Below are positions 1 to 64,000 of a DNA stretch of 64,000 nt, one piece after another; positions within the stretch are counted from its first letter, which is position 1; each line of letters opens with the position of its first letter. The notes under the pieces are model-generated. The model had not been told where the DNA came from and did no database searches. It saw only the letters and a list, made by a program, of their open reading frames with translations. A program made the position numbers and the translations under genes. The DNA comes from Phycisphaerae bacterium (lineage in GTDB: Bacteria > Planctomycetota > Phycisphaerae > Phycisphaerales > UBA1924), in contig JAUIES010000002.1 of assembly GCA_030429705.1 (NCBI GenBank), positions 312,001-376,000 on the forward strand, written 5' to 3'.

Positions 1-938
1 CGGACGACAGGATCGCTCACTTCGTCTTCACCCGCGACAATCTCGATAAAGATGTCTTCGAGCGTGGGCCGACGCAGTTCGATTCGCATCGGCGGAACCG
101 CCCCGGTCAGATCACGCATGACATCGGCTGGGATCGCGTCGTCCGAAATGGAGATCTCCCTCGCCGGGCCGACCTCCTGCTTGCTGACATGTTTGACACC
201 CGGCACCGCATGCAAGGGCGACAGATCGGCATTGGCATCCATCGGCTCAAACAGAATCGTTCGGGGGTCGTGCTGCTTGCGTATGTTCGAAAGCGTGTCG
301 TCGAGCACCTTCTGCCCGCGGCTGATCATCACGATGTGCTCGCACACCTGCTCGGCCTGGGCCATCACATGCGTCGAGAAGATGATCGTCTTGCCCGCAC
401 TGTGCTGTTCATCGATGAGATCGCGCAGCAGCCGCATATTGACCGGGTCGAGACCGCTGAACGGTTCGTCGAGGATCAACAGTTCCGGCTCGTTGATGAC
501 CGCCGCGATGAATTGCACTTTTTGCTGCATGCCCTTCGAGAGTTCTTCGCATTTCTTGTTGATGGTGTCGCCGAGTTCGACGCGTTCGAGCCACGACCGG
601 ACAGCCTTCTCGAGTTCCGCCCCGCCGAGTCCCTTGAGGTGACCCATGTAGCGAAGGAATGCCCCGACTTTCATCTTGCGATACACGCCGCGTTCTTCGG
701 GCAGATAACCGACGCGTTCGCGGGCTTCGACGGCGTTGCGTTTGCCGAGCACGCTGACCGTCCCCTCATCTGGAAAGAGGATCCCCATGATGGTACGAAT
801 CGTTGTGCTCTTGCCAGCACCGTTCGGGCCGATGAACCCGTAGATGGCGCCCGACGGCACTTCGAGATTCATGTTTGCGACGGCGATCTTTGGCCCGAAT
901 GTCTTGCGGACCCCGTCGAGTGATATCGCGCTCGTCAA
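1..938 (-). CDS. ABC transporter ATP-binding protein (3' part beyond window)
   Basis: This is the ATPase subunit of an ABC transporter, which hydrolyses ATP on the cytoplasmic face to power a membrane permease. Reading the minus strand, I see Walker A GPNGAGKST, the signature LSKGMQQ, Walker B LLILDEP followed by SGLDP, and the switch histidine in STH. After the nucleotide-binding domain comes a C-terminal extension of the DUF4162 kind found in export or antibiotic-type ATPases. The stop codon lies beyond base 1, so the gene is incomplete and a permease may follow outside the window. No ATG is in frame at the 5' end. I chose TTG at 936-938, which has a purine-rich stretch just upstream, but the start is uncertain. 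The gene is divergent from prfA, with 75 bases between the two starts. The substrate cannot be told from the sequence. Confidence 0.9.
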   Translation of the reverse strand, partial: MTSAISLDGVRKTFGPKIAVANMNLEVPSGAIYGFIGPNGAGKSTTIRTIMGILFPDEGTVSVLGKRNAVEARERVGYLPEERGVYRKMKVGAFLRYMGHLKGLGGAELEKAVRSWLERVELGDTINKKCEELSKGMQQKVQFIAAVINEPELLILDEPFSGLDPVNMRLLRDLIDEQHSAGKTIIFSTHVMAQAEQVCEHIVMISRGQKVLDDTLSNIRKQHDPRTILFEPMDANADLSPLHAVPGVKHVSKQEVGPAREISISDDAIPADVMRDLTGAVPPMRIELRRPTLEDIFIEIVAGEDEVSDPVV

Positions 939-1013
939 GCCTCTTCCCTTCAACTGGACTGTGAACCCATCCCCGGCCACGCGGCGGGCGTTTATGCGTG
1001 ATACCGTAGCACC

Positions 1014-2111
1014 ATGCACGCCGGCCTTCTGACAGACAGTGTTCGGGAAAAGCTTGAAAATCTTTTGGTCCAGGATGCCGAACTGGCTGCCGCGCTCGAA
1101 TCGCCCGAGGTTCTGGCTGACCACATTCAGGTGCGTGACCTCTCGATCAAACGCAGCGCCATCGAGCCGGTGGTGACCGGGTTCACGCGATTTCGAGCAC
1201 TCGAAGCCGAAGCCGCTGACCTCGCCGAGACCATTGAAGCGGCCGAGGATGTCGAACTGGTCGAGATGGCCCGGGCCGAGTTACCCGAGATCGAGGCCGA
1301 AGCCGAGAAGATCATCGAAGCCGTCAAAGCCTCATTGGTATCGAGCGACGATCGACAGGTGGGCTCGGTCATGCTCGAGGTGCGGGCGGGGACGGGCGGC
1401 GACGAGGCGGGGCTGTGGGCCCGCGACCTGATCGATGTCTATACGCGATATGGAGCCAGCAAGGGCTGGTCGTTTGAAGAACTCGAGATGACCGGAGACG
1501 CGACGCTTGGGGGGGTGCGGCATGCGGTAATCAATGTCCGGGGCGAAGGCGTCTGGGCCGAACTGAGTTTCGAGGCGGGTGTGCACTCGGTCAAACGGGT
1601 GCCCGCGACCGAGACGCAGGGCAGGGTCCACACAAGTACTTGCACGGTCGCTGTCTTGCCAGAGCCAACCGCGGTGCAGGTGAACATCGACTGGGCCAAC
1701 GATGTCGAGGAGCATGTAACGACTTCACAAGGGCCGGGCGGGCAGAATGTCAACAAAGTCGCAACGGCTGTACACATGATCCACAAGCCGACGGGGGTCG
1801 AAGTGCGGATGCAGGAGACCAAGAGTCAGGCCCAGAACCGCGAGAAGGCGAAGCGGCTGCTCGCAGCCCGCGTCTTTGAGATCGAGCGGCAGAAGATCGA
1901 GGCGGAGAGAGCCGCCGAGCGGAAGGAACAGATCGGCAGCGGCGGGCGGAGCGAGAAGATCCGCGTGTATCGATACCAGGACAACATTGTCGCGGACGAG
2001 CGGCTCACCGAAAAGTTCAACAAAACGCAGATCATTGATCGTGCGGACCTCGGGCCGATGTTCGACGCCCTGATCGAGCAACGGACGGCGGAGAGACTGG
2101 CGGCGCTATAA
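1014..2111 (+). CDS. prfA: Peptide chain release factor 1
   Basis: Release factor 1 recognises UAA and UAG stop codons in the ribosomal A site and triggers hydrolysis of peptidyl-tRNA. The 365-residue length is normal for the family. The catalytic GGQ tripeptide is at residues 242-244 within a QGPGGQNVNK context. The stop-codon reading tripeptide is PAT at residues 197-199, which marks RF1 and separates it from RF2 (SPF). The N-terminal helical domain precedes both. The ATG start at 1014 is the natural one for the family. The usual partner prmC, the methyltransferase acting on the GGQ glutamine, is not adjacent. The gene is followed by 346 non-coding bases. Confidence 0.98.
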   Translation: MHAGLLTDSVREKLENLLVQDAELAAALESPEVLADHIQVRDLSIKRSAIEPVVTGFTRFRALEAEAADLAETIEAAEDVELVEMARAELPEIEAEAEKIIEAVKASLVSSDDRQVGSVMLEVRAGTGGDEAGLWARDLIDVYTRYGASKGWSFEELEMTGDATLGGVRHAVINVRGEGVWAELSFEAGVHSVKRVPATETQGRVHTSTCTVAVLPEPTAVQVNIDWANDVEEHVTTSQGPGGQNVNKVATAVHMIHKPTGVEVRMQETKSQAQNREKAKRLLAARVFEIERQKIEAERAAERKEQIGSGGRSEKIRVYRYQDNIVADERLTEKFNKTQIIDRADLGPMFDALIEQRTAERLAAL

Positions 2112-2153
2112 GTTGTCGTCGGGGGCGCATCGACACAAAAACGGACCTGGTGC

Positions 2154-2181
2154 CACGACTGGCGGTCTTCCGCCCGTCGTG
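2154..2181. repeat. Inverted repeat, 12-bp stem with TCTT loop
   Basis: Arms 2154-2165 and 2170-2181 (CACGACTGGCGG and CCGCCCGTCGTG) pair with a single mismatch around a four-base loop. It starts 43 bases after the prfA stop, so it may end prfA transcription, but no T run follows. It could also be an extragenic palindrome. Confidence 0.6.
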
Positions 2182-2254
2182 TCCTCAAGTGGGCTGACAT
2201 CAAGACACCACGCGCCTAAGACGGCGGGTGGCCGGGACCCTTTCCGATGTGTGG

Positions 2255-2284
2255 CACGCACAGCGAGTCCTCGAGTCGTGCGTG
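2255..2284. repeat. Inverted repeat, CACGCAC/GTGCGTG
   Basis: Arms 2255-2261 and 2278-2284 are perfect 7-bp complements around a 16-base loop that is itself rich in CGAGT words. It sits in the convergent gap 74 bases after the previous palindrome, and no T run follows. Confidence 0.45.
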
Positions 2285-2457
2285 TTTGACCGTCGGGCTG
2301 TCGTGAGATCATGAAGTCTTCAGCGGTTGCCAGCATCTGGGGCGTTCGCACGGCCGACTCGAAGACTCGCTGGCCGTGGCACACATCTGGAGAACTCAAC
2401 CGAGCCACCCGCCGCACTATTGATTCATATGTGACACACGATCGTGCGACCCATCCC

Positions 2458-4632
2458 TCACCCCTCAGGCGGGAAGCCGTCGGGCATCCAGACTGGGAGG
2501 TCGTTGATCGAGTCGCGGGCGGCTTGCGAGGTCGGGACGCCCCAGGTCTCGAAGAACGGGCCGAGGTTGCGGCCAACCTCGCGGCTCAATCGCACCATCC
2601 ATTGATCGCGCTTTTCTTCGTCGTTCTTCGGCCGATCGGCCCTGGCAAGCGTGCGATAGTCGGCGAAGACCTGCTTGAAGGGCTCCCAGCCGAACGCTTC
2701 TTCCATCTGAATGTACATGCGCAGAGCGAGGAACGGCTTGCTCTTCCAGCGGTCATATGGGGCGCCATCGGCGATATATGAGGCGAGCCCGACATCGTTC
2801 GTCGCGCCGCCGTGCCCGCGTTCGCCTTGGGGGGGTGAGCAAAGTGAATCGATGATGTACAGCGAAAACAGGTTACAAGTCACCTCGCCAGTGCCGGCGA
2901 AGGTCCAGTCGCCGTTCTGGTGATTGTGCCCGAGTTCGTGGTAAAGCCCCCACGCGCCGCGTTCGAGTTTCTCTCGGCTCGTCATCGTGCTCGCCGCATC
3001 GAGATGCGTCATGATCGGATACCCCGAGTGCATGTACCCGGCAGAGATCTGGACATCGGCCAGATAGCGCTCCGGGCGGTCACGCTCACGAGGGCGAGCG
3101 GCTAGGTCCGCAGCGGCATCGAGCACACTGTCCCAGAAGTCCATCAGTGCATCCGGGTCATCGAGTTCGCGGACATGCTTTGATGGCACGGACACAATGA
3201 CCTTGTCGGTGACCAGTTCTGCCCACGGCGCCGGACGGTGCCTGATCGAATCTCTCCATTCAGCTAGATCGGTTTGACCAGATACAAACATGGGCGCTTC
3301 GATCGCGCCTCGAACGGTGATTTCGAATGGCTCTGCTGCTGCACCCTTCGGCAGTTCCACGAACACAGGTCCGCCGAACGCGGATGCGATTGTGGTCGTG
3401 CGAGACTGAATGGGTGTCGTCACGGTGATCTCTGGCGCTCGGTGCCATTGATCTTTGTGATACAACTTGTCCTTGTGGCAACCGATCCGAACGGCCAGTC
3501 TTTCTCCGGCGAGTTCGTCTGGCACGGTCACACGAATTACCCGACCAGGTTCGGCATAGAGCCCGGTCGACTTCCAGCCGTGTTTCGCCGGATCGATCGT
3601 GATCGTGCTCGTCACACGCGACGCGGGCGTGTCGGGCAATCCAGGGAAACTCGCCGCAGCAGGATGAGCCCGCACCCGATCTGCGGCAGCATGCCTTGAC
3701 TCAGCAATTGCATAGGTCAGCAGAAATCGCTCCAGATCATGGGTGCCTTGGCGGAGCGGAGATTGCTTCGAAGGGATGATCGTGTCCGATTGACTCGACA
3801 TCAAACGGCGGATCTTGGGTCGAAGCAGGCGATCAATCGTCGGAAGGGTGCGTGCAGCGAGCATGAGCGTGCTCGAAGCCTGTCGTTTCAAATTTTGCGC
3901 TGCTTCGTCCGATTGGATCGTGTCGAGCGCATTTTGTGCATGCAGTACTGGTGACGGTTCACTCAATACTTGAAACCCATTTTCGGCCGTATCTTTCATG
4001 TATCCGTCAGCCCACATGAGCCCGTGTTCGGCAAACAAACGATTGCCAGGGTGTTCAATGAGCGGTTTGCCACCGGACACCTGCAGCCAGCCCCAGCCAA
4101 GGCCGCCCATCACCACGCCCCCACCCTTGCGCATGTGCGATTCGAGTGCTGCCTGTCTCGCCTCCGTATTTGCATCATGTCCCACGCACACGACATCGAC
4201 TTCATGGAGATGATCTTGCCAATCGCGCGGCAGGTCGCGTGCATCCAGCCCCTGATCACGCAATTGAGCTGCGAGCGACGCTGGAGCGAACACGGTCGGC
4301 GCGATTGCATCGCTCGCCCACTGCACGCTGTTCAGGAGCAACTGTGCGGTGTCATGTTCTGTGGCGCCGAGAAATCCGGTATGGCCGAACGCAACGAATC
4401 GGCCGCGACCGACGCGACCCGCCGCCACGACAACTCCACTCGACCCATCGAGCCCGCCCTGAACGACAGGGAACACACGCGGGCCGAACACGAGCAGCGG
4501 CCCCGGTGTTCCGGGAGATGCAATCGCTTCGACACCATCGAGGAGTGCGTCAAGATCCGCTTCGTCCGCCATGGCCGCCGGACAAAGGGCCATGGTGATC
4601 GCCGCAAGAACGATGTGCAGTCGTCTGGTCAT
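2458..4632 (-). CDS. Secreted M60-family (gluzincin) metallopeptidase
   Basis: This is a probable extracellular zinc peptidase of the M60 (enhancin/SslE-like) family, whose known members cut mucins and other O-glycoproteins. Residues 1-22 form a signal peptide ending near AMA. The N-terminal third (about 30-250) resembles a GATase-like or ThuA-like accessory fold (GRGRFVAFGHTGFL), and the M60 domain follows at about 340-660. The zinc motif HELGH is at residues 565-569 and the downstream glutamate of the family pattern HExxH-x(8-28)-E is E583. The ATG at 4632 gives the signal peptide directly. The next gene upstream on the same strand encodes another secreted protein. M60 and its catalytic residues are well supported. 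The substrate and the nature of the N-terminal domain are inference. Confidence 0.85.
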   Translation of the reverse strand: MTRRLHIVLAAITMALCPAAMADEADLDALLDGVEAIASPGTPGPLLVFGPRVFPVVQGGLDGSSGVVVAAGRVGRGRFVAFGHTGFLGATEHDTAQLLLNSVQWASDAIAPTVFAPASLAAQLRDQGLDARDLPRDWQDHLHEVDVVCVGHDANTEARQAALESHMRKGGGVVMGGLGWGWLQVSGGKPLIEHPGNRLFAEHGLMWADGYMKDTAENGFQVLSEPSPVLHAQNALDTIQSDEAAQNLKRQASSTLMLAARTLPTIDRLLRPKIRRLMSSQSDTIIPSKQSPLRQGTHDLERFLLTYAIAESRHAAADRVRAHPAAASFPGLPDTPASRVTSTITIDPAKHGWKSTGLYAEPGRVIRVTVPDELAGERLAVRIGCHKDKLYHKDQWHRAPEITVTTPIQSRTTTIASAFGGPVFVELPKGAAAEPFEITVRGAIEAPMFVSGQTDLAEWRDSIRHRPAPWAELVTDKVIVSVPSKHVRELDDPDALMDFWDSVLDAAADLAARPRERDRPERYLADVQISAGYMHSGYPIMTHLDAASTMTSREKLERGAWGLYHELGHNHQNGDWTFAGTGEVTCNLFSLYIIDSLCSPPQGERGHGGATNDVGLASYIADGAPYDRWKSKPFLALRMYIQMEEAFGWEPFKQVFADYRTLARADRPKNDEEKRDQWMVRLSREVGRNLGPFFETWGVPTSQAARDSINDLPVWMPDGFPPEG

Positions 4633-4678
4633 GCACCCAGCATAACTGCTCTTGAGGTGCGTCGCCGCCTGGGTTGGC

Positions 4679-6184
4679 TTATCGACGACTCATCTGCTCC
4701 ATCATCGCTTCGAGACGCTCGAGGCGTCCTCGCAAATCGTCGATCTGGTCGTCACGCTGTGCGATCTGCTCGTCTTTCTCGGCAGAGATCGCGGCGAGCT
4801 GAGCGTCCTTCTCGGCCCGCAGTGCGTTCAAGGCTTCGACGAGAAGCGGTGTCATCTTGGAATAGTCCATGCCGCTCGCATCGATTCCGTTGGCTTCATA
4901 GTTCACGACCTCGGGCATCACTTCGCCGACTTCTTCAGCGATGAACCCGACATCATGCTGTCCGCCGTGCTCTTTGTCCCAGGTGTAGTACACGCCGCGC
5001 AGTTTGCCGATCTTTTCGAGCGGGTTATCAATGTTGACCACGCTGTGCTTCCAACGACGGGACGAAATCGAGCCGTAGTTGGTGCCAGCACCAGAGGCAT
5101 AGAAGTCATACCCACTCGGGCTGTTACTCTGACCGAATACGCCGTAATTGACACCCGAGTTGTGAGTTGCAATGCCGTAAAGTGCATAACCACCAGGTGC
5201 GGCTGCGAGCCCGTAGACACCCCAGTTCGCACCTGAAGTATTCGTCGCGTTACCGAACACGCCAAAACCATTGGTGCTTGCTGTTTCGCCATAAACGCCA
5301 TAGGTCACGCCGCTCGTACTCGTCGCGATGCCTGAGATTCCCGTACCGGTCGAACTTGCGGCCTCTCCGTAGACACCCCAAGTTGTTCCTGTCGAACTCG
5401 TCGCCGTGCCATAGACGCCGGTGCCTGTGTCGCTGGCGCTCAAGCCAGAAACACCGAAGTTAGCACCACTGGTGCCTGTCGCGAGACCCTGTACACCAGA
5501 TCCATTGGCGGTCGATTCGGTTTGGCCGAAGACGCCCGTTGCAGATGAGTTGTTCGCCGTGTTGCTTGCCAGTCCATGGACACCAGCACCGATGATGCCA
5601 GTGTTGGTGCCATACACGCCGTAGGTAACGCCATTGGTTCCGGTCGTTTCCCCCGTCACGCCGTGACTCATGGTACTTGAGAATGCACCCCCGACACCCG
5701 TCGTGCCCATCCCTTGGACACCGATAATGCCATCACCAATCACACCAGTGTTTCCGGCGCTCTCGCCATAGACCCCAGCCCCCCCGGTGCCGGTTGCTTT
5801 GCCGTACACGCCGTACGCTGCGCCATTGCGTGTGTCTGTTGCATAGCCATAGACACCGCGTCCGAGATACCCGTTACTGACACCAAAGACACCAAAGCCG
5901 TTCCCCTGTGGGTTTTGAGCGATGCCATAGACTCCGCGTCCGCTCGTACTTCTGGATGTGCCATGAAGAGCGTAGTGGTAACCCGTTGCTGCGGTGTTGA
6001 ACGCTGAGACAGTTCGACCGCCATTGCTACGAATGTCGAGTTGGCCTGCCGGATTCTGCGTACCGATTCCGACCGGACCGGCGTTGTAGTAAGCGATGTT
6101 TCCAACCGACGACCACTGGGCAGCTGCCGGGACAGCGATTGAAAGACACGCGATCAACATTGTGGATTTGGCTGCAGTTTTCAT
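4679..6184 (-). CDS. Secreted GVYG-repeat protein with C-terminal peptidase S74 (intramolecular chaperone) domain
   Basis: This is a 501-residue secreted protein. A signal peptide (residues 1-22, cut after AAA) is followed by a short segment typical of fibre N-termini (GPVGIGTQNPAGQLDI). Residues about 70-360 hold many short Gly-rich repeats containing GVYG, GVFG or GVHG, consistent with a repetitive beta fibre. The last 130 residues match the S74 endosialidase-type chaperone: SSRRWKHSV near residue 371 supplies the self-cleavage Ser and the Lys, VGFIAEEV follows, and a final coiled coil is rich in Glu and Gln. In phage tail fibres this domain folds the trimer and then cuts itself off. Here it sits in a bacterial gene with its own promoter and no phage neighbours. 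A surface fibre or adhesin role is inference. Confidence 0.85.
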   Translation of the reverse strand: MKTAAKSTMLIACLSIAVPAAAQWSSVGNIAYYNAGPVGIGTQNPAGQLDIRSNGGRTVSAFNTAATGYHYALHGTSRSTSGRGVYGIAQNPQGNGFGVFGVSNGYLGRGVYGYATDTRNGAAYGVYGKATGTGGAGVYGESAGNTGVIGDGIIGVQGMGTTGVGGAFSSTMSHGVTGETTGTNGVTYGVYGTNTGIIGAGVHGLASNTANNSSATGVFGQTESTANGSGVQGLATGTSGANFGVSGLSASDTGTGVYGTATSSTGTTWGVYGEAASSTGTGISGIATSTSGVTYGVYGETASTNGFGVFGNATNTSGANWGVYGLAAAPGGYALYGIATHNSGVNYGVFGQSNSPSGYDFYASGAGTNYGSISSRRWKHSVVNIDNPLEKIGKLRGVYYTWDKEHGGQHDVGFIAEEVGEVMPEVVNYEANGIDASGMDYSKMTPLLVEALNALRAEKDAQLAAISAEKDEQIAQRDDQIDDLRGRLERLEAMMEQMSRR

Positions 6185-6262
6185 TTGTTTTCTCCCTGCG
6201 AAAAGTCGATGGGCGCGATTCGAATAGATACACAGGAATCGTGCATCTTGAATGCCGATCTA

Positions 6263-6291
6263 ATTATACATAAAAACCCTTGCCATTACAA
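6263..6291 (-). promoter_or_regulatory. Sigma70-like promoter for the GVYG/S74 gene
   Basis: On the minus strand the hexamers TTGTAA (6286-6291) and TATAAT (6263-6268) are separated by exactly 17 bases in an AT-rich patch of an otherwise GC-rich region. Transcription would start near 6256, leaving a leader of about 70 bases before the ATG at 6184, which has an AGGGAGA ribosome site. The remainder of the 6185-6422 gap shows no gene. Confidence 0.7.
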
Positions 6292-6422
6292 GAGTTATGG
6301 CACAGACAATGCACGAACTGCGAGGTCTGGCCTCACAGCCAGAACGACCACTTATCGGATGACCCAATAATGATCGAGACGCTAAACAAGGCAGGGTTCA
6401 AGCGGTCCGATTAGATTTCGTT

Positions 6423-7073
6423 TCATGGGTCGCTCATTTGTGAAACCGAATCCTCGCCACCTGCAGCCACTGCGGCAACGACCGCTTCGAGGCGGCCCAA
6501 ACAACGATCACCCTGCCCTTTAGACCAGACAAACGGAAACAGTGTGAGCAGTGCGACCATCAGTCCGAACGCGGTCGTCAACAGTGCTTCAGCGACTCCT
6601 CCAGCGACAGCCGTGGGATCGGTCACGCCGCCACCGTCTCCAAGAAGTTCAAAGCTACGAATGATGCCGGTGACGGTGCCAAGAATACCGATCATCGGCG
6701 CAGCAGTAATAATGGTGGAGAGAGTGACGCTGAACCGCTCGATCGCGGTTCGATCGCGCTCGATCAGTTCCTGAGCAATGGCGTTGAGCCGCGTCTCCGT
6801 TGGCGACGCGCCGTCAAGTCGCGAGCAAAGGTCTCTGGCAAATCGGCGATAGAAACCAGGTCGCTTGCCCAGTGTCGCTGCGAGTTCTCGTGGAGGCGTG
6901 GATCGAGCCTTGGTCAGGAGTTTGACGAACCCGCCGCGGCCGTTCGTCCTTCGCAATCCAAGCCAGAACAACGCTCGTTCGATCGAGAGCGCAACAGAAA
7001 CCACGCTGAGTGCTGCGAGCGGATACATCGCCCAGCCGCCCGTTTCGAAAATGTCGATAAGATTCAGTGACAT
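6423..7073 (-). CDS. MotA/TolQ/ExbB-family proton channel protein
   Basis: This is an inner-membrane protein of the TolQ/ExbB/MotA family, which uses the proton gradient to drive envelope or motor partners. An N-terminal membrane helix (WAMYPLAALSVVSVALSIER) is followed by a cytoplasmic loop and two more helices, including the conserved APMIGILGTVTGIIRSF segment. The open frame reaches a TTG at 7163, but the extra residues look non-coding. I chose the ATG at 7073, which gives MSLNLIDIF, close to the usual start of the family; an ATG at 7094 is an alternative. The usual ExbD/TolR partner is not beside it: the 3' side is a gap and the 5' side is divergent ispA. Confidence 0.85.
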   Translation of the reverse strand: MSLNLIDIFETGGWAMYPLAALSVVSVALSIERALFWLGLRRTNGRGGFVKLLTKARSTPPRELAATLGKRPGFYRRFARDLCSRLDGASPTETRLNAIAQELIERDRTAIERFSVTLSTIITAAPMIGILGTVTGIIRSFELLGDGGGVTDPTAVAGGVAEALLTTAFGLMVALLTLFPFVWSKGQGDRCLGRLEAVVAAVAAGGEDSVSQMSDP

Positions 7074-7214
7074 CAGGTCCAGATGGTATCGCATCCCGAA
7101 CGGTTGTGATTCGGCAGCAATCAAAGTGAAATCGAACACTATACTGAAACGCTCGAACAACAATCCGGCTCATCAATCGCACGAGCCATCGCAGCGTAGC
7201 GGAAAGTACGATTC

Positions 7215-8102
7215 TTGACAGAAACACGCCATACAGACCTGATAGAAGCACCTCGGCAGGCAATTGATGGCACGCTCGAGAAATACCTGCAATCGTTGAA
7301 TCTGCCTCCACGCCTGTCTGACTCGATCCGTTACGCGCTTCTCAGCGGCGGGAAACGTCTTCGGCCCGTGCTTGCCTGGTATTGCGCTCAGGCAGCTGGT
7401 GGTGATGGATCGCAATCGCTGGCAGGAGGTGGCGCGGTCGAGTTGATCCATGCATTCAGCCTCGTTCATGACGACCTGCCCGCGATGGATGACGACGACT
7501 TACGGCGCGGCCAACCCACCCTCCACATCCACGCTGGAGAGCCCATGGCAATTCTCGCCGGAGATGCCATGCTGACCTTTGCATTCGACATCATCCTGCG
7601 GGATCGAACCCTGTCTTCAGAGAGCAAACTTGCAATTATCAACGAATTGACGACGGGCGCGACCTGCATGATCGCGGGGCAGGTGTACGACACACTCGGG
7701 GGCCTCGATGAAACGCTCTCTCCCGAAGCACAACTCGCTTCGATTCATCGGAACAAGACCGGGGCACTGCTGCGTGCTTCCTGCAGAATCGGCGTGCTCA
7801 GCGCCGCTGGGTCCGAAAAGGATCTCTCAGTCGTCACTTGTTACGCCGAAGCCGTTGGGCTGATGTTTCAGATCGTTGACGATTTGATGGATGTTGAGCA
7901 AACGAGTGAACACGCCGGCAAACGAACGGGTAAGGACGAGGATGCTGGGAAGTTGACCTATCCGGCTGTCATCGGAGTCGATGCATCCTGGAAAGAAGTC
8001 GATCGACTTGCCCAAGAAGCGCACGAAGCAGCCAGTACTTTTGGTGAAAAGGGGATGCCTCTGATCGAGTTAGCCGAGTACATGGCAAACCGAACTCAGT
8101 AA
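7215..8102 (+). CDS. ispA: Polyprenyl (farnesyl/geranylgeranyl) diphosphate synthase
   Basis: This enzyme condenses isopentenyl diphosphate with allylic diphosphates to make C15 or C20 prenyl diphosphates. The first Asp-rich motif is DDLPAMD at residues 86-92, the bacterial long form with four residues between the aspartates. The second is DDLMD near residue 222. The substrate-binding GGKRLRP and LAGDAML are also present. The 295-residue length is typical. The start is TTG at 7215 with GGAAAG eight bases upstream; no ATG is placed to give the conserved N-terminus. It heads an apparent operon with dxs and nadK, so precursor supply and chain elongation are co-transcribed. Whether the product is C15 or C20 cannot be decided by eye. 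Confidence 0.93.
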   Translation: MTETRHTDLIEAPRQAIDGTLEKYLQSLNLPPRLSDSIRYALLSGGKRLRPVLAWYCAQAAGGDGSQSLAGGGAVELIHAFSLVHDDLPAMDDDDLRRGQPTLHIHAGEPMAILAGDAMLTFAFDIILRDRTLSSESKLAIINELTTGATCMIAGQVYDTLGGLDETLSPEAQLASIHRNKTGALLRASCRIGVLSAAGSEKDLSVVTCYAEAVGLMFQIVDDLMDVEQTSEHAGKRTGKDEDAGKLTYPAVIGVDASWKEVDRLAQEAHEAASTFGEKGMPLIELAEYMANRTQ

Positions 8103-8212
8103 GTCAGGGTGGCACGAACCAGACAGACAATCTACACTACTTTCAAGAGTTTTTGAAAGTTTCGGGCTGCTTCAGAATCATGTATTTGGACAGCCAGTCA
8201 GGACCAAACACG

Positions 8213-10252
8213 ATGAACCGACTCGAACAACTCAAAAGCCCCGCTGACCTGCGGTCAATGACAGTCGGTGAACTCGAAGAGTTGGCTGCGGACATACGCG
8301 AATCGATCATCGGTCAGGTCCAGAAAACCGGAGGCCATCTCGCTCCAAATCTTGGCGTGGTCGAACTGTCGATCGCTCTGCATCGCGTCTTCGATCTTGC
8401 TCACGATCGGCTCCTCTTCGATGTCGGGCACCAGTGTTATCCTCACAAGTTGCTCACGGGGCGGGCGCCACTACTCAAGAATCTTCGAACGCGTGAAGGA
8501 ATGGCTGGTTTCCCAGAACCCCTCGAAAGCCAATACGACCTGTTTCGTGTGGGACATGCTGGCACGGGTATCTCGACAGCGGTCGGTATGGCACGCGGCG
8601 ATCAACTCAACGGCGAAGCATTTCACCCACGCGAAAATCCGGATGGAAGATGTATCGCAACGCTGATCGGTGATGCTTCCATCGTCAATGGTGTCGCGAT
8701 GGAAGGCCTGAACAACGCCGGCACGCTGAAAAGACAGTTCCTTATCGTCCTCAATGACAACGGCATGTCGATCTCGAAACCACAAGGTGCAGTCGCCGGT
8801 TACTTTGATCGCGTCAGGGTCAGCCATACCTATGCCGATTTCAAGAAAGGCGCACGCCGCGTCCTTAATCGCATCCCAGGTGGCTCGGTTCTTGAAGAGG
8901 TGTATCACCGCGCCGGTGAAGCAACCAAAGCACTGATCTCAGAAGATTCCTGGTTTGAGAAATTCGGCATCGTCACCGTGGGACCAATCGATGGGCACGA
9001 TCTTCCGACGCTCATCGAGTTTCTCACCGAAGTGCGCGACATTGACCGCCCGGTGGTGCTCCATGTGAAAACGACCAAGGGCAAAGGGCTCGATATCGCT
9101 GAACATGATGCCACGACATTCCATTCGCCCAAGCCTTTCAAGGTGAACCGCTCGGTCGTGCAAACCGACAATGAAAACCCTGATCCGGCTGCCGCCTGTC
9201 GAGTTGAGATTGCGTCAAGCGGTCGATCATTCACCTCCGCCTTTGGAGAAGCCCTGGTCGCATTAATGCATGATGATGACAAAGTCGTTGCATGCACCGC
9301 TGCGATGCCTGACGGCACAGGTGTGACCGATGCTCTCCGAGCTTTTCCCGATCGAACCTGGGATGTGGGCATATGCGAATCGCACGCTGCCGACATGATG
9401 GCCGGTCTCGCCAAAACCGGCTGGAAACCGTTCTTCGCCGTCTACTCAACCTTTGTGCAACGAGCCTTCGATCAAGCGTTTCAGGAGATCGCACTGCAAG
9501 GTCTCCCTGTGCGGCTGTGTCTCGACCGCGCCGGACTCGTTGGAGGCGACGGCGCGGTACATCACGGTTTCTGTGACATCTCATTGTTGCGAACGCTGCC
9601 CGATGCGGTCTTGGTGGCCCCGATTGACGAACCGAGTCTCAAAGCGGCGCTTTCGTTCATGCTCGACTATGACGAAGGTCTTTCAGCGATCCGCTACCCA
9701 CGCGATGATGTGCGTGTGGAAGAACATCTTGTCAATAATTGTCCTCCGTTTGAGATGGGAAAGGCCCGTTGTCTCACACCATCGTGTGATGTTTTAGATG
9801 GCGCGGTCGCGGATGCGATCGTCATCGCCTACGGCACGCCGGCCCTGACCGCATTGGATGCCTCGCGAGACCTCGAACAAGAATACTCGATCGCGGTTTA
9901 TGACGCTCGGTTCGCAAAGCCAGTTGATGCTGCATTAATCGCGGCTGCCCTGAAAACGAACAAGCCGGTTCTGACAATTGAAGATCACAGTGTTGTCGGT
10001 GGCTTCGGCTCGGCGGTGCTCGAATGCGCAGCCGAGCAAAGTCTGGATGCATCTCGATTGGTTCGACTCGGCCTGCCCGACTCGTGGGTGTTGCAAAACT
10101 CTCGATCCGCACAACTTGCCGAGGTCGGAATCGATCAACGAGGTATTGAACGGGCAATACGACTCGCTTGTGGCCGATCTTGCGATCAGGCATTTGAATC
10201 CAAAGCCACGCCGGCCAAATCGGACCACTCGAACTCGGGTTCGCTCACCTAA
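8213..10252 (+). CDS. dxs: 1-deoxy-D-xylulose-5-phosphate synthase
   Basis: This thiamine-diphosphate enzyme joins pyruvate and glyceraldehyde 3-phosphate in the first step of the MEP isoprenoid pathway. The N-terminal half has DVGHQCYPHKLLTGR and the cofactor stretch GDASIVNG...NDNGMSIS. The middle transketolase domain has the catalytic Glu in ICESHA and DRAGLVGGDGAVHHG. A C-terminal transketolase domain completes about 680 residues. The first start in the frame is TTG at 8153, but ATG at 8213 (MNRLEQLKS) fits the family and has AGGA upstream. The usual GDG of the thiamine-diphosphate motif reads GDA here. The stop is nine bases before the nadK start. Confidence 0.96.
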   Translation: MNRLEQLKSPADLRSMTVGELEELAADIRESIIGQVQKTGGHLAPNLGVVELSIALHRVFDLAHDRLLFDVGHQCYPHKLLTGRAPLLKNLRTREGMAGFPEPLESQYDLFRVGHAGTGISTAVGMARGDQLNGEAFHPRENPDGRCIATLIGDASIVNGVAMEGLNNAGTLKRQFLIVLNDNGMSISKPQGAVAGYFDRVRVSHTYADFKKGARRVLNRIPGGSVLEEVYHRAGEATKALISEDSWFEKFGIVTVGPIDGHDLPTLIEFLTEVRDIDRPVVLHVKTTKGKGLDIAEHDATTFHSPKPFKVNRSVVQTDNENPDPAAACRVEIASSGRSFTSAFGEALVALMHDDDKVVACTAAMPDGTGVTDALRAFPDRTWDVGICESHAADMMAGLAKTGWKPFFAVYSTFVQRAFDQAFQEIALQGLPVRLCLDRAGLVGGDGAVHHGFCDISLLRTLPDAVLVAPIDEPSLKAALSFMLDYDEGLSAIRYPRDDVRVEEHLVNNCPPFEMGKARCLTPSCDVLDGAVADAIVIAYGTPALTALDASRDLEQEYSIAVYDARFAKPVDAALIAAALKTNKPVLTIEDHSVVGGFGSAVLECAAEQSLDASRLVRLGLPDSWVLQNSRSAQLAEVGIDQRGIERAIRLACGRSCDQAFESKATPAKSDHSNSGSLT

Positions 10253-10261
10253 GGAGCACGC

Positions 10262-11134
10262 GTGTCTCGATCAGTCCTGGTCTTCATCAATCGCACCAAA
10301 CCAGATGCCCTGGGCGTGCTCGACGAAGTATTGGCATTGATCGCCGAGTACGGTCGTGTCGCCGGTGTCATCGACTTGACTGATTCGACATCACTTCCTG
10401 CAGCGGATGATGTTGACCTCTTGCTTGTGTTGGGCGGGGATGGCTCGCTGCTCTCGGTCGCTCACCGCACACGCGCTCTGGGGCTGCCCGTTCTTGGTGT
10501 CAATGTGGGCCGAGTCGGATTCATGTCCGGATTTGAACTCGATCGATTGCGCGAGTGCGCCGCTCAGATATTCGGTGATGGCCTGCTGACAACGCGGCGA
10601 TTGCCGATGCTCGGCGTCGAAGTACGCGGTGCAGACCAAACCGATGTCCGCTTTTCTGCGATTGCTTTCAACGAGTTTGTCATCACAGCCGGACCCCCGT
10701 TTCGCATGATATCGCTCGCGCTCACAATCGACGGCGAACCCGGACCCGCGGTCAGTGGTGACGGCATGATCGTGTCTTCGCCCATGGGCTCGACCGCTTA
10801 CAATGTGAGTGCAGGCGGACCGATCGTTGCACCTGGTGCAAACGCATTTGTCATGACCCCGATCGCCGCCCACTCTTTGTCGTTTCGGCCCATTGTGGTT
10901 CCTGACGACTGCGTCATTGAACTCCAGATTGAACATGTGAATTCGGAGCAGGGCGGTGGTACGACATTGGTTGCCGATGGGCAGATTTCTCACCGAATTC
11001 ACGCTGGTGATCGAATTCGTTACTTCAGTACGGAACAATTCGTCGAGTTGGTTGTTGACCCAGATGTCAGCTATTGGCGCACACTCATGGGCAAGATGCA
11101 CTGGGCGGTCGCACCAAAACAACGCGAAAGATGA
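10262..11134 (+). CDS. nadK: NAD kinase
   Basis: NAD kinase phosphorylates NAD to NADP. The 290-residue protein has the catalytic GGDGSLL motif, the NE region FNEFVI, and the conserved glycine-rich block GSTAYNVSAGGPIV. The start is GTG at 10262 with a strong AAGGAG (10251-10256) that overlaps the dxs stop region, so it is translated from the same message as dxs. NADPH is needed by the next MEP enzyme, which makes the pairing sensible. The gene ends seven bases before the next start. Confidence 0.95.
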   Translation: MSRSVLVFINRTKPDALGVLDEVLALIAEYGRVAGVIDLTDSTSLPAADDVDLLLVLGGDGSLLSVAHRTRALGLPVLGVNVGRVGFMSGFELDRLRECAAQIFGDGLLTTRRLPMLGVEVRGADQTDVRFSAIAFNEFVITAGPPFRMISLALTIDGEPGPAVSGDGMIVSSPMGSTAYNVSAGGPIVAPGANAFVMTPIAAHSLSFRPIVVPDDCVIELQIEHVNSEQGGGTTLVADGQISHRIHAGDRIRYFSTEQFVELVVDPDVSYWRTLMGKMHWAVAPKQRER

Positions 11135-11141
11135 TCAACAC

Positions 11142-12050
11142 ATGACCGCAACTGGCGTTACGACACCAACGACAACCAAACCCGAATCCCAAGCCCTTCA
11201 GTGCATGGATATCTGGGGAGGAACCGAAGCGGTCGATCGTTCGTTCTCCGTTCCAGGGCTCGATGTTCACATCGTGAGCGCCCCATATCAAGGAGATCTG
11301 CAGGGGGGCGACATCTATTACATCTCCATGTGTGGCTCGGGGCGAGTAGCCAGGTTGGCTGTCGCAGATGTCTCAGGACACGGGGAAGCGGTTGCTCAGG
11401 TTTCGACCGGGCTGCGCAAGCTCATGCGTAAGTACATCAATACACCTGATCAGGCTCGATTTGCACGGTCGTTGAATGAGAAGTTCCTCGCAGACTCACG
11501 CGATGGTACTTTTGCGACAGCCGTGCTGGCGACTTACTGGGCACCGACTGATCATCTCATCCTGGTCAATGCAGGGCATCCGCCGCCGCTGCTCTACAGA
11601 TATGCCGAACAGAAATGGCACACCGTGACGCACTCTGCAGCAGGCGTGCAGGCTGCGTCCGATGACGAAATCGGTGTTCGCAACTTACCGCTCGGCATCA
11701 TCGAACCAACTGGATACGACCAGTTTGCAATCAAACTCGAACCTGACGATGTCGTTGTGCTCTACACCGATGCGCTCCCCGAAGCCAGCGATGCGAACAA
11801 TCGCCTGCTAGGGACTGAAGGGCTGCTCGATCTGTGCGAGCAGGCGGATGGGTCAGAACCGATGGATCTCGCCGATCGTATTCTGGCAGCCGTCGATTCG
11901 TACCGTGCGGGTTCGTCCGCCGATGACGATCAAACGGTCATGGTTTTGCATCACAACGCTGCCGAACCGCCGCCAATGGGTGTTGGTGATTACCTTCGTT
12001 TCCTGGGACGAATGGTGGGTGTTGTCGGACCGAGCACAGCGACACATTAG
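11142..12050 (+). CDS. SpoIIE/RsbU-type PP2C protein phosphatase
   Basis: This is a metal-dependent Ser/Thr phosphatase of the SpoIIE/RsbU type, usually acting on anti-sigma-factor antagonists. The metal-binding motifs are visible: GGDIYYI, ADVSGHGEAV, NAGHPPPLLY, YTDALPEA and DDQTVMVL. The protein is only about 300 residues with a short N-terminal segment and no recognisable sensor domain. The open frame extends upstream over nadK, but ATG at 11142 (MTATGV), seven bases after the nadK stop, is the sensible start. No anti-sigma factor or STAS-domain partner is in the neighbourhood. It is probably co-transcribed with ispA, dxs and nadK. Its target is unknown. Confidence 0.88.
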   Translation: MTATGVTTPTTTKPESQALQCMDIWGGTEAVDRSFSVPGLDVHIVSAPYQGDLQGGDIYYISMCGSGRVARLAVADVSGHGEAVAQVSTGLRKLMRKYINTPDQARFARSLNEKFLADSRDGTFATAVLATYWAPTDHLILVNAGHPPPLLYRYAEQKWHTVTHSAAGVQAASDDEIGVRNLPLGIIEPTGYDQFAIKLEPDDVVVLYTDALPEASDANNRLLGTEGLLDLCEQADGSEPMDLADRILAAVDSYRAGSSADDDQTVMVLHHNAAEPPPMGVGDYLRFLGRMVGVVGPSTATH

Positions 12051-12068
12051 AGAACGACGGGCCGCCTG

Positions 12069-12854
12069 TCATCTGCATTCATCATGGCAGAGTGACGCCT
12101 GCGCACTCGCGAGGTGTATTGGTAAGCCGTTCGGCTGTTGCAGGACGATATCGCCCCCCGCCACAATATCCAACACGCACCCTTCAATGCGTTGGCCTTG
12201 ATAGTTGAAAACGCAGTGCTTGCCGATGAGCCACTCACGCCGCCGCCACGAACTGAGTATGTCGTCTTTCGATGCCACGATGACTTCGAGAAACGACCGA
12301 AGCAACAGTTGTGCAACTGTCAGCCGCGGACCTTTGTACCCCAAGACTTTGAGTGAGACTGCCCTGTCTTGAATTTCGTTCGGCCAATCGATTGTATTCT
12401 GATGCACATTGATACCGATACCAATCACCGACAGGTCGGACCTGACTTCGATCAACACGCCTGCAACCTTGCGCCCCCTCTCACCTGGTTCGAGAACATC
12501 ATTCGGCCAACGAAGCCGGAATGGCAACCCAGTCGCCTGCTCACATGCACGCATCGTTGCGACACCCATTCGCATCGGGAGCAACTGATCCTGGGCAGCC
12601 TCAGCATCGAGAACCAGACTCATGGCGATGCCTTTGCCTTGATCGTCGCACCAAGCCCTGCCGAGCCGACCGCGTCCGCCGGATTGTCGGCCTGCTACGA
12701 CAAGCAGACCAGGTTGCCCCCCCGATGTAGCCAATGCAGCATCCTGAGTAGAAGCGGTCTCCGCAATCACACGAATGCGATTGATCAGACCCGACGGCAC
12801 CTGATCGAGTTCCGCCTCAAGGCCTTCTGCCCAACGATGCAGTTCATCCATCAC
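12069..12854 (-). CDS. birA: Biotin--[acetyl-CoA-carboxylase] ligase
   Basis: This ligase adenylates biotin and transfers it to the carrier protein of acetyl-CoA carboxylase. The biotinyl-AMP loop GRGRLGRAW, the RWPNDV motif, KVAGVLIE and the IGIGINVH strand are all present. At 261 residues it lacks the N-terminal DNA-binding domain of E. coli BirA, so it is the monofunctional form. The start is GTG at 12854, whose last bases overlap the nadC stop (GTGA), indicating translational coupling; an ATG at 12851 is possible. It is the last gene of the sdh-nadC-birA run and is convergent with the phosphatase gene. Confidence 0.94.
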   Translation of the reverse strand: MMDELHRWAEGLEAELDQVPSGLINRIRVIAETASTQDAALATSGGQPGLLVVAGRQSGGRGRLGRAWCDDQGKGIAMSLVLDAEAAQDQLLPMRMGVATMRACEQATGLPFRLRWPNDVLEPGERGRKVAGVLIEVRSDLSVIGIGINVHQNTIDWPNEIQDRAVSLKVLGYKGPRLTVAQLLLRSFLEVIVASKDDILSSWRRREWLIGKHCVFNYQGQRIEGCVLDIVAGGDIVLQQPNGLPIHLASAQASLCHDECR

Positions 12855-13780
12855 GCTGCGTCCATGCCGATATCAAGGCTGATGGCGGCGTGAGTGAGTG
12901 CACCCACGCTAATCCGATCAACTCCGGTCCGGGCGACCTTACCGATCGTCTCAAGTGTGATGCCACCCGAAGCCTCAAGTTGAAAGGGTGATCCTGCTGC
13001 GTCTCGTCGGTTAACGGCGAGCACAAGTTGGTCAGTCGTGAAGTTATCGAGCAGGACGAAATCAATCAACCCCGGTTCGAGTTGTAAAAGACGATCGAAC
13101 TGTTCCAACGAATCCACCTCGACTTCGACAAACCCGGGCTGATCCTTCAGTGCACGAACGGCTTGGCTGGCGTGATCGATGGTGCGTGCAAATTCATCAG
13201 GCGTGAGGCCGGCGATGTGGTTGTCCTTGACCATGATCGCGTCATACAAACCGAGTCGGTGAGAACACCCCCCGCCGCAACGCACAGCGTATTTTTCCAG
13301 AACACGCAAGCCGGGTGTCGTTTTGCGCGTGTCATACAGCCGTGCGCTGGTTTCCCTCCCCATCGCATCGACATATCGTTTCGTGATTGTTGCGACACCC
13401 GAGAGGCGGCCGATCAGATTTAACACAGTTCGTTCAATCGTCACGATGGCCCTGGCAGAGCCGCTGAAAGTCGTGATCGAATCGCCGCGTTGAACGATCG
13501 CACCATCCGCGACATGCTGTCGGCATGTGATTGCGTTTTCAAAGCCGAAGCATGCGATCAGATCTGGAATTGCAGCCAAACCGGCAATGACACCGGCTTC
13601 TCGTGCCACAATTCTCGCTTGCATCGTCGTGCGATCATCGACAAAGTGTGTGCCGGTGAGATCGATTGAATGCGTCCCGAGATCTTCGTCACGCGCGAGT
13701 GCAAACAATCGCTCTGGCAACCCGGTAGCGCTCAGAGTTTGATACAACTGCGACAACTCGTCTTGATTTGTCTCAGGCAT
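12851..13780 (-). CDS. nadC: Nicotinate-nucleotide diphosphorylase (carboxylating)
   Basis: Quinolinate phosphoribosyltransferase converts quinolinate and PRPP to nicotinate mononucleotide in de novo NAD synthesis. Key segments are TRKTTPGLR, KYAVRCGGG, HRLGLYDAIMVKDNH and the C-terminal EASGGI, all conserved in this type II phosphoribosyltransferase. The length is about 309 residues. I took ATG at 13780 (MPETNQ); a GTG five codons upstream is an alternative. It lies 33 bases after sdhB and overlaps birA by four bases, so it is within the same operon. nadA and nadB are not in the window. Confidence 0.95.
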   Translation of the reverse strand: MPETNQDELSQLYQTLSATGLPERLFALARDEDLGTHSIDLTGTHFVDDRTTMQARIVAREAGVIAGLAAIPDLIACFGFENAITCRQHVADGAIVQRGDSITTFSGSARAIVTIERTVLNLIGRLSGVATITKRYVDAMGRETSARLYDTRKTTPGLRVLEKYAVRCGGGCSHRLGLYDAIMVKDNHIAGLTPDEFARTIDHASQAVRALKDQPGFVEVEVDSLEQFDRLLQLEPGLIDFVLLDNFTTDQLVLAVNRRDAAGSPFQLEASGGITLETIGKVARTGVDRISVGALTHAAISLDIGMDAA

Positions 13781-13813
13781 GGAGCACCCGTTCACGCGCG
13801 AGAACAGCGCACA

Positions 13814-14644
13814 CTATTTCCCGCGAAAGAATCGGCCGATGGCGTGAACTGTTGCCGCCCGACCGATCGCCGCAATCGACTCGGTCAGAGGAATCTCTTT
13901 CGGGCACACCTTGACACAGTTCTGAGCATTTCCGCAGTCGTTGACACCGCCAACACCAAGCAACGCGTCCAGCCGTTCACCCTCCAACACTTTGCCGTTC
14001 GGGTGGGCGTTGAAGAGTCTCGCCTGACTTAGGACGGCTGCACCGACAAATGCGTTCTCCCAATCTGCTTCTTGCTCTTCTTTGTGATACTGCGGGCAAG
14101 CTTCGAGGCAGCAGCCGCAACTCATGCAGGTTGACAGCGTGTACCGCATCTGCTGATCGTCCGGCTCTTCCTTCGGGCCGGCACCAAGGTTGTAAGTCCC
14201 GTCAATTGGTACCCATGCTTTGATCTTTTCAAGACCCTTGAACAGGCGTTGCCGATCTACCCAGAGATCGCGAACGACCGGGAATTTGGACATCGGTTCG
14301 AGTGTGATGACATCGCCTTCGCGCGGCGCCTCCTGATCAATCAAACAGGAGCAACTCTGGCGAGCCTTGCCGTTGATGACCATGGTGCACGCGCCACAGA
14401 CTTCTTCGAGGCAACTGCAGTCCCAGACGACAGGTGTGGTTTGCTGACCCGAAGCCGTTACCGGATGTTCAGCAATCCAGTTGAGACAACTAATGACATT
14501 CGAACTCGGAACGACGGGCACTTTGAAATCTTCCCATCGCGTTGGCTGTCCTGGGCCATCGCATCGTTTGATGCGGAAGGTCACTGTTCGAGTAGGAACC
14601 GGTGCAGCACTCGACGGCTGTCCATTGGTCGCGGTATTGCTCAC
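13814..14644 (-). CDS. sdhB: Succinate dehydrogenase iron-sulfur subunit
   Basis: The iron-sulfur subunit carries electrons from the flavoprotein to the membrane quinone site of complex II. The 2Fe-2S ligands are in CSCLEEVCGAC with a later Cys in RQSCSC. The C-terminal ferredoxin-like part has CMSCGCCLEACP and CGNAQNCVKVCP for the 4Fe-4S and 3Fe-4S clusters. The start is set by a good AGGAG: GTG at 14644 lies six bases downstream, whereas the in-frame ATG at 14650 directly abuts it and the TTG at 14659 precedes it. It sits 15 bases after sdhA. Confidence 0.95.
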   Translation of the reverse strand: MSNTATNGQPSSAAPVPTRTVTFRIKRCDGPGQPTRWEDFKVPVVPSSNVISCLNWIAEHPVTASGQQTTPVVWDCSCLEEVCGACTMVINGKARQSCSCLIDQEAPREGDVITLEPMSKFPVVRDLWVDRQRLFKGLEKIKAWVPIDGTYNLGAGPKEEPDDQQMRYTLSTCMSCGCCLEACPQYHKEEQEADWENAFVGAAVLSQARLFNAHPNGKVLEGERLDALLGVGGVNDCGNAQNCVKVCPKEIPLTESIAAIGRAATVHAIGRFFRGK

Positions 14645-14659
14645 TGTCATCTCCTGCAA

Positions 14660-16651
14660 TTACGAGCCTGATGCGGCGACGGCTTCTTCGCGTGCCGGTT
14701 CTTTCTCTTCAACCTTGCCATAGGTGCGCGGTTTCGGTTTGACCAAAGCAGTCTGAACATCCTTCCACATGATGGTGGACTCACCGCTTGTTGCGTTGTA
14801 CTCAGCAACACTCGCTTTGAGGAATCGATCGTCATCACGGTCAGGGAAGTCGAGACGATAGTGCGAACCGCGGCTTTCTTCGCGAAGCAAGCCCCCCTTG
14901 GCAATGACCTCGCCCATGATCAGCATGTCGCCGAGCGCCCTGGTGAAACTGAGCGATTGGTTGGTCCACGCTGCCGCATCCCCAAGTTTCACCTGGCTAT
15001 AGCGTTCGCGCAGTTCCTTGATCTTCTCAAGACACTGTTCAAGCCGAGGCCCGGTTTTGACGACTGTCGAAGCAGCAGTCATTTCTACTCCAAGCTCGCC
15101 TGCGATCGTGTACGGATTGAACTGCGGGTCGGTCGATCCGCTGTCGCTCACCGTGGCGAGTAGTTGCGCCTGTTTCGCCTGCTCTTGCTCAACCGCGTGG
15201 TCAAATACGGCTGCCGAGACCGTTGCTGCGCCCTGATCTTCTGCAACGCCATCAAGCACATAATTCGTAACGGAAACGCCATTGAAGAGACCATCAAAGA
15301 TACAACTCAACAGGGCATTCGCTCCGAGGCGCGTCGCGCCGTGGTAAGCGAAGTTGACCTCGCCAAAGGCGTACAGCCCGCGAATGTTGGTCATCATGTT
15401 GTTGTGAGCCCCGAACTCCATGCCTTGGCCGACGGCCGTCGATGCTGGCGATTCGTCACCCGGGTTGTGGATTCCAGCCGGCGATTCCGGTTGATAGTCA
15501 CCTGGTGTGTAGGTCGTCCACAGCCCCCCCATGGAATAATGCACCGCTGGAAAGATCTTCATCGGCGTGAATCGAGGGTCAGCACCCGCGAACTTCTCGT
15601 AAATCTCGAGGATACCACCGAGTTTTTCGGTCAGGTAGTGAGGATCCATGTGGGTGAGGTCGAGATACACCATGTTCTCGCCACCGATCCCCATGTGTTC
15701 ATTGACACACACATCGAAGATTTCGCGTGTGGCAATGTCGCGAGGCACAAGGTTACCGTACTTCGGGTATTTTTCCTCGAGGAAGTACCAGCGTTCGTTC
15801 TCTGCGATCGATGTCGGGTCGCGTGTGTCACCCTTTTTGCGTGGCACCCACACTCGGCCACCTTCGCCGCGGGCCGACTCACTCATCAGTCGACACTTGT
15901 CTGCGCCGGGGATGGCGGTCGGATGCACCTGAATCATCTCGCCATTGCCGTACCAGGCTCCTGCCTGATAACATCGGCTTGCAGCCCCACCTGTGCAGAT
16001 GACGCTGTTGGTGCTCTTCCCAAACACGATTCCGCAGCCACCGGTCGCCATCACGACGGCATCAGCGCGAAACGCCTGAATCTGCATCGTGCGCATGTCT
16101 TGTGCGACAATGCCGACACATCGGCGGTCTTCTCCCTCACCATCGATGATCGGCCAGAGGAACTCCCAGAACTCGCGTTTGTTGATCTTGCCTTCTGAGG
16201 CAAACCGCCGTGTCTGTTCGTCGAGGCCATAAAGCAGTTGCTGCCCAGTGGTTGCTCCTGCAAAGTGCGTTCGTTTGAACAGCGAACCGCCGAAGAGACG
16301 CAGATCGCGGAACCCTTCGCTGGTGCGATTGAACGGCACGCCCATGCGATCGAGCAGATCAATAATCCGTGGTGCCCAGTTCGCCATTTCGAGCACCGGC
16401 CCCTGATCGGCGAGATAGTCACCGCCATAAAGCGTTTCGTCGAAGTGCTGGTACTCGCTGTAACCCTGTTGGCGTGCGACTTCGTTGCATGCGTTGATGC
16501 CACCTTGTGCGCACACGCTGTGCGATCGTTTAACGGGCACCATGCTGAACAGGTCGACGGGGACCCCGCCCTCTGCGACACGGATGGAGGCAGCAAGCCC
16601 GGCCAAACCGCCCCCAACTACAATGACTCGTTTGTTGTTTCCTGCCACCAC
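14660..16651 (-). CDS. sdhA: Succinate dehydrogenase flavoprotein subunit
   Basis: This is the FAD subunit that oxidises succinate to fumarate. It opens with the Rossmann motif VVGGGLAGL, followed by HSVCAQGG around the FAD-linked histidine region, then VMATGG, the active-site stretch HPTAIPG, ESARGEGG and GLYAFGEVNFAYHGATRLGANAL. At 663 residues it is of the Bacillus/epsilon type, which goes with the single cytochrome b558 subunit found next door. The start is GTG at 16651 preceded by AGGAG; the nearby ATG is out of frame. The C-terminal tail ends in a charged Glu/Ala-rich stretch. Confidence 0.96.
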   Translation of the reverse strand: MVAGNNKRVIVVGGGLAGLAASIRVAEGGVPVDLFSMVPVKRSHSVCAQGGINACNEVARQQGYSEYQHFDETLYGGDYLADQGPVLEMANWAPRIIDLLDRMGVPFNRTSEGFRDLRLFGGSLFKRTHFAGATTGQQLLYGLDEQTRRFASEGKINKREFWEFLWPIIDGEGEDRRCVGIVAQDMRTMQIQAFRADAVVMATGGCGIVFGKSTNSVICTGGAASRCYQAGAWYGNGEMIQVHPTAIPGADKCRLMSESARGEGGRVWVPRKKGDTRDPTSIAENERWYFLEEKYPKYGNLVPRDIATREIFDVCVNEHMGIGGENMVYLDLTHMDPHYLTEKLGGILEIYEKFAGADPRFTPMKIFPAVHYSMGGLWTTYTPGDYQPESPAGIHNPGDESPASTAVGQGMEFGAHNNMMTNIRGLYAFGEVNFAYHGATRLGANALLSCIFDGLFNGVSVTNYVLDGVAEDQGAATVSAAVFDHAVEQEQAKQAQLLATVSDSGSTDPQFNPYTIAGELGVEMTAASTVVKTGPRLEQCLEKIKELRERYSQVKLGDAAAWTNQSLSFTRALGDMLIMGEVIAKGGLLREESRGSHYRLDFPDRDDDRFLKASVAEYNATSGESTIMWKDVQTALVKPKPRTYGKVEEKEPAREEAVAASGS

Positions 16652-16685
16652 ATGCTCCTATGGGTGCTTGGTGCTCTTTGATAAC

Positions 16686-17588
16686 TCAGTCGTCCAGTTT
16701 TGGTGCCGGTCCTGGGTAGGGCCGATCTGCAGCATCGCGTATGGCGCTGGCCTGCATCTCTGGTTCGAGGTCGTACTTCTCACGCAGTTTCTCGAGGTAC
16801 TCGGGGCCGTACTTTTCAACAACCATCTGCTCTTCAACAGCAACCGCTCGATCGTGATCCACAAGGAAGACGAAACCGAACAGAGCAGACCAACCCGCGA
16901 GCATCACGCCGGCACCGAGGGCAGCACAAACCCGCCCCCACTGCTGTTGTGATTTCTCAGATACCGTGAGGCCCCAAGTAATGGCTGCCGTCCACAAACC
17001 GTTGGCAAAGTGGAACACCAAACTGGTCACACCAACGAAGTAGCCCAGCGAAACGATCACACCTGCAAAGGACCATTCACCGCCGCTGCCCTTGAGAGCC
17101 GCTGCGAGTGTTGACGACGCGAAGTAATGGCTCCACTGCGTTCCGCCTGGTGTCAGCCACGACCAACCCCAGCGAAGCGTCGCGACATGGTACAGAATGA
17201 AAACAAATCCGACATACCCCGTCAGACGCTGTAGCGCATATCGCTTGTTGCCCTGATAGGCGTACCGCGCGACATTGTTTGAACCACTCATCGCGAAATA
17301 CACGCCGAAGATTGCATGAAATGCGATCGGTAACCACAGCCCGAAGATCTCAATCAACAACAGCAACGGCAAGTTGTTGATGAAACTCACTTCGTGCTGA
17401 AAAGTCGCAACACCGCGATCCATTGCCGTGTCATGTAGTTCACGACTATTGATCGCACCCCACACCACGGACGAGTTCGTCGTCAGGTGCATAATTAGGA
17501 ACATGCCAATCGGCACGATCCCGCTCAGCGAATGAAGCCTGCGAAGCAGGAAGTAATTGCGTTCAAAGAAGGTCTGTTCGCCACTCAC
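16686..17588 (-). CDS. sdhC: Succinate dehydrogenase cytochrome b558 subunit
   Basis: This is the membrane anchor of a type B complex II, binding heme b and passing electrons to quinone. It has five hydrophobic helices and the family's opening pattern RRLHSLSGIVPIG...MHLTTNSS, whose histidines are candidate heme ligands along with HFANG and YHVATL. Translation most likely begins at GTG 17588, five bases after AAGGAG; the TTG at 17603 overlaps that ribosome site. The C-terminus carries a charged, cytoplasmic extension of about 45 residues. No separate sdhD exists, as expected for this class. Confidence 0.93.
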   Translation of the reverse strand: MSGEQTFFERNYFLLRRLHSLSGIVPIGMFLIMHLTTNSSVVWGAINSRELHDTAMDRGVATFQHEVSFINNLPLLLLIEIFGLWLPIAFHAIFGVYFAMSGSNNVARYAYQGNKRYALQRLTGYVGFVFILYHVATLRWGWSWLTPGGTQWSHYFASSTLAAALKGSGGEWSFAGVIVSLGYFVGVTSLVFHFANGLWTAAITWGLTVSEKSQQQWGRVCAALGAGVMLAGWSALFGFVFLVDHDRAVAVEEQMVVEKYGPEYLEKLREKYDLEPEMQASAIRDAADRPYPGPAPKLDD

Positions 17589-17628
17589 GGGCTCTCCTTG
17601 CAATCATGGGAATTGATGTACCCGAGAC

Positions 17629-18078
17629 TCAGCTGGGCGCACCGGGGACCGACCCACCCGTCGCCTGCTCGAGCGTGCCTTCGGCTGCTGCTTTGGTCAC
17701 GGCCTGGCTGATTTCGACGAACCGAAGCCTCAACTCGTGGAGTACACCCTCAAGTTTGGTCTTTTCGTCTTCTGACAAATTCCCCTTGGTCTTTTCTTCG
17801 ACGACTCCGAGCAGATCGATGTGGAATTTGGCCAGATCAAGGGCGACCATCGCCTGCCCGGTCTGCGGATCAGGGAAACCGCCCATGTACATGAGTGATT
17901 GCGTCACAAGCACTTCCAGCAGGTGATCAAACTCAACATGCTCGGGCATGCGACCTTGACCGGCCTCACCTGCAGCCGGTTGGGCTGGGGCGGCTTCCTT
18001 CAGTTTTTCTTTCTCAGCTTTGGCTTGAGATTTCCAGTCGTCGTCCACGATGATCTTCGGTGCTTGGTCTTCGGACAT
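17629..18078 (-). CDS. DUF1844 domain protein
   Basis: This 149-residue soluble protein has the DUF1844 pattern FDHLLEVLVTQSLMYMGGFPDPQTG in two blocks, and the helical segment DLAKFHIDLLGVVEEKTKGNLS. The family is common in planctomycetes, acidobacteria and deltaproteobacteria and has no established function. It is the first gene of the sdhC-sdhA-sdhB-nadC-birA run, 40 bases before sdhC, and is divergent from the parvulin-like gene. The N-terminus and C-terminus are low-complexity Ala/Pro/Gly. A link to complex II is inference from position only. Confidence 0.85.
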   Translation of the reverse strand: MSEDQAPKIIVDDDWKSQAKAEKEKLKEAAPAQPAAGEAGQGRMPEHVEFDHLLEVLVTQSLMYMGGFPDPQTGQAMVALDLAKFHIDLLGVVEEKTKGNLSEDEKTKLEGVLHELRLRFVEISQAVTKAAAEGTLEQATGGSVPGAPS

Positions 18079-18163
18079 GCCGCTGCGTTCCTTCCGCTAG
18101 AGTAGTATCGTCTTGAAACGCATCGTAGCGTGATCAATCACCGCCGTGGACACTGAGAGCACG

Positions 18164-19468
18164 ATGAACTTCACCAATTTTCGCTTCGGATCGATCAACT
18201 CACCCAAACCGACTCGGGCATTCTGGACTCATCTCGCCATCAGCGTGATCGCCGTCGCGCCTGGCGGATGCAGCCGAATACCGATCCTCAACGATGGTGC
18301 GGTCGCCACCGTTCTCCAGCCAGAGGATTTCGCACCAGAGGTCACCACCGAGCAAGCATCTGCACCCTCGCGCACCTTGCCTGCTCGTTCGACTGAGTTT
18401 GTCGATTCGTCGCCCGAGGCGGTTCTGTCCGTTCGAGAAGGTGCGCCGCAAGTCAGTGAAGTTTCAGCCTCGCCGGTTGAAAGACCTGTGCTGATCGAAT
18501 CCAAGGTCGGCGATGTGAACGGCAAACCGATTTTTGCGACTGAGTTTCTTGAGCCCATGGCTGCTCGCATGACAGCCGAAGCAGAACGCATGCCTCGACC
18601 TCAATGGGTTCCCTGGGCTTATGAACAAATCGAACGCGGGTTGCAAGAAATCATCACCGATGAGTTGCTCCGGGCGGAGGCGCTTTCAAGGTTATCGCCT
18701 GAACAAAAACAGGGGCTTCGCGCGTTTCTGACCAACATTCGTGGCGATCTTGCAAGTGGTGCAGCTGGTAGTCGATCGCTTGCCGCGAAACGACTGGCCG
18801 AAGAGGAAGGGATGACCGAAGACGAGTTCATCCGCTCGAAAGAGCAAGAGGCGTTGATTCGCACGACGCTCTTCCGGGATATTGACAATCGCGTCAATGT
18901 CTCGTGGCGTGACATCGAACAACGCTATCAGCGTGATTTTGAAAACTACAACCCGCCTGCAACTGCGGTCTTCCGTTTTATTCGCGTTCCAACGGATGAT
19001 GTTGATGCAGTCGCATTTGTCAATGACGCGATCGCCGACGGCCGCCCGTTCGCAGAGATAATCAGCGAATCGAAGTCTAACTACAAGCCAGACGAAGGGG
19101 GTCTCGATGAGATCCCGATTCAGGATTCACTCGAAGAGACCGAACTTTTTGGCGGTCGTATTCTCAACGAGCAGGCGCATTCAGTCGCGCCAGGTGAGAT
19201 TGCGGGTCCGTTCGAACTGGGCAGTTACACGGGTTGGCTCAGTTTCGAAGAGATTCGTCAGGAGTCGATCTCGCTGTACGATGCGCAACTTGTCATTTAT
19301 GATCAGATAACGACAGAACGCAGGTCCAAGGAGTTGCAACGGTTTATGAAACGCTTGCAAAATCGCGCGAGTTTCTCATCGCTTCAGGAGATGCGTGATC
19401 GCATTTTCGCTGTTGCCGACCGTCGGTACGGCCGCTCAGCACCGACACCACAACTCAATCAGCCATGA
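18164..19468 (+). CDS. Parvulin/SurA-like peptidyl-prolyl isomerase, exported
   Basis: This is a probable periplasmic folding factor. An N-terminal hydrophobic segment (FWTHLAISVIAVAPGGC) could be a signal peptide or a weak lipobox with Cys. A linker rich in Pro, Ser and Ala follows, then a SurA-N-like helical domain beginning VNGKPIFATEFLEP. The C-terminal part follows the rotamase pattern only loosely: VFRFIRVPTDD, DGRPFAEIISES, EGGLDEIP and SVAPGEIAGPFELGSYTGW. It may be a divergent parvulin that works mainly as a chaperone. A GTG at 18146 is an alternative start. The stop overlaps the next gene by four bases (ATGA). Confidence 0.75.
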   Translation: MNFTNFRFGSINSPKPTRAFWTHLAISVIAVAPGGCSRIPILNDGAVATVLQPEDFAPEVTTEQASAPSRTLPARSTEFVDSSPEAVLSVREGAPQVSEVSASPVERPVLIESKVGDVNGKPIFATEFLEPMAARMTAEAERMPRPQWVPWAYEQIERGLQEIITDELLRAEALSRLSPEQKQGLRAFLTNIRGDLASGAAGSRSLAAKRLAEEEGMTEDEFIRSKEQEALIRTTLFRDIDNRVNVSWRDIEQRYQRDFENYNPPATAVFRFIRVPTDDVDAVAFVNDAIADGRPFAEIISESKSNYKPDEGGLDEIPIQDSLEETELFGGRILNEQAHSVAPGEIAGPFELGSYTGWLSFEEIRQESISLYDAQLVIYDQITTERRSKELQRFMKRLQNRASFSSLQEMRDRIFAVADRRYGRSAPTPQLNQP

Positions 19469-19884
19469 TCGTTCACCGGTTGCGAGCACGCTTACAGCGA
19501 TTATCCAACGGCGATCTCGGGCGGCAGGGTGAGCGAGCCGCTGAACGGTACTTGAAGAAGTCCGGGCTGCGCGTCTTGGGGCGAAACTTGCACACGCTCG
19601 CTGGCGAAGCCGACCTGTTGCTCGAAGACCGTCAGACGAACGCCGTGATTCTGGTTGAGGTCAAAACTCGCCGGCGTGACACAGCAGACCGTGATCGCAA
19701 CGAGCCCGAACGACAAATCACACGAGACAAGAGAAGGCGACTGATTGGTATCGCGCAGTGCCTGCGGCGAGCGAACGGCTGGAACAACCGACCCATCCGG
19801 ATCGATGTCGTGGCCGTTGACTTTGTGCAACAAAACAGTCAGCCCGTCATTCGCCACCATCAGAATGCCGTCTCGACGAACTGA
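19465..19884 (+). CDS. YraN/UPF0102 family nuclease-like protein
   Basis: This 139-residue member of the UPF0102 (YraN) family has a restriction-endonuclease-like fold. The conserved G-x-x-GE-x-AA pattern appears as RQGERAAERYL, followed by the catalytic-type E-x-K array GEADLLLED and VILVEVKTRRR. It is about 20 residues longer than many homologues. The family is widespread and its role is still unclear, with links to DNA processing. The start ATG overlaps the TGA of the parvulin-like gene, so the two are translationally coupled. It is convergent with the next gene. Confidence 0.88.
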   Translation: MIVHRLRARLQRLSNGDLGRQGERAAERYLKKSGLRVLGRNLHTLAGEADLLLEDRQTNAVILVEVKTRRRDTADRDRNEPERQITRDKRRRLIGIAQCLRRANGWNNRPIRIDVVAVDFVQQNSQPVIRHHQNAVSTN

Positions 19885-19898
19885 TAATTCTTGGCGAT

Positions 19899-21449
19899 TT
19901 AGCCGTCACCGTCGGTCGATTCTGGCGAGGTCTGTGGGCTCTCGTCATCTTCTTCGCCATCCTCCGGTGTCGCTTCGGGCGGCTCGTCTTCGCTTGGTGA
20001 CGAAATTTCTGTCCCCGTTATCACGCGCAGATCAGGATCGCTGGCCTGCAACTGTGCAACTCCAGATTCGTCAATCGAGGTCTGCCAAATATACACCCTC
20101 TTGAGTGCTGGCATGTTGACCAAGTGCTCTACAGCTGCATTGGTGATTGGCGTGCCGTACATGTTGAGTACGGCAAGATCTTCAAGTGGCTCGAGTGACG
20201 CAAGTCCGGCATCTGAAATATCTGCACGACTGATGTTCAATCGCTCAAGTCCGACCAATCGACCAACCGCAACGAGGATTTCATCGGTCGCATCAAGGCC
20301 ACCGATGTTCAACTCGACGATCGACCCCGCTACCGGAAGCAGAGCCTCGATATCACCAAGTTGGATCGGCCGAGAGAGGACACCAAAATTGACAACCAGA
20401 TCGAACGACTGTGCGGACTCAAAACTCGCGTGCCCGCCGAGCGCCATCACCGCATCGATGACAGCCCGATGCGCCTGCGCCTGTTCGGCCTGATCATCTG
20501 GGTCTTCAATCGGCTCTACCGGCGCTGGATCGGTGGAGAAGGGCTGATTCGGTGCAGACCCTGCGTTTTCGGCCTGACCTTCAATCCACTTGCGGATCAT
20601 GTCGATTTGCCAATCCGGGAGCGGCTCGCCTCGTTTTGGCATGAAGTCGCGGTCACTCGGAGGCAGAATGAGTCGCTCATATAGCGGACTCACCTCGGGC
20701 TGACCTGCAATCACAACTTCGTCGTAGTACGGGCTTGCTTGCAATGCGGCAAGTGAATCGAGCCGCAGTTTGCCGTTCTGCTTTTCTTCACCGTGGCATT
20801 TGAAGCAGGTCTGTTCAAAAATCGGAAGCAGGTCCCGCTCAAAACTGACGACCTCCGGCATGACTTCAGGTTGGTCGAGTGCTACGACTGGCTCATTTGA
20901 CGCGGCTGTGCCGAGGATCGGTTCGAACACCCAGCCCTTCCCATGCGTAATCTCGCCTCCTTCGTGTCCGGTGAAGCCGACGGAAGCAGCAGCCAGAACC
21001 AGCAGCAAAACATAGCCGCGGCGCGATCGCGGTCGATCACCGCGGGCTGCAAACGCTCCGAAAAGCAGGCTCAGCAGAGCCAGAGATGACGCAGCGATAC
21101 CAAACCATCGGTGCAACTCAACGGAATCGTCGCCGGCGAATCCCGCGGCCTCGGCATGAATCCAACCCGTCGATATGGCTGCAGCCGCACCGCCGATCGA
21201 AACGAGCAAACAACCGAGCGCCGCCGGTGAGGGACGATCTCTTCGAGTGACAATGCGGATGAACTCGAAGAATACAGCCGTCAGGATCAAAGCTATGGCG
21301 AAATGAATCATGGATGGGTGCAATCGTCCGACTGTTTCGAGCCAGTCTGCTGCATCCGCAGCCCCGGCGGACGATGCAGCGAAGGCACAGGTGAAACTCG
21401 CCAGTCCCGCGTGTGAGAACCGATAATTTGTTCTTTTCGTGTAGGGCAT
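19899..21449 (-). CDS. DUF2231 membrane / planctomycete cytochrome C / leucine-rich repeat protein
   Basis: This is a 516-residue composite protein. Residues about 35-190 hold four membrane helices resembling DUF2231 (RLHPSMIHFAIALI). A planctomycete-type cytochrome c module follows with the heme motif CFKCH at 215-219. Then come leucine-rich repeats (LERLNISRADISDAGLASLEPLEDL and neighbours) and an acidic Glu/Asp/Pro tail. The open frame extends 86 codons upstream, but ATG at 21449 (MPYTKRTNY) fits and leaves 34 bases to the divergent cytochrome gene. The domains suggest a membrane-bound heme protein with a protein-binding face. Its electron partner is unknown, though divergence from the other cytochrome gene suggests joint regulation. 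Confidence 0.82.
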   Translation of the reverse strand: MPYTKRTNYRFSHAGLASFTCAFAASSAGAADAADWLETVGRLHPSMIHFAIALILTAVFFEFIRIVTRRDRPSPAALGCLLVSIGGAAAAISTGWIHAEAAGFAGDDSVELHRWFGIAASSLALLSLLFGAFAARGDRPRSRRGYVLLLVLAAASVGFTGHEGGEITHGKGWVFEPILGTAASNEPVVALDQPEVMPEVVSFERDLLPIFEQTCFKCHGEEKQNGKLRLDSLAALQASPYYDEVVIAGQPEVSPLYERLILPPSDRDFMPKRGEPLPDWQIDMIRKWIEGQAENAGSAPNQPFSTDPAPVEPIEDPDDQAEQAQAHRAVIDAVMALGGHASFESAQSFDLVVNFGVLSRPIQLGDIEALLPVAGSIVELNIGGLDATDEILVAVGRLVGLERLNISRADISDAGLASLEPLEDLAVLNMYGTPITNAAVEHLVNMPALKRVYIWQTSIDESGVAQLQASDPDLRVITGTEISSPSEDEPPEATPEDGEEDDESPQTSPESTDGDG

Positions 21450-21483
21450 AGATGAATCCACCAAAGGTCTGTATCCTGAAATC

Positions 21484-24400
21484 ATGAGAATCTCACTCGC
21501 ACTCATCGGTCTGAGCATAGCGACTGCCGCAGTTGCGCTCCCACTGTCTTCATGGACGCACGACGATGTCGTCTCCATCGAGTCTAGTTCCGGCTCCGAA
21601 ACGGTTGATTTTGCGCGTGATATTCGCCCGATCCTCTCCAATAAGTGCTTTACCTGCCATGGCCCAGACGAGGCGACTCGTGAAGGTGATTTCCGCCTTG
21701 ACCGCAAACAAGACTTGTTTGGTGAGATTGTCCCCGGCGTTCGACCTGTCGTGCCGGGTGATCCTGAAGACTCTGAGATTTATCTGCGCCTGACCGAGCC
21801 TTTTCCGGAGGATCGCATGCCGCCGCCCGATTCCGGGCTCAGCCTGAGTCAACATGAGATTGAGTTGATGAAGGGATGGATTTCGGCAGGCGCACCGTGG
21901 GAAGACCATTGGTCGTTCTCGCCCCCAACGAAGCCAACGATGCCGACTGTCAATCAGATCGGCTGGGCGCGTTCGGATCTTGATCGTCTGGTCCTGAGCC
22001 GGATTGAGGACGCTGGACTAACACCGAACCCGGAGGCGGACAGAGCCACGCTTATCAGGCGGGTTTCGCTCGACCTGACCGGCTTGCCTCCGACGCCCGA
22101 ACAACTGGCAGACTTTCTGAACGACAGTGCCAACGGAGCCTACGAGCGGATGGTCGATCGGTTGCTCGATTCACCGCACTTTGGCGAGCGATTCGCCCGG
22201 CTGTGGCTCGACCTTGCGCGATACGCCGACACGAAAGGGTACGAAGCGGATCGCAGGCGCACGATGTGGCCGTACCGCGATTGGGTCATCGATGCTTTCA
22301 ACGCCGACATGCCGTTCGATGCGTTTGCCCGGCGGCAACTCGCTGGCGACCTGTTGCCCGACCCCACGCAGGATGATCTGATCGCCACCGGTTTTCATCG
22401 GAACACGATGACGAATGACGAGGGGGGGACAGATGACGAAGAGTTTCGGGCTGCTGCTGTCATCGACCGAACCAACACGACCATGACAACCTGGATGGGT
22501 CTGACGATGGGCTGCGCGCAATGCCACACCCATAAGTACGACCCAATCACCCACGACGATTACTACCGCTTCTATGCCATCTTCAACAACACGGCGGATG
22601 CGGACCGCATGGATGAAGAGCCAAAACTGACCGTCATCGATGAAAGACATCGGGCGAAGCTCGATGAATTGCGCAGACAACGCAATCAGATCGAAGCCGC
22701 TCGGCTAGCCGCGGTGAATCCTTCGGCGTACACCGACCCGGGGAGGTCGAACGGAGATTCTGAAGCAGGATTTGTACCGTTCATTGATGATCTGTTACCA
22801 AGTTCATACAAGCAGGACATCGAGACACCGTGGCCCTGGGTCAAACATGAAACCCCCAACTCGGGCAGTTGGTCTTGGACCATCGATGCAGGCGAGGCAT
22901 TTCTGCAGCGATTCTTCACAGAGATGTTTCCGTCGTACACGATCGTCGAAGGTGACAGAATCACAACTGCAGTTTTGCTCGATCCTGACCATCCAACGCG
23001 CGAGATCATGATTCAGGTTCGCAGATCTGACGGCCGATGGTTGCACCGAGCGTACTGGGGTGAGAATCTCATCGAGTTTGGTGCTGAAGGGACAACCGAA
23101 CGCTTGCGGCTCGGTGATCTTCCTGAGGCCGGACAATGGGTTGTGCTCGATATACCGGTAGCCACCATCGGATTGGCGCCGGGCATGCAGATCGACGGGG
23201 TCGCGTTCTCTCAGTATGCGGGTCGCGTTTCATGGGATCGGACTGGCATTGTCTCGGAGGCTCCGATCACGCAAGATTGGAAGACTTCATTGCGTGCGTG
23301 GCTCGATCTCGAAGCGACTCGAGACTTCGCTGGACTCGACGAGTCGCTTCAAAAGATCGCAGACACCGAACCATCCGATGAGCGAATTGTGCGGCACTAC
23401 TTGCAGCAAGTTCACGAACCGACACGCGTCGAACTCGCCAAGTCGCGTGAACAAATCAATGCTGTGTCGGCCCAGATTGCGGCCATTGAAAATGCCGGAC
23501 CAAAGATGCCGATCATGCGTGAACTCATGGGCGATAACCGACGCACAACGCGCGTGTTAGAAAAAGGCAGCTATCTCAGTCCGGCGCATGAAGTTTCGCC
23601 TGGTGTACCCGCAGTGTTCGCAGATGTCACAAGTGACAGCCCCACAAACAGGCTGGAACTTGCCGATTGGCTTGTCAACGAAGAAAACCCTTTGACAGCA
23701 CGCGTCACGGTCAATCGACTTTGGGAGTGCTTCTTTGGAGTCGGCATTGTTGAAACCACTGACGACTTTGGGACACAAGGCGTTTTGCCGACCAACCCGG
23801 AGTTGCTGGACTGGCTCGCGCTACGGTTCGTGGATTCAGGTTGGAGCATGAAGGAGTTGTGCCGCACAATCGTCACCAGCGCCACCTATCGCCAGTCGTC
23901 CAGAGCCAGTTCCGAGAAACGGTCGATTGACCCCACCAATACCCTGTTGGCTCGAGCGCCTCGCTTTCGCCTTGATGCCGAGTTTGTGCGAGATTCGGCA
24001 CTCGCCGTTGCTGGATTGCTTTCACCCAAACTCGGCGGCCCGCCCGTGTTTCCTCCGCAGCCCGAGGGAGTGTGGAGTGTGGTGTATTCTGGTGATAAAT
24101 GGACCACAAGCAAAGGCGAGGATCGATATCGTCGCGGGCTGTACACATTCTGGAGACGCACAAGCCCGTACCCAAGCATGATGACTTTTGATGCGGTTTC
24201 GCGGGAAATCTGTGTCGCGCGGCGTATCCGCACCAACACGCCTCTTCAAGCATTGGTCACGCTGAATGACCCGGTTTTCGTTGAAGCAGCGCAGGCACTT
24301 GCCCGGCGGATGATGCTGACCGCCGATCGTCCTGACAATCTTCGGCAGATCGCTGCTTCGGGCTTTTCGCTCAGTCTCATGAGAACAGCCTCCGACGCTG

Positions 24401-24591
24401 AAGTGGATGAACTTGTCAGACTATTTGAGTCTGAACAGGAGCGACTTGAGAACGATGCCGAGGCTGCAGCCGCTCTGGCGGGCGCTCCGCCGGTAGATTC
24501 TCCGCCCGATGCGACCACGGTCGACATAGCCGCCTGGACATCGGTCGCATTAGTCTTGTTGAACCTGGATGAGTTTCTCACACGCCCTTGA
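21484..24591 (+). CDS. PSCyt1-DUF1549-DUF1553 planctomycete cytochrome protein
   Basis: This is a large secreted protein (1035 residues) of the planctomycete-specific type. A signal peptide covers about residues 1-20. The first c-type heme motif is CFTCH at residues 55-59 (PSCyt1 module). DUF1549 follows with ARLWLDLARYADTKG and a second heme-like CAQCH at 344-348. A central insert of about 180 residues with a beta-rich, carbohydrate-binding-like look precedes DUF1553 (NRLELADWLV, NRLWECFFGVGIVETTDDFG). These proteins nearly always travel with a DUF1501 partner, as here. Role unproven; involvement in polymer degradation or outer-surface redox is a common proposal. The ATG at 21484 has no strong ribosome site. 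Confidence 0.92.
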   Translation: MRISLALIGLSIATAAVALPLSSWTHDDVVSIESSSGSETVDFARDIRPILSNKCFTCHGPDEATREGDFRLDRKQDLFGEIVPGVRPVVPGDPEDSEIYLRLTEPFPEDRMPPPDSGLSLSQHEIELMKGWISAGAPWEDHWSFSPPTKPTMPTVNQIGWARSDLDRLVLSRIEDAGLTPNPEADRATLIRRVSLDLTGLPPTPEQLADFLNDSANGAYERMVDRLLDSPHFGERFARLWLDLARYADTKGYEADRRRTMWPYRDWVIDAFNADMPFDAFARRQLAGDLLPDPTQDDLIATGFHRNTMTNDEGGTDDEEFRAAAVIDRTNTTMTTWMGLTMGCAQCHTHKYDPITHDDYYRFYAIFNNTADADRMDEEPKLTVIDERHRAKLDELRRQRNQIEAARLAAVNPSAYTDPGRSNGDSEAGFVPFIDDLLPSSYKQDIETPWPWVKHETPNSGSWSWTIDAGEAFLQRFFTEMFPSYTIVEGDRITTAVLLDPDHPTREIMIQVRRSDGRWLHRAYWGENLIEFGAEGTTERLRLGDLPEAGQWVVLDIPVATIGLAPGMQIDGVAFSQYAGRVSWDRTGIVSEAPITQDWKTSLRAWLDLEATRDFAGLDESLQKIADTEPSDERIVRHYLQQVHEPTRVELAKSREQINAVSAQIAAIENAGPKMPIMRELMGDNRRTTRVLEKGSYLSPAHEVSPGVPAVFADVTSDSPTNRLELADWLVNEENPLTARVTVNRLWECFFGVGIVETTDDFGTQGVLPTNPELLDWLALRFVDSGWSMKELCRTIVTSATYRQSSRASSEKRSIDPTNTLLARAPRFRLDAEFVRDSALAVAGLLSPKLGGPPVFPPQPEGVWSVVYSGDKWTTSKGEDRYRRGLYTFWRRTSPYPSMMTFDAVSREICVARRIRTNTPLQALVTLNDPVFVEAAQALARRMMLTADRPDNLRQIAASGFSLSLMRTASDAEVDELVRLFESEQERLENDAEAAAALAGAPPVDSPPDATTVDIAAWTSVALVLLNLDEFLTRP

Positions 24592-24623
24592 ACGCCGTCG
24601 CGGCTGATTGATTGGAAGTACAC

Positions 24624-26072
24624 ATGCACCCCTATCACCAATACCAACGCTTGCTCACGCGTCGTCATTTTCTCAGCAAAGGGTCGTTGGGAGTCGGTGC
24701 GATCGCACTGGCCGCTCTGGGTGGAAAAACCACCGCCAGTACAGCGATGGGTTCGCTTCTGCCTGGCAGTCCGCCGGCCCCGCACTTTGCTCCCAAAGCC
24801 AAGCGGGTGATCTACCTGCACATGGCCGGTTCCCCCCCGCAACAGGACTTGCTTGATCCTAAACCAAAACTGACCGAACTCGACGGCCAACCCTGCCCCG
24901 ATGAACTGCTCGAAGGCGAACGGTTCGCGTTCATCAAGGGTCACCCTACGATCCTCGCAAGCCCATACGCTTTCAAGAAGCGAGGCAAGAGCGGCATCGA
25001 AATCTCGGAACTCATGCCAGGTCTCGCCGGCATGGCGGACGACATTACGGTTATTCGTTCCATGCACACTGATCAGTTCAACCATGCTCCGGCCCAGTTG
25101 TTTCTGTATACGGGACTACCACAACTCGGCCGACCTTCGATGGGGTCATGGCTCACCTACGGACTTGGCAGCGAGAACCAGAACCTGCCCGGATTCGTCG
25201 TACTCGTGTCGGGCAATAGCAATCCGAGCGCGGGCAAAAGCGTGTGGGGCTCGGGGTTCTTGCCAAGTGTGCACCAAGGCGTGCAGTGCCGATCGAGCGG
25301 CGATCCAATCCTGTATGTCAGTAACCCCGTTGGCGTGAGTCGCCCGTCCCGTCGGCGTTCACTCGATGCGCTCGGCAAACTCAACGAACTGGCGCACGAA
25401 CAGCACGGCGACCCGGAGACGCTCAGCCGCATCCAGCAGTACGAACTCGCGTTCCGGATGCAGATGTCCGTACCCGAGGTCAGCGACCTGGCACTGGAAA
25501 GCCAGAGCACGCTCGAAGCGTATGGAGCCGAGCCGGGAGGGAGCAGCTTTGCCAATAACTGCCTGCTCGCTCGTCGATTGGTCGAGCAGGGTGTTCGATT
25601 CGTACAACTCTTTGACTGGGGGTGGGACACGCATGGCACCAACCCGAGCGATGACATCATCAACCAGTTGCCGCTCAAGTGTCGTCAGACTGACAAGCCG
25701 ATTGCGGCGCTGCTGACCGACCTCAAGCAGCGCGGCCTCCTCGAAGACACACTCGTGATCTGGAGCGGTGAATTCGGCCGAACTGCGATGAACGAAAAAC
25801 GAAACGGCTCCACCTATCTCGGCCGTGATCACCACCCCCACTGTTTCAGCATCTGGATGGCGGGGGGAGGCATCAAGGCCGGTCATGTCCACGGCGCGAC
25901 TGACGAACTTGGTTATCGCATCACGGACGGCGCGATGGATGTGCATGATCTACACGCGACCATCCTGCATCTCATGGGGATCGATCATGAACGGCTCACC
26001 TACCGATTCCAGGGCCGCGATTTCCGATTGACCGATGTTGCGGGCAATGTGGTCCAGAGCATCATCGCTTGA
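24624..26072 (+). CDS. DUF1501 protein with Tat signal
   Basis: This is a DUF1501 protein of alkaline-phosphatase/sulfatase-like fold, exported by the twin-arginine route. The Tat motif TRRHFL has Arg13-Arg14, followed by a hydrophobic stretch ending near KTTAS. Typical family segments are IYLHMAGSPPQQDLLDPKP, FDWGWDTHG, VIWSGEFGR and GRDHHPHCFSIWMAGGGIKAG. The start is ATG 24624, five bases after GGAAG; the TTG at 24612 is less likely. It follows the DUF1549/DUF1553 gene by 32 bases and surely shares its transcript. The catalytic metal residues are not certain by eye. Confidence 0.92.
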   Translation: MHPYHQYQRLLTRRHFLSKGSLGVGAIALAALGGKTTASTAMGSLLPGSPPAPHFAPKAKRVIYLHMAGSPPQQDLLDPKPKLTELDGQPCPDELLEGERFAFIKGHPTILASPYAFKKRGKSGIEISELMPGLAGMADDITVIRSMHTDQFNHAPAQLFLYTGLPQLGRPSMGSWLTYGLGSENQNLPGFVVLVSGNSNPSAGKSVWGSGFLPSVHQGVQCRSSGDPILYVSNPVGVSRPSRRRSLDALGKLNELAHEQHGDPETLSRIQQYELAFRMQMSVPEVSDLALESQSTLEAYGAEPGGSSFANNCLLARRLVEQGVRFVQLFDWGWDTHGTNPSDDIINQLPLKCRQTDKPIAALLTDLKQRGLLEDTLVIWSGEFGRTAMNEKRNGSTYLGRDHHPHCFSIWMAGGGIKAGHVHGATDELGYRITDGAMDVHDLHATILHLMGIDHERLTYRFQGRDFRLTDVAGNVVQSIIA

Positions 26073-26486
26073 TCAATAGGCTTCACACGGGATTTCACCG
26101 CCGATACCGAACTGATCAACTGCGAGAAAACTCGAGCACACGGCCATCAGGTTGAATTGAGACACAATGCCTCCTTCACGGCTCGTTGATATGTGTTCAC
26201 CCCACCACTGATTGGTTGCGAAGGCACTGGCAACACTCAAACCGAATCACAATACACCGCGCTAGACCGTCGACTTTAATCTGTTGCTGAACTGTTATTC
26301 GCGACCTTTGCGTCCCAATAACATCCTCCGCACGGATAGAGCATGGGCAGACTGGTTCCAAACGCCCAGAATGACGCTCAAAGTGTCAGTGAGGATGCGA
26401 TTTCTTGTAGATTCGTCAACCAAATTCGTGTTTAATGAAGGAAACAGCCCGCAAGACGGGCACCTACCTGGGAAGAAGGAGTAGAG
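26073..26486. other. Intergenic leader region with short hairpin before the dockerin repeat gene
   Basis: This 414-base gap is AT-richer than its surroundings and has no credible gene. A possible -10 box TTTAAT lies at 26431-26436, but I could not find a convincing -35. Just downstream is a 5-bp hairpin (GCCCG 26447-26451, CGGGC 26457-26461), then GAAGAAGGAG, the ribosome site of the next gene. It probably carries that gene's promoter and leader. Confidence 0.5.
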
Positions 26487-29400
26487 ATGAAAAAGACCAC
26501 CATGATCGTGGCCGCCGCAGGGCTGGCCCTTGCTGCAGTCGCGCACGCCGATTCAGAATGGGCTGCTGCTGTGAATGGCAATTGGGGACTCGCGAGCAAC
26601 TGGAACCCCGCCGATGTGCCTGACCTGACGACAGAGACCGCCACCATCGCTGTGGCTGGAACTTACTCCGTGCTCCTGGGCACGGGAACCTCCACTTTCA
26701 TTCCGGTTGAGGGGCTCGTCCTGTCTAACCCAGATGCCACGCTCGATATCCAGGGGGGGTACACCCTTTCGCTCAACGGAGGTTTATTCATCAACAACGG
26801 GCTCATCCGCATCGACAGCAATGGCAGCACTGCTGACGGTGTGCTGTTGATCGACAGCAACACCACGCTGAACGGGTCAGGGATCGTCCGCCTGAATCGA
26901 AACACCGATGCGCGCATCGACTCGGGTGTCGGTGCCACACTCACCAACAACTCGACCATTGATGGTGGCGGACTCATCAATGCGGCGATGAACAATATGG
27001 GAATCGTCGAGAGTAATGTTTCAGGCGCCATCATCGAGTTGCAGACCAACGACAAATCAAATTCTGGCACTTTCAGATCTGTGAACAACGGACTCTTGTT
27101 GATACAGGGCATTGAGATTGACAATACTGGCGGACTCATCCATGGTGACGAGTCCATCGTGCGGTTCAATGCTGGTACGAGTACTGTGCTCAACGGCACG
27201 CTGCTCTCGACAGGCGCTGGTCAGGTCAATGTCACCGGCTCATCGACACTCGTCTTGGATGGTGTTACCAATGACGCTCTGATCAATCTCGAAGGCGGCA
27301 GCACGCTGTCCATCGCGGGTGATCTGCCCAACAGTAATCTCATCGTGGTCGACTCCAACGGCAGCACCGCGGACGGTATCCTTCACTTCTCGCAAAGTGG
27401 CACCGTCAGTGGATCCGGCACCCTCCGCCTCTTCCGCTACCCCGATGCACGCATGACTTCGGACCCTGGCGTTGTCGTCACCATCGGCCCTGATCAGACC
27501 CTCGACGGTGCGGGCCTCCTGCAAGCCGCCATCGTCAACAACGGAACCGTCGAAAGCGTCGTGGGGGGCGCGATCATCGATTTCCAAACCGAAGACAAAG
27601 TCAACAATAACCTGGTGCGGGCGATCAATAGTGGATTGATCAACCTTTCTGGTGTGACGACGACCCAGTCAGCCGCGGGCATCCTGCGAGCCGACAACGG
27701 CATACTACTGGTCAACACTGGTGTGACCACTATCGACGGCGGTCTCATCGAAGCGGTCAATGGCGGACTCATTCGTGTCGCATCTCCCGCCGATCTCACA
27801 CTTGACGGTGTGAATCTTAATGGCCCGATGAACATCGAAGGCGGCGCGATGGTCTTCCTCGACACCGATTTCACCAATAACGGCACCGTCACCGTCGATT
27901 CCAACGGCAGTACCGCCGATGCAATCTTGACCACACTCTCCGATATCGTGATTGACGGCACAGGCTCGGTCGTGCTCAACCGGTACCCCGACGCACGACT
28001 GGAAACCACACCAGCCACCACGCTCACGCTTGGTTCCAGTCAGTCACTCGTCGGCAGCGGAATTGTCCATGCGGCATTGATCAACAACGGCCTCGTTGAA
28101 ACTTCGGGCAATGGGGTCATCATGGACTTCCAGACTGAGCCTAAAACCAACAACGCCACCATGCGAGCGACCAACAACGCTACGCTCAATATCTCCAGCG
28201 TGACGACGACTCAGTCCCCCACCGCCACACTGGAAGCGGACGGGGGCACGATTCTCGTCAATGGCTCCGGCGACACACGACTTGAGCAAGGCCAACTGAC
28301 CACCGCGAATGCCGGCGCAGTCCGCATCATCTCATCTGGCAACTTCGAAGTATTCAATGTCGTGTTCAATGGCGACATGTATATTGAAGGCAACGCAACG
28401 CTGACTGTGGACACCACGCTCACCAACAACGGCACGATCGTTGTCGATTCGAACAATAGTTCAGCAGATGCCTTTGTGACGACCATCGGCAGCGCGTCGA
28501 TTGATGGTACCGGCACGATCACCCTTGCTCGCAACACCGATGCACGCCTCACCACACCCGAAGGTGAGACCATGACGCTGGGTGCGGGTCAGTCGGTGCT
28601 CGGAGGCGGTGTCATCAACGCTGCGATCATTAACAATGGATTGATTGATTCTGATGTCACTGGAGCAGTCATTCAGTTTGCCGACGAAGATAAAGTCAAC
28701 AACGGCATCATGCGAGCTTCGCTCGGCACGCTCAACATCACCGGTGTTACAACTGACCAATCTGGCGGCGGCACGATGGAAGCCACAGACGGTGGGCGCA
28801 TACAGGTTCAAGCAACTGTTGCGCAAACCCGCGTGACCGGCGGGTCAATCGTGACCACGGACACTGGGCATGTTCGTGTTGTCAGCGGTGGTGCTCCAAC
28901 GCTTGAAGATGTCCTTTTCGACGGAACCATGAATGTCGAAGGCAACGGTGTCGTCATTGTTGAGGGTGCGCTGACGAACAACGGCATCATCAATATCAAC
29001 AGCAATGGATCGTCTGCTCACGCGACAATCGATGTCGCAGACGGCGATGCCATCGGAGGTGTTGGAGTCATCAATTTGCTCAGGGGTGCTCATGATGCCC
29101 GCTTGACCTCGCTTGGTGTCTCCACGCTGGGCAATGGGCAACTCGTGACAGGCATTGGCACTGTGTATGGCGGCTGGGCCTGGCGCGGGACTCTTTCACC
29201 TGGTTTCAGCATTGGCACGATGGTCAATGAGGGCATGATCAGCATGCGACCGCCAGCAAACCTTGCGATCGAATTGACCTCACCGATCAACAACCAGAAC
29301 GATCGCATCATCGGCACGGGTTCATTTGAACTCGACGGTGCACTCGACATTTCGTTCCTCGACTACACACCCGTCAAGAATCACATCTTCCGCATTCTCG

Positions 29401-29678
29401 AGGGCTCATCGATCACGGGGCAGTTCGCCGAAGTCAATGGCCCTGTTCTGACCGATGGTCTTGTCTACGGCATCAAGTACGACCCGACCTTCGTCGAGAT
29501 CCGCATCACCTGCGGGCCGGACCTCAATCTCGACGGACTGCTCGACTTCTTCGATGTGTTGTTCTTCCTCGATGCCTTCACCAACGAAACACCAATCGGC
29601 GACTTCAATGAAGACGGCATCTATGACTTCTTCGATGTGCTGGCGTTCCTCAACGCGTTCACGCTCGGCTGCCCTTGA
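26487..29678 (+). CDS. Secreted repeat protein with C-terminal dockerin-like domain
   Basis: This is a 1063-residue exported protein. The signal peptide MKKTTMIVAAAGLALAAVA is cut near HADS. The body is made of about five units of 179-184 residues, each marked by the motif DSNGSTAD followed by a DGTGT-like strand, a D-A-R motif and NNG turns, so it is probably a long beta-helix or beta-solenoid. The C-terminus carries two calcium-loop-like segments, DLNLDGLLDFFDVL and DFNEDGIYDFFDVL, forming a dockerin type I-like pair that ends in GCP. Such tails are frequent in planctomycete secreted proteins. Start ATG with GAAGGAG upstream. Surface attachment is a plausible role; no partner cohesin is in the window. 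Confidence 0.88.
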   Translation: MKKTTMIVAAAGLALAAVAHADSEWAAAVNGNWGLASNWNPADVPDLTTETATIAVAGTYSVLLGTGTSTFIPVEGLVLSNPDATLDIQGGYTLSLNGGLFINNGLIRIDSNGSTADGVLLIDSNTTLNGSGIVRLNRNTDARIDSGVGATLTNNSTIDGGGLINAAMNNMGIVESNVSGAIIELQTNDKSNSGTFRSVNNGLLLIQGIEIDNTGGLIHGDESIVRFNAGTSTVLNGTLLSTGAGQVNVTGSSTLVLDGVTNDALINLEGGSTLSIAGDLPNSNLIVVDSNGSTADGILHFSQSGTVSGSGTLRLFRYPDARMTSDPGVVVTIGPDQTLDGAGLLQAAIVNNGTVESVVGGAIIDFQTEDKVNNNLVRAINSGLINLSGVTTTQSAAGILRADNGILLVNTGVTTIDGGLIEAVNGGLIRVASPADLTLDGVNLNGPMNIEGGAMVFLDTDFTNNGTVTVDSNGSTADAILTTLSDIVIDGTGSVVLNRYPDARLETTPATTLTLGSSQSLVGSGIVHAALINNGLVETSGNGVIMDFQTEPKTNNATMRATNNATLNISSVTTTQSPTATLEADGGTILVNGSGDTRLEQGQLTTANAGAVRIISSGNFEVFNVVFNGDMYIEGNATLTVDTTLTNNGTIVVDSNNSSADAFVTTIGSASIDGTGTITLARNTDARLTTPEGETMTLGAGQSVLGGGVINAAIINNGLIDSDVTGAVIQFADEDKVNNGIMRASLGTLNITGVTTDQSGGGTMEATDGGRIQVQATVAQTRVTGGSIVTTDTGHVRVVSGGAPTLEDVLFDGTMNVEGNGVVIVEGALTNNGIININSNGSSAHATIDVADGDAIGGVGVINLLRGAHDARLTSLGVSTLGNGQLVTGIGTVYGGWAWRGTLSPGFSIGTMVNEGMISMRPPANLAIELTSPINNQNDRIIGTGSFELDGALDISFLDYTPVKNHIFRILEGSSITGQFAEVNGPVLTDGLVYGIKYDPTFVEIRITCGPDLNLDGLLDFFDVLFFLDAFTNETPIGDFNEDGIYDFFDVLAFLNAFTLGCP
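26814..29040 (+). repeat. Five in-frame coding repeats of about 545 nt
   Basis: The landmark codons for D/N-S-N-G/N-S begin at 26814, 27351, 27897, 28446 and 28998. The spacings are 537, 546, 549 and 552 nt, all multiples of three. Similarity is clear at protein level (VDSNGSTAD, NTDAR/YPDAR, AAIINNGLV, VTTTQS) and weaker at DNA level, so the duplications are old and under protein-level selection. Confidence 0.85.
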
Positions 29679-29720
29679 GCTAGAACGCCAGGTCGGCGTG
29701 ACAACCTGAGGGAACTTCTG

Positions 29721-29749
29721 CAGGGCGGTCGGGAGCGGCCGCCCTGTTT
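29721..29749 (+). terminator. Rho-independent-type terminator after the dockerin repeat gene
   Basis: CAGGGCGG (29721-29728) pairs perfectly with CCGCCCTG (29739-29746) around a 10-base loop and is followed by TTT. It lies 42 bases past the stop of the repeat gene and before the convergent small gene. Confidence 0.7.
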
Positions 29750-29770
29750 CATGCGCTTGTCCGAGTGGGC

Positions 29771-30148
29771 TCATTCGTCAGTTGCGGGTTCAGCGACTGC
29801 GACAAGGTCGCTGGACCGTGTCACGAGGTACTCGATCGTTGCTTTCGGAGCGGTCGTTTCGACAATGGCGTAGAGCATGTCGATCTTCGACACTTCGTCT
29901 TCCCACGCAGCGGCTTCATCGACGAAGCCATGCACGAGCACCGATTCTTTGTAGCCGAGCGATGTACTGACATCGGGAAATCGGCCGTCTTCAGCAAGTG
30001 CTGCGTTGATGGCGACCATCGCGTTCTCGGCTTTGCGTTTGTCATACCTCGCATCGGCTACCGTGGTCACGGTCAGCACCAGATGCAAACCCGCCATCAT
30101 CAGTGCCCCGGCCAGCACGCCTTGTCCTCGTTGTCCGCAACATCGCAT
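29771..30148 (-). CDS. Small exported/membrane protein of unknown function
   Basis: I do not recognise this 125-residue protein. It begins MRCCGQRG, then one hydrophobic segment (VLAGALMMAGLHLVLTVTTVA) that may be a signal peptide or anchor. A soluble charged part follows (DARYDKRKAENAMVAINAALAEDGRF...). The ATG at 30148 has GGAGGT upstream, which decides it over the farther start at 30193. It ends in an acidic tail. The gene is convergent with the dockerin protein and divergent from a zinc-ribbon membrane protein 82 bases away. Confidence 0.65.
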   Translation of the reverse strand: MRCCGQRGQGVLAGALMMAGLHLVLTVTTVADARYDKRKAENAMVAINAALAEDGRFPDVSTSLGYKESVLVHGFVDEAAAWEDEVSKIDMLYAIVETTAPKATIEYLVTRSSDLVAVAEPATDE

Positions 30149-30230
30149 CGAAATGACCTCCAGCCCGCTTGTTGGGATCGTACACCGGTACATTTCAGCA
30201 CTTGCCAGTTTGCTCTACACTGTCGCTCAC

Positions 30231-30695
30231 ATGCCGACCGCGCCGCGGAAACTGGACATCACGACCAAGGGGCTCACTTCCTGCGTATGCGGGTACGACC
30301 TGACGGGGATCGCGCGCGACCACAGCGCCAAGTGCCCTGAGTGTGGCGTGCTGCTGTCGAGTCTGAGGGTTCGCCGATCGCGCTACACGCACAACTGGCT
30401 TATGTACACCATCGCGATGGTTCCTTCGATGTTGATGATCGGAGGTTTCCTGGCGTACCTGATTCTGGGCGGCGAAATAGTCAAGCCCGAGTTCGCCAAT
30501 ATGCTGTTCGTCGTTGCGTTCATCTGTTTGGCGCTCGGTTCGTTCCCGGCCTGCATCATGGTGGTCGAGGGGATCGAGCCCAAGATACCACTCGGAAGAC
30601 GCGTGGCGCTCGATCTGCTGGGCTTTGTCGTGTGCGCCGCCTTGAATGTCGGTGTGTTTCTAGCGTTCATGATGTTGGTGCGGACGATCACCTAA
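30231..30695 (+). CDS. Zinc-ribbon small membrane protein (CGYDLTG family), copy A
   Basis: This 154-residue protein has an N-terminal ribbon CVCGYDLTGI...KCPECG, whose four cysteines could bind zinc. About three hydrophobic segments follow (SMLMIGGFLAYLILGG, FVVAFICLALGSFPACIMVV, LDLLGFVVCAALNVGVFLAFMML). The open frame reaches back to 30006, but ATG 30231 (MPTAPRK) is the start giving the family's usual length. It is the first of seven related genes between 30 and 37 kb. Function unknown. A topology with the ribbon in the cytoplasm is inference. Confidence 0.8.
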   Translation: MPTAPRKLDITTKGLTSCVCGYDLTGIARDHSAKCPECGVLLSSLRVRRSRYTHNWLMYTIAMVPSMLMIGGFLAYLILGGEIVKPEFANMLFVVAFICLALGSFPACIMVVEGIEPKIPLGRRVALDLLGFVVCAALNVGVFLAFMMLVRTIT

Positions 30696-30703
30696 AGCAA
30701 CGA

Positions 30704-30732
30704 CAGCGGCTGCCGCAGTGCGACAGCCGCTG
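30704..30732. terminator. Perfect 9-bp hairpin between convergent genes
   Basis: CAGCGGCTG (30704-30712) and CAGCCGCTG (30724-30732) are perfect complements around an 11-base loop. It starts nine bases after the zinc-ribbon gene A and lies 36 bases before the 3' end of the convergent secreted protein gene. It may serve both directions, although no T run is present. Confidence 0.6.
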
Positions 30733-30767
30733 GATTGATGTACATGACAAGCGATTCGACCAAGGTC

Positions 30768-31817
30768 TCAACCGCCGCCGGGCACCGGACCTGCGACCAT
30801 GTTGACACGCCGCAACGGGAACGCCGGGTCGGTGTCGTCGATCGGGATGTGGAAGAACGGCAGCGGGTCGGGGCTGTCCGGGCCGATCCAGACGCCGTCG
30901 TGGAGCCCGCTGTCAAATCGGACGCGGTGTCCATCCGGGGGGGCGAGCGGGCCACCGATCGCGAGTTCGGCGTGCATGCGTTCGATGGGGACCCCGGTGA
31001 AGGTACCGGTGAAATGCTGATAGATGCCGCCGCCGCGAAGCCGCACGGGTGGGTCCTGGTCAGATGAACCGCCGCCGCCTGCCGCCAGTCGCACCAATGC
31101 CCACTCGGTGAGTCCGATTGGGTTCGGAACATCCGGTTCAACCGGCAACTCGACAAAGCCGAAGTGGCCTCCGATGGGGCTGATGAGCAGATCGCCATGG
31201 GGTGTGTGCTGATAAGCAAAGTACGCGGCATTACCGAAGACATACCGGTGGACATCGTCAGGGCTGACGCGCGACGAGGCGACGCGAAGGTACCTGCGAA
31301 AACACAGATACTCATCGCTGACCTCGCGGACGGTGATATCGATAGCCGAGTCTGACGGACGGCGTTCGACCAGGCCGCTGTCAAACTCGACGAGTTCATC
31401 GTCAACGCGCACATGGAGCACCATGCGATGCATGGGCGTGCCATCGCCGGACCGAGCGAATGTGTATCGGCCGGTGCCGGTCACGAAGATCTCGTCAGTC
31501 ACGCCGCCACCATGCGGGCTGGTGACGAGCCAGTTGATATTGCGGATGGCAAAGGCGCGATGGTCGCTGTCGCTGCTCGTAGCGCCGATGAACATCGTGC
31601 CTCGGACGGCTTCACTGAGAGCATCGAGGATATCGCACGCTTCCGCGGCTTCGAGGTAATTTGAAGCGAAGTCGAGTCGGTGCAGCCGCACGCCATCGCT
31701 TGCAGCAGCATCGGTCTTGACGAGATCGGTGACCTGTGCAGCCCCAATCGGAGCAAGCACCACGAGTGCGACGACCGCAGAGACGGTTCGTGTGACGAGA
31801 GAACGACGGTTTGACAT
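30768..31817 (-). CDS. Secreted protein of unknown function
   Basis: This is a 349-residue exported protein that I do not recognise. A signal peptide (MSNRRSLVTRTVSAVVALVVLAPIGAAQ in two parts, cut after GAA) leads a beta-rich body without cysteine clusters or obvious catalytic motifs. Features include GTGRYTFARSGDGTP, FVELPVEPDVPNP and a Gly-rich AAGGGGSSDQD loop, and the body ends in GPVPGGG. The ATG at 31817 sits six bases after AGGAGG, a strong ribosome site; the upstream in-frame start at 31850 can be discarded. The region 31818-32015 upstream holds no gene and presumably its promoter. Confidence 0.75.
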   Translation of the reverse strand: MSNRRSLVTRTVSAVVALVVLAPIGAAQVTDLVKTDAAASDGVRLHRLDFASNYLEAAEACDILDALSEAVRGTMFIGATSSDSDHRAFAIRNINWLVTSPHGGGVTDEIFVTGTGRYTFARSGDGTPMHRMVLHVRVDDELVEFDSGLVERRPSDSAIDITVREVSDEYLCFRRYLRVASSRVSPDDVHRYVFGNAAYFAYQHTPHGDLLISPIGGHFGFVELPVEPDVPNPIGLTEWALVRLAAGGGGSSDQDPPVRLRGGGIYQHFTGTFTGVPIERMHAELAIGGPLAPPDGHRVRFDSGLHDGVWIGPDSPDPLPFFHIPIDDTDPAFPLRRVNMVAGPVPGGG

Positions 31818-32015
31818 GGTTGACCTCCTTGGCTGGCCCGAACGGCACACAGGGTCAGGTGCCCGAGTGTACCAGAAGTCGCGAACGGTTCCAAGCCGGT
31901 TTCGTCGGTGGCTGTGTCACCCTCGAGAAGGGCGTTTGTGCCAAGATGTGCTGGCCTCATGTGGCCATAACCGGCACATTCAGCGTTGTCTGTGTCCCCC
32001 TACCATCACGGTGAC

Positions 32016-32483
32016 ATGCCAGAGCCGACTGCACAACCTGACACCCCCCCGACCGGGCCGACGGTATGTGTGTGCGGCTATGACCTGACGGGGTTACCGA
32101 CGGGCGAAGGGACGAAGTGTCCGGGGTGCGAGGCGAGCGTCGCGAGATCGACAGGGAGTGCGTCACGGGCAAAGTGTGCTTGGATCTGGCTGGTCGTGGC
32201 TTTCACGCCGCCGTTCGCACTTCCTTTTGTGATGGTCGTCGCATCCATGCTATCGATCAACGCGAACTTCAAGAGCATCCTGAATGTGTTGATGTTCTTG
32301 GCCTTTGCATGGGCCGTGCTGGGTGCGCTGCCGTCGTGCTTGATATATGCGTGCTGCAGTTGGAGGCATAAGCCGCTGCTCCTGCGGATCCTGATCGCCG
32401 TGGGGCTGAGCATGGCTGTACTCGTCGTTTCGGAGGCTTTTCTGGTTGCTTCCGCCATCCTCGGTGCCATACTCAGTTCTTGA
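32016..32483 (+). CDS. Zinc-ribbon small membrane protein (CGYDLTG family), copy B
   Basis: This 155-residue relative of copy A has an N-terminal ribbon CVCGYDLTGL...KCPGCE, in which the last pair reads CPGC rather than CPEC. Three hydrophobic helices follow (FTPPFALPFVMVVASML, LMFLAFAWAVLGALPSCLIY, ILIAVGLSMAVLVVSEAFLVASAI). ATG 32016 was chosen so that the protein begins with a short Pro/Thr-rich tail like the other copies. It is followed on the same strand by copy C after 36 bases, so B and C are probably co-transcribed. Confidence 0.8.
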   Translation: MPEPTAQPDTPPTGPTVCVCGYDLTGLPTGEGTKCPGCEASVARSTGSASRAKCAWIWLVVAFTPPFALPFVMVVASMLSINANFKSILNVLMFLAFAWAVLGALPSCLIYACCSWRHKPLLLRILIAVGLSMAVLVVSEAFLVASAILGAILSS

Positions 32484-32519
32484 GCCGCGTCCGGAGTCTC
32501 ATCGTACGATGTATCTGGA

Positions 32520-32975
32520 ATGACGACACCGCCTTCCAAACTTGTCACCCCCCCAGCCAGCCCAACAGTCTGCGATTGCGGCTATGAACTGACGGGTCTT
32601 GTGCTCGATCATGAGTCCAAGTGTCCGGAGTGCGGGTTGTTGGTCCGGCAGATTGTGGGGTCTCGTTCGATCTTCGCCAATCCGTGGGTGGTGGCGGCGA
32701 TGATCCTGTCGCCCGGGCTGTCGTCGCTGCTGTTTGGGCTGGCGAGCGGGGTGTCGTGGGCGGCGGGGATGCCGTGGAGCCCGTTCGTATTGATTGTGCT
32801 GGTTTGGATCTTGCTGCTGCTGGTGGTGTCGCTCCCGGTGTGCATCTCGCTTGCGATCAGCCTGACCGGCAAGATCGGCGGCCTCGCCCATGCGGTGCTG
32901 TCGGTCTGCATAGTTCCGATCGCGATCGCGGCCAACCTCGTGCTGACCATGATGACCTTATACTTGATCGGCTGA
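32520..32975 (+). CDS. Zinc-ribbon small membrane protein (CGYDLTG family), copy C
   Basis: The 151-residue protein has the ribbon CDCGYELTGL...KCPECG at residues 18-39 and three membrane helices (WVVAAMILSPGLSSLLFGL, FVLIVLVWILLLLVVSLPV, AVLSVCIVPIAIAANLVL). It keeps the family's Tyr and Leu positions in the ribbon, with Asp changed to Glu in CGYEL. It is convergent with copy D. Confidence 0.8.
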   Translation: MTTPPSKLVTPPASPTVCDCGYELTGLVLDHESKCPECGLLVRQIVGSRSIFANPWVVAAMILSPGLSSLLFGLASGVSWAAGMPWSPFVLIVLVWILLLLVVSLPVCISLAISLTGKIGGLAHAVLSVCIVPIAIAANLVLTMMTLYLIG

Positions 32976-33012
32976 TGTGCTTTCATGAGCGGCAGACGCG
33001 GTCTTGAACGCA

Positions 33013-33843
33013 TCAATCGACAGGCGTATGCAGCGATTCGCTCGATGCCCGAGCACCACGCCCCCACCCACACTCCGGGCAGCCGTGTTCGAGGTCGCGT
33101 TTGAGGTCGTAGTTGCAGTGCGGGCAGTGGCCTTTGCGGCGGCGGCGGTGTTGCTTGAACAGCGGCAGGCCGATGAAGGGGAGAGTCCAGAACGCGCCGT
33201 AGAAGCCGGTGTTCAACGCAAAGCCAGTCCAGGCCGGTTGAAGTGGCAATACGAGCGCCACCGACATTGGGCCTTTCCAGGTGTTGGCTGTGCGCGAGAA
33301 GGTTACCCAACTCAAGGAATGATACTGCGGTCCATTGCTCGTATCGATGACCACATCGCTGAGAAAACTTCGCAGGGGCCAGCCGACGCCCGTTCGATAG
33401 ATCCTGGACTCTGTCGAGGTGTCTAGAACTGACGGCAGCCCGTGTCCTTTGATGGTCACCGTGGCTCGCCCATCGCGTAACGGGCCCGAGATGATCTCCG
33501 CATCGAGTCGAACCGGAGGTCTGTCTGGTTGAGTAGCGTGTTGCCATTCTTCCTGCGCCAAGTATTCGTCGGCCAAGCCCCTTGCCCAATCGCCTAGTGA
33601 ACCGTCGACATCGAGCCGCAAGAGCCGCCAAGTCTCGAAAGCTCGAATACCGTTTTCTCCTCGCGTAAGCTCTATGAAATACGGCTCATCAATAGTAAAA
33701 GAAACCGACGGCGTTGACACTCTCGGCTTGAGCAACTCGGCCCACGCCGCTATTTCCAGTCCCCACGCGACCATCCATGTCGTGATCGCTCCGAGCAGAA
33801 CGCAAAGCCCGAGCCGGATGATGAGCGATCGCCGTGACCGCAT
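33013..33843 (-). CDS. Membrane protein with C-terminal zinc ribbon, copy D
   Basis: This 276-residue protein has a different plan from its neighbours. An N-terminal helix (IIRLGLCVLLGAITTWMVAWGL) is followed by an extracytoplasmic domain of about 170 residues with no recognisable motif. A second hydrophobic segment (GFALNTGFYGAFWTLPFIGLPLF) comes next. At the C-terminus, after a His/Arg/Lys-rich stretch, stands the ribbon CPHCNYDLKRDLEHGCPECG, which aligns with the CGYDLTGL ribbon of the other copies but reversed in protein position. This type is common in planctomycetes. Function unknown. Confidence 0.75.
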   Translation of the reverse strand: MRSRRSLIIRLGLCVLLGAITTWMVAWGLEIAAWAELLKPRVSTPSVSFTIDEPYFIELTRGENGIRAFETWRLLRLDVDGSLGDWARGLADEYLAQEEWQHATQPDRPPVRLDAEIISGPLRDGRATVTIKGHGLPSVLDTSTESRIYRTGVGWPLRSFLSDVVIDTSNGPQYHSLSWVTFSRTANTWKGPMSVALVLPLQPAWTGFALNTGFYGAFWTLPFIGLPLFKQHRRRRKGHCPHCNYDLKRDLEHGCPECGWGRGARASSESLHTPVD

Positions 33844-33907
33844 GGGATGAGTCTACCAGAGCCCCGCCCGTCGGCCAATGGCCGTTTTCCGCCGTCTCCT
33901 GAGGGGG

Positions 33908-33929
33908 TGCGGGGGAACCCTCCCCCGCA
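33908..33929. repeat. GC-rich perfect palindrome in the gap between divergent genes
   Basis: TGCGGGGG (33908-33915) and CCCCCGCA (33922-33929) pair perfectly around AACCCT. It is in the 5' regions of copy D (-) and the FN3-like gene (+), so it is not a normal terminator position. It could be an extragenic palindrome or an operator. Confidence 0.5.
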
Positions 33930-34055
33930 TACGCAACGCCCGAACTACACAATCCTGCTCGGTTTAGCCCAAAGCCGTCGGCACACCCTCTGCTCTTACG
34001 CGATCACGCAACAGAATCCAGCGTACAGGCTCAACAGGTGTGTGTGATTGCTCTG

Positions 34056-34244
34056 ATCACACGCGCGGGCGAGGCGATCGCAGGCAAGAAAGGCTCGTTC
34101 GCGGACGCGTGCGTGCCGATCGCGGGCGTGTATCGGACCCTCGCTCGCGCTTCGGGCTCGTTCGCAAGTGTGTGGAGCGTGATATCAAGCGTTTATGGTG
34201 CGATCGCGGGTGCGCACGGGGCAGATTTCTTGCGTTCTGTTGCA
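34056..34244 (+). repeat. 63-nt (21-codon) periodic repeat, three units, in frame with the FN3-like gene
   Basis: The units start at 34056, 34119 and 34182. Read in the frame of the downstream gene, they give I-T-R-A-G-E-A-I-A-G, I-A-G-V-Y-R-T-L-A-R and I-S-S-V-Y-G-A-I-A-G. Units 1 and 2 then continue into G-S-F-A-(D/S)-(A/V)-(C/W). Units 1 and 2 share GGCTCGTTCGC exactly, and elsewhere many differences are at third codon positions. The third unit decays after AHGAD. The open frame runs without stop from 34038 into the FN3-like gene. Confidence 0.7.
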
Positions 34245-34313
34245 TTGTTGGCCGATTGCACCATCACGAACACCGCCAGAGCCCCCCCAAAGGGGGCCAG
34301 CAGGAGACCAGCC

Positions 34314-35003
34314 ATGGCCCGCACCGTGCCCGAGACGCAGCAGGACGCAATTGACTTCTTTGCCAATCGGCTCGATGACTGGGCGGCGTCGCCCGCCGCG
34401 ATCGGTCTTTCGAGCGAGCAGGTCGATGCCATCACGGCTCGTGTCGCCGAGGCCGAAACTCGGCTGGCCGAGGCGCAGGCCGCAAGAATAGCCGCCAAGA
34501 CCGCGACGCTCGCACTCTCGCAGGCCATGGCCGACCTGCGCGGCCTCGGCGGCGACCTCGTCAAGACCATCCGCACCTACGCCGAGACGAATGACGATCC
34601 GGCGGTCTACACGCGAAGCGGTATCCCCCCCGTGTCGCCCCCGACCCCCGTCGGTCCGCCCGAGCAACCGCGCGATATCGCAGCGACCATCACCAATTCG
34701 GGCCCGGTCCGCGTGTCGTGGCGAGCCAGCCGCAGCACCGGCACACAGTTCGTCGTCGAACGACAACTGGTCGGACTCGATGGCGTCGCCGGCGACTGGA
34801 CATTTGTGGCGGTGGCGGCCGCACGCTCGATCGACGACACCAGCCTGCCGATCGGTTCCGCATCGGTCACCTACCGCGTCTACGCCCAACGAGCCAGCGG
34901 CCGCAGCGATGCGTCAACCTCGACCACCCTGACCTTCGGAACGGTCCCCCAGTCTTCATCAACCTTGTCGGCTACCCACGCCGCACGCCAACGCGCGGCG
35001 TAA
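34314..35003 (+). CDS. Fibronectin type III-like protein
   Basis: This 229-residue protein has an N-terminal helical half (TVPETQQDAIDFFANRLDDW, then Ala/Glu-rich heptads to residue about 100). A Pro-rich hinge (PPVSPPTPVGPPEQP) follows, then one fibronectin-III-like beta domain (SGPVRVSWRAS ... FVVERQLV ... VTYRVYAQRA). No signal peptide is visible from this start. ATG 34314 is preferred because AGGAG lies seven bases upstream. The same frame is open from 34038, so a longer protein with the 21-residue repeats at its N-terminus cannot be excluded. I recall similar planctomycete/verrucomicrobial proteins of this size, all uncharacterised. It is flanked by zinc-ribbon gene clusters on both sides. 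Confidence 0.75.
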   Translation: MARTVPETQQDAIDFFANRLDDWAASPAAIGLSSEQVDAITARVAEAETRLAEAQAARIAAKTATLALSQAMADLRGLGGDLVKTIRTYAETNDDPAVYTRSGIPPVSPPTPVGPPEQPRDIAATITNSGPVRVSWRASRSTGTQFVVERQLVGLDGVAGDWTFVAVAAARSIDDTSLPIGSASVTYRVYAQRASGRSDASTSTTLTFGTVPQSSSTLSATHAARQRAA

Positions 35004-35116
35004 GCAGGTTCTAACCATCAGCGAACAGCCAACAGGTCGGCGGCCCGTGGGGCTGGGGCGGAAGCGACCACCGCGCGATGAACTGAATCGCCGCGTTTTG
35101 CTCGAGCCACGAAACG

Positions 35117-35605
35117 CTAGAACTTGATTTCGAGGAGCCGAAATGCCCCGAGGAAGAACACCTTGTTGTTCACGAACCAGAAGCCCACAGTGAGCACGAT
35201 GCCCAGGCCGAACCGGGCAAACCCTGACGCTGGCCGCAGGTGTTCGCGGGTCAGAAGCACACTCGCCAGAATGGATGTCGCCGATGAAACAATGATGAAT
35301 CCGATCATCACAAAACCAACCACATCAACCGGCGGAAGTTGCATGACGACCGTGCTGGTGAGGATGTCGACCACACGAACGATCAGGCAGATGAACCAGA
35401 AGACCGGCACCGGCGAGACGCCGATCAGCACCATCACCCACCACCGCTGCAGCCACGGCGTCTTCGGTTCAAGATCCGCCACCACCAACCCGCACTCAGG
35501 ACACTTGGCCGCCGCGTCTGCGGGCAACCCCGTCAGGTCGTAGCCGCAAGTGCAAGTGGTCACCGCTGGGAGAGGCAGGTCGGATTTGGCCGGAGCGGGG
35601 GGCAT
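35117..35605 (-). CDS. Zinc-ribbon small membrane protein (CGYDLTG family), copy E
   Basis: The protein has about 162 residues. The ribbon CTCGYDLTGL...KCPECG is followed by three membrane helices (WVMVLIGVSPVPVFWFICLIV, VDVVGFVMIGFIIVSSATSI, FGLGIVLTVGFWFVNNKVFF). ATG 35605 is used; TTG 35611 lies two codons earlier. The DNA over the ribbon is very similar to that of copy F, its same-strand neighbour, which points to tandem duplication. Confidence 0.8.
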   Translation of the reverse strand: MPPAPAKSDLPLPAVTTCTCGYDLTGLPADAAAKCPECGLVVADLEPKTPWLQRWWVMVLIGVSPVPVFWFICLIVRVVDILTSTVVMQLPPVDVVGFVMIGFIIVSSATSILASVLLTREHLRPASGFARFGLGIVLTVGFWFVNNKVFFLGAFRLLEIKF

Positions 35606-35695
35606 GGTCAAAGAAGTCTATCGCGGGGCGACCGAGCCACCAGCTCGAAATGGGTTCGCCACTCTCACTGTCATCGCAACACACGAAACCTCGCT

Positions 35696-36151
35696 TCACA
35701 GGACGAGCCAGCCAATCAACAAAATGACCGGCCATGGAATGAGGCAGGCGACGGAAAGCAAGAGAAACTGCATGAGTTTTTGGTGCCGCCGAGTACTTGT
35801 TGACATCGTGAGGCGAACAAATCGGTTCGCGGCAGGGATCGCAAGCACCCACTGTGAGAGTGCAGCGAGCAGATATAACACGAGATCGACCCAAATATTC
35901 ACTTGCCAGGGCTGTGCCAGGGCTGACAATAGAACACCTGACAGACCCAGCATCAATGGTGTGAAACACATCATGATCATAAAGCTGGGCTGGTCGTACA
36001 ACGGTGGTCTGGTCGGCAAATCACTGATGACCACCCCGCATTCCGGACACTTAGCGGCCGCATCCGACGGCAAACCCGTCAGGTCATAGCCGCAGGTGCA
36101 AGTCGTCACCGCGTCGTTCGGGGGTTTGGGTTCAGTCGGTGAGGGGGGCAT
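35696..36151 (-). CDS. Zinc-ribbon small membrane protein (CGYDLTG family), copy F
   Basis: The 151-residue protein has the ribbon CTCGYDLTGL...KCPECG and three helices (FMIMMCFTPLMLGLSGVLL, LVLYLLAALSQWVLAIPAA, LLLSVACLIPWPVILLIGWLVL). Across the ribbon (about 36030-36113) it matches copy E (about 35490-35567) at most nucleotides, the closest pair of the family in this window. It ends in hydrophobic residues right at the stop. It is followed by E after 90 bases. Confidence 0.8.
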   Translation of the reverse strand: MPPSPTEPKPPNDAVTTCTCGYDLTGLPSDAAAKCPECGVVISDLPTRPPLYDQPSFMIMMCFTPLMLGLSGVLLSALAQPWQVNIWVDLVLYLLAALSQWVLAIPAANRFVRLTMSTSTRRHQKLMQFLLLSVACLIPWPVILLIGWLVL

Positions 36152-36214
36152 CGGAATAACAGTGTATCACGACATCGTGAATCCTCGCCGCAATCTCCAC
36201 CAAGCCAAACCCGT

Positions 36215-36676
36215 TCAAAAACTGTTCCGCATCGCCGTGATCACCGCAAGCACCAGCCCGTTGCCCATGCCAAGCAGCAACACAACGGAGACCGCGATCA
36301 TCAAACGGTTGAAGAACCCCTTCGCCTCGGACCGGTCCGCAATCAACAAGTAACACGCCGGGACCGACACGAACCAGAACAGCCCGCCGCCGAGCAACAC
36401 CAGCGCCATCACGCTGAGATCACCGACAAACGAGCCCGGTAGCAAGCTGCCGACCACCATCGCCCCGATCAATACCATCGCCGGCAGGAAAAACGCCACG
36501 GACGCGATCCACCCATGCACGAACCACGGCTTGCGCGGCTTGAGCGATCGCAACGCCACCCCGCACTCAGGGCACAAGGCGTCCGCACCCCGAGGCAACC
36601 CGGTCAGGTCGTAGCCGCAGTCGCACACCGACACACCGGGTGGCGGCGCATCAGGCATCGTCATCGATGAAGTCAT
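36215..36676 (-). CDS. Zinc-ribbon small membrane protein (CGYDLTG family), copy G
   Basis: The 153-residue protein has the ribbon CDCGYDLTGL...LCPECG and three or four helices (WIASVAFFLPAMVLIGAMVVG, LSVMALVLLGGGLFWFVSVPACYLL, LMIAVSVVLLLGMGNGLVLAVI). ATG 36676 was kept; two further ATGs lie within the first seven codons. It is the first of the G-F-E run on the minus strand and sits downstream of polA on the same strand across a 138-base gap. Confidence 0.8.
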   Translation of the reverse strand: MTSSMTMPDAPPPGVSVCDCGYDLTGLPRGADALCPECGVALRSLKPRKPWFVHGWIASVAFFLPAMVLIGAMVVGSLLPGSFVGDLSVMALVLLGGGLFWFVSVPACYLLIADRSEAKGFFNRLMIAVSVVLLLGMGNGLVLAVITAMRNSF

Positions 36677-36777
36677 GGTTGACCAAGTCTACCACAGCAT
36701 GCCAATCGCCGTGGCAGAGCGACGCGCCCACCCAACAACCGCACCATGCAGTCATTCCCACACGCCGATCGGTCATC

Positions 36778-36808
36778 CCCCAATGCCCAGCGCCCAATCC
36801 CCAATGCC
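36778..36808. repeat. Imperfect heptanucleotide tandem repeat (CCCCAAT type)
   Basis: The units are CCCCAAT (36778-36784), GCCCAGC (36785-36791), GCCCAAT (36792-36798), CCCCAAT (36799-36805) and a partial GCC. They lie in the short gap between the end of polA and gene G. This resembles the CCCCAAT-type short tandem repeats described from filamentous cyanobacteria; the resemblance may be coincidental. Confidence 0.5.
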
Positions 36809-36814
36809 TCCCCC

Positions 36815-39715
36815 CTACTTCCCATCAAACCAGGTCGCCGCCACCGCGGAATCGACCACCAGCGGCACGCACAGGTCCATCGCCGCCTCCATCCGCTCGA
36901 CGATGATCGCCCGGGCCGCCTCCGCAGAATCTTCGGGCGACTCGAACACGAGTTCGTCGTGGATCTGAAGCAGCATCAGCGTGTCACACAGCGCGTCCGT
37001 GTTCGCTGTCGCCGCCTGGAGCCGCTCGTGCAGGTCGATCATTGCGAGTTTGATCAGGTCAGCCGCCGAACCTTGGACCACCGAGTTGATTGCGATTCGT
37101 TCCGCCAGCGCTCGCCGCTGTCCGTTGCGGTCATCGATGCCGTCGATCGGGCGACGCCGCTTGAGCATGGTCTCGACATAGCCGTATCGCCGGGCTTGCT
37201 GGATGCACTCCTCGAGAAAAGTCGTGATGCCCGCAAAGCGCCGCTTGTAATCGTCGATGATTTCGCCGGCCTCGGTGACCCCGATCCCGAGCCGTCGCGC
37301 CAGACCAAAGGGCGTCACGCCATAGACGATCCCGAAGTTGACCATCTTCGCGCCCGACCGCTGCTCGCGCGTGACCTCGGCCAGCGGCACCCCGTGGATC
37401 TGGGCGGCGACAGCACGATGGATATCCTCCCCCCCTTCAAAGGCCGCGACCAGGGCCGGGTCGCTCGACAGATGCGCGAGCAGCCGCAGTTCGACCTGAG
37501 AGTAGTCCGCTGTAATCAACACCCGCCCCAGCGGCGCGACAAAGGCCCGACGAATCTCACGCCCGATGTCGGTCCGGATCGGAATATTCTGCAGATTCGG
37601 GTCACTCGACGACAGTCGACCTGTGGACGCGACCGTCTGATTGAAACTCGCGTGGATGCGGCCGGTGTCCGGGTGGATTTCTTCACCAAGATTGACCAGA
37701 TAGGTGTTGACCAACTTCGTCAGTTGACGAAACTCGAGGATCAGCGTCGGGATCGGACTCTCGACCGAGGCATCTTGCACCAATTTTTCCAGTGTCTCCG
37801 CATCCGTCGAATAACCGGTCTTGGTCTTGCGAATAGGCTTGATGCCAAGCCCCGGCTCGGCAGCGTCGGGCGCGTTGAAGAGCACCTTGGACAGTTGCTT
37901 GGGTGAGTCGGGATCAAAGCCCCGACCGATCGCTTCTTCTGATGCGATGGCGATTTCTTCACGCAACCCGGTGATGCGCTTGTCGAGCCGCAGCCGTTGG
38001 GTTTCAAGCTCAGCCGGGTCAACCTTGATGCCGTTGTATTCGAGTTCGGCGAGCACATCAACCAGCGGCATCTCGACGGATCGATACAGTTCGTCGAGCC
38101 CCATCGCCTTGAGCTGCTTGAACGATATCTCGGCCAGTTGCAGCGTGACATCCGCATCCTCAGCGGCATAGTCCGCTGCGAGCGATAGCGGCACCTGGTC
38201 GAAAGTCTTTTGATTCTTGCCCGAGCCGATGAGATCACGGATGGAGATGTTCTGCCGCCCGAGCAAGGCCTGTGACAGAGCATCCATCGAGTGCGACGAA
38301 CGCGACGCGTCAATGAGGTAACTGCCGATCATCGTGTCGCCTGCGTGCGGCTGCGCCTTGGTCGGCAGGTGCCCCGCCAGCCGCACGCCCGCCTTGCGCA
38401 GGACCAACAGGTCATACTTGATATTGTGCCCGACCTTCGGCTTGCTTGCGTCTTCGAGCACGGGCCGCAGGGCCTCGAGCACGACCTCGGGCGAGAGAAA
38501 TACCTCACCCTCGGGTGCTCGCACGGGGACATACCAGCCTGTCCCCCCCTTGATTGAGAACGACAGCCCGCATAACTCCACCCACATCGGCCGAAGTCCG
38601 GTCGTCTCGGTGTCGACCGCGATGAGTGAAGCCGCCTCCAGTTCTTTCACCAACGAAGCAAGGTCAGCCTTCGTGTGTACGCACCGGTACGACCCATCCA
38701 CCTCGCGCGGTGGCTCTGGATCAACCACATCAAACAGACCCGGGCCATCAGACGCCTTGCCGCGCGGCGAAGCCACCTCGGCAGGTGCGACGGTCATGCC
38801 GAGCATCACCTTGACCTCGTCCTGGTACCGGTTGAACCCCAGTTCACGCAAAATCGGCACGAGCGCATCGAGTTTGATCGTGCTCGTCTTCGCATGGGCG
38901 AGTTCAAACGCCATCGGCACATCGTGTCGCAGTGTCACCAATTGCCTCGACAGCGGCAAATGAGCCGCCGCCTCGGCGATTCGCTCGCGTCGCTTGCCCT
39001 TGATGATCCACTCTTTCTTCGGCTTGTCTTCAGTCGCCTCGGCAAGCACCGCGTCGAGCGTGCCAAACTCAGCGATCAACTGGGCCGCCGTCTTCGGCCC
39101 GACCCCGCTCGCGCCGGGAATGTTGTCGCTCGTATCGCCCATGAGCGCGAGAAAGTCGATCACTTGCTCTGGTGTGATACCCAGGTCGTCTGCCAGGTCC
39201 CCCACCGTGATGAGCGTGTCATGATGCACATCGTACATTTCGACCGGCTTCTCACCGGTTCGTAGCAACTGCTTGAGATCCTTGTCCTTGCTCACGATCC
39301 GCATCGCGACCGCCGGATCAGCGTCGCGCAGCTGCGTGGCGATCGTCGCGATCACATCGTCCGCTTCAAACCCTTCAGCACCGATGACCGGCACGCCGAT
39401 CGCCTTGAGTAGCGACAGCGACCGCTCGACCTGAGGCTGCAAGTCTTCGGGCGGTGCGTCGCGGTTGGCCTTATACGCCGGGTACAACTGCGAACGAAAT
39501 GTCCCGTGGTCGCCACCGACATCGAGCGCAACCGCAACAAAGTCGGGCGGTGCACCAATCTGCCCTTCCCCGCGCAGCAACTTGAGCAGCATGCCGACAA
39601 ACCCGAAGGTCATGTTGGTCGGTTCGCCCGTCACCGGACTCGTCATCGGCGTCCGAATCGCGTGGTAGGCACGAAAGAACTGGGCGTAGCCGTCAATCAG
39701 GTAGAGCGTCTGCAT
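36815..39715 (-). CDS. polA: DNA polymerase I
   Basis: DNA polymerase I acts in Okazaki fragment maturation and excision repair. At 966 residues it has all three modules. The 5'-3' exonuclease/flap domain is at about 1-300 (LIDGYAQFFRAYHA, GFEADDVIATIA, GVGPKTA). The 3'-5' exonuclease domain appears intact, with VDTETTGL (Exo I), NIKYDLLVL (Exo II) and YAAEDADVT (Exo III). The polymerase domain has SSSDPNLQNIP, ADYSQVELRLLAHLS (motif A), a fingers helix with KMVNFGIVYG and QIHDELVFE (motif C). Proofreading is therefore probably retained. It begins six bases after the recQ stop, so the two are co-transcribed. The ATG at 39715 has no clear ribosome site, which suggests coupling to recQ. Confidence 0.97.
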   Translation of the reverse strand: MQTLYLIDGYAQFFRAYHAIRTPMTSPVTGEPTNMTFGFVGMLLKLLRGEGQIGAPPDFVAVALDVGGDHGTFRSQLYPAYKANRDAPPEDLQPQVERSLSLLKAIGVPVIGAEGFEADDVIATIATQLRDADPAVAMRIVSKDKDLKQLLRTGEKPVEMYDVHHDTLITVGDLADDLGITPEQVIDFLALMGDTSDNIPGASGVGPKTAAQLIAEFGTLDAVLAEATEDKPKKEWIIKGKRRERIAEAAAHLPLSRQLVTLRHDVPMAFELAHAKTSTIKLDALVPILRELGFNRYQDEVKVMLGMTVAPAEVASPRGKASDGPGLFDVVDPEPPREVDGSYRCVHTKADLASLVKELEAASLIAVDTETTGLRPMWVELCGLSFSIKGGTGWYVPVRAPEGEVFLSPEVVLEALRPVLEDASKPKVGHNIKYDLLVLRKAGVRLAGHLPTKAQPHAGDTMIGSYLIDASRSSHSMDALSQALLGRQNISIRDLIGSGKNQKTFDQVPLSLAADYAAEDADVTLQLAEISFKQLKAMGLDELYRSVEMPLVDVLAELEYNGIKVDPAELETQRLRLDKRITGLREEIAIASEEAIGRGFDPDSPKQLSKVLFNAPDAAEPGLGIKPIRKTKTGYSTDAETLEKLVQDASVESPIPTLILEFRQLTKLVNTYLVNLGEEIHPDTGRIHASFNQTVASTGRLSSSDPNLQNIPIRTDIGREIRRAFVAPLGRVLITADYSQVELRLLAHLSSDPALVAAFEGGEDIHRAVAAQIHGVPLAEVTREQRSGAKMVNFGIVYGVTPFGLARRLGIGVTEAGEIIDDYKRRFAGITTFLEECIQQARRYGYVETMLKRRRPIDGIDDRNGQRRALAERIAINSVVQGSAADLIKLAMIDLHERLQAATANTDALCDTLMLLQIHDELVFESPEDSAEAARAIIVERMEAAMDLCVPLVVDSAVAATWFDGK

Positions 39716-39721
39716 ATGGGC

Positions 39722-42001
39722 TTATGGTAGTGGAACGGAGGCTTCGTCGCCCGCGGCCACACCAGACGCATGCGTCGCCTTCAAGTGAGTCATGACGGCA
39801 CGAATGGTGTTGTAGTCAACTTCACCATCCATCACCTCAAAGATCGATTTGAGTCGGCTGTCAGCCGATGACGCGGCAGCTGCAGCCACACGCTCATAAA
39901 CCGATGACGCAACCCACGGCTCGATAGATGCCGGTTCCGCAGCAGCAATCCACCGCGTGAGGTGACCCCAAACCGTACTCGAAGCAAGTCCTGTCAACTC
40001 AACCACGCGATCGAACGGCTCGCCCTCGTCAAAGTGCTTTGCGCTCTTTGTCAGAAGACCGCTCATGACCGAAGGCATCTTGGCGGGTTCTGAAACCGAG
40101 CGATCCGACACCGACGCATCGTGCGACAACTCGTGCGATTGACACCATGTTGCGATTGCGGTCAGGAATGCTTCGCCGAATGTTTCCGCCTTGACAGAAC
40201 CGATCCCGTGAATCTTCAGCATCGCCTGGATGGTCGATGGACGCACGGCTGCCAGTTCCTTGAGCGTGACATCGGCGAACACGACATACGGCGGCACGCC
40301 GCGCTCGTCGGCAAGTTCACGCCTGACTTCACGCAATGCATCAAACAACGCCTGCTCTTCTGTAGAAAGGCGTACGCCCTCGCCGCTCGCCGAACGCTGC
40401 ACAGGCTGCTTCGCCCGGAGCAGCGTGACTTCCCGCTCGCCCTTGAGAACCCTGAGCGATGCTTCATTCAACGCGAGTGTCTGATATGCAGCATGATTCT
40501 GCTCAAGCACACCCTGTTCAATGAGTTGGTTCAGATAACTCACAAGCAACGGCTTAGCCGTCGTGCTGAGCAGCCCATAGGTGCTCAATGTGTCATGCTG
40601 GCGATGCAAAATCTTGACCGACTTTGACCCTCGCAAAACATCGACAACATGGTTGATACCAAACCCGGTCCCTGAGTGCTTTTGAATTCGCGCGACGCAG
40701 GAGAGGATTTTCTGGGCAATCGTCTGAGCGTCGGGCACGGTCTCAGTTTCGCCCAGACACACATCACATGCGGTGCAATTTTCACGCTCGTAGGCCTGCC
40801 CAAAGTGTTCTGACAAGTACTTGTGACGGCAGCGCATCCCGGCAGCAAATCGCTGCATTTCGCCAAGCAGGTCCAGTTGCACTTGCACAAACTCCGGGCT
40901 CGAACCGTTTTCCTCTGCCGATCGCTGGTACAACCCGGCCCAACGACTGACATCACCGGCGGAATAGAGCAGAACGCACTCTGACTCAAGTCCATCGCGG
41001 CCTGCTCGACCTGTTTCTTGTTGGTACGCCTCGACCGACTTGGGCAACCCCGCGTGTATCACACATCGCACATTCGACCGGTCGATCCCCATTCCAAATG
41101 CCACCGTTGCCACCACGATGTCGATCTTCTCTCGACTGAACTTGTCTTGCACTTTTGTTCGTTGCAGGTGGGTCATGCCCGCGTGATACGCTGCAGCCTT
41201 GACCCCGCGACGACTCAAAATCGTCGCGATTCGTTCTGTATCTTTCCGGCTGATGCAGTACACGATGATCGCTTCACCAGCATGGCGCTCGGCAATCTCA
41301 CAGATCTGAGCCTCCCGGTCATTCCGAGGCACAACGCGGTAGACCAGATTGGGGCGATCAAAAGTCCCAACAAGCACTTTTCCATCATCAAGTTGTAACT
41401 GTTCAACAATATCCTGACGCACACGCTCGGTTGCAGTCGCTGTGAACGCCTGAAAACTCGCATCCGGAAAGTGTCGTCGAAGAGTCGCAAGTTGACGATA
41501 CTCCGGCCGAAAGTCATGGCCCCACTGACTGATACAGTGCGCTTCATCGATCGCAAACCGACGCACCCCTGCACCGTTGTGTCTTGACGGCAACGATTTC
41601 AGCCAGTTCAAAAAATCCGCTGCAAGTAAACGCTCGGGCGAAACGAAGAGCAACTTGGTCTGTCCGGCTTCGACGCCGTCTGTGACCGCATCACGCTCTT
41701 CTCGTGAGAGCCCCGAATACAACCCCCCTGCCGGGTATCCATTGAGCAGCAGCCCGTCGACCTGGTCCTTGATCAGAGCAATCAACGGACTGACCACGAT
41801 GGTAAGTCCGTCATCCACCAACGCCGGCACCTGATAACACAGACTCTTGCCGCCACCGGTCGGTAGAACGACGAGCGCATCCTGACCTGCGAGCGCACAT
41901 TGAATCGCATCCGCCTGCAATGGACGCAACGCCTCATGACCCCAAACGCGGCGAACGACCGCCAGTGTCTGTTCATCGGTTGTCTGTTCATGAGTCGGCA
42001 T
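39722..42001 (-). CDS. recQ: ATP-dependent DNA helicase RecQ
   Basis: RecQ is a 3'-5' superfamily 2 helicase that resolves recombination and repair intermediates. The 759-residue protein has motif I PTGGGKSLCYQ, motif II DEAHCISQWGHDFRPEY, GTFDRPNL, YCISRKDT and motif VI QETGRAGRDG. The zinc-binding subdomain follows (CRHKYL...CTACDVC), then RQC winged helix, an HRDC domain (ALREVRRELADERGVPPYVVF) and a C-terminal helix-turn-helix-like extension of about 130 residues. The ATG at 42001 (MPTHEQTT) is preferred to an upstream start at 42112, which would overlap the previous gene. It lies 97 bases after the GlmU-like gene and six bases before polA. Confidence 0.95.
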   Translation of the reverse strand: MPTHEQTTDEQTLAVVRRVWGHEALRPLQADAIQCALAGQDALVVLPTGGGKSLCYQVPALVDDGLTIVVSPLIALIKDQVDGLLLNGYPAGGLYSGLSREERDAVTDGVEAGQTKLLFVSPERLLAADFLNWLKSLPSRHNGAGVRRFAIDEAHCISQWGHDFRPEYRQLATLRRHFPDASFQAFTATATERVRQDIVEQLQLDDGKVLVGTFDRPNLVYRVVPRNDREAQICEIAERHAGEAIIVYCISRKDTERIATILSRRGVKAAAYHAGMTHLQRTKVQDKFSREKIDIVVATVAFGMGIDRSNVRCVIHAGLPKSVEAYQQETGRAGRDGLESECVLLYSAGDVSRWAGLYQRSAEENGSSPEFVQVQLDLLGEMQRFAAGMRCRHKYLSEHFGQAYERENCTACDVCLGETETVPDAQTIAQKILSCVARIQKHSGTGFGINHVVDVLRGSKSVKILHRQHDTLSTYGLLSTTAKPLLVSYLNQLIEQGVLEQNHAAYQTLALNEASLRVLKGEREVTLLRAKQPVQRSASGEGVRLSTEEQALFDALREVRRELADERGVPPYVVFADVTLKELAAVRPSTIQAMLKIHGIGSVKAETFGEAFLTAIATWCQSHELSHDASVSDRSVSEPAKMPSVMSGLLTKSAKHFDEGEPFDRVVELTGLASSTVWGHLTRWIAAAEPASIEPWVASSVYERVAAAAASSADSRLKSIFEVMDGEVDYNTIRAVMTHLKATHASGVAAGDEASVPLP

Positions 42002-42098
42002 CAACGACAGATCCTCCACCCGTAAAAACACTGTAGAGACCAACCACCGCGCCCGCTCTCGCACCAGCCCGCAGGAGCGATCGTTCGATCGACGGCGT

Positions 42099-43328
42099 TC
42101 AGGTCGCAGCACGCTTGTGCAGCATTCTGAGTCGATTCAGATATGCCCCATCCAGAGCGACTTCGCGGCGGCGCATCACCGTGGCAGCAACCTCTTCGAA
42201 TTTGCCAAGACGGGTCAATCGGCGTCCACCATCAGTCACCCAGGCAAATGGCTCGACACAACCCGCCAACGCATCATTTGCAGCCCACATCACACCGGTA
42301 TGAGCAATCGCCCCGGTCATGATCCGCGTCGAGATTGCAGTCTTGGTGTGATCACCAAGAACGCAGCCGAAGAACTGAAGCCCCGTCCGCTCGCGACCGC
42401 CACCGGGCTGCGCTACCGCAGAAATGTTGGCATAGGTATTGAGTAGATTACTACCGGTTGTTCCTGCACCCAGATTGACCCATTCACCGACGAACGAGTC
42501 GCCCAGATACCCTGCGTGTGCCTTGTTTGCGTAGCCTTGGAAGATCACGCCACTGACCTCGCCGCCCACCTTGCACACGGGCCCGATCGCCGTGTGCGCC
42601 CGAAGAATCGCCTGTTCCGTTATGACACTTGCCTCGCCGACACTGGTCGGCCCGACAATGACCGCGCCGGGTCGGATGATCGCACGCCGGCCGATATAGA
42701 TCGGACCAGACGAAGCATCGAAGACCACGCCGGGCGCGATCGATGCATCGGGTTCGATGCACACCCCACCGTCACCCATAATGCACACCGTCTCTTCAGA
42801 AACCAAGCCCGAGCCGTGCGCTAGCAGGTGCAGATCGATATCGATCGCCCTGTTGCGATGGACGATGACATCCCAAGGCTTTGCCAACAGAACCTGATCA
42901 TGAATCGTAATCTTCTCAGTCGTTGGGTCTTCGCCCGCCATCAGTCGGACAATGTCGGTTGCGAACAAGCAAGCACCAACAAGATCACCAGAAGCACCTT
43001 CGACTGCGGCCTGACCTGGTTCAAGTTCCGCGAGTACATCGAGTGGCAAAACGCACCGTCCGTTCACGACCAGAATTGGCACTTCGCTATCCATTTCAGG
43101 CAGCGCGTTCACCGGGCCGTTCCAACGACAAGATACAACTTCTGCAATCCCCGTCGGTGCGTACACCGCAATCGTGTCCAGCGATAGCGCACGCGTGAGC
43201 CGTTCCTGCGTGGTCAATGCTCCCGTTCGGATCTCGAAACTTGCTCGCAGGTCAGTCAACGGCCCCAGGTCGCCTCGGGCATCGTCAAAGAACACACACG
43301 GGCGTTTGGTCACTTCGTTGCCGGTCAT
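42099..43328 (-). CDS. GlmU-like putative sugar nucleotidyltransferase with left-handed beta-helix
   Basis: This protein of about 409 residues resembles the UDP-GlcNAc pyrophosphorylase-related proteins of planctomycetes and bacteroidetes. Its C-terminal half is a hexapeptide left-handed beta-helix (GPIYIGRRAIIRPGAVIVGPTSVGEASVI, GDFV and TKTAIST turns) as in GlmU acetyltransferases. The N-terminal part opens VFFDDARGDLGPLTDLRASF and lacks the classical G-x-G-T-R-M pyrophosphorylase loop, so catalysis there is doubtful. The ATG at 43328 overlaps the mreD stop by one base (TGATG). A role in cell-wall sugar supply beside mreBCD is inference. Confidence 0.82.
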   Translation of the reverse strand: MTGNEVTKRPCVFFDDARGDLGPLTDLRASFEIRTGALTTQERLTRALSLDTIAVYAPTGIAEVVSCRWNGPVNALPEMDSEVPILVVNGRCVLPLDVLAELEPGQAAVEGASGDLVGACLFATDIVRLMAGEDPTTEKITIHDQVLLAKPWDVIVHRNRAIDIDLHLLAHGSGLVSEETVCIMGDGGVCIEPDASIAPGVVFDASSGPIYIGRRAIIRPGAVIVGPTSVGEASVITEQAILRAHTAIGPVCKVGGEVSGVIFQGYANKAHAGYLGDSFVGEWVNLGAGTTGSNLLNTYANISAVAQPGGGRERTGLQFFGCVLGDHTKTAISTRIMTGAIAHTGVMWAANDALAGCVEPFAWVTDGGRRLTRLGKFEEVAATVMRRREVALDGAYLNRLRMLHKRAAT

Positions 43329-43882
43329 CAATGCCCAAACCTTCTCGCGGTCGCAAAACCGAACAACGGCGTCACCGGAATCAAGATCAACGATAGAAAA
43401 ACCGCCACGATGCCGGTGTAAACCGATGACGCCAAGCCCGCGAACAATCGCTCACTCGCATCCCACACGATTGGGTCGTCCATCAACATGTGAATCGTCA
43501 GAAACGCAACAACGATAATCTCTGAAACCGCTGCAGCGAGAAGTGACAACACACCCATGCTCAGCGGGTTCCGGCTCACGATCATGCCTCGCATCGCCAG
43601 CACGATTTGCACTGCTAGAAAGAACCCGATTGCATGAGGACCAACCAGCACAGTCGAGGATCCGCTCTTCAGTTCAATCGACCCTGTCAGATCGACAAGA
43701 ATCCCGAGGGTGATCGCAGCCCACACCGTTGATCTTTGCGAAGCGTTGAGTGCGATGAAAATCACCAACGCGACCACAAAACTCGGCGCGATGGCGTGTG
43801 GCCCGAGTTGAAGCGTGTCTCGCAACCCCAATTCAAGCCCGAAGCAAATCCAGGTGGCAATTGCAGCAGTCAGCCAGTTCAC
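43328..43882 (-). CDS. mreD: Rod shape-determining protein MreD-like
   Basis: This is a 184-residue polytopic membrane protein with five to six hydrophobic helices, including SFVVALVIFIALNA, STVWAAITLGILVDLTGS and IVAVFLSLILIPVTPLFGF. Its length, the G-I-L-V-D pattern and its position right after mreC, with which it overlaps by four bases (ATGA), identify it as MreD. MreD is the least conserved member of the elongasome and links MreC to the peptidoglycan machinery. The assignment leans on synteny. Confidence 0.82.
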   Translation of the reverse strand: MNWLTAAIATWICFGLELGLRDTLQLGPHAIAPSFVVALVIFIALNASQRSTVWAAITLGILVDLTGSIELKSGSSTVLVGPHAIGFFLAVQIVLAMRGMIVSRNPLSMGVLSLLAAAVSEIIVVAFLTIHMLMDDPIVWDASERLFAGLASSVYTGIVAVFLSLILIPVTPLFGFATARRFGH

Positions 43883-44775
43883 GGTTGCGCCTCCGACGGC
43901 GCGTCCACCGGTATGCGGAGCACAACTTTACTGATGCGTCGCAGATCGACGAGCGGCTGAACCGTGATGTATCTTCTGAGCGGTTGATCTGGTGCTGGAC
44001 CGATCTCGACAATCCTGCCGATGAGCAACATCTGCGAACTCTCAGGCCATGAACCATCGGTGACACGCAGACGAACATCCTGACCGACCTCCAGCGTGGC
44101 CCGAGGGTCATTGGTTTCGGGATCGGTCACCGGACCGGCCAGCCGCCCTTGTCCGTCCGGAGTCAATGAACACGGCACCATCTCCTCGTCATCGGCACCA
44201 AACATAACGACAGCATCCAATCGATCAGCGTTCCGTGCGGTAATCGGCTTGACATCACAGAATCGATCCGAAACCCGTGTAACGCGACCAACGAGTTGCA
44301 TCCCGTCGTAAGTGGCAACTGTGTTCAAGGTGACGCCGTCCCGTTGACCCCCTCGCACGGTGAGTGACCCACCCGACAGATCACTGGGATTGCCAACCAC
44401 AGGTCTGGCGAGCGGCCGAACCGATGTCGCTCCTTGCAATGCGTATCCTCGCTGCAAGTCTTCAATCAGCCGACGGAGCTGTTTATTTTCCATCTGGACC
44501 CGCAACAGCGCTTGTGTCGTTCGTTCCAGTTCCTCTCGGACGACTTCTTCACGATCTTCAGACAGCGCATCAACGCGAGGCGGCGAAAGCCAGTGAGCCA
44601 ACATCTTGACGGGATGGCTCGCCGGCGTCATCAAGGTTTGCGTCAGCGCCCCGAATGACTCAACCCAGGTCATGTAGCGAACAGGAATCAACCCAAACAG
44701 ACACAGTAACACGATGGCGAGCGCAATCGCTCGTTGACCTGGTACTGGATGTGATTGGGCCCTCGCACTTGGCAT
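43879..44775 (-). CDS. mreC: Rod shape-determining protein MreC
   Basis: MreC is a bitopic periplasmic scaffold of the cell-elongation complex. One N-terminal helix (AIALAIVLLCLFGLIPVRYM) is followed by a coiled coil (EDREEVVREELERTTQALLRVQMENKQLRRLIEDL, in two stretches). The beta-barrel MreC core comes next, with VGNPSDLSGGSLTVRGGQRDGV and VGRVTRVSDRFCDV. The length of 298 residues is normal. It starts 24 bases after mreB and overlaps mreD by four. Confidence 0.92.
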   Translation of the reverse strand: MPSARAQSHPVPGQRAIALAIVLLCLFGLIPVRYMTWVESFGALTQTLMTPASHPVKMLAHWLSPPRVDALSEDREEVVREELERTTQALLRVQMENKQLRRLIEDLQRGYALQGATSVRPLARPVVGNPSDLSGGSLTVRGGQRDGVTLNTVATYDGMQLVGRVTRVSDRFCDVKPITARNADRLDAVVMFGADDEEMVPCSLTPDGQGRLAGPVTDPETNDPRATLEVGQDVRLRVTDGSWPESSQMLLIGRIVEIGPAPDQPLRRYITVQPLVDLRRISKVVLRIPVDAPSEAQP

Positions 44776-44799
44776 GCTCTCGACTTTCGCGTTTGTCCG

Positions 44800-45849
44800 C
44801 TACAGATCCATGTCGCTTTCGAGTGTGTCACGCCATTCTTCGATGTTTTCCAGATAGATCGCCGTTCCGCGCGCCACACAGGTTAACGGATCTTCAGCAA
44901 GCCGAACATCGAGCCCGGTCGCCTTCTGCAGAACGACCGGCAGTCCACGAAGCAACGCGCCACCGCCTGCGAGCATGATTCCGTTTTCAACAAGATCGGC
45001 AGCCAACTCGGGCTCGACGCGCTCCAGCGTGCGTGTCACCGTTTCAATAATCGCATTGAGTGGTTCCTGCAACGCTTCGCGAACTTCTGTGCTCGTGATG
45101 CTTGTCTTGCGAGGCAATCCGGAAATCATGTCCCGGCCACGAACATCCATCGAAGTTTCATCTTCGACTTGTGCAGCCGACCCGATCTCGATTTTCACTC
45201 GTTCTGCTGTCTGCTCGCCGATCATCAGGTTGTACGAACGACGCATGTGAGCGATGATCGCTTCATCCAGATCGTCGCCGGCGACACGAACGGATTCACA
45301 GGTCGCAATATCACCCAGTGACATGATCGCAACTTCAGTCGTCCCCCCGCCGATATCAACAATCATCGACGCGGTCGCCTCGCCGAACGGAAGGCCGGCA
45401 CCAATCGCTGCAGCAATCGGTTCTTCGAGCAGATAGGTTCGGCGTGCGCCAGCTCGTTCCGCAGAATCGAACACCGCTCGCTTTTCAACGGCCGTAATGC
45501 CTGAAGGAATCGAAATCACAACGCGTGGATGAAAAATCCAACTCTTCCCCGAGACTTTGCGGATGAAGTAACTGAGCATGGCCTCAGTGATCTCAAAATC
45601 TGAAATCACGCCATCTTTGAGCGGGCGGATCGCCGTAATCGAGCCGGGAGTCTTTCCGAGCATCTCTTTGGCAACCCAACCGACCGCCTGTCCATTTTTG
45701 AGTACCTGATTGGTCCCCTTCTTGACAGCCACCACACTGGGCTCGTTGAGCACAATGCCTTGCCCACGCACAGCGACGAGCGTGTTGCAAGTGCCAAGGT
45801 CGATGCCCATGTCAACGCTGAATATTCCGATGAGGCGGTCAAGAATCAC
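44800..45849 (-). CDS. mreB: Rod shape-determining protein MreB (actin homologue)
   Basis: MreB polymerises under the membrane to guide lateral wall synthesis. The actin-fold nucleotide motifs are clear: MGIDLGTCNTLV (phosphate 1), VDIGGGTTEVAI (phosphate 2) and MLAGGGALLRGL (adenosine). An N-terminal hydrophobic start, ILDRLIGIFS, could be the membrane-binding patch. The length of 349 residues is typical. The start is GTG at 45849, since no ATG precedes the conserved region. It is the first gene of mreB-C-D plus the GlmU-like gene. The 267-base gap upstream, to 46116, should hold the promoter, but I see only a hairpin there. Confidence 0.97.
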   Translation of the reverse strand: MILDRLIGIFSVDMGIDLGTCNTLVAVRGQGIVLNEPSVVAVKKGTNQVLKNGQAVGWVAKEMLGKTPGSITAIRPLKDGVISDFEITEAMLSYFIRKVSGKSWIFHPRVVISIPSGITAVEKRAVFDSAERAGARRTYLLEEPIAAAIGAGLPFGEATASMIVDIGGGTTEVAIMSLGDIATCESVRVAGDDLDEAIIAHMRRSYNLMIGEQTAERVKIEIGSAAQVEDETSMDVRGRDMISGLPRKTSITSTEVREALQEPLNAIIETVTRTLERVEPELAADLVENGIMLAGGGALLRGLPVVLQKATGLDVRLAEDPLTCVARGTAIYLENIEEWRDTLESDMDL

Positions 45850-46072
45850 GCGATTGATATCCTCTCGGGCCGATCCCTGGCCCGCCGGGTGTGTTCTCTA
45901 TATAGACAAGAAGTTATCGGATATCGGTCGCCTTGGCCACCAGCAGGTCTCGATTGGGTACAACTCGTCAATTACTCGAGGCCGCCAGACGCGTCGACGG
46001 CCTTTCGCTGGTGCATCCTATTCATACAAAAATGAGCGCGGCCGCCCGGGCCGAGGCGGTTGAACGCCCCTG

Positions 46073-46098
46073 CCCCGACGGCCACACTGCCGAAGGGG
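46073..46098 (-). terminator. Hairpin downstream of the coiled-coil protein gene
   Basis: CCCCGACGGC (46073-46082) and GCCGAAGGGG (46089-46098) form eight pairs with two mismatches around CACACT. It begins 19 bases past the 3' end of the minus-strand coiled-coil gene, the right position for a terminator, though no T run follows. The rest of the 45850-46116 gap shows no gene. Confidence 0.5.
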
Positions 46099-46116
46099 GA
46101 TTCTCGCACGCACGAA

Positions 46117-47052
46117 TCAGTCGCGCGATGCCATCGGATTTGACGAGTCCGCACAATCCGGGGTGATTTCAATCACTTCCGGCTCGATCGTGAACCCGGA
46201 GGTGGGCAACGCCAGAGGCTCTTCACCCTGCTGGATCAGGTACTCAGCCTCGGTCTCATAGTCCCTTGCCTGATTCTTCTTGGTGATGTTCGCCAGACGA
46301 GCCTGCTGTTCGCCGCGAATCGAAGCGAGTTGCTGATGCAACTGGTCGAGGCTGTCGGTGTGATACCGCGACTGTTCATCGATGGTCTTCTGACGCTTCT
46401 CCATCATCGCGATGAGGCGGTCGTTACGATCGATTGAGTCGATCTGTGCATCGAGTTGGAACAACTGTGCCTGGAACTCGGCTTGCTCGGTTTCAAGACG
46501 ATTGTGCAGGTCGCTCAGTTGCTGCTCCTGCTGTTCGAGATAACCGAGATCCCGTTGCAGCTCGAGCACACGCTCGGTATGGAACTTGCTGGTTTGCTCG
46601 ATCTGTGCCCGCTTGCCGTAGGCATCGCTCAGGTCGATCGAGTTCTGTTGGAAACTGACTTGGACGATTGCACCTGAATGCTGCGCTTGCACGCTTCTTG
46701 CCTGTTCGATCATGCCATCGAGTTGTGAGAGATCATGACGAGTCAGAGTCACGACTTTTTCACTCACCGCGTATTGATGTCGCAGTTGTGCGATCTGGTC
46801 CTGCACATCGTTCAGATCACGACGAACTTCGGTGATCTTCTTCGGGTATTCAGATTCGAGAGCCCGAATCTGTGCCCGCAGAGCAACCGGATCGTCGATG
46901 TTGCTATCGATGGCGTGCGTGATCGTGTTCTTTGCTTGTCCTGCCATCGCGTGGACTGAGCCGGGGCTTGCCCATTCGGCGACCACGACACCTGTTCCGA
47001 GCGCCAAAGCGCCGATGATACCGAACCGAACGATGCCTTTGATGAGTGCCAT
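46117..47052 (-). CDS. Membrane-anchored coiled-coil protein
   Basis: This 311-residue protein has one N-terminal hydrophobic segment (FGIIGALALGTGVVVAEW). A short linker rich in Ala and Ser follows, then about 200 residues of predicted coiled coil with many Gln, Glu and Leu (for example RALESEYPKKITEVRRDLNDV, QLSDLHNRLETEQAEFQAQL in successive heptads). It closes in an acidic tail. ATG 47052 is set by AGGAGG upstream; the frame also runs on to 47232, without support. I do not recognise a named family. The shape recalls PspA-like or membrane-tethered scaffold proteins. The next gene, an ECF sigma factor, is divergent, with 333 bases between starts, suggesting that the sigma factor may control it. 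Confidence 0.78.
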   Translation of the reverse strand: MALIKGIVRFGIIGALALGTGVVVAEWASPGSVHAMAGQAKNTITHAIDSNIDDPVALRAQIRALESEYPKKITEVRRDLNDVQDQIAQLRHQYAVSEKVVTLTRHDLSQLDGMIEQARSVQAQHSGAIVQVSFQQNSIDLSDAYGKRAQIEQTSKFHTERVLELQRDLGYLEQQEQQLSDLHNRLETEQAEFQAQLFQLDAQIDSIDRNDRLIAMMEKRQKTIDEQSRYHTDSLDQLHQQLASIRGEQQARLANITKKNQARDYETEAEYLIQQGEEPLALPTSGFTIEPEVIEITPDCADSSNPMASRD

Positions 47053-47315
47053 TTGGAACCTCCTGAACTGAAAAATGCTTCGAATGAAGAACCGCTTGGC
47101 TCTTCGTTGTGTTGCTTGTGTGCCTGTTCGCATGAACTGGCTCTGAACAACTGGTTCCGAAGCGACTCGCTGCGTTTTCACGATTGGACCGAGAAAGCCG
47201 ATGAATTTTCTGAGATTCGCCCGAAAAATCACCGTTTACCGAACTATTGGCGTACATCCCGTGTGTCAGGCTGGGTGAATCGACACGATGCGGGTATGCT
47301 GAAGCAAAATGAAAC

Positions 47316-47333
47316 CCGAGCAACCCTGCTCGG
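47316..47333 (+). promoter_or_regulatory. Leader hairpin upstream of the ECF sigma factor gene
   Basis: CCGAGCA (47316-47322) pairs with TGCTCGG (47327-47333) around ACCC and is followed by AAGAAGG. A possible -10 box TATGCT at 47295-47300 would start transcription just before it, putting the hairpin at the 5' end of the message, 53 bases before the ATG. I saw no matching -35. Confidence 0.4.
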
Positions 47334-47385
47334 AAGAAGGTCTCGTGGCCGCGCCGTCGGCCGCCGAAAGGGTGGATCAAAAACG

Positions 47386-48153
47386 ATGCTTATGCAAGTC
47401 ACGACGAGTTTCATTGCGCGACTTCGCGCCAATGACGAAGCAGCGTGGTACGAACTTTGGGAGGTCTTTGGACCGGTGACCAGAGCTCAACTCACCAAAT
47501 GGGGTCGAGGCCGAATCGGTGTCGAAACCGTACGAGACCTCTCTCAAGAGACCCTCGCAGCACTTTCAAATTCGATTGATCGCTACGACCCGGCGCGAGG
47601 TGCCCGGTTCTCAACCTGGATGCTCGCAATCGCCAAGCATGTTCTGGGTGATGAAATCGACCGACGGATGGCGCTCAAACGAGGCGGCGGACGAGCAGCG
47701 ACCGAACTCGACGAAACCTGGATGGCCGCTTGCGACGGCCGATCCGTCGATCGAGCCTATGAAGATGGCGTTTTTCGCTCAAAAGTGGAAGCCGCCATCA
47801 GAATGGCTGAACGCGAGTCCGATTTCACCGACTTTTCTATCTACCGGATGCGCGTGTTCGACGGCAAACCAGGCAAGGAAGTGGCCGAGGCTCTTGGTAT
47901 CAGCGAACCGACCGTCAGCCGGCGCCTCGCAAAGGTCCGTGCTTTGTTGCGAATCAAACTGGCCGAGGTCATCACCACATATTCGTTCACAAAAGAAGAA
48001 CAAGAAGAAGCGGCGCGAAATGGGCTGGACCTAAATCCGAACGCTGAGAGTGACAAGGCCACTGACGGCCCGTTCGACGAAGCGGTTGCTGAAATCTACC
48101 ACCGCCAACTCGAACTTCGCCGTCAGGACGAGGCGGCCATGCTCGATTCATAA
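47386..48153 (+). CDS. ECF-type RNA polymerase sigma factor
   Basis: This is a 255-residue alternative sigma factor. Region 2 is seen as RDLSQETLAALSNSIDRYDP and GARFSTWMLAIAKHVLGDEIDRR, matching the DLxQET and FRAWL patterns of ECF factors. Region 4 is MRVFDGKPGKEVAEALGISEPTVSRRLAKVRALL in two parts, a clear helix-turn-helix. A tail of about 60 charged residues follows region 4, longer than a minimal ECF. ATG 47386 is the first sensible start; another ATG is two codons later. No anti-sigma factor gene adjoins it. Instead a membrane Ser/Thr kinase follows 27 bases downstream, the arrangement known for several planctomycete ECF groups, in which the kinase is thought to control the sigma factor. 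Confidence 0.88.
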   Translation: MLMQVTTSFIARLRANDEAAWYELWEVFGPVTRAQLTKWGRGRIGVETVRDLSQETLAALSNSIDRYDPARGARFSTWMLAIAKHVLGDEIDRRMALKRGGGRAATELDETWMAACDGRSVDRAYEDGVFRSKVEAAIRMAERESDFTDFSIYRMRVFDGKPGKEVAEALGISEPTVSRRLAKVRALLRIKLAEVITTYSFTKEEQEEAARNGLDLNPNAESDKATDGPFDEAVAEIYHRQLELRRQDEAAMLDS

Positions 48154-48180
48154 TGGTTCGACGCTCACAGGAGCCACACG

Positions 48181-50577
48181 ATGCTTTCAACACCACTCGG
48201 AATTCTGGCAGCCCTTGGCATACTCGTCGCGGGTGTGATCGTGGCTATATTCGGTGCCATCGTCCTCGTCAAAGCACTGACGCTGTTCGGTAAGTTGATC
48301 GCTCATGTCATCCGATTTGTCCTCAATATGATCGGCGACACCCTTCGTGCGGTCGGCTCCATCGTGCTCGCCGTCGTTCTGATACCGCTGATCCTGCTCA
48401 ATGTCGTGATCGGTCGCTGGTCTGCTTCGGCTCACTTTGGGCGTGCGTTCAGCAATGAAATCAAAACTTGTGGTCTATGCCTGTACCGAGTCGTCGTCGG
48501 ACACCCCTTCCGACTGATCGGTCTCGCGCATGTCACCGAAGGATTGGAAAACAGACTTCCGCAAGTGATCGCCGAAGCGCCCGGAGCAGACAAGCCGAGC
48601 AAGTCTCGCGTCGGCATGTTTGATGGGTACACCATCGTCGGGAGTCTGCCAGGCGGTGGGTCTGGCGGTCGTCTGTATGTCGCCGACCCAGATGAACTCA
48701 AACGAGCCGGGTTTGAACGCCAGGGTGTCAAAGACATTGACCAGGTCGTGATCAAGAGTTTCAGTCTGACCGATGGTTCGAGCTTGCCACAGATTGTGCG
48801 TGAAAGTCGTGCGCTCGATGCTGCCAAGAAACTTGGTCTTGTACTCGAACACGAACTGACCGACGAGCGTTTCTTCTACGCCATGCCGTATGTACCGGGC
48901 GAGTCACTCACTGCGGTGACGACCCGCATGCACGGCGCGAGCCCCACCGAGGGACTGAACAATCACTATCTCCGGTCTGCTCTGGGTTACGCCACGGACC
49001 TCTTGCGGTCACTGAACGACTACCACCGTGGCGGACTGTGGCACAAGGATGTCAAGCCTGACAACATCATCGTGGATGGTCAGTCCGCTCACTTGGTCGA
49101 CTTTGGACTTGTCACGCCGCTGCGTTCTGCGATGACGCTGACCACACACGGGACCGAGTATTTCCGCGATCCGGAGCTCGTCCGCCAGGCGCTGCGCGGG
49201 GTCAAAGTGCACCAGATCGATGGCACCAAATTTGATCTCTACGCAGCCGGTGCAGTGCTCTTTTCGATCTTGGAAAACTCATTCCCGGCGCACGGCGGCC
49301 TGAGCCAGATTACCAAGCGTTGCCCCGATGCTGTCCGTTGGATCGTGCGCCGCGCGATGACCGACTATGACAAACGCTACGAATCTGCTGCTGCGATGCT
49401 CACCGATCTCGAAGTGGTCTTGGCTGCTGATGATCCGTTCAAAGTGCGCCCAGTCGACCTGCCAAGTATGTCGGGTGTCGTCGTTGAGCTGGATGAAGCA
49501 CCAGAACCAATGTTCGCTGCCCGTGCAGGTTCGCCGGTGCCGCCGCCGATCCCGACTCCTGAAGTCGCTGAAGCCCGCGCTGAGTTTGAAGAGGCTGTGG
49601 CTGCCGGACCAGCCAGTCGACCCAACCTGAAAGTCAATCACTGGTGGAGTGGCAAGTATGCGGTCGCTGGCGTTGTGATTGGTGGTTCTGCGAAAGAGAA
49701 AAAAGCGCCCAAGGCGCCACCCGAGCCACCTGTGGTCCCATTTGTTCAACCTGCGAAGAAGGTTGCAAAGAAGATTGTGCCGCCTGCTCAACGCGCCAAG
49801 GCTGCCGATCAGATCCGGTCGGCCCGAGCTCGCGCTGCGGCCAAGCGACGCGCTGCACATCAGCGTGTTTCCAAGTATCGCGCCAAGGCATCACGCCGTC
49901 GTGGTGGTCCTGCGGATATGAACGCCGGGCTGGTCGCTGGTCTCGCGGTCGCACTTGTCTTCCTTGTCCTCCTCGTCGGCGGCACGCTGCTGCTCTCTGC
50001 CGGTACAAGCAGCATGACCAGTTATACGAACAGCCACATCGTGACTGAGCACCCCGCCGCACCAACGCCGACGGAAGCGCTGGCAGTCGTTCAACCCTCA
50101 ATGCCCGGACTGCCAGACTCGCCCGATTTCAATCTGGCAACACTTCCTGATCTCGTTGACAAGACCATTCTTGTTGCATCAGACCTGGGAACGCCCATGG
50201 AGCCGGGAACCCGGCAAGAACTGGTTCAACTCCTCAACGAACTCGAAGCCGCTGGGATGCACATCGTCGGTGATGGTGCCGTCCTGATTCACCCCGAGAT
50301 AGCCGACGCGGATACGCAGGTCGGTCTGATGGCCGAACTCGAAGCCGTTCGAGGCCAAAGAGCGCTCGACTCATCCGATTTCGCTTCAGTTGTTCGCAAC
50401 TGGCTCGCCGATCAGGACGCGGTCGATATGGTGCTTTGGCTGGCGCCCGCAAAGGACAAGGCACCCGGACTTGCATATGCCACCATCACCAAACAGACGA
50501 TGGTCCGCAGCCACATCGAAACCAACTACGCTGTCAACATCGCACGCACAATCCGTGAGACCGCCAGCGGCCTCTAA
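48181..50577 (+). CDS. Membrane Ser/Thr protein kinase
   Basis: This 798-residue protein has two hydrophobic helices near the N-terminus (GILAALGILVAGVIVAIFGAI and IVLAVVLIPLILLNVVIG). A Hanks-type kinase domain lies at about 150-420: glycine loop GSLPGGGSGGRLYV, ATP-binding Lys192 in VVIKSF, catalytic loop HKDVKPDN at 288-295, metal-binding DFG at 307-309, and GTEYFRDPE in place of the usual APE segment. A basic Ala/Lys-rich linker and another membrane helix (GLVAGLAVALVFLVLLVGGT) lead to an outer domain of about 180 residues of unknown type. AGGAG lies eight bases before the ATG. It is co-transcribed with the ECF factor and overlaps trpD, convergent, by four bases. The outer domain is a candidate sensor. 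Confidence 0.9.
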   Translation: MLSTPLGILAALGILVAGVIVAIFGAIVLVKALTLFGKLIAHVIRFVLNMIGDTLRAVGSIVLAVVLIPLILLNVVIGRWSASAHFGRAFSNEIKTCGLCLYRVVVGHPFRLIGLAHVTEGLENRLPQVIAEAPGADKPSKSRVGMFDGYTIVGSLPGGGSGGRLYVADPDELKRAGFERQGVKDIDQVVIKSFSLTDGSSLPQIVRESRALDAAKKLGLVLEHELTDERFFYAMPYVPGESLTAVTTRMHGASPTEGLNNHYLRSALGYATDLLRSLNDYHRGGLWHKDVKPDNIIVDGQSAHLVDFGLVTPLRSAMTLTTHGTEYFRDPELVRQALRGVKVHQIDGTKFDLYAAGAVLFSILENSFPAHGGLSQITKRCPDAVRWIVRRAMTDYDKRYESAAAMLTDLEVVLAADDPFKVRPVDLPSMSGVVVELDEAPEPMFAARAGSPVPPPIPTPEVAEARAEFEEAVAAGPASRPNLKVNHWWSGKYAVAGVVIGGSAKEKKAPKAPPEPPVVPFVQPAKKVAKKIVPPAQRAKAADQIRSARARAAAKRRAAHQRVSKYRAKASRRRGGPADMNAGLVAGLAVALVFLVLLVGGTLLLSAGTSSMTSYTNSHIVTEHPAAPTPTEALAVVQPSMPGLPDSPDFNLATLPDLVDKTILVASDLGTPMEPGTRQELVQLLNELEAAGMHIVGDGAVLIHPEIADADTQVGLMAELEAVRGQRALDSSDFASVVRNWLADQDAVDMVLWLAPAKDKAPGLAYATITKQTMVRSHIETNYAVNIARTIRETASGL

Positions 50578-51611
50578 CCGTTCGATACTTCGCACAGGCG
50601 ATCAAGCGTCTTTCGAGCGGCACCCGAGTCAATTGCCTGAGCTGCTTGTTCGATGCCTGCCCCGAACGATGGAGCGTGGTCTGCAACAACGAGTGCTGCT
50701 GCCGCGTTGAACACGGCGATGTCACGTTTCGGCCCGTGCTCTCCGTTCACGATCGATCGAACAACTTCAGCAGCCGCGTCAAGTCCATCCGCTTGCAGAT
50801 CAGCATGTGTACTTCGAGCGAGCCCAAAATCAAGGGCATCAATTGTCTCAAGTGCAACACTCCCGTTCTGTACACGCGCGATCTTCGTCGGCGCGGTCGT
50901 GGTCAGTTCATCGAGTCCATCAAGGCCGTGCGCGACGATGGCGTGTTCTGTGCCCAGTTCTGCAAGCGTTCGAGCCATGGGCTCAACCAGATGGTGCGCA
51001 TAAACACCGATGAGTTGACGCTTGGCGTTCGCTGGGTTTGTGAGCGGGCCGAGCAGATTGAAAATCGTGTGAAATCCGAGCGCACGCCGGGGTCCTGATG
51101 CGTGCCGCATCGCCGGGTGGTGATGTATTGCAAAACAGAAACACACGCCAGCCTGGGCGAGGCACGCAGCCTGCACCTCAGGTCCGGCATCAACATGCAC
51201 GCCAAGCGCACCCAGTGCTTCGGCTGAACCTCGACCGGTACGACTGCGATTGCCGTGTTTCGCGACGAGTATGCGAGGGTGATCTGGTGCTCCACCTGCG
51301 GCAGCGGCGATGATGGCTGCCGCAGTCGATACATTGAACATCTTTGGAGCCCCCCCGGTCCCGCAGGTATCAATCAAGACTTGATCAACTCCTACCCGGA
51401 CAGGCACGGGTGTCACATGAAAGCGCATCACACCCGCAGCACCCACCAACTCAGGAACGGTTGCTTGGCGGCTCTGAATCAGAGCGAGTAGAGCACCAAT
51501 CTGTGCTGCGTCAAGGTCACCAGCAAGTAACGACGAGAACACAGCCTCGGACTGAGGTGCTGTCAGCGTCTTCCCGCTCACAAGTTCCTGGAGTGCTTCT
51601 GTCATGTTCAT
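50574..51611 (-). CDS. trpD: Anthranilate phosphoribosyltransferase
   Basis: TrpD transfers phosphoribose from PRPP to anthranilate in tryptophan synthesis. The PRPP-binding DTCGTGGAPKMFNVSTAAA, the KHGNRSRTGRGSAEAL loop with anthranilate contacts, HHPAMRH and LGPLTNPA are all conserved over 345 residues. ATG 51611 is used; another ATG follows two codons later. No other trp gene is in the window, so it is a dispersed trp gene. Its 3' end overlaps the kinase gene by four bases on the opposite strand. Confidence 0.96.
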   Translation of the reverse strand: MNMTEALQELVSGKTLTAPQSEAVFSSLLAGDLDAAQIGALLALIQSRQATVPELVGAAGVMRFHVTPVPVRVGVDQVLIDTCGTGGAPKMFNVSTAAAIIAAAAGGAPDHPRILVAKHGNRSRTGRGSAEALGALGVHVDAGPEVQAACLAQAGVCFCFAIHHHPAMRHASGPRRALGFHTIFNLLGPLTNPANAKRQLIGVYAHHLVEPMARTLAELGTEHAIVAHGLDGLDELTTTAPTKIARVQNGSVALETIDALDFGLARSTHADLQADGLDAAAEVVRSIVNGEHGPKRDIAVFNAAAALVVADHAPSFGAGIEQAAQAIDSGAARKTLDRLCEVSNG

Positions 51612-51667
51612 ATGTGTGACGATAGCGTTTATTTTCCATGCGTGAATGAGCCGAATACAATAGTGTC

Positions 51668-54070
51668 ATGACTGCTTCGGCTGACAGGTCGGTAAGAATC
51701 GCACGCAGAGCCTCGGCCCGCTTGAGCATGTCGCGGGTCGTGAAGACTTCGGGCCGATTTCTGGTGGTCTCGGCAGCCGCTTCGGTCGTGGCGGCCGGCA
51801 TCACGGCATTCTTCTTGAACGCTCAGGCGGGCATACTGGTCGCGGTCGCGTTCCTTGTGCTAGCCATCACGGTTGCGATCGCTGTTGAACTCGGCAAACG
51901 GTGTTCACTCGTCGCGGCTGCTGCGCAGGTCGATCGAACTCACCAGTTGCGCGACCAGATCTCGACTTCGATTGAACTGAGTCAGTCAAGACAACCGCAC
52001 GATGATGCATTTGTCACGCTGGCCATTCAAAATGGCGAACGATTGGCTGCTGAGGTTGATGCCCGGCAAGTCGTTTCTCTCAAACCTGATCGCAACTGGG
52101 TCTATTGGCCGTTGCTCGGTGCAGCAGCCGTGGGTGCCGCTCTGCTGGTGCCGCGGTGGACAGCGAGTATCGATTCGCAAGCCGACCCAACGCACATCGC
52201 ATCAACTCAGGCCGCACTCAATGCACTGGCGGACACCATCCAATCGGGACTCGATGAAGTGACCGAGCCGGACGCCGCCGAGCAGGCTTTTCTGGATCGG
52301 ATGGACGACATTGAGCGTGAATTGGCCCAAGGAAGAAGCACGCCTGAAGATGCTGCACTCGAGGCCGCCGCCGTTGCCGAGCGAACCGCTCAACAACTCG
52401 ACGAGAACGCCGAACGGGAACGAACGGCTTCCCTCGCCGAGCAACTCGAGCAGATCAATCCTGCCGAGGCAGCCGAAGCCAGAGAATTGGCTGAAGCCCT
52501 TCGCGATAGCAATTTTGATTCGGCAAAGCGCACGCTGAAAGAACTGACTGATCGCGCACAACGGGGAAGCGATCAGGACCGACAACAACTCGCCGACGAC
52601 CTTCGCAAGTTGGCAGCCCAGCTGCGACAGCAGGAAGAGAACAGCCCTCCCACACCGACATCAGAAGATTCACTTTCAACGGGCGAATCGGCCGAAACAA
52701 CTCAGCCCCCCGTTACAGAGCCGACAACGCCGCAGAGCGAGCAAGGTCAACAGGCCCCTGAGTCGTCAACGGACTCAGATGTTCCAGACGATCAAGATCC
52801 GTCGAGTACACCTGATCAGGCGACTCGTGACGAAGCCGAGCAAACCGCTCGCGATCAAGCCGAACGAGAAGCAGGCAAACAAGACGCAAATGATCTTGCA
52901 GATCGACTACAAGATGTTGCGGATTCACTTGATCGTCAAGACGAGCCCAGCCGGGGTGATCAGCAGGATCGGCCAACGCAAGATCGAGAGCCTGGGGCAG
53001 ATCAAAACAGTGGCACCGTGCCAGACAATCAAGATCGCCCGCAACCCGCGAACGGCACGCAAGAACAACCAACGACAGACCCAGCTGATCAATCGACGCC
53101 AGGACCTGCAGAATCGAATCCGCAGGAATCAAAGCCATCGACCGATTCGCAAGGCAATCAGGGTGAACCCAACGAACAGAATGCTCAGGAGACTGAAGGC
53201 GGCGACAGCCCGCCGCAGTCCGATCCTGGACGGACGGGTGATACACAAAACACCGCGAGCGATTCGAGCGACACATCGCCGGAAAACTCGGAAGGTCAAG
53301 AGGGCTCTCGATCGGACGACAACACCAGCGATCCGGGCTCGGACCAAGGGGCAAAGACAGATTCAGACTCGCCGGCCCAAGGCACACCGGGCGAATCCGC
53401 AGATACACCGACACCTGGCGATCGTGGACGAACAACCGATGAGGACGCGGATGCACAGCAACAGGGCGACCGACCCTCGTCGATCGATGACGCAAGCAAC
53501 AATCAGAGCCAATCGAACGATGAACAATCAAACGATGATACCAAAGCACTCGATCGTGCTATCGATCAGTTCGAAAAGATGAATCAGCGACAACGCGAAT
53601 CGCTGAGAAAGATGGCTCAATCAAACGAACTTCGTGAGCAGGCAGAAGAACTGCTCAATAGCGCGTCGCCCGAACAGCGTCAACGACTCGCTGACCTTGC
53701 CGAGCGACTCCGCCAGGATACTGGCAATCAACAGCCCGTTGATGACTGGAACCCCGACACCGAGTTGGTCGATGCAAGCGATTCTGACGCTGACGCATCG
53801 AATGCGACGCGTCAGGCTGGCACAACAGAACCTACCGCACCACCGGACCGAAATGCGGCTGTCGATCGTTCGCCGGCAAATGCTGCTCAAGTGCGCGACG
53901 CAGCTCAAGCCGCCGAGCGAGCCATTGAAGGTCAAGCCATTCCGAGCAGGTACCGAGATTATGTTCGGAGCGTGTACCGTCGATTTCAGGAGAAATCGAA
54001 TCAGTCTCCCGCACCTGAAGGCACCGATGCAGACCGATCTGAACCACCCACAACCGGATCCGGAACATGA
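51668..54070 (+). CDS. Large membrane protein with disordered Gln/Asp/Ser/Pro region
   Basis: This 800-residue protein belongs to a planctomycete-type family that I cannot name with certainty; it resembles DUF4175-like membrane proteins. Two helices lie near the N-terminus (VSAAASVVAAGITAFFLNA, GILVAVAFLVLAITVAIAVEL) and a third at about residue 155 (WPLLGAAAVGAALLVP). An Ala/Glu coiled-coil-like stretch comes next (about 200-315). A very long low-complexity tract rich in Gln, Asp, Ser, Thr, Pro and Glu covers about residues 315-630, and a final helical part (DQFEKMNQRQRESLRKM, RYRDYVRSVYRRFQ) closes the protein. Its stop overlaps the start of the VWA protein (ATGA), so the two are made together. 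The low-complexity tract is likely unstructured. Confidence 0.82.
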   Translation: MTASADRSVRIARRASARLSMSRVVKTSGRFLVVSAAASVVAAGITAFFLNAQAGILVAVAFLVLAITVAIAVELGKRCSLVAAAAQVDRTHQLRDQISTSIELSQSRQPHDDAFVTLAIQNGERLAAEVDARQVVSLKPDRNWVYWPLLGAAAVGAALLVPRWTASIDSQADPTHIASTQAALNALADTIQSGLDEVTEPDAAEQAFLDRMDDIERELAQGRSTPEDAALEAAAVAERTAQQLDENAERERTASLAEQLEQINPAEAAEARELAEALRDSNFDSAKRTLKELTDRAQRGSDQDRQQLADDLRKLAAQLRQQEENSPPTPTSEDSLSTGESAETTQPPVTEPTTPQSEQGQQAPESSTDSDVPDDQDPSSTPDQATRDEAEQTARDQAEREAGKQDANDLADRLQDVADSLDRQDEPSRGDQQDRPTQDREPGADQNSGTVPDNQDRPQPANGTQEQPTTDPADQSTPGPAESNPQESKPSTDSQGNQGEPNEQNAQETEGGDSPPQSDPGRTGDTQNTASDSSDTSPENSEGQEGSRSDDNTSDPGSDQGAKTDSDSPAQGTPGESADTPTPGDRGRTTDEDADAQQQGDRPSSIDDASNNQSQSNDEQSNDDTKALDRAIDQFEKMNQRQRESLRKMAQSNELREQAEELLNSASPEQRQRLADLAERLRQDTGNQQPVDDWNPDTELVDASDSDADASNATRQAGTTEPTAPPDRNAAVDRSPANAAQVRDAAQAAERAIEGQAIPSRYRDYVRSVYRRFQEKSNQSPAPEGTDADRSEPPTTGSGT

Positions 54071-57000
54071 TCGTCAGTTTCGATGATCCGCAGGTGCTCT
54101 GGCTGGCGGCGATTGCTCTCCCCCTCGGACTGCTTGGGTTGTTCTGGTTCCGAGCGATGATTCCAATGCGGCGCGTCACTGCAGTCGTCTTGCGGGCCTT
54201 GCTCTTCATACTCATCGCAGGCGCTCTTGCCGGAACACGAAAAGTGCAGGAGTCGAAGATTCTCGCCACGGTGGCTGTCATTGATCTTTCCGAATCGACG
54301 CGACTGTTTGGTTCCACGCAGACGAGTATCGAAGAAACCGTTCGAACTTTTCTTCAAGCATCAACGCGAAATCGTGAAGCAGATGACTTGCTGGGTGTCG
54401 TTGTGTTCGACCGCAATGCGATCGCGATCGGCACGCCGAGCCGCGCTGATGTTCTCTCTCGACCATTCGGATCATTGGGCCTGGATGGATCAAACATCGA
54501 ATCGGCGTTGCGACTGGCCGGGGGGCTTGTGCCACCCGACGCAACAGGTCGCATCGTCTTGTTCTCAGATGGCAATCAGACCGTCGGACAAGCCGATGCC
54601 GCGGCGGCCGCCATCGGCAACATGGCTCGGGGGCTCAACACCAGCGGCATGGCAATTGATGTTGTCCCCATCACCTACAACATTGACCGAGAAGTCGTCG
54701 TCGAATCGCTCGATGCACCACCCCGGGCCGCGTCTGAATCAACCATCACGGTTCGCGTCGTCTTGCGAAGCACCACGGCAACCAGTGGCACATTGCAACT
54801 GCTGCGCGAGGGCTCCCCGATCCGGATCAACGAGACAGCCGGCACAGCATCCGGGCGGCGCATCGCACTGAACCCAGGCCGCAATGTCGAACTCGTTCAG
54901 CTCGTCCTCGAACCCGGCCCGGTGCATCGATTCGAAGCCGTCTTCGTGCCCGACCAGGTCGACGACGCTTTCGTGGGCGATGCGGTTCTCGCAAACAATC
55001 GAGCCACCGCGTTTACCCTGACACCGGGTCGTGGATCGGTGCTCATCGTCGATGGCGTTTCGAACGGCTCATTGACAGCCACGGGGGCTACGCTCGCTCG
55101 CGTTCTGATCGATGCTGGTATGGAAGTGCAGACCGTCGCTCCGGCAGGATTCCCGACGCAAATGCTCGATCTGCAACGCTACGACCTCATCATGTTGCAG
55201 AATGTGCCTGCCGAATCGCTCGATGATCAGCAGCAAGACATGCTGGTGGCTCAGGTGCGTGACCTGGGGACAGGGCTTGTCATGATTGGTGGCCCGGATT
55301 CATTCGGCGCGGGCGGGTGGCACGGATCACGCGTGGCGGATGTCTTGCCCGTTCGACTCGATCTGCCTGATCGAATCATCGTACCCGAAGCAGCCATCGT
55401 CTTTGTCCTCGACAATTCCGGTTCCATGGCGGCATCAGTGCTTGGGTCTGTTCGCTCGCAACAGCAGATTGCCAACGAGGCTGCTGCGATGGCCGTACAG
55501 TCGCTCGACCGCACCGATCTCGTCGGCGTCATTTCATTCAATGAATCGCACCGCGTGGTCAAAGAACTGAGCCTAAACACTGATCCAGACCAGACGGCTT
55601 CGCGGATTCGCTCAATTGCATCCGGTGGGGGAACCACGCTCGGCCCGGCACTCCGCGTGGCCGCACAACAACTCGCCAACGCCGATGCGAAACTCAAGCA
55701 AGTGATCGTCCTGTCCGACGGCCGATCGAGCGATGCTGAGATTCTTGAGCAAGTTGCTGCGACCATGGCGGCCCAGGATATTCGCGTCACCGCAATAGGT
55801 ATCGGTGATGCTGCCGATTCCGGCTCTCTCGCAGCGGTCGCTCGGGCAGGCGGCGGCTCTTTCTACAGCGTCATCAATCCGAACCTGCTTCCTCGCATTT
55901 TTCTCAAAGCGGTCCGCATTGTGCGATCACCGCTTGTCCGTGAACAGATCGAACCCGTTCGCATCGATGCTCTTGAATCACCATTTGTCGCAGGATTTGA
56001 ATCCATGCCTCCTGTGCATGGACTTGTCTTGACGCGCGAGCGTGATGAACCCGGCATCATCAACGCACTTCGCACGCAGAATGGAGAGCCACTGCTGGCT
56101 CATTGGAACATCGGTCTTGGACAGGTCGTCGCGTTTACCTCCGATGCACACGCATGGGCAAGCCCATGGCTGGATACGACCATTTATCGTGCGTTCTGGC
56201 TACAACTCGCTCGGACAGCAAGTCGAGTGCGACAAGAGACAAACTCAGAACTGATGGTTGTCGAATCGAGCGGCGTGCTCCATATGAAATTTAACGCCTT
56301 GGATAAATCCAACCGTCCATTAGACTTACTCGATGTTCCCGTCTCCGTGTTTGGACCGTCCGGACAGATCCAGGAACTTGATCTGTTGCAAGTCGGCCCA
56401 GGGCAATATGAGTCAACGATCAACGCCCCTGATGCGGGACCGTACATCGTCGTTGCCAAACCGATGCGACAAAACACGCGCCTGCCACCATTACTCGCAG
56501 GAGCAACAACAGGTGCAAGCACTGAACTCGCTCGACTAGAACCCAACACCGCTCTACTCAATGCCATCGCGTCGTACGGCGATGGGCGCGTTCTGGATAT
56601 CAATCAACCAGACCCAACCTTGATGTTCGATCGATCGACGGTTCGCCCCCACCGCACTTCATCTCCGCTGTGGCCCGCATTGATCGCGTGGGCTGTTGTG
56701 GTCTTTCTCCTCGATGTCGGCACGAGGCGAGTGGCGTGGGATCGTTTCATAAGCCGTCAATTCGGAGCTTCGATTGCGGATGATCTGCGTCGAGCGACAG
56801 CACAGAATCAGCCGCAATCAATCGCCGAGTTGATGGCTGCACGAAGAACTGGAAATACGCCCGATTCGACCGACAAACTCAATGAGCAAGATGCAAAGAG
56901 GGTTGCTGCGGAAGCCAAGCGGGCACGCTGGTCGGCACAATCAACGCCGGCTCCATCGGTTGTTCAATCAAGTCCAGCCAGCCAGCCATCGAAATCCGTC

Positions 57001-57096
57001 GAGTCCGCAGATCAAGATGAGTCAAAGGAAGAGTCCTCGCTCATGGCAGCAAAACGACGAGCGAGAGAACGATTCGAGGAGAATCACGATGCATGA
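54067..57096 (+). CDS. VWA-domain / glutamine-amidotransferase-like membrane protein
   Basis: The protein has 1009 residues. Two N-terminal helices (VLWLAAIALPLGLLGLFWF, AVVLRALLFILIAGALAG) are followed by a degenerate first VWA-like domain (VAVIDLSES, IVLFSDGNQT). A beta-rich part and a GATase-like segment come next (YDLIMLQNVPAESLDDQQ, VMIGGPDSFGAGGW). The second VWA domain has an intact metal site: FVLDNSGSM, a Thr in GGTTLGPAL, and LSDGRSSD. A last helix (WPALIAWAVVVFLLDV) precedes a cytoplasmic basic tail. Such proteins usually sit in operons with MoxR ATPase and DUF58 genes (Bat-like systems), absent here. It overlaps the upstream gene by four bases and the downstream methyltransferase by eight. 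Confidence 0.88.
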   Translation: MIVSFDDPQVLWLAAIALPLGLLGLFWFRAMIPMRRVTAVVLRALLFILIAGALAGTRKVQESKILATVAVIDLSESTRLFGSTQTSIEETVRTFLQASTRNREADDLLGVVVFDRNAIAIGTPSRADVLSRPFGSLGLDGSNIESALRLAGGLVPPDATGRIVLFSDGNQTVGQADAAAAAIGNMARGLNTSGMAIDVVPITYNIDREVVVESLDAPPRAASESTITVRVVLRSTTATSGTLQLLREGSPIRINETAGTASGRRIALNPGRNVELVQLVLEPGPVHRFEAVFVPDQVDDAFVGDAVLANNRATAFTLTPGRGSVLIVDGVSNGSLTATGATLARVLIDAGMEVQTVAPAGFPTQMLDLQRYDLIMLQNVPAESLDDQQQDMLVAQVRDLGTGLVMIGGPDSFGAGGWHGSRVADVLPVRLDLPDRIIVPEAAIVFVLDNSGSMAASVLGSVRSQQQIANEAAAMAVQSLDRTDLVGVISFNESHRVVKELSLNTDPDQTASRIRSIASGGGTTLGPALRVAAQQLANADAKLKQVIVLSDGRSSDAEILEQVAATMAAQDIRVTAIGIGDAADSGSLAAVARAGGGSFYSVINPNLLPRIFLKAVRIVRSPLVREQIEPVRIDALESPFVAGFESMPPVHGLVLTRERDEPGIINALRTQNGEPLLAHWNIGLGQVVAFTSDAHAWASPWLDTTIYRAFWLQLARTASRVRQETNSELMVVESSGVLHMKFNALDKSNRPLDLLDVPVSVFGPSGQIQELDLLQVGPGQYESTINAPDAGPYIVVAKPMRQNTRLPPLLAGATTGASTELARLEPNTALLNAIASYGDGRVLDINQPDPTLMFDRSTVRPHRTSSPLWPALIAWAVVVFLLDVGTRRVAWDRFISRQFGASIADDLRRATAQNQPQSIAELMAARRTGNTPDSTDKLNEQDAKRVAAEAKRARWSAQSTPAPSVVQSSPASQPSKSVESADQDESKEESSLMAAKRRARERFEENHDA

Positions 57097-57868
57097 TCAA
57101 CCGCTCTACGAGATGAAGCCGCTCACACGGTTTGACGATCGCGTCGCTGACTATGTTCGGTTCCGCCCTGACTACCCCGATGCTGCGATTGACACCATGC
57201 TGAGCGGCCTCGGGTTTCCCGGTATGCTCACAATCGCCGACATCGGTGCCGGTACGGGTATCTTGTCCATGCAACTCGCGACCCGTGGCGCTCTGGTGGT
57301 GGCTGTCGAACCAAACGAACACATGCGGCGTGTTATCGAGAAGCATGATCGAATTCTGACCCAGGACGGAACAGCCGAATCTTGCGGACTCAAGGATGAA
57401 TCCGTACACCTCGTGGTCTGTGGGCAGTCATTCCATTGGTTCGATTCCAGGCGCGCGCTTCCGGAGTTTCGCCGCATTCTCAAAGGTCTCGGCCGTCTCG
57501 CGCTGATCTGGAACATGCGCGATCACAATGACGAACTGTCGTGCGGATACGCTGCGGCGCTTCGAGTCGCGTCAGGCGATCATCCTGCTGCCAGACGATC
57601 TGTCCCGGTCGAAAGCGTTCGCGAGAGCGACCACTTTGAGGACTTTCGTGAGTTCGTATTCCCCCATGAACAGCGTCTGTCCGTCGCTGGCCTTATCGGT
57701 CGAGCACGAAGTGCGTCCTACTGCCCTGCCGAAGGGCCGGCTTATGACCAACTGGTTGATGAAATCGAAAAACTGCACGCGGCATTCGCTGAAGATGACG
57801 GATTGGTCACCTTCCGATACAGAACGCAAATGTTCCTCTGTGAACCAGCAATGCCATCAGACGAATAA
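57089..57868 (+). CDS. SAM-dependent methyltransferase (type 11)
   Basis: This class I methyltransferase has about 259 residues. The SAM-binding motif I is ADIGAGTGILS, acidic motif II is VVAVEPNEHM, and motif III-IV reads VHLVVCGQSFHWFD, with the YafE/UbiE-like FHWFD signature of methyltransferase 11 proteins. ATG 57089 follows GAGGAG by eight bases and overlaps the VWA gene end by eight bases. The longer open frame upstream lies inside the VWA gene. The substrate is unknown and the link to the VWA pair is only transcriptional. Confidence 0.9.
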   Translation: MHDQPLYEMKPLTRFDDRVADYVRFRPDYPDAAIDTMLSGLGFPGMLTIADIGAGTGILSMQLATRGALVVAVEPNEHMRRVIEKHDRILTQDGTAESCGLKDESVHLVVCGQSFHWFDSRRALPEFRRILKGLGRLALIWNMRDHNDELSCGYAAALRVASGDHPAARRSVPVESVRESDHFEDFREFVFPHEQRLSVAGLIGRARSASYCPAEGPAYDQLVDEIEKLHAAFAEDDGLVTFRYRTQMFLCEPAMPSDE

Positions 57869-57892
57869 CGCTGATGATCTTCGCTGCCTCCG

Positions 57893-59593
57893 CTACGCTG
57901 GTGCGGCGGCGGGCTCAAGCGTTCCGTGCAATGCCAGCCGTTCGCCAGCGTGAATCCGCACGCGCACGATCGATCCTACAAGGTCCTCGGGATTGGTTTG
58001 ATCAGTCGATTCAAACAGAACGATCTGATCCCCATCCGTGCGACCAGTCATCTGAACAGGACCTTCCGGCTGACTCTCGACTTGTGAGACACAATTGATG
58101 TGGGCTTCGTCGCTCAAAGCCACCCGTGACGCTCGGCCGCCAACCGTGAGTTCGATCATGCCTCGACCTGGCTTGATATCGGCTCCACGGCTTTTTTTCT
58201 CGCGTCGGCTCAATCCTTCAACCAATACATCAAACGACCGACCGATTTGCTCTCGCGAGATCTCATCAGAAACCTCCGCTTGCACCGCAAGTAACGCGTT
58301 GTTTCGGACGCGTTTAATCGACTCCGGTACATCATCCGGGATCTTGTCGTACGCAATTGTTCCCGGTCGCTGCGAGTACTTGAAGATGAAGCAGTTCTTG
58401 TATCGACTTCGTTGTACGAGTTCGATCGTATTGTCAAAATCGGCATCAGTTTCCGTTGGGAATCCGACGATGATATCGCCGGACAGCATCAACGGACGAC
58501 CGATTTCCGGTTGGTCGAGATACGACCGACACCGCTCGATGAACTCATCGTATTCACCAACCGTGTATCCTCGATTCATCATCTTGAGCAACCGGTCAGA
58601 GCCCGTCTGGGCAGGCACATGAATGTAACGGCAGATGCGTGGACAGTCACGAATCACCGAAAGCACATCGTCGCCAAAATCGCGCGGATAACTGGTGACA
58701 AATCGCAACCGCTGAATCGCTGGAACCTGTTCATGGATCTCATACAACAAATCGGCAAAGGTTGTTACACCAGATCCTTCAAATGGATCGCGCCGATGTC
58801 CGCCTTTGAAACTGCGCCCTTTTTGAGGCTGCGTGATGCCTTCAACCTGCTGTGCCGCCTCGTGCTCAAACCGATAATGATTCACCGTCTGACCGAGCAA
58901 TGTGATCTCGAGAACACCGGTATCTGCGAGTCGTTTGCACTCATCGATGATGTGTGCCGGGGGGCGATGGATCTCGGCCCCGCGCGTGAATGGCACGACG
59001 CAGTAGGTACAGAACTTGTTACACCCGCGTGTAATGCGCACATAGGCAGACCGCTTGTTCACACCATCGATGGGAGACACCGACCGTGACAGGTCGAGCA
59101 TTTCGAGTGAATCTGCAGCCGCTGCAAGCGTCGAGCTCCGGCGTGATGCACCACCCTGCAATGCCGCCACGCGCGCAGACTTCATCGCCGACTGCTTCGG
59201 CTGTCCATCGTCACCGATCATCGCCATTCGCGTGCGCAGAGCGTTGTCCAAAAGATCTGGCAGTTTGTCAAGCTCCGCCGGACCGCACATCACATCCACC
59301 ACCGGCATGCGATTCATCAGGTCTTGTCCGTCGCGTTCGGCCATGCATCCGAGAACACCAACGACAAGTGCCGGTTGCTCTCGCTTGCGATCTTTCAAAT
59401 CACCCAGTCGGCTCCAGACTTTCTGCTCGGCTCGCTCGCGGACCGAGCAGGTGTTATACAACACGATGTCCGCCTGATCCGATTGGTTCGTGAACCGATA
59501 GCCGAGTGAAGCAAGTCGCCCGGCAACGAGTTCAGAATCCAACTCGTTCATCTGACAGCCAAAGGTTTCGAGATAGACCGTTTTCGTAGGCAT
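57893..59593 (-). CDS. miaB: tRNA-2-methylthio-N6-dimethylallyladenosine synthase
   Basis: MiaB is a radical-SAM methylthiotransferase that modifies A37 of tRNAs. The N-terminal cluster cysteines are in ETFGCQMN, YNTCSV and LGCMAE. The radical-SAM motif is RGCNKFCTYC with PFTRGAE, and a TRAM domain ends the protein. At about 566 residues it is longer than usual (near 450). One Ala/Ser-rich insert lies just before the radical-SAM motif and another basic insert (KGRSFKGGHRRDPFEG) lies within that domain. ATG 59593 (MPTKTVYLETFGC) fits the family; an ATG 18 codons upstream is possible. Confidence 0.94.
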   Translation of the reverse strand: MPTKTVYLETFGCQMNELDSELVAGRLASLGYRFTNQSDQADIVLYNTCSVRERAEQKVWSRLGDLKDRKREQPALVVGVLGCMAERDGQDLMNRMPVVDVMCGPAELDKLPDLLDNALRTRMAMIGDDGQPKQSAMKSARVAALQGGASRRSSTLAAAADSLEMLDLSRSVSPIDGVNKRSAYVRITRGCNKFCTYCVVPFTRGAEIHRPPAHIIDECKRLADTGVLEITLLGQTVNHYRFEHEAAQQVEGITQPQKGRSFKGGHRRDPFEGSGVTTFADLLYEIHEQVPAIQRLRFVTSYPRDFGDDVLSVIRDCPRICRYIHVPAQTGSDRLLKMMNRGYTVGEYDEFIERCRSYLDQPEIGRPLMLSGDIIVGFPTETDADFDNTIELVQRSRYKNCFIFKYSQRPGTIAYDKIPDDVPESIKRVRNNALLAVQAEVSDEISREQIGRSFDVLVEGLSRREKKSRGADIKPGRGMIELTVGGRASRVALSDEAHINCVSQVESQPEGPVQMTGRTDGDQIVLFESTDQTNPEDLVGSIVRVRIHAGERLALHGTLEPAAAPA

Positions 59594-59684
59594 GAGCAAG
59601 ACTTTACGCCACCCACCGGCCTCATCGCCATGAATCGAGCCATACATTCACCAAAGAGCGCGACGCATTGATAGACTCTGCCGA

Positions 59685-61319
59685 ATGCGGCGACACTGGA
59701 TACGAAATTTATCGCTCTCCAACAAGTGCCTGTTGCTCTTTGGCGGTGCCATTACCATTCTCATGCTGCTTGCGTTTACCCTGCCATTCTTCAGGATGAA
59801 CGGCTTGGTTCGCGCGGGGCAGCTTGAGGTCTGCCGCGACCTGGCTCGCGCCTGGGTCCAGTTTGATCGGTTGGATGAAGAATTCTCGCTTCTCGCAGGC
59901 GCGTCCATTCGAGCATACACACCCGACGAAGCATCGATGGCCTCATCTGAAGACAGGTTTCTGGAGCGAGCTCTCAGTGCGTTCGATCGCACGCCTTCAC
60001 TCACAGAAAAGTTTCGAGCCTCTTGGGAAGGCGGCACGAAGCGCTTTCAGTACATTCGAGCCGAGCGAGGGCCGGAAGGTGCGATCGAACGGGTGGTGTA
60101 CCTCGAACGCCGATCGGGCGGCGCAGCGATCCAATTGTTCGTCAACGGCATCTATCTGCTGGCAGCCGGATTCGTCGTCCTCGCCGTCGCCGTCCTGCTG
60201 TTTCAGGGCATACTCACCCGCATCATTTTATCGCCTGTTCGCTCACTTCGACAGACCGCTGACAGCGTGCGCGACGGTGATCTCGCCGTCCGGTCAGATA
60301 TTCAAACCGGCGACGAATTCGAAGAACTCGCTGAAACCTTCAACCTCATGTTGTCCGAACTGCAGATTCGTCAGGACCAGTTGCGCTCGATCAATGCCGC
60401 CCTTGACGGACGCCTCGCGGAGATGGCTGAGGTCAACAAAGGGCTTGCCCGCGCAGCAGAAATCAAAGGTGAGTTTGTCGCCAATGTCAGCCACGAGTTA
60501 CGAACACCGATGAACTCCATTCTCGGGTTTGCGGAACTTCTGCAGGAAATCTCACGGGCTGAACGAGAGCGGTTGCATGAAGAACACCAGAGCACGCCCG
60601 TTGCTCTTGCCAAGCGTGAACGCTACCTCGAGAACATCATCGGGGCCGGACGAACACTCCTCGAGATGATTGAGAGTCTGCTTGAAATGGCAAAACTTGA
60701 GGCCGGTCGAGTCGATATCAAGGTCGAGCCAATAAGCGTCGGGCAAACCTGCGAGGGATTGGCCGCTCTGATCGATCCGCTCGCTCGTCGCAAGGGCGTC
60801 GAGATCCGCCTCGATGTTCGCACTGATGTACCGATCATCGAGACCGACTCGAAAAAGTTCAGCCAGATCGTGTTCAATCTACTCTCCAACGCAGTGAAAT
60901 TCACGCCTGGGGGGGCCGAAGAGCGGAGCCGTGTTACACTGCGCGCCGAGCGACTCGCACCAAGCGGGCTCGACAGCTCCGACGCACGCGTCCGGGTCAG
61001 TGTGATCGACAACGGCCCGGGCATCTCGGGCGATGACCAGAAGAAACTCTTTGAAAAATTCAGCCGCCTCGATCGTGATCGTGACGGAAGCCAGCCGGGC
61101 ACCGGGCTCGGGCTCGCCATTTCACGCGAACTCGCGGTCGTGATTCAGGGCGACCTCCAACTCGTCAGCGAAGAGGGGCACGGGTCCATGTTCAGCCTCA
61201 TTGTGCCGCTCAAACTTGATCCGGAGCAGATCCGCACGACCCAACTCGAAGCCAAGTTTCGAGGCTCCTTGACTGGTCGACGCGACTGGGATGAGTCGAC
61301 CGATACTTCACCCGACTGA
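59685..61319 (+). CDS. Membrane sensor histidine kinase (HAMP-HisKA-HATPase)
   Basis: This is a 544-residue two-component sensor kinase. A membrane helix at about 14-34 (CLLLFGGAITILMLLAFTL) and another at about 155-175 (GIYLLAAGFVVLAVAVLLF) flank a periplasmic domain of about 120 residues without a recognised fold. A HAMP linker follows (RSLRQTADSVRDGDLAVRSD). The phosphoacceptor is His270 in VSHELRTP, and the ATPase part shows NLLSNAVKFTPGG, VIDNGPGI and GTGLGLAIS. No response regulator gene is adjacent, so it is an orphan kinase. It is divergent from miaB. Confidence 0.94.
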   Translation: MRRHWIRNLSLSNKCLLLFGGAITILMLLAFTLPFFRMNGLVRAGQLEVCRDLARAWVQFDRLDEEFSLLAGASIRAYTPDEASMASSEDRFLERALSAFDRTPSLTEKFRASWEGGTKRFQYIRAERGPEGAIERVVYLERRSGGAAIQLFVNGIYLLAAGFVVLAVAVLLFQGILTRIILSPVRSLRQTADSVRDGDLAVRSDIQTGDEFEELAETFNLMLSELQIRQDQLRSINAALDGRLAEMAEVNKGLARAAEIKGEFVANVSHELRTPMNSILGFAELLQEISRAERERLHEEHQSTPVALAKRERYLENIIGAGRTLLEMIESLLEMAKLEAGRVDIKVEPISVGQTCEGLAALIDPLARRKGVEIRLDVRTDVPIIETDSKKFSQIVFNLLSNAVKFTPGGAEERSRVTLRAERLAPSGLDSSDARVRVSVIDNGPGISGDDQKKLFEKFSRLDRDRDGSQPGTGLGLAISRELAVVIQGDLQLVSEEGHGSMFSLIVPLKLDPEQIRTTQLEAKFRGSLTGRRDWDESTDTSPD

Positions 61320-61372
61320 ACCTTCTCCCGGCTGGAACATCGCCATTGATCACGGTTTGCAATTCGGAACAC

Positions 61373-61525
61373 TCAGTCGTCGGTATCGCCCGCCCGCTCT
61401 ATGGCTTGCCCGGTCGCTTTGATATCTTTGCCCACGCCTTCGACGGTGTTACAGCCATTGAGCATGGCACAACCGATGCACAAAATTGCGATCCAGCCAC
61501 AGTGACGAACAACTTGTTTTTTCAT
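61373..61525 (-). CDS. Entericidin-family small lipoprotein
   Basis: This gene encodes only 50 residues. It begins MKKQVVRHCGWIAILCIGC, has a lipobox MLNGC with Cys25 as the lipid-attachment residue, and continues NTVEGVGKDIKATGQAIERAGD, the hallmark of entericidin A/B-type peptides (CNTxxGxGxDxxxxGxAIExA). Entericidins are small envelope lipoproteins, in E. coli an antidote/toxin pair tied to stationary phase. The ATG has GGAG nine bases upstream. Only one copy is present, with no second entericidin adjacent. It lies between the histidine kinase (convergent) and galK (same strand, 63 bases upstream). Confidence 0.88.
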   Translation of the reverse strand: MKKQVVRHCGWIAILCIGCAMLNGCNTVEGVGKDIKATGQAIERAGDTDD

Positions 61526-61588
61526 AATCACATACTCCAAATTTGGTGCTCAATCATACCTTGCACGCTGACAAGGTCTCATTCTACT

Positions 61589-62800
61589 TCAGACTGGCTC
61601 GGCGTGCGCCCCCCGGGCACCGCTGGTGATAAACCAGGCAGGAATCAAACCCGTTCTCGCGGCGTATTCGTCGGCAATCTCACGGCAACATTGGTCGGCG
61701 TACTCCGGATCAACAAACGCCACCATGCATCCACCAAATCCACCGCCGGTCATGCGGGCACCAAACACACCCCGGCTTGCCTGAGTTATGGATACCAGCG
61801 TGTCGAGTTCTGCGCAACTCACTTCGAAGAGATCACGAAGACTGTCGTGAGAAGCATTCAATGCCAGGCCGACCAGATCAACAGAACCGGATTCGATCAT
61901 CTCTTTGACAGCCGCCGCTCGCGCGCTCTCCTGCACAACATGCAACGCGCGCGCCCGCAATCGTTCACCGCCCGGCTCATTACAAAGCGCATCGAGTTGC
62001 GCGGGATCGCCGACATCAGCAAGGCACGCAGGATCCTCAAGTCCAGTACGCTGCATAAGGGCGAGAGCACGCTCGCACGATGACCGCCGATCGGCGTAGG
62101 CACTCGAAGCAAGGTTGTGCCGAACCATCGAGTTCACCACCAGAACCACGGCGTCGTCTGGCTGCAATTCCACCTGCGATGTTGATTTGTCCTTGCATCT
62201 CAGCAACATCGCCTTGCCGGATTGCGCGAACACGCTGATCGCCTGATCCATGAAACCACAGGGAACATGGGCAAACCTCTGCTCAGCCCGCTGGCACAAC
62301 AAGACTATGCTCCATGGTTCAAGTCGAGCGCCCACGACCGCCTCGATCGTTGTCGCCGCCGCGACCTCCAGAGCCGCCGAACTCGACAGCCCCGCGCCAA
62401 CAGGAACATCACTCGCAACCGCCACACACAGCGGATCAACTGTGAAACCAGCCTCGACGAAGCCCGTAATCACGCCACGAATGTACGATGTCCATTCTCT
62501 TCGCAGCGGATCATTGATCTTCTTCGCATCAACCGATATCTGCGCGGCATCGGCGTGCTCACTCACAAAATGCCACTGTTGATCGGAACTGGGTCCAACG
62601 ACGACAGCCGTTCGGTGCTCGATCGCCATCGGGAGCACATACCCACCGTTGTAGTCGGTATGGTCGCCGATCAAGTTGACACGCCCCGGAGCGCTGGCTG
62701 CGTGCGTCGGGGCCGATCCAAATCGTTGTCGAAACAGTCGGCACGCCCGAATCACTGGCCCGGCACACTCACGCTTGGTGTTCGTCGAGGAGGTCGCCAT
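61589..62800 (-). CDS. galK: Galactokinase
   Basis: Galactokinase phosphorylates galactose at C1 in the Leloir pathway (GHMP kinase family). The galactose-binding signature GRVNLIGDHTDYNGG, the ATP loop PVGAGLSSSAALE and the C-terminal RMTGGGFGGC are all present in a 403-residue protein. ATG 62800 gives a short N-terminal extension. No galT or galE is nearby. The gene is divergent from the last zinc-ribbon gene. Confidence 0.95.
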   Translation of the reverse strand: MATSSTNTKRECAGPVIRACRLFRQRFGSAPTHAASAPGRVNLIGDHTDYNGGYVLPMAIEHRTAVVVGPSSDQQWHFVSEHADAAQISVDAKKINDPLRREWTSYIRGVITGFVEAGFTVDPLCVAVASDVPVGAGLSSSAALEVAAATTIEAVVGARLEPWSIVLLCQRAEQRFAHVPCGFMDQAISVFAQSGKAMLLRCKDKSTSQVELQPDDAVVLVVNSMVRHNLASSAYADRRSSCERALALMQRTGLEDPACLADVGDPAQLDALCNEPGGERLRARALHVVQESARAAAVKEMIESGSVDLVGLALNASHDSLRDLFEVSCAELDTLVSITQASRGVFGARMTGGGFGGCMVAFVDPEYADQCCREIADEYAARTGLIPAWFITSGARGAHAEPV

Positions 62801-62953
62801 TCGCTACACAGCCACCCTTGTAAGTTGCCTGCACTGCAGCGATAGAACCCGCGCAACCAGATCGAATCTCAGAAATCCGTCGGTCTTGTTCGCTGCGTTC
62901 ATGCTCGCTCCTTCGCGTCCAAGTATGATCGTGCGATCGCGAAAGTCTAGCCT

Positions 62954-63925
62954 ATGTGCCCGTCTGCCCGAGGACCGACTATTCAGGGACCACCCGAACC
63001 ATCGCAGACCAACCCAAACGCGGCACAACCAGAACCGCCGGCTGCCATCGGTGCATCACTATTGCTTCCAGCGGGTGTCAACTGCGCCCACTGTGGCTAT
63101 GAACTGCAAGGACTCAATCGTCATTCGTGCTGTCCCGAATGCGCCACGCCAATTGAACAATCGTTGCGTGGCGATGCGTTGATCTTTGCTGACCCGCAGC
63201 GGTTGCGCAGGCTCCGATTGGGTGCCGAGTGCCTTGCCTGGGGCGGGTTCGCCTGGGTCTTTTTGGCATTTCTGGGTTGGGCGATCCGAGCGTTCCTGTC
63301 CATGCTCATCCCAAGCGACCCATTTTTCGCGACAGCTCTTGTATTGATTGTGCATGTCGCTGTTGTGTCAGTTCTCTGTTTCGGAGTCTGCATCGTCACG
63401 AGCGAAGATGAAACAGACCCACATACACACCATCGGCGCTGGTTGAAACCCGCCACCCGTTGGATCATGCTCCCAGGGTATGTTATTCAGGAACTGTCAG
63501 TTCTGATGTTCTTCGCCAGCACTGGTGGCGGTGGAATCGGGGGGACGATCATCATGTTCACGCTGACCACGAGTGTGTTCGGCTGGGCACTGATGTTCAA
63601 GTGTGTCGGCAACCTCTATCGAAGGGGGCGTGTCCGGCGCCTCGCGCAATGGGCTGACTTCGTTTCGGTTTCGCTGTTCTTGAGTTTCGGTCTTGCGTGT
63701 TTCTTTTGGCTGATCATCGGGATGCTCGCGCTTGTGCCGCCGAGTGCAGCGATGGGTCTGGGCGTGCTTCTTGGTCTTCTGCCAATCGGGATCGCCGTTC
63801 TGCTCGTCGCCACGCTCCTCGCTGCATTTGTTGTGCTGGTTGAACTCGGCTCGTGGATTCAAAAAGCGCGTCAGCGTTCTGAAGCCATTCACAACGCCGC
63901 CAAAAACGCAACGAGTTTGTTCTAG
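62954..63925 (+). CDS. Zinc-ribbon polytopic membrane protein (CGYDLTG-related), copy H
   Basis: The protein has 323 residues. A Pro-rich N-terminus is followed by the ribbon CAHCGYELQGLNRHSCCPECA at about 43-63, clearly related to that of the 30-36 kb cluster. At least six hydrophobic helices follow (FAWVFLAFLGWAIRAF, VLIVHVAVVSVLCFGVCIV, LSVLMFFASTGGGGIGGTIIMF, LFLSFGLACFFWLIIGMLAL, GVLLGLLPIGIAVLLVATLLAAFVVLV). It is twice the length of the small copies, so it forms a long variant. Function unknown. ATG 62954 has no strong ribosome site. Confidence 0.8.
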   Translation: MCPSARGPTIQGPPEPSQTNPNAAQPEPPAAIGASLLLPAGVNCAHCGYELQGLNRHSCCPECATPIEQSLRGDALIFADPQRLRRLRLGAECLAWGGFAWVFLAFLGWAIRAFLSMLIPSDPFFATALVLIVHVAVVSVLCFGVCIVTSEDETDPHTHHRRWLKPATRWIMLPGYVIQELSVLMFFASTGGGGIGGTIIMFTLTTSVFGWALMFKCVGNLYRRGRVRRLAQWADFVSVSLFLSFGLACFFWLIIGMLALVPPSAAMGLGVLLGLLPIGIAVLLVATLLAAFVVLVELGSWIQKARQRSEAIHNAAKNATSLF

Positions 63926-63942
63926 ACAACGAGCAATGACAG

Positions 63943-64000
63943 ATGCTCACTGAATCTTCAACGCTGCAGTTGCTGACGAACCTGCGCTGTTTGCTCTATG
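63943..64000 (+). CDS. Possible start of a further gene, cut by the window edge
   Basis: From ATG 63943 the frame stays open to the end of the window (19 codons, MLTESSTLQLLTNLRCLLY), 17 bases after the previous stop. It may be the next gene of the same strand, but the stretch is too short to judge, and a short GAGCA/TGCTC hairpin overlaps its start. Confidence 0.3.
   Translation, partial: MLTESSTLQLLTNLRCLLY

Follow-up and report, generated by a model that had tools for sequence, protein, structure and literature searches.

A cluster of putative mosaic membrane proteins sharing a four-cysteine ribbon in a Phycisphaerae bacterium

Introduction

Four-cysteine ribbons are often nucleic-acid binders, and in PqiA such a ribbon lies directly before a bundle of membrane helices. 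The zinc-finger proteins of the HVO_2753 family are small and soluble. A constant end and a variable end, joined by recombination, are found among paralogues in Rhs/CDI toxins, hsdS and pilin variation. Here we describe a cluster of ribbon-bearing genes in a window of 64,000 nucleotides (the whole stretch of DNA analysed), which a first-pass annotation had singled out. The reading that we tentatively favour is a group of clustered paralogues whose common module is a membrane-tethered, cytosolic four-cysteine ribbon specific to the order; the variable parts may have been exchanged between copies, or the ends may have been homogenised.

Results

Six small ribbon proteins with the motif CxCGY[DE]LTG...CP[EG]C are encoded within 6.5 kb, each with the ribbon first and three predicted transmembrane (TM) helices thereafter, and with lengths of 151-162 aa. 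Three of them lie on the forward strand, namely A (30231-30695, 154 aa, with an N-terminal CxC ribbon), B (32016-32483, 155 aa, a CPGC variant) and C (32520-32975, 151 aa), and three on the reverse strand, namely E (35117-35605, 162 aa from an internal ATG), F (35696-36151, 151 aa) and G (36215-36676, 153 aa). A reverse-strand gene between A and B (30768-31850) encodes a 360-aa protein with no family match in four libraries. Gene D (33013-33843, reverse strand) encodes 276 aa with the ribbon at the C-terminus; a GC-rich repeat, hairpin-like by eye, is located upstream of it (33901-33928, forward strand), followed by a gene termed FN3-like (34314-35003, forward strand, 229 aa from an internal ATG). 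Far from the cluster, H (62954-63925, forward strand) encodes a CxxC ribbon with a longer tail and 4 predicted TM helices. The first-pass annotation had taken these eight ribbon genes as one family; all eight open frames are present where it placed them, but only A, B, C, E, F and G form one family, D and H being ribbon-bearing but different proteins. A weak AlphaFold2 model of G (pLDDT 65, pTM 0.28; input, G and five window paralogues) showed three long helices.

Search of the 3.49-Mb genome with the pattern CxCGY..L..G resulted in 15 matches and that with the reversed pattern, used as control, in none, so the pattern is not a product of chance. The 15 CxC sites fall into three genomic clusters, which include a sister block at C4:201-209 kb and a small cluster at C4:1662-1664 kb. 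The sister block and the window cluster have a common order of ribbons (+), D-type gene (-), FN3-like gene (+) and ribbons (-), and all four genomic copies of the 21-base core of the GC-rich repeat (up to 2 mismatches allowed) are inside these two large clusters. The C4 cluster also holds truncated, fused and ribbon-less copies, and a ribbon-less tail relative was detected at C4:204950-205243 (E 3.2e-9) with a profile built from the cluster genes, for which reason the E-values of those genes themselves against it are circular. The four cysteines are invariant across 14 aligned copies. A promoter-like hexamer, whose pattern was derived from the cluster genes themselves, is found 5-11 nt before the start of 11/13 cluster genes vs 4/46 predicted window genes. 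The former count becomes 12/13 if gene a1, read here from L016:5218, the codon following its ATG, starts at that ATG (L016:5215).

The first-pass annotation had described a conserved soluble ribbon beside a free-running membrane part, and this description was upheld by the presence of a predicted membrane helix in 71/71 ribbon frames, at no more than 60 residues from the ribbon in 60 of them; as background, among 261 genes predicted at the loci from this genome, 134 have at least one helix. The 71 ribbons were drawn from 29 of the 31 selected loci, in which arrays are over-represented, and their frames were read from the first possible start. The linker between ribbon and helix was net basic in 56 frames vs net acidic in 5, consistent with a cytosolic ribbon. 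The ribbon precedes the membrane part in some proteins and follows it in others, and these membrane parts show no alignment with one another. We infer from these sequences a cytosolic ribbon that probably binds zinc and that may dock one shared cytosolic partner.

Comparison of the A-type genes at the DNA level revealed values above the 99.9% null in 78/78 pairs for the ribbon and in 23/78 for the leader (-72..0), vs 0/78 and 1/78 for two tail windows (+150..222 and +300..372, respectively). Directly after the ribbon (+72..144), 14/78 pairs were still above the null, so that some pairs lack a sharp boundary. Copies a2 and t were excluded from these windows and from a runs test inside the cassette, which gave P <0.001 for the whole, P 0.008 for the ribbon and P 0.16 for ribbon third positions. 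The conservation of leader DNA may reflect promoter function. Tail identity averaged 17.6% among 13 copies vs 8.7% by chance; despite this low value, the six window copies keep three predicted TM helices and a narrow range of lengths, which indicates that selection still acts on the tails.

Ribbon DNA and tail identity were uncorrelated over 78 pairs (rho 0.064, with 706/2000 permutations as high; copies a1 and t excluded). Genes E and F, formerly thought to be near-identical in ribbon DNA through recent tandem duplication, share 83% of ribbon DNA, 14/25 identical codons and a tail identity of 13%, values that do not sustain such an origin. The closest ribbon pair of the 78 was c-e from the second cluster (95% DNA), with identical codons at 23/25 positions in the ribbon and 5/17 in the tail. 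Membership of one cluster did not clearly raise the similarity of ribbons (P 0.10). When codons were pooled (copies a1, t and x excluded), 471/1398 were identical in the tail (434 expected) and 891/1424 in the ribbon (540 expected), the latter figure overstating exchange because ribbons of other genomes share codons too. Ribbon codon sharing was 0.684 in the cluster among itself vs 0.422 expected, and ribbons of eight other genomes shared codons with the cluster ribbons at 0.53-0.67 vs 0.42-0.47 expected (copy t excluded), so that much of the synonymous conservation of the ribbon is codon preference. The evidence on which we rely for exchange is the leader DNA and the comparison of D with its counterpart, rather than ribbon codons.

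The D layout comprises an N-terminal TM helix, a long middle domain with a GWP motif, a likely second TM helix (above threshold in D' and D49, below it in D), an arginine cluster and the C-terminal ribbon. Its counterpart in the C4 cluster is D' (L016:6335-7210). The DNA identity of both genes was 84% upstream, 80% at the N-end and 86% at the ribbon end; the middle, although homologous, showed 59% identity vs 58% for shuffled sequence, i.e., background. Among codons for the same residue, 37/49 were identical at the ribbon end and 14/50 in the middle (Fisher P 2.8e-6), the latter being at chance level (17.5 expected). Since synonymous sites diverge so unequally inside one gene, relaxed amino-acid selection is insufficient to account for the D/D' pattern. 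Altogether, the cluster genes are mosaics in which the leader and ribbon end (A-type) or the N- and ribbon ends (D-type) are conserved and the tails or middles are strongly diverged. Their DNA suggests recombination of segments between copies rather than drift alone, as judged from paralogues inside one genome.

The label FN3 reflects only a weak likeness (neogenin, E 0.84), and the PHROGs collection contributed four weak matches of unknown function (E 0.0055-0.05). FN3-like genes, present in both large clusters, have 13 matches in the genome, 11 of them scattered near-full-length copies, and the closest paralogue of the window gene (55%) is in the C4 cluster. A dedicated link between ribbon and FN3-like genes, a question raised in the first-pass annotation, was not borne out: in nine genomes, 6 ribbon loci had an FN3-like gene at no more than 3 kb vs 1.66 expected, all six were confined to two genomes, and FN3-like genes also reach up to 44 scattered copies in a genome. 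In this analysis the window cluster was represented by a single point lying 3 kb within it. It covered neither G014 and G024, which have FN3-like genes and no ribbon sites among the matches listed, nor G003, G027 and G031 (one match each), nor some partial matches of G008 and G018.

Aligned with the A-type, a profile of H and similar proteins of three other genomes reached a probability of 97.8% over 30 columns, all in the ribbon. H is related to A in this part alone; it resembles ribbon-TM proteins found in arrays of relatives. The wider CxxC ribbon was detected in at least 36 of 41 genomes of the order and in none of the 75 genomes sampled elsewhere in the phylum. The features of the order-wide CxxCGY[DN]LxG membrane ribbon (four cysteines, CGY[DE]L..G, CPEC and a frame with a TM helix) were found, the A-type having CxC as a variant of the spacing. 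The four-cysteine ribbon with membrane parts thus appears to be an order-specific module. Clustering of copies in related genomes, for which the first-pass annotation had asked, was observed: 36/148 sites in 18 genomes had another within 3 kb among the matches listed, with ~2.2 expected (G029 and G038, with one site each, excluded; G022, with 8 sites and none paired, included). One of the paired loci (G006:C28) has two ribbons within one protein. In some arrays of relatives the tails stay similar (127/208 aa in one pair of L071; 79/182 in L074).

For ten window proteins, no match above the curated cut-offs of Pfam and NCBIfam was obtained, nor any family among the PADLOC anti-phage defence models at E 0.1. 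The ribbon proteins had no match in PHROGs, and 11 stretches of viral contigs fitted the peptide pattern, none being a relative. The HVO_2753 zinc finger was rejected as a candidate family, with best scores of 13.1 and 12.9 bits vs cut-offs of 80 (NCBIfam) and 33.2 bits (Pfam). A full-text literature search retrieved no paper on the ribbon family by title, although papers on Pqi, Mla-Pqi and BAM were obtained; other search words might yield some.

Discussion

In the reading that we tentatively favour, ectopic recombination through the conserved ends would exchange the variable parts or homogenise the ends. The cytosolic ribbon would bind zinc and dock to one shared partner, and the membrane or outside part would be under pressure to vary, as expected for changing envelope ligands, for which phage, bacteriocin or neighbour proteins are candidates. 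A fuller version, which we consider unlikely, has envelope diversification by recombination as its outcome: convergent blocks would combine a constant cytosolic ribbon and promoter, by which the proteins go on signalling to one partner or are anchored by it, with swapped middles and helices, and inversion between oppositely oriented copies is possibly the swapping route.

The truncated, fused and ribbon-less copies of the C4 cluster, the ribbon codon preference common to several genomes and the weak homology of the tails are all compatible with a birth-and-death family of old tandem or block duplicates, in which ribbon and promoter are constrained, tails need no more than hydrophobicity and no segments are exchanged; the arrays of relatives with similar tails (L071, L074) are in part like plain tandem duplicates. 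This explanation has an appreciable chance of being correct, although it has difficulty with the contrast inside the c-e pair and with the D/D' genes, in which a highly similar non-coding upstream region stands beside a middle at DNA background, with codons at chance level. An array of immunity-type proteins, each with variable helices neutralising another membrane-active toxin and the ribbon as adaptor, would accord with the small size, three-TM layout, individual promoter-like sites and variability of the membrane part, and with a possible likeness to colicin immunity proteins. We judge it improbable: the ribbon proteins lack PADLOC and PHROG matches and viral-contig relatives, and none of the ten scanned window proteins matches a toxin family.

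A ribbon that bound DNA or RNA and held it at the membrane would also be expected to have basic linkers, but the positive-inside rule accounts for these residues, and the ten window proteins have no above-cut-off match to any family, nucleic-acid-binding or other; such a function seems to us quite improbable. Least probable, and by our estimate hardly credible, is that the proteins are membrane subunits of PqiA/LetA-like lipid transport. A profile search against solved structures did retrieve YebS (9n8w, E 0.0081) over ribbon and TM part, a weak stretch (12.9 bits) that nevertheless counts against homology in the ribbon only. On the other hand, the ten proteins had no PqiA match at E 1, PF04403 has a single match in the genome, a PqiA (C8:239343) that is not one of the ribbon genes, the profile-profile comparison by hhalign (PqiA profile of 10 sequences) gave 33% probability over 25 columns, all in the ribbon, and none of the ten scanned proteins matches an MCE family.

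The ribbon module, present in several to many copies per genome in one order, marks a large uncharacterised set of membrane proteins that may have one cytosolic partner in common. The mosaic clusters offer a handle for finding the binding partner of the constant end and the factor to which the variable end responds. If exchange is real, a bacterium would here diversify its envelope proteins with no toxin, pilus or restriction gene recognised among the proteins scanned.

With regard to known systems, the ribbon proteins share with PqiA/LetA (YebS, PF04403) a four-cysteine ribbon immediately before membrane helices, and differ from them in the lack of a Pfam match, in having about three TM helices and in their lineage-specific clusters. 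The HVO_2753 family (PF07754/NF041909), to which the ribbon shows weak matches (E 0.065-0.18), lacks the TM part of the ribbon proteins. As in Rhs/CDI, hsdS and pilins, a constant end is combined with a variable end among paralogues; unlike in those systems, the scanned proteins match no toxin, restriction or pilus domain, the exchange is a deduction, and the ribbon proteins are membrane proteins.

Ribbon genes in the window

All eight ribbon genes proposed by the first-pass annotation, A to G at 30231-36676 and H at 62954-63925, were confirmed as genuine open frames. Genes A, B, C, E, F and G belong to a single family of 151-162 aa (A-type), with a proline-rich leader followed by a four-cysteine ribbon, CxCGY[DE]LTG(L/I)...CP(E/G)C, and three predicted membrane helices. 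A profile of 14 copies recovered the family members in the genome at E values of 3e-42 to 4e-52, which are circular since the same copies built the profile; it also found a ribbon-less tail relative, absent from its input, on contig C4 (C4:204950-205243, E 3.2e-9). In the product of D, an N-terminal helix is followed by a middle domain and an arginine cluster, and the ribbon lies at the C-terminus; a further helix ahead of the arginines was predicted in its C4 counterpart D' (L016:6335-7210) and in the further relative D49, and fell below threshold in D. H carries a CxxC ribbon (named, like CxC, after the spacing of the first two cysteines) and a longer tail, and resembles the A-type in the ribbon only, so its earlier description as a longer relative of the cluster family stands for the ribbon and not for the remainder.

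Directly ahead of the cluster lies a gene (26487-29678) whose 1063-aa product is rich in repeats, starts with a signal-like segment and bears duplicated DxNxDGxxDFFDVxxFL motifs at its C-end, possibly a calcium-binding or sorting tail.

Duplication of the ribbon block

The CxC pattern gave 15 matches in the genome (3.49 Mb, 8 contigs), versus none for the reversed control: six in the window, seven at C4:202-209 kb and two at C4:1662.8-1663.8 kb. In all three clusters the left-hand copies point rightward and the right-hand copies leftward. The two large clusters have a common gene order of ribbons(+), D-type(-), FN3-like(+) and ribbons(-), the FN3-like gene of the window has its nearest relative in the C4 cluster (55%), and a 21-base GC-rich repeat, with four copies in the genome, is confined to them. 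On this evidence, we conclude that both arose by duplication of one block. The C4 block shows signs of decay and fusion: one of its genes has two ribbons, another is truncated, and one tail has no ribbon. The frame of the truncated gene (L016:11253-11543) continues into an intergenic palindrome of the GGGGGAGG type, dense in this cluster. Next to the third cluster are two adjacent similar proteins rich, by eye, in EF-hand-like DxDxDG motifs (L017:6613-9570), and elsewhere in the genome L053:570-4884 holds a run of six genes of ~190-220 aa each with similar N-ends.

FN3-like genes are only slightly associated with ribbon copies, and this family also multiplies alone (44 copies in genome G023). 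Its members (window 34314-35003; G023, G010) are ~220 aa long, with a probable helical N-part and an FN3-like C-part, for which no family matches above cut-off were found. They are patchy, occurring in 14 of 41 genomes, yet with up to 44 scattered matches in one, and look like a self-multiplying gene.

Mosaic structure of the ribbon genes

D and D' share 84% DNA identity over 85 nt upstream, 80% at the N-end and 86% at the ribbon end, whereas their middle reaches 59%, against 58% for shuffled sequence, while remaining homologous at the protein level (53/165 aa). Among codons for the same residue, 14/50 were identical in the middle (17.5 expected) and 37/49 at the ribbon end (18.2 expected). 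Synonymous divergence thus differs too much along one gene for amino-acid selection alone, which points to recombination as its probable source.

In A-type copies, DNA similarity extends from about -85 to the ribbon end and then declines towards background, persisting just past the ribbon in 14/78 pairs; a TAnnnT promoter-like hexamer lies 5-11 nt upstream of most starts. Ribbon and tail similarity were uncorrelated among 13 copies, the best examples of this uncoupling being the pairs c-e (ribbon DNA 95%, tails 18%) and E-z (88% and 17%). The codon argument is weakened for these ribbons by a codon preference common across genomes, and the runs test within the ribbon was weak (P 0.008; third positions, P 0.16). 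Ribbon similarity was predicted by side, that is, strand (P 0.0035), and not clearly by cluster (P 0.10), as expected after block duplication.

Ribbon position and topology

In 71 distinct ribbons from 29 loci, the ribbon preceded the nearest predicted helix in 48 and followed it in 23, none lacking a helix; as background, 134/261 predicted genes of own-genome loci had any helix. The nearest helix was within 60 residues in 60/71 and within 30 in 55/71, and C-terminal ribbons ended close to the protein end (median 12 residues beyond the last cysteine). Since the stretch between ribbon and helix was net basic in 56/71 and net acidic in 5/71, the ribbon is predicted to be cytosolic by the positive-inside rule.

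Distribution in other genomes

The CxC ribbon is rare, with sites in 5/41 genomes including the source and at most three in each of the others; in G033 the sole match is a CxxC ribbon whose reading starts one residue late. In a collection of 84,980 species, from which near records of the source genome may be left out, the peptide pattern matched ten stretches, of which five were relatives, all from assemblies titled Phycisphaerales or Phycisphaerae. Within the order, 36/41 genomes contained the CxxC ribbon, with as many as 38 sites in a single genome. In an even phylum sample scanned with a slightly tighter pattern, it appeared in 3/4 genomes inside the order and 0/75 outside; without the last glycine, the pattern gave nine sites in eight of these 75 genomes, and the reversed control six in five. 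Another site lay within 3 kb for 36/148 ribbon sites (~2.2 expected), in 10/18 genomes: the arrays are kept in relatives. L074:9864-11537, from another genome, holds a frame that looks ribokinase-like by eye and continues into a ribbon and membrane helices; either a fusion or an overlooked start could account for this.

Interpretation

The most economical reading is a common cytosolic docking end joined to exchangeable membrane or outside ends. The ribbons would bind zinc and dock a single common partner, and variation of the membrane or outside ends would answer to envelope ligands. Membership of PqiA/LetA was considered for the ribbon proteins and rejected; among known systems, PqiA/LetA has the nearest layout.
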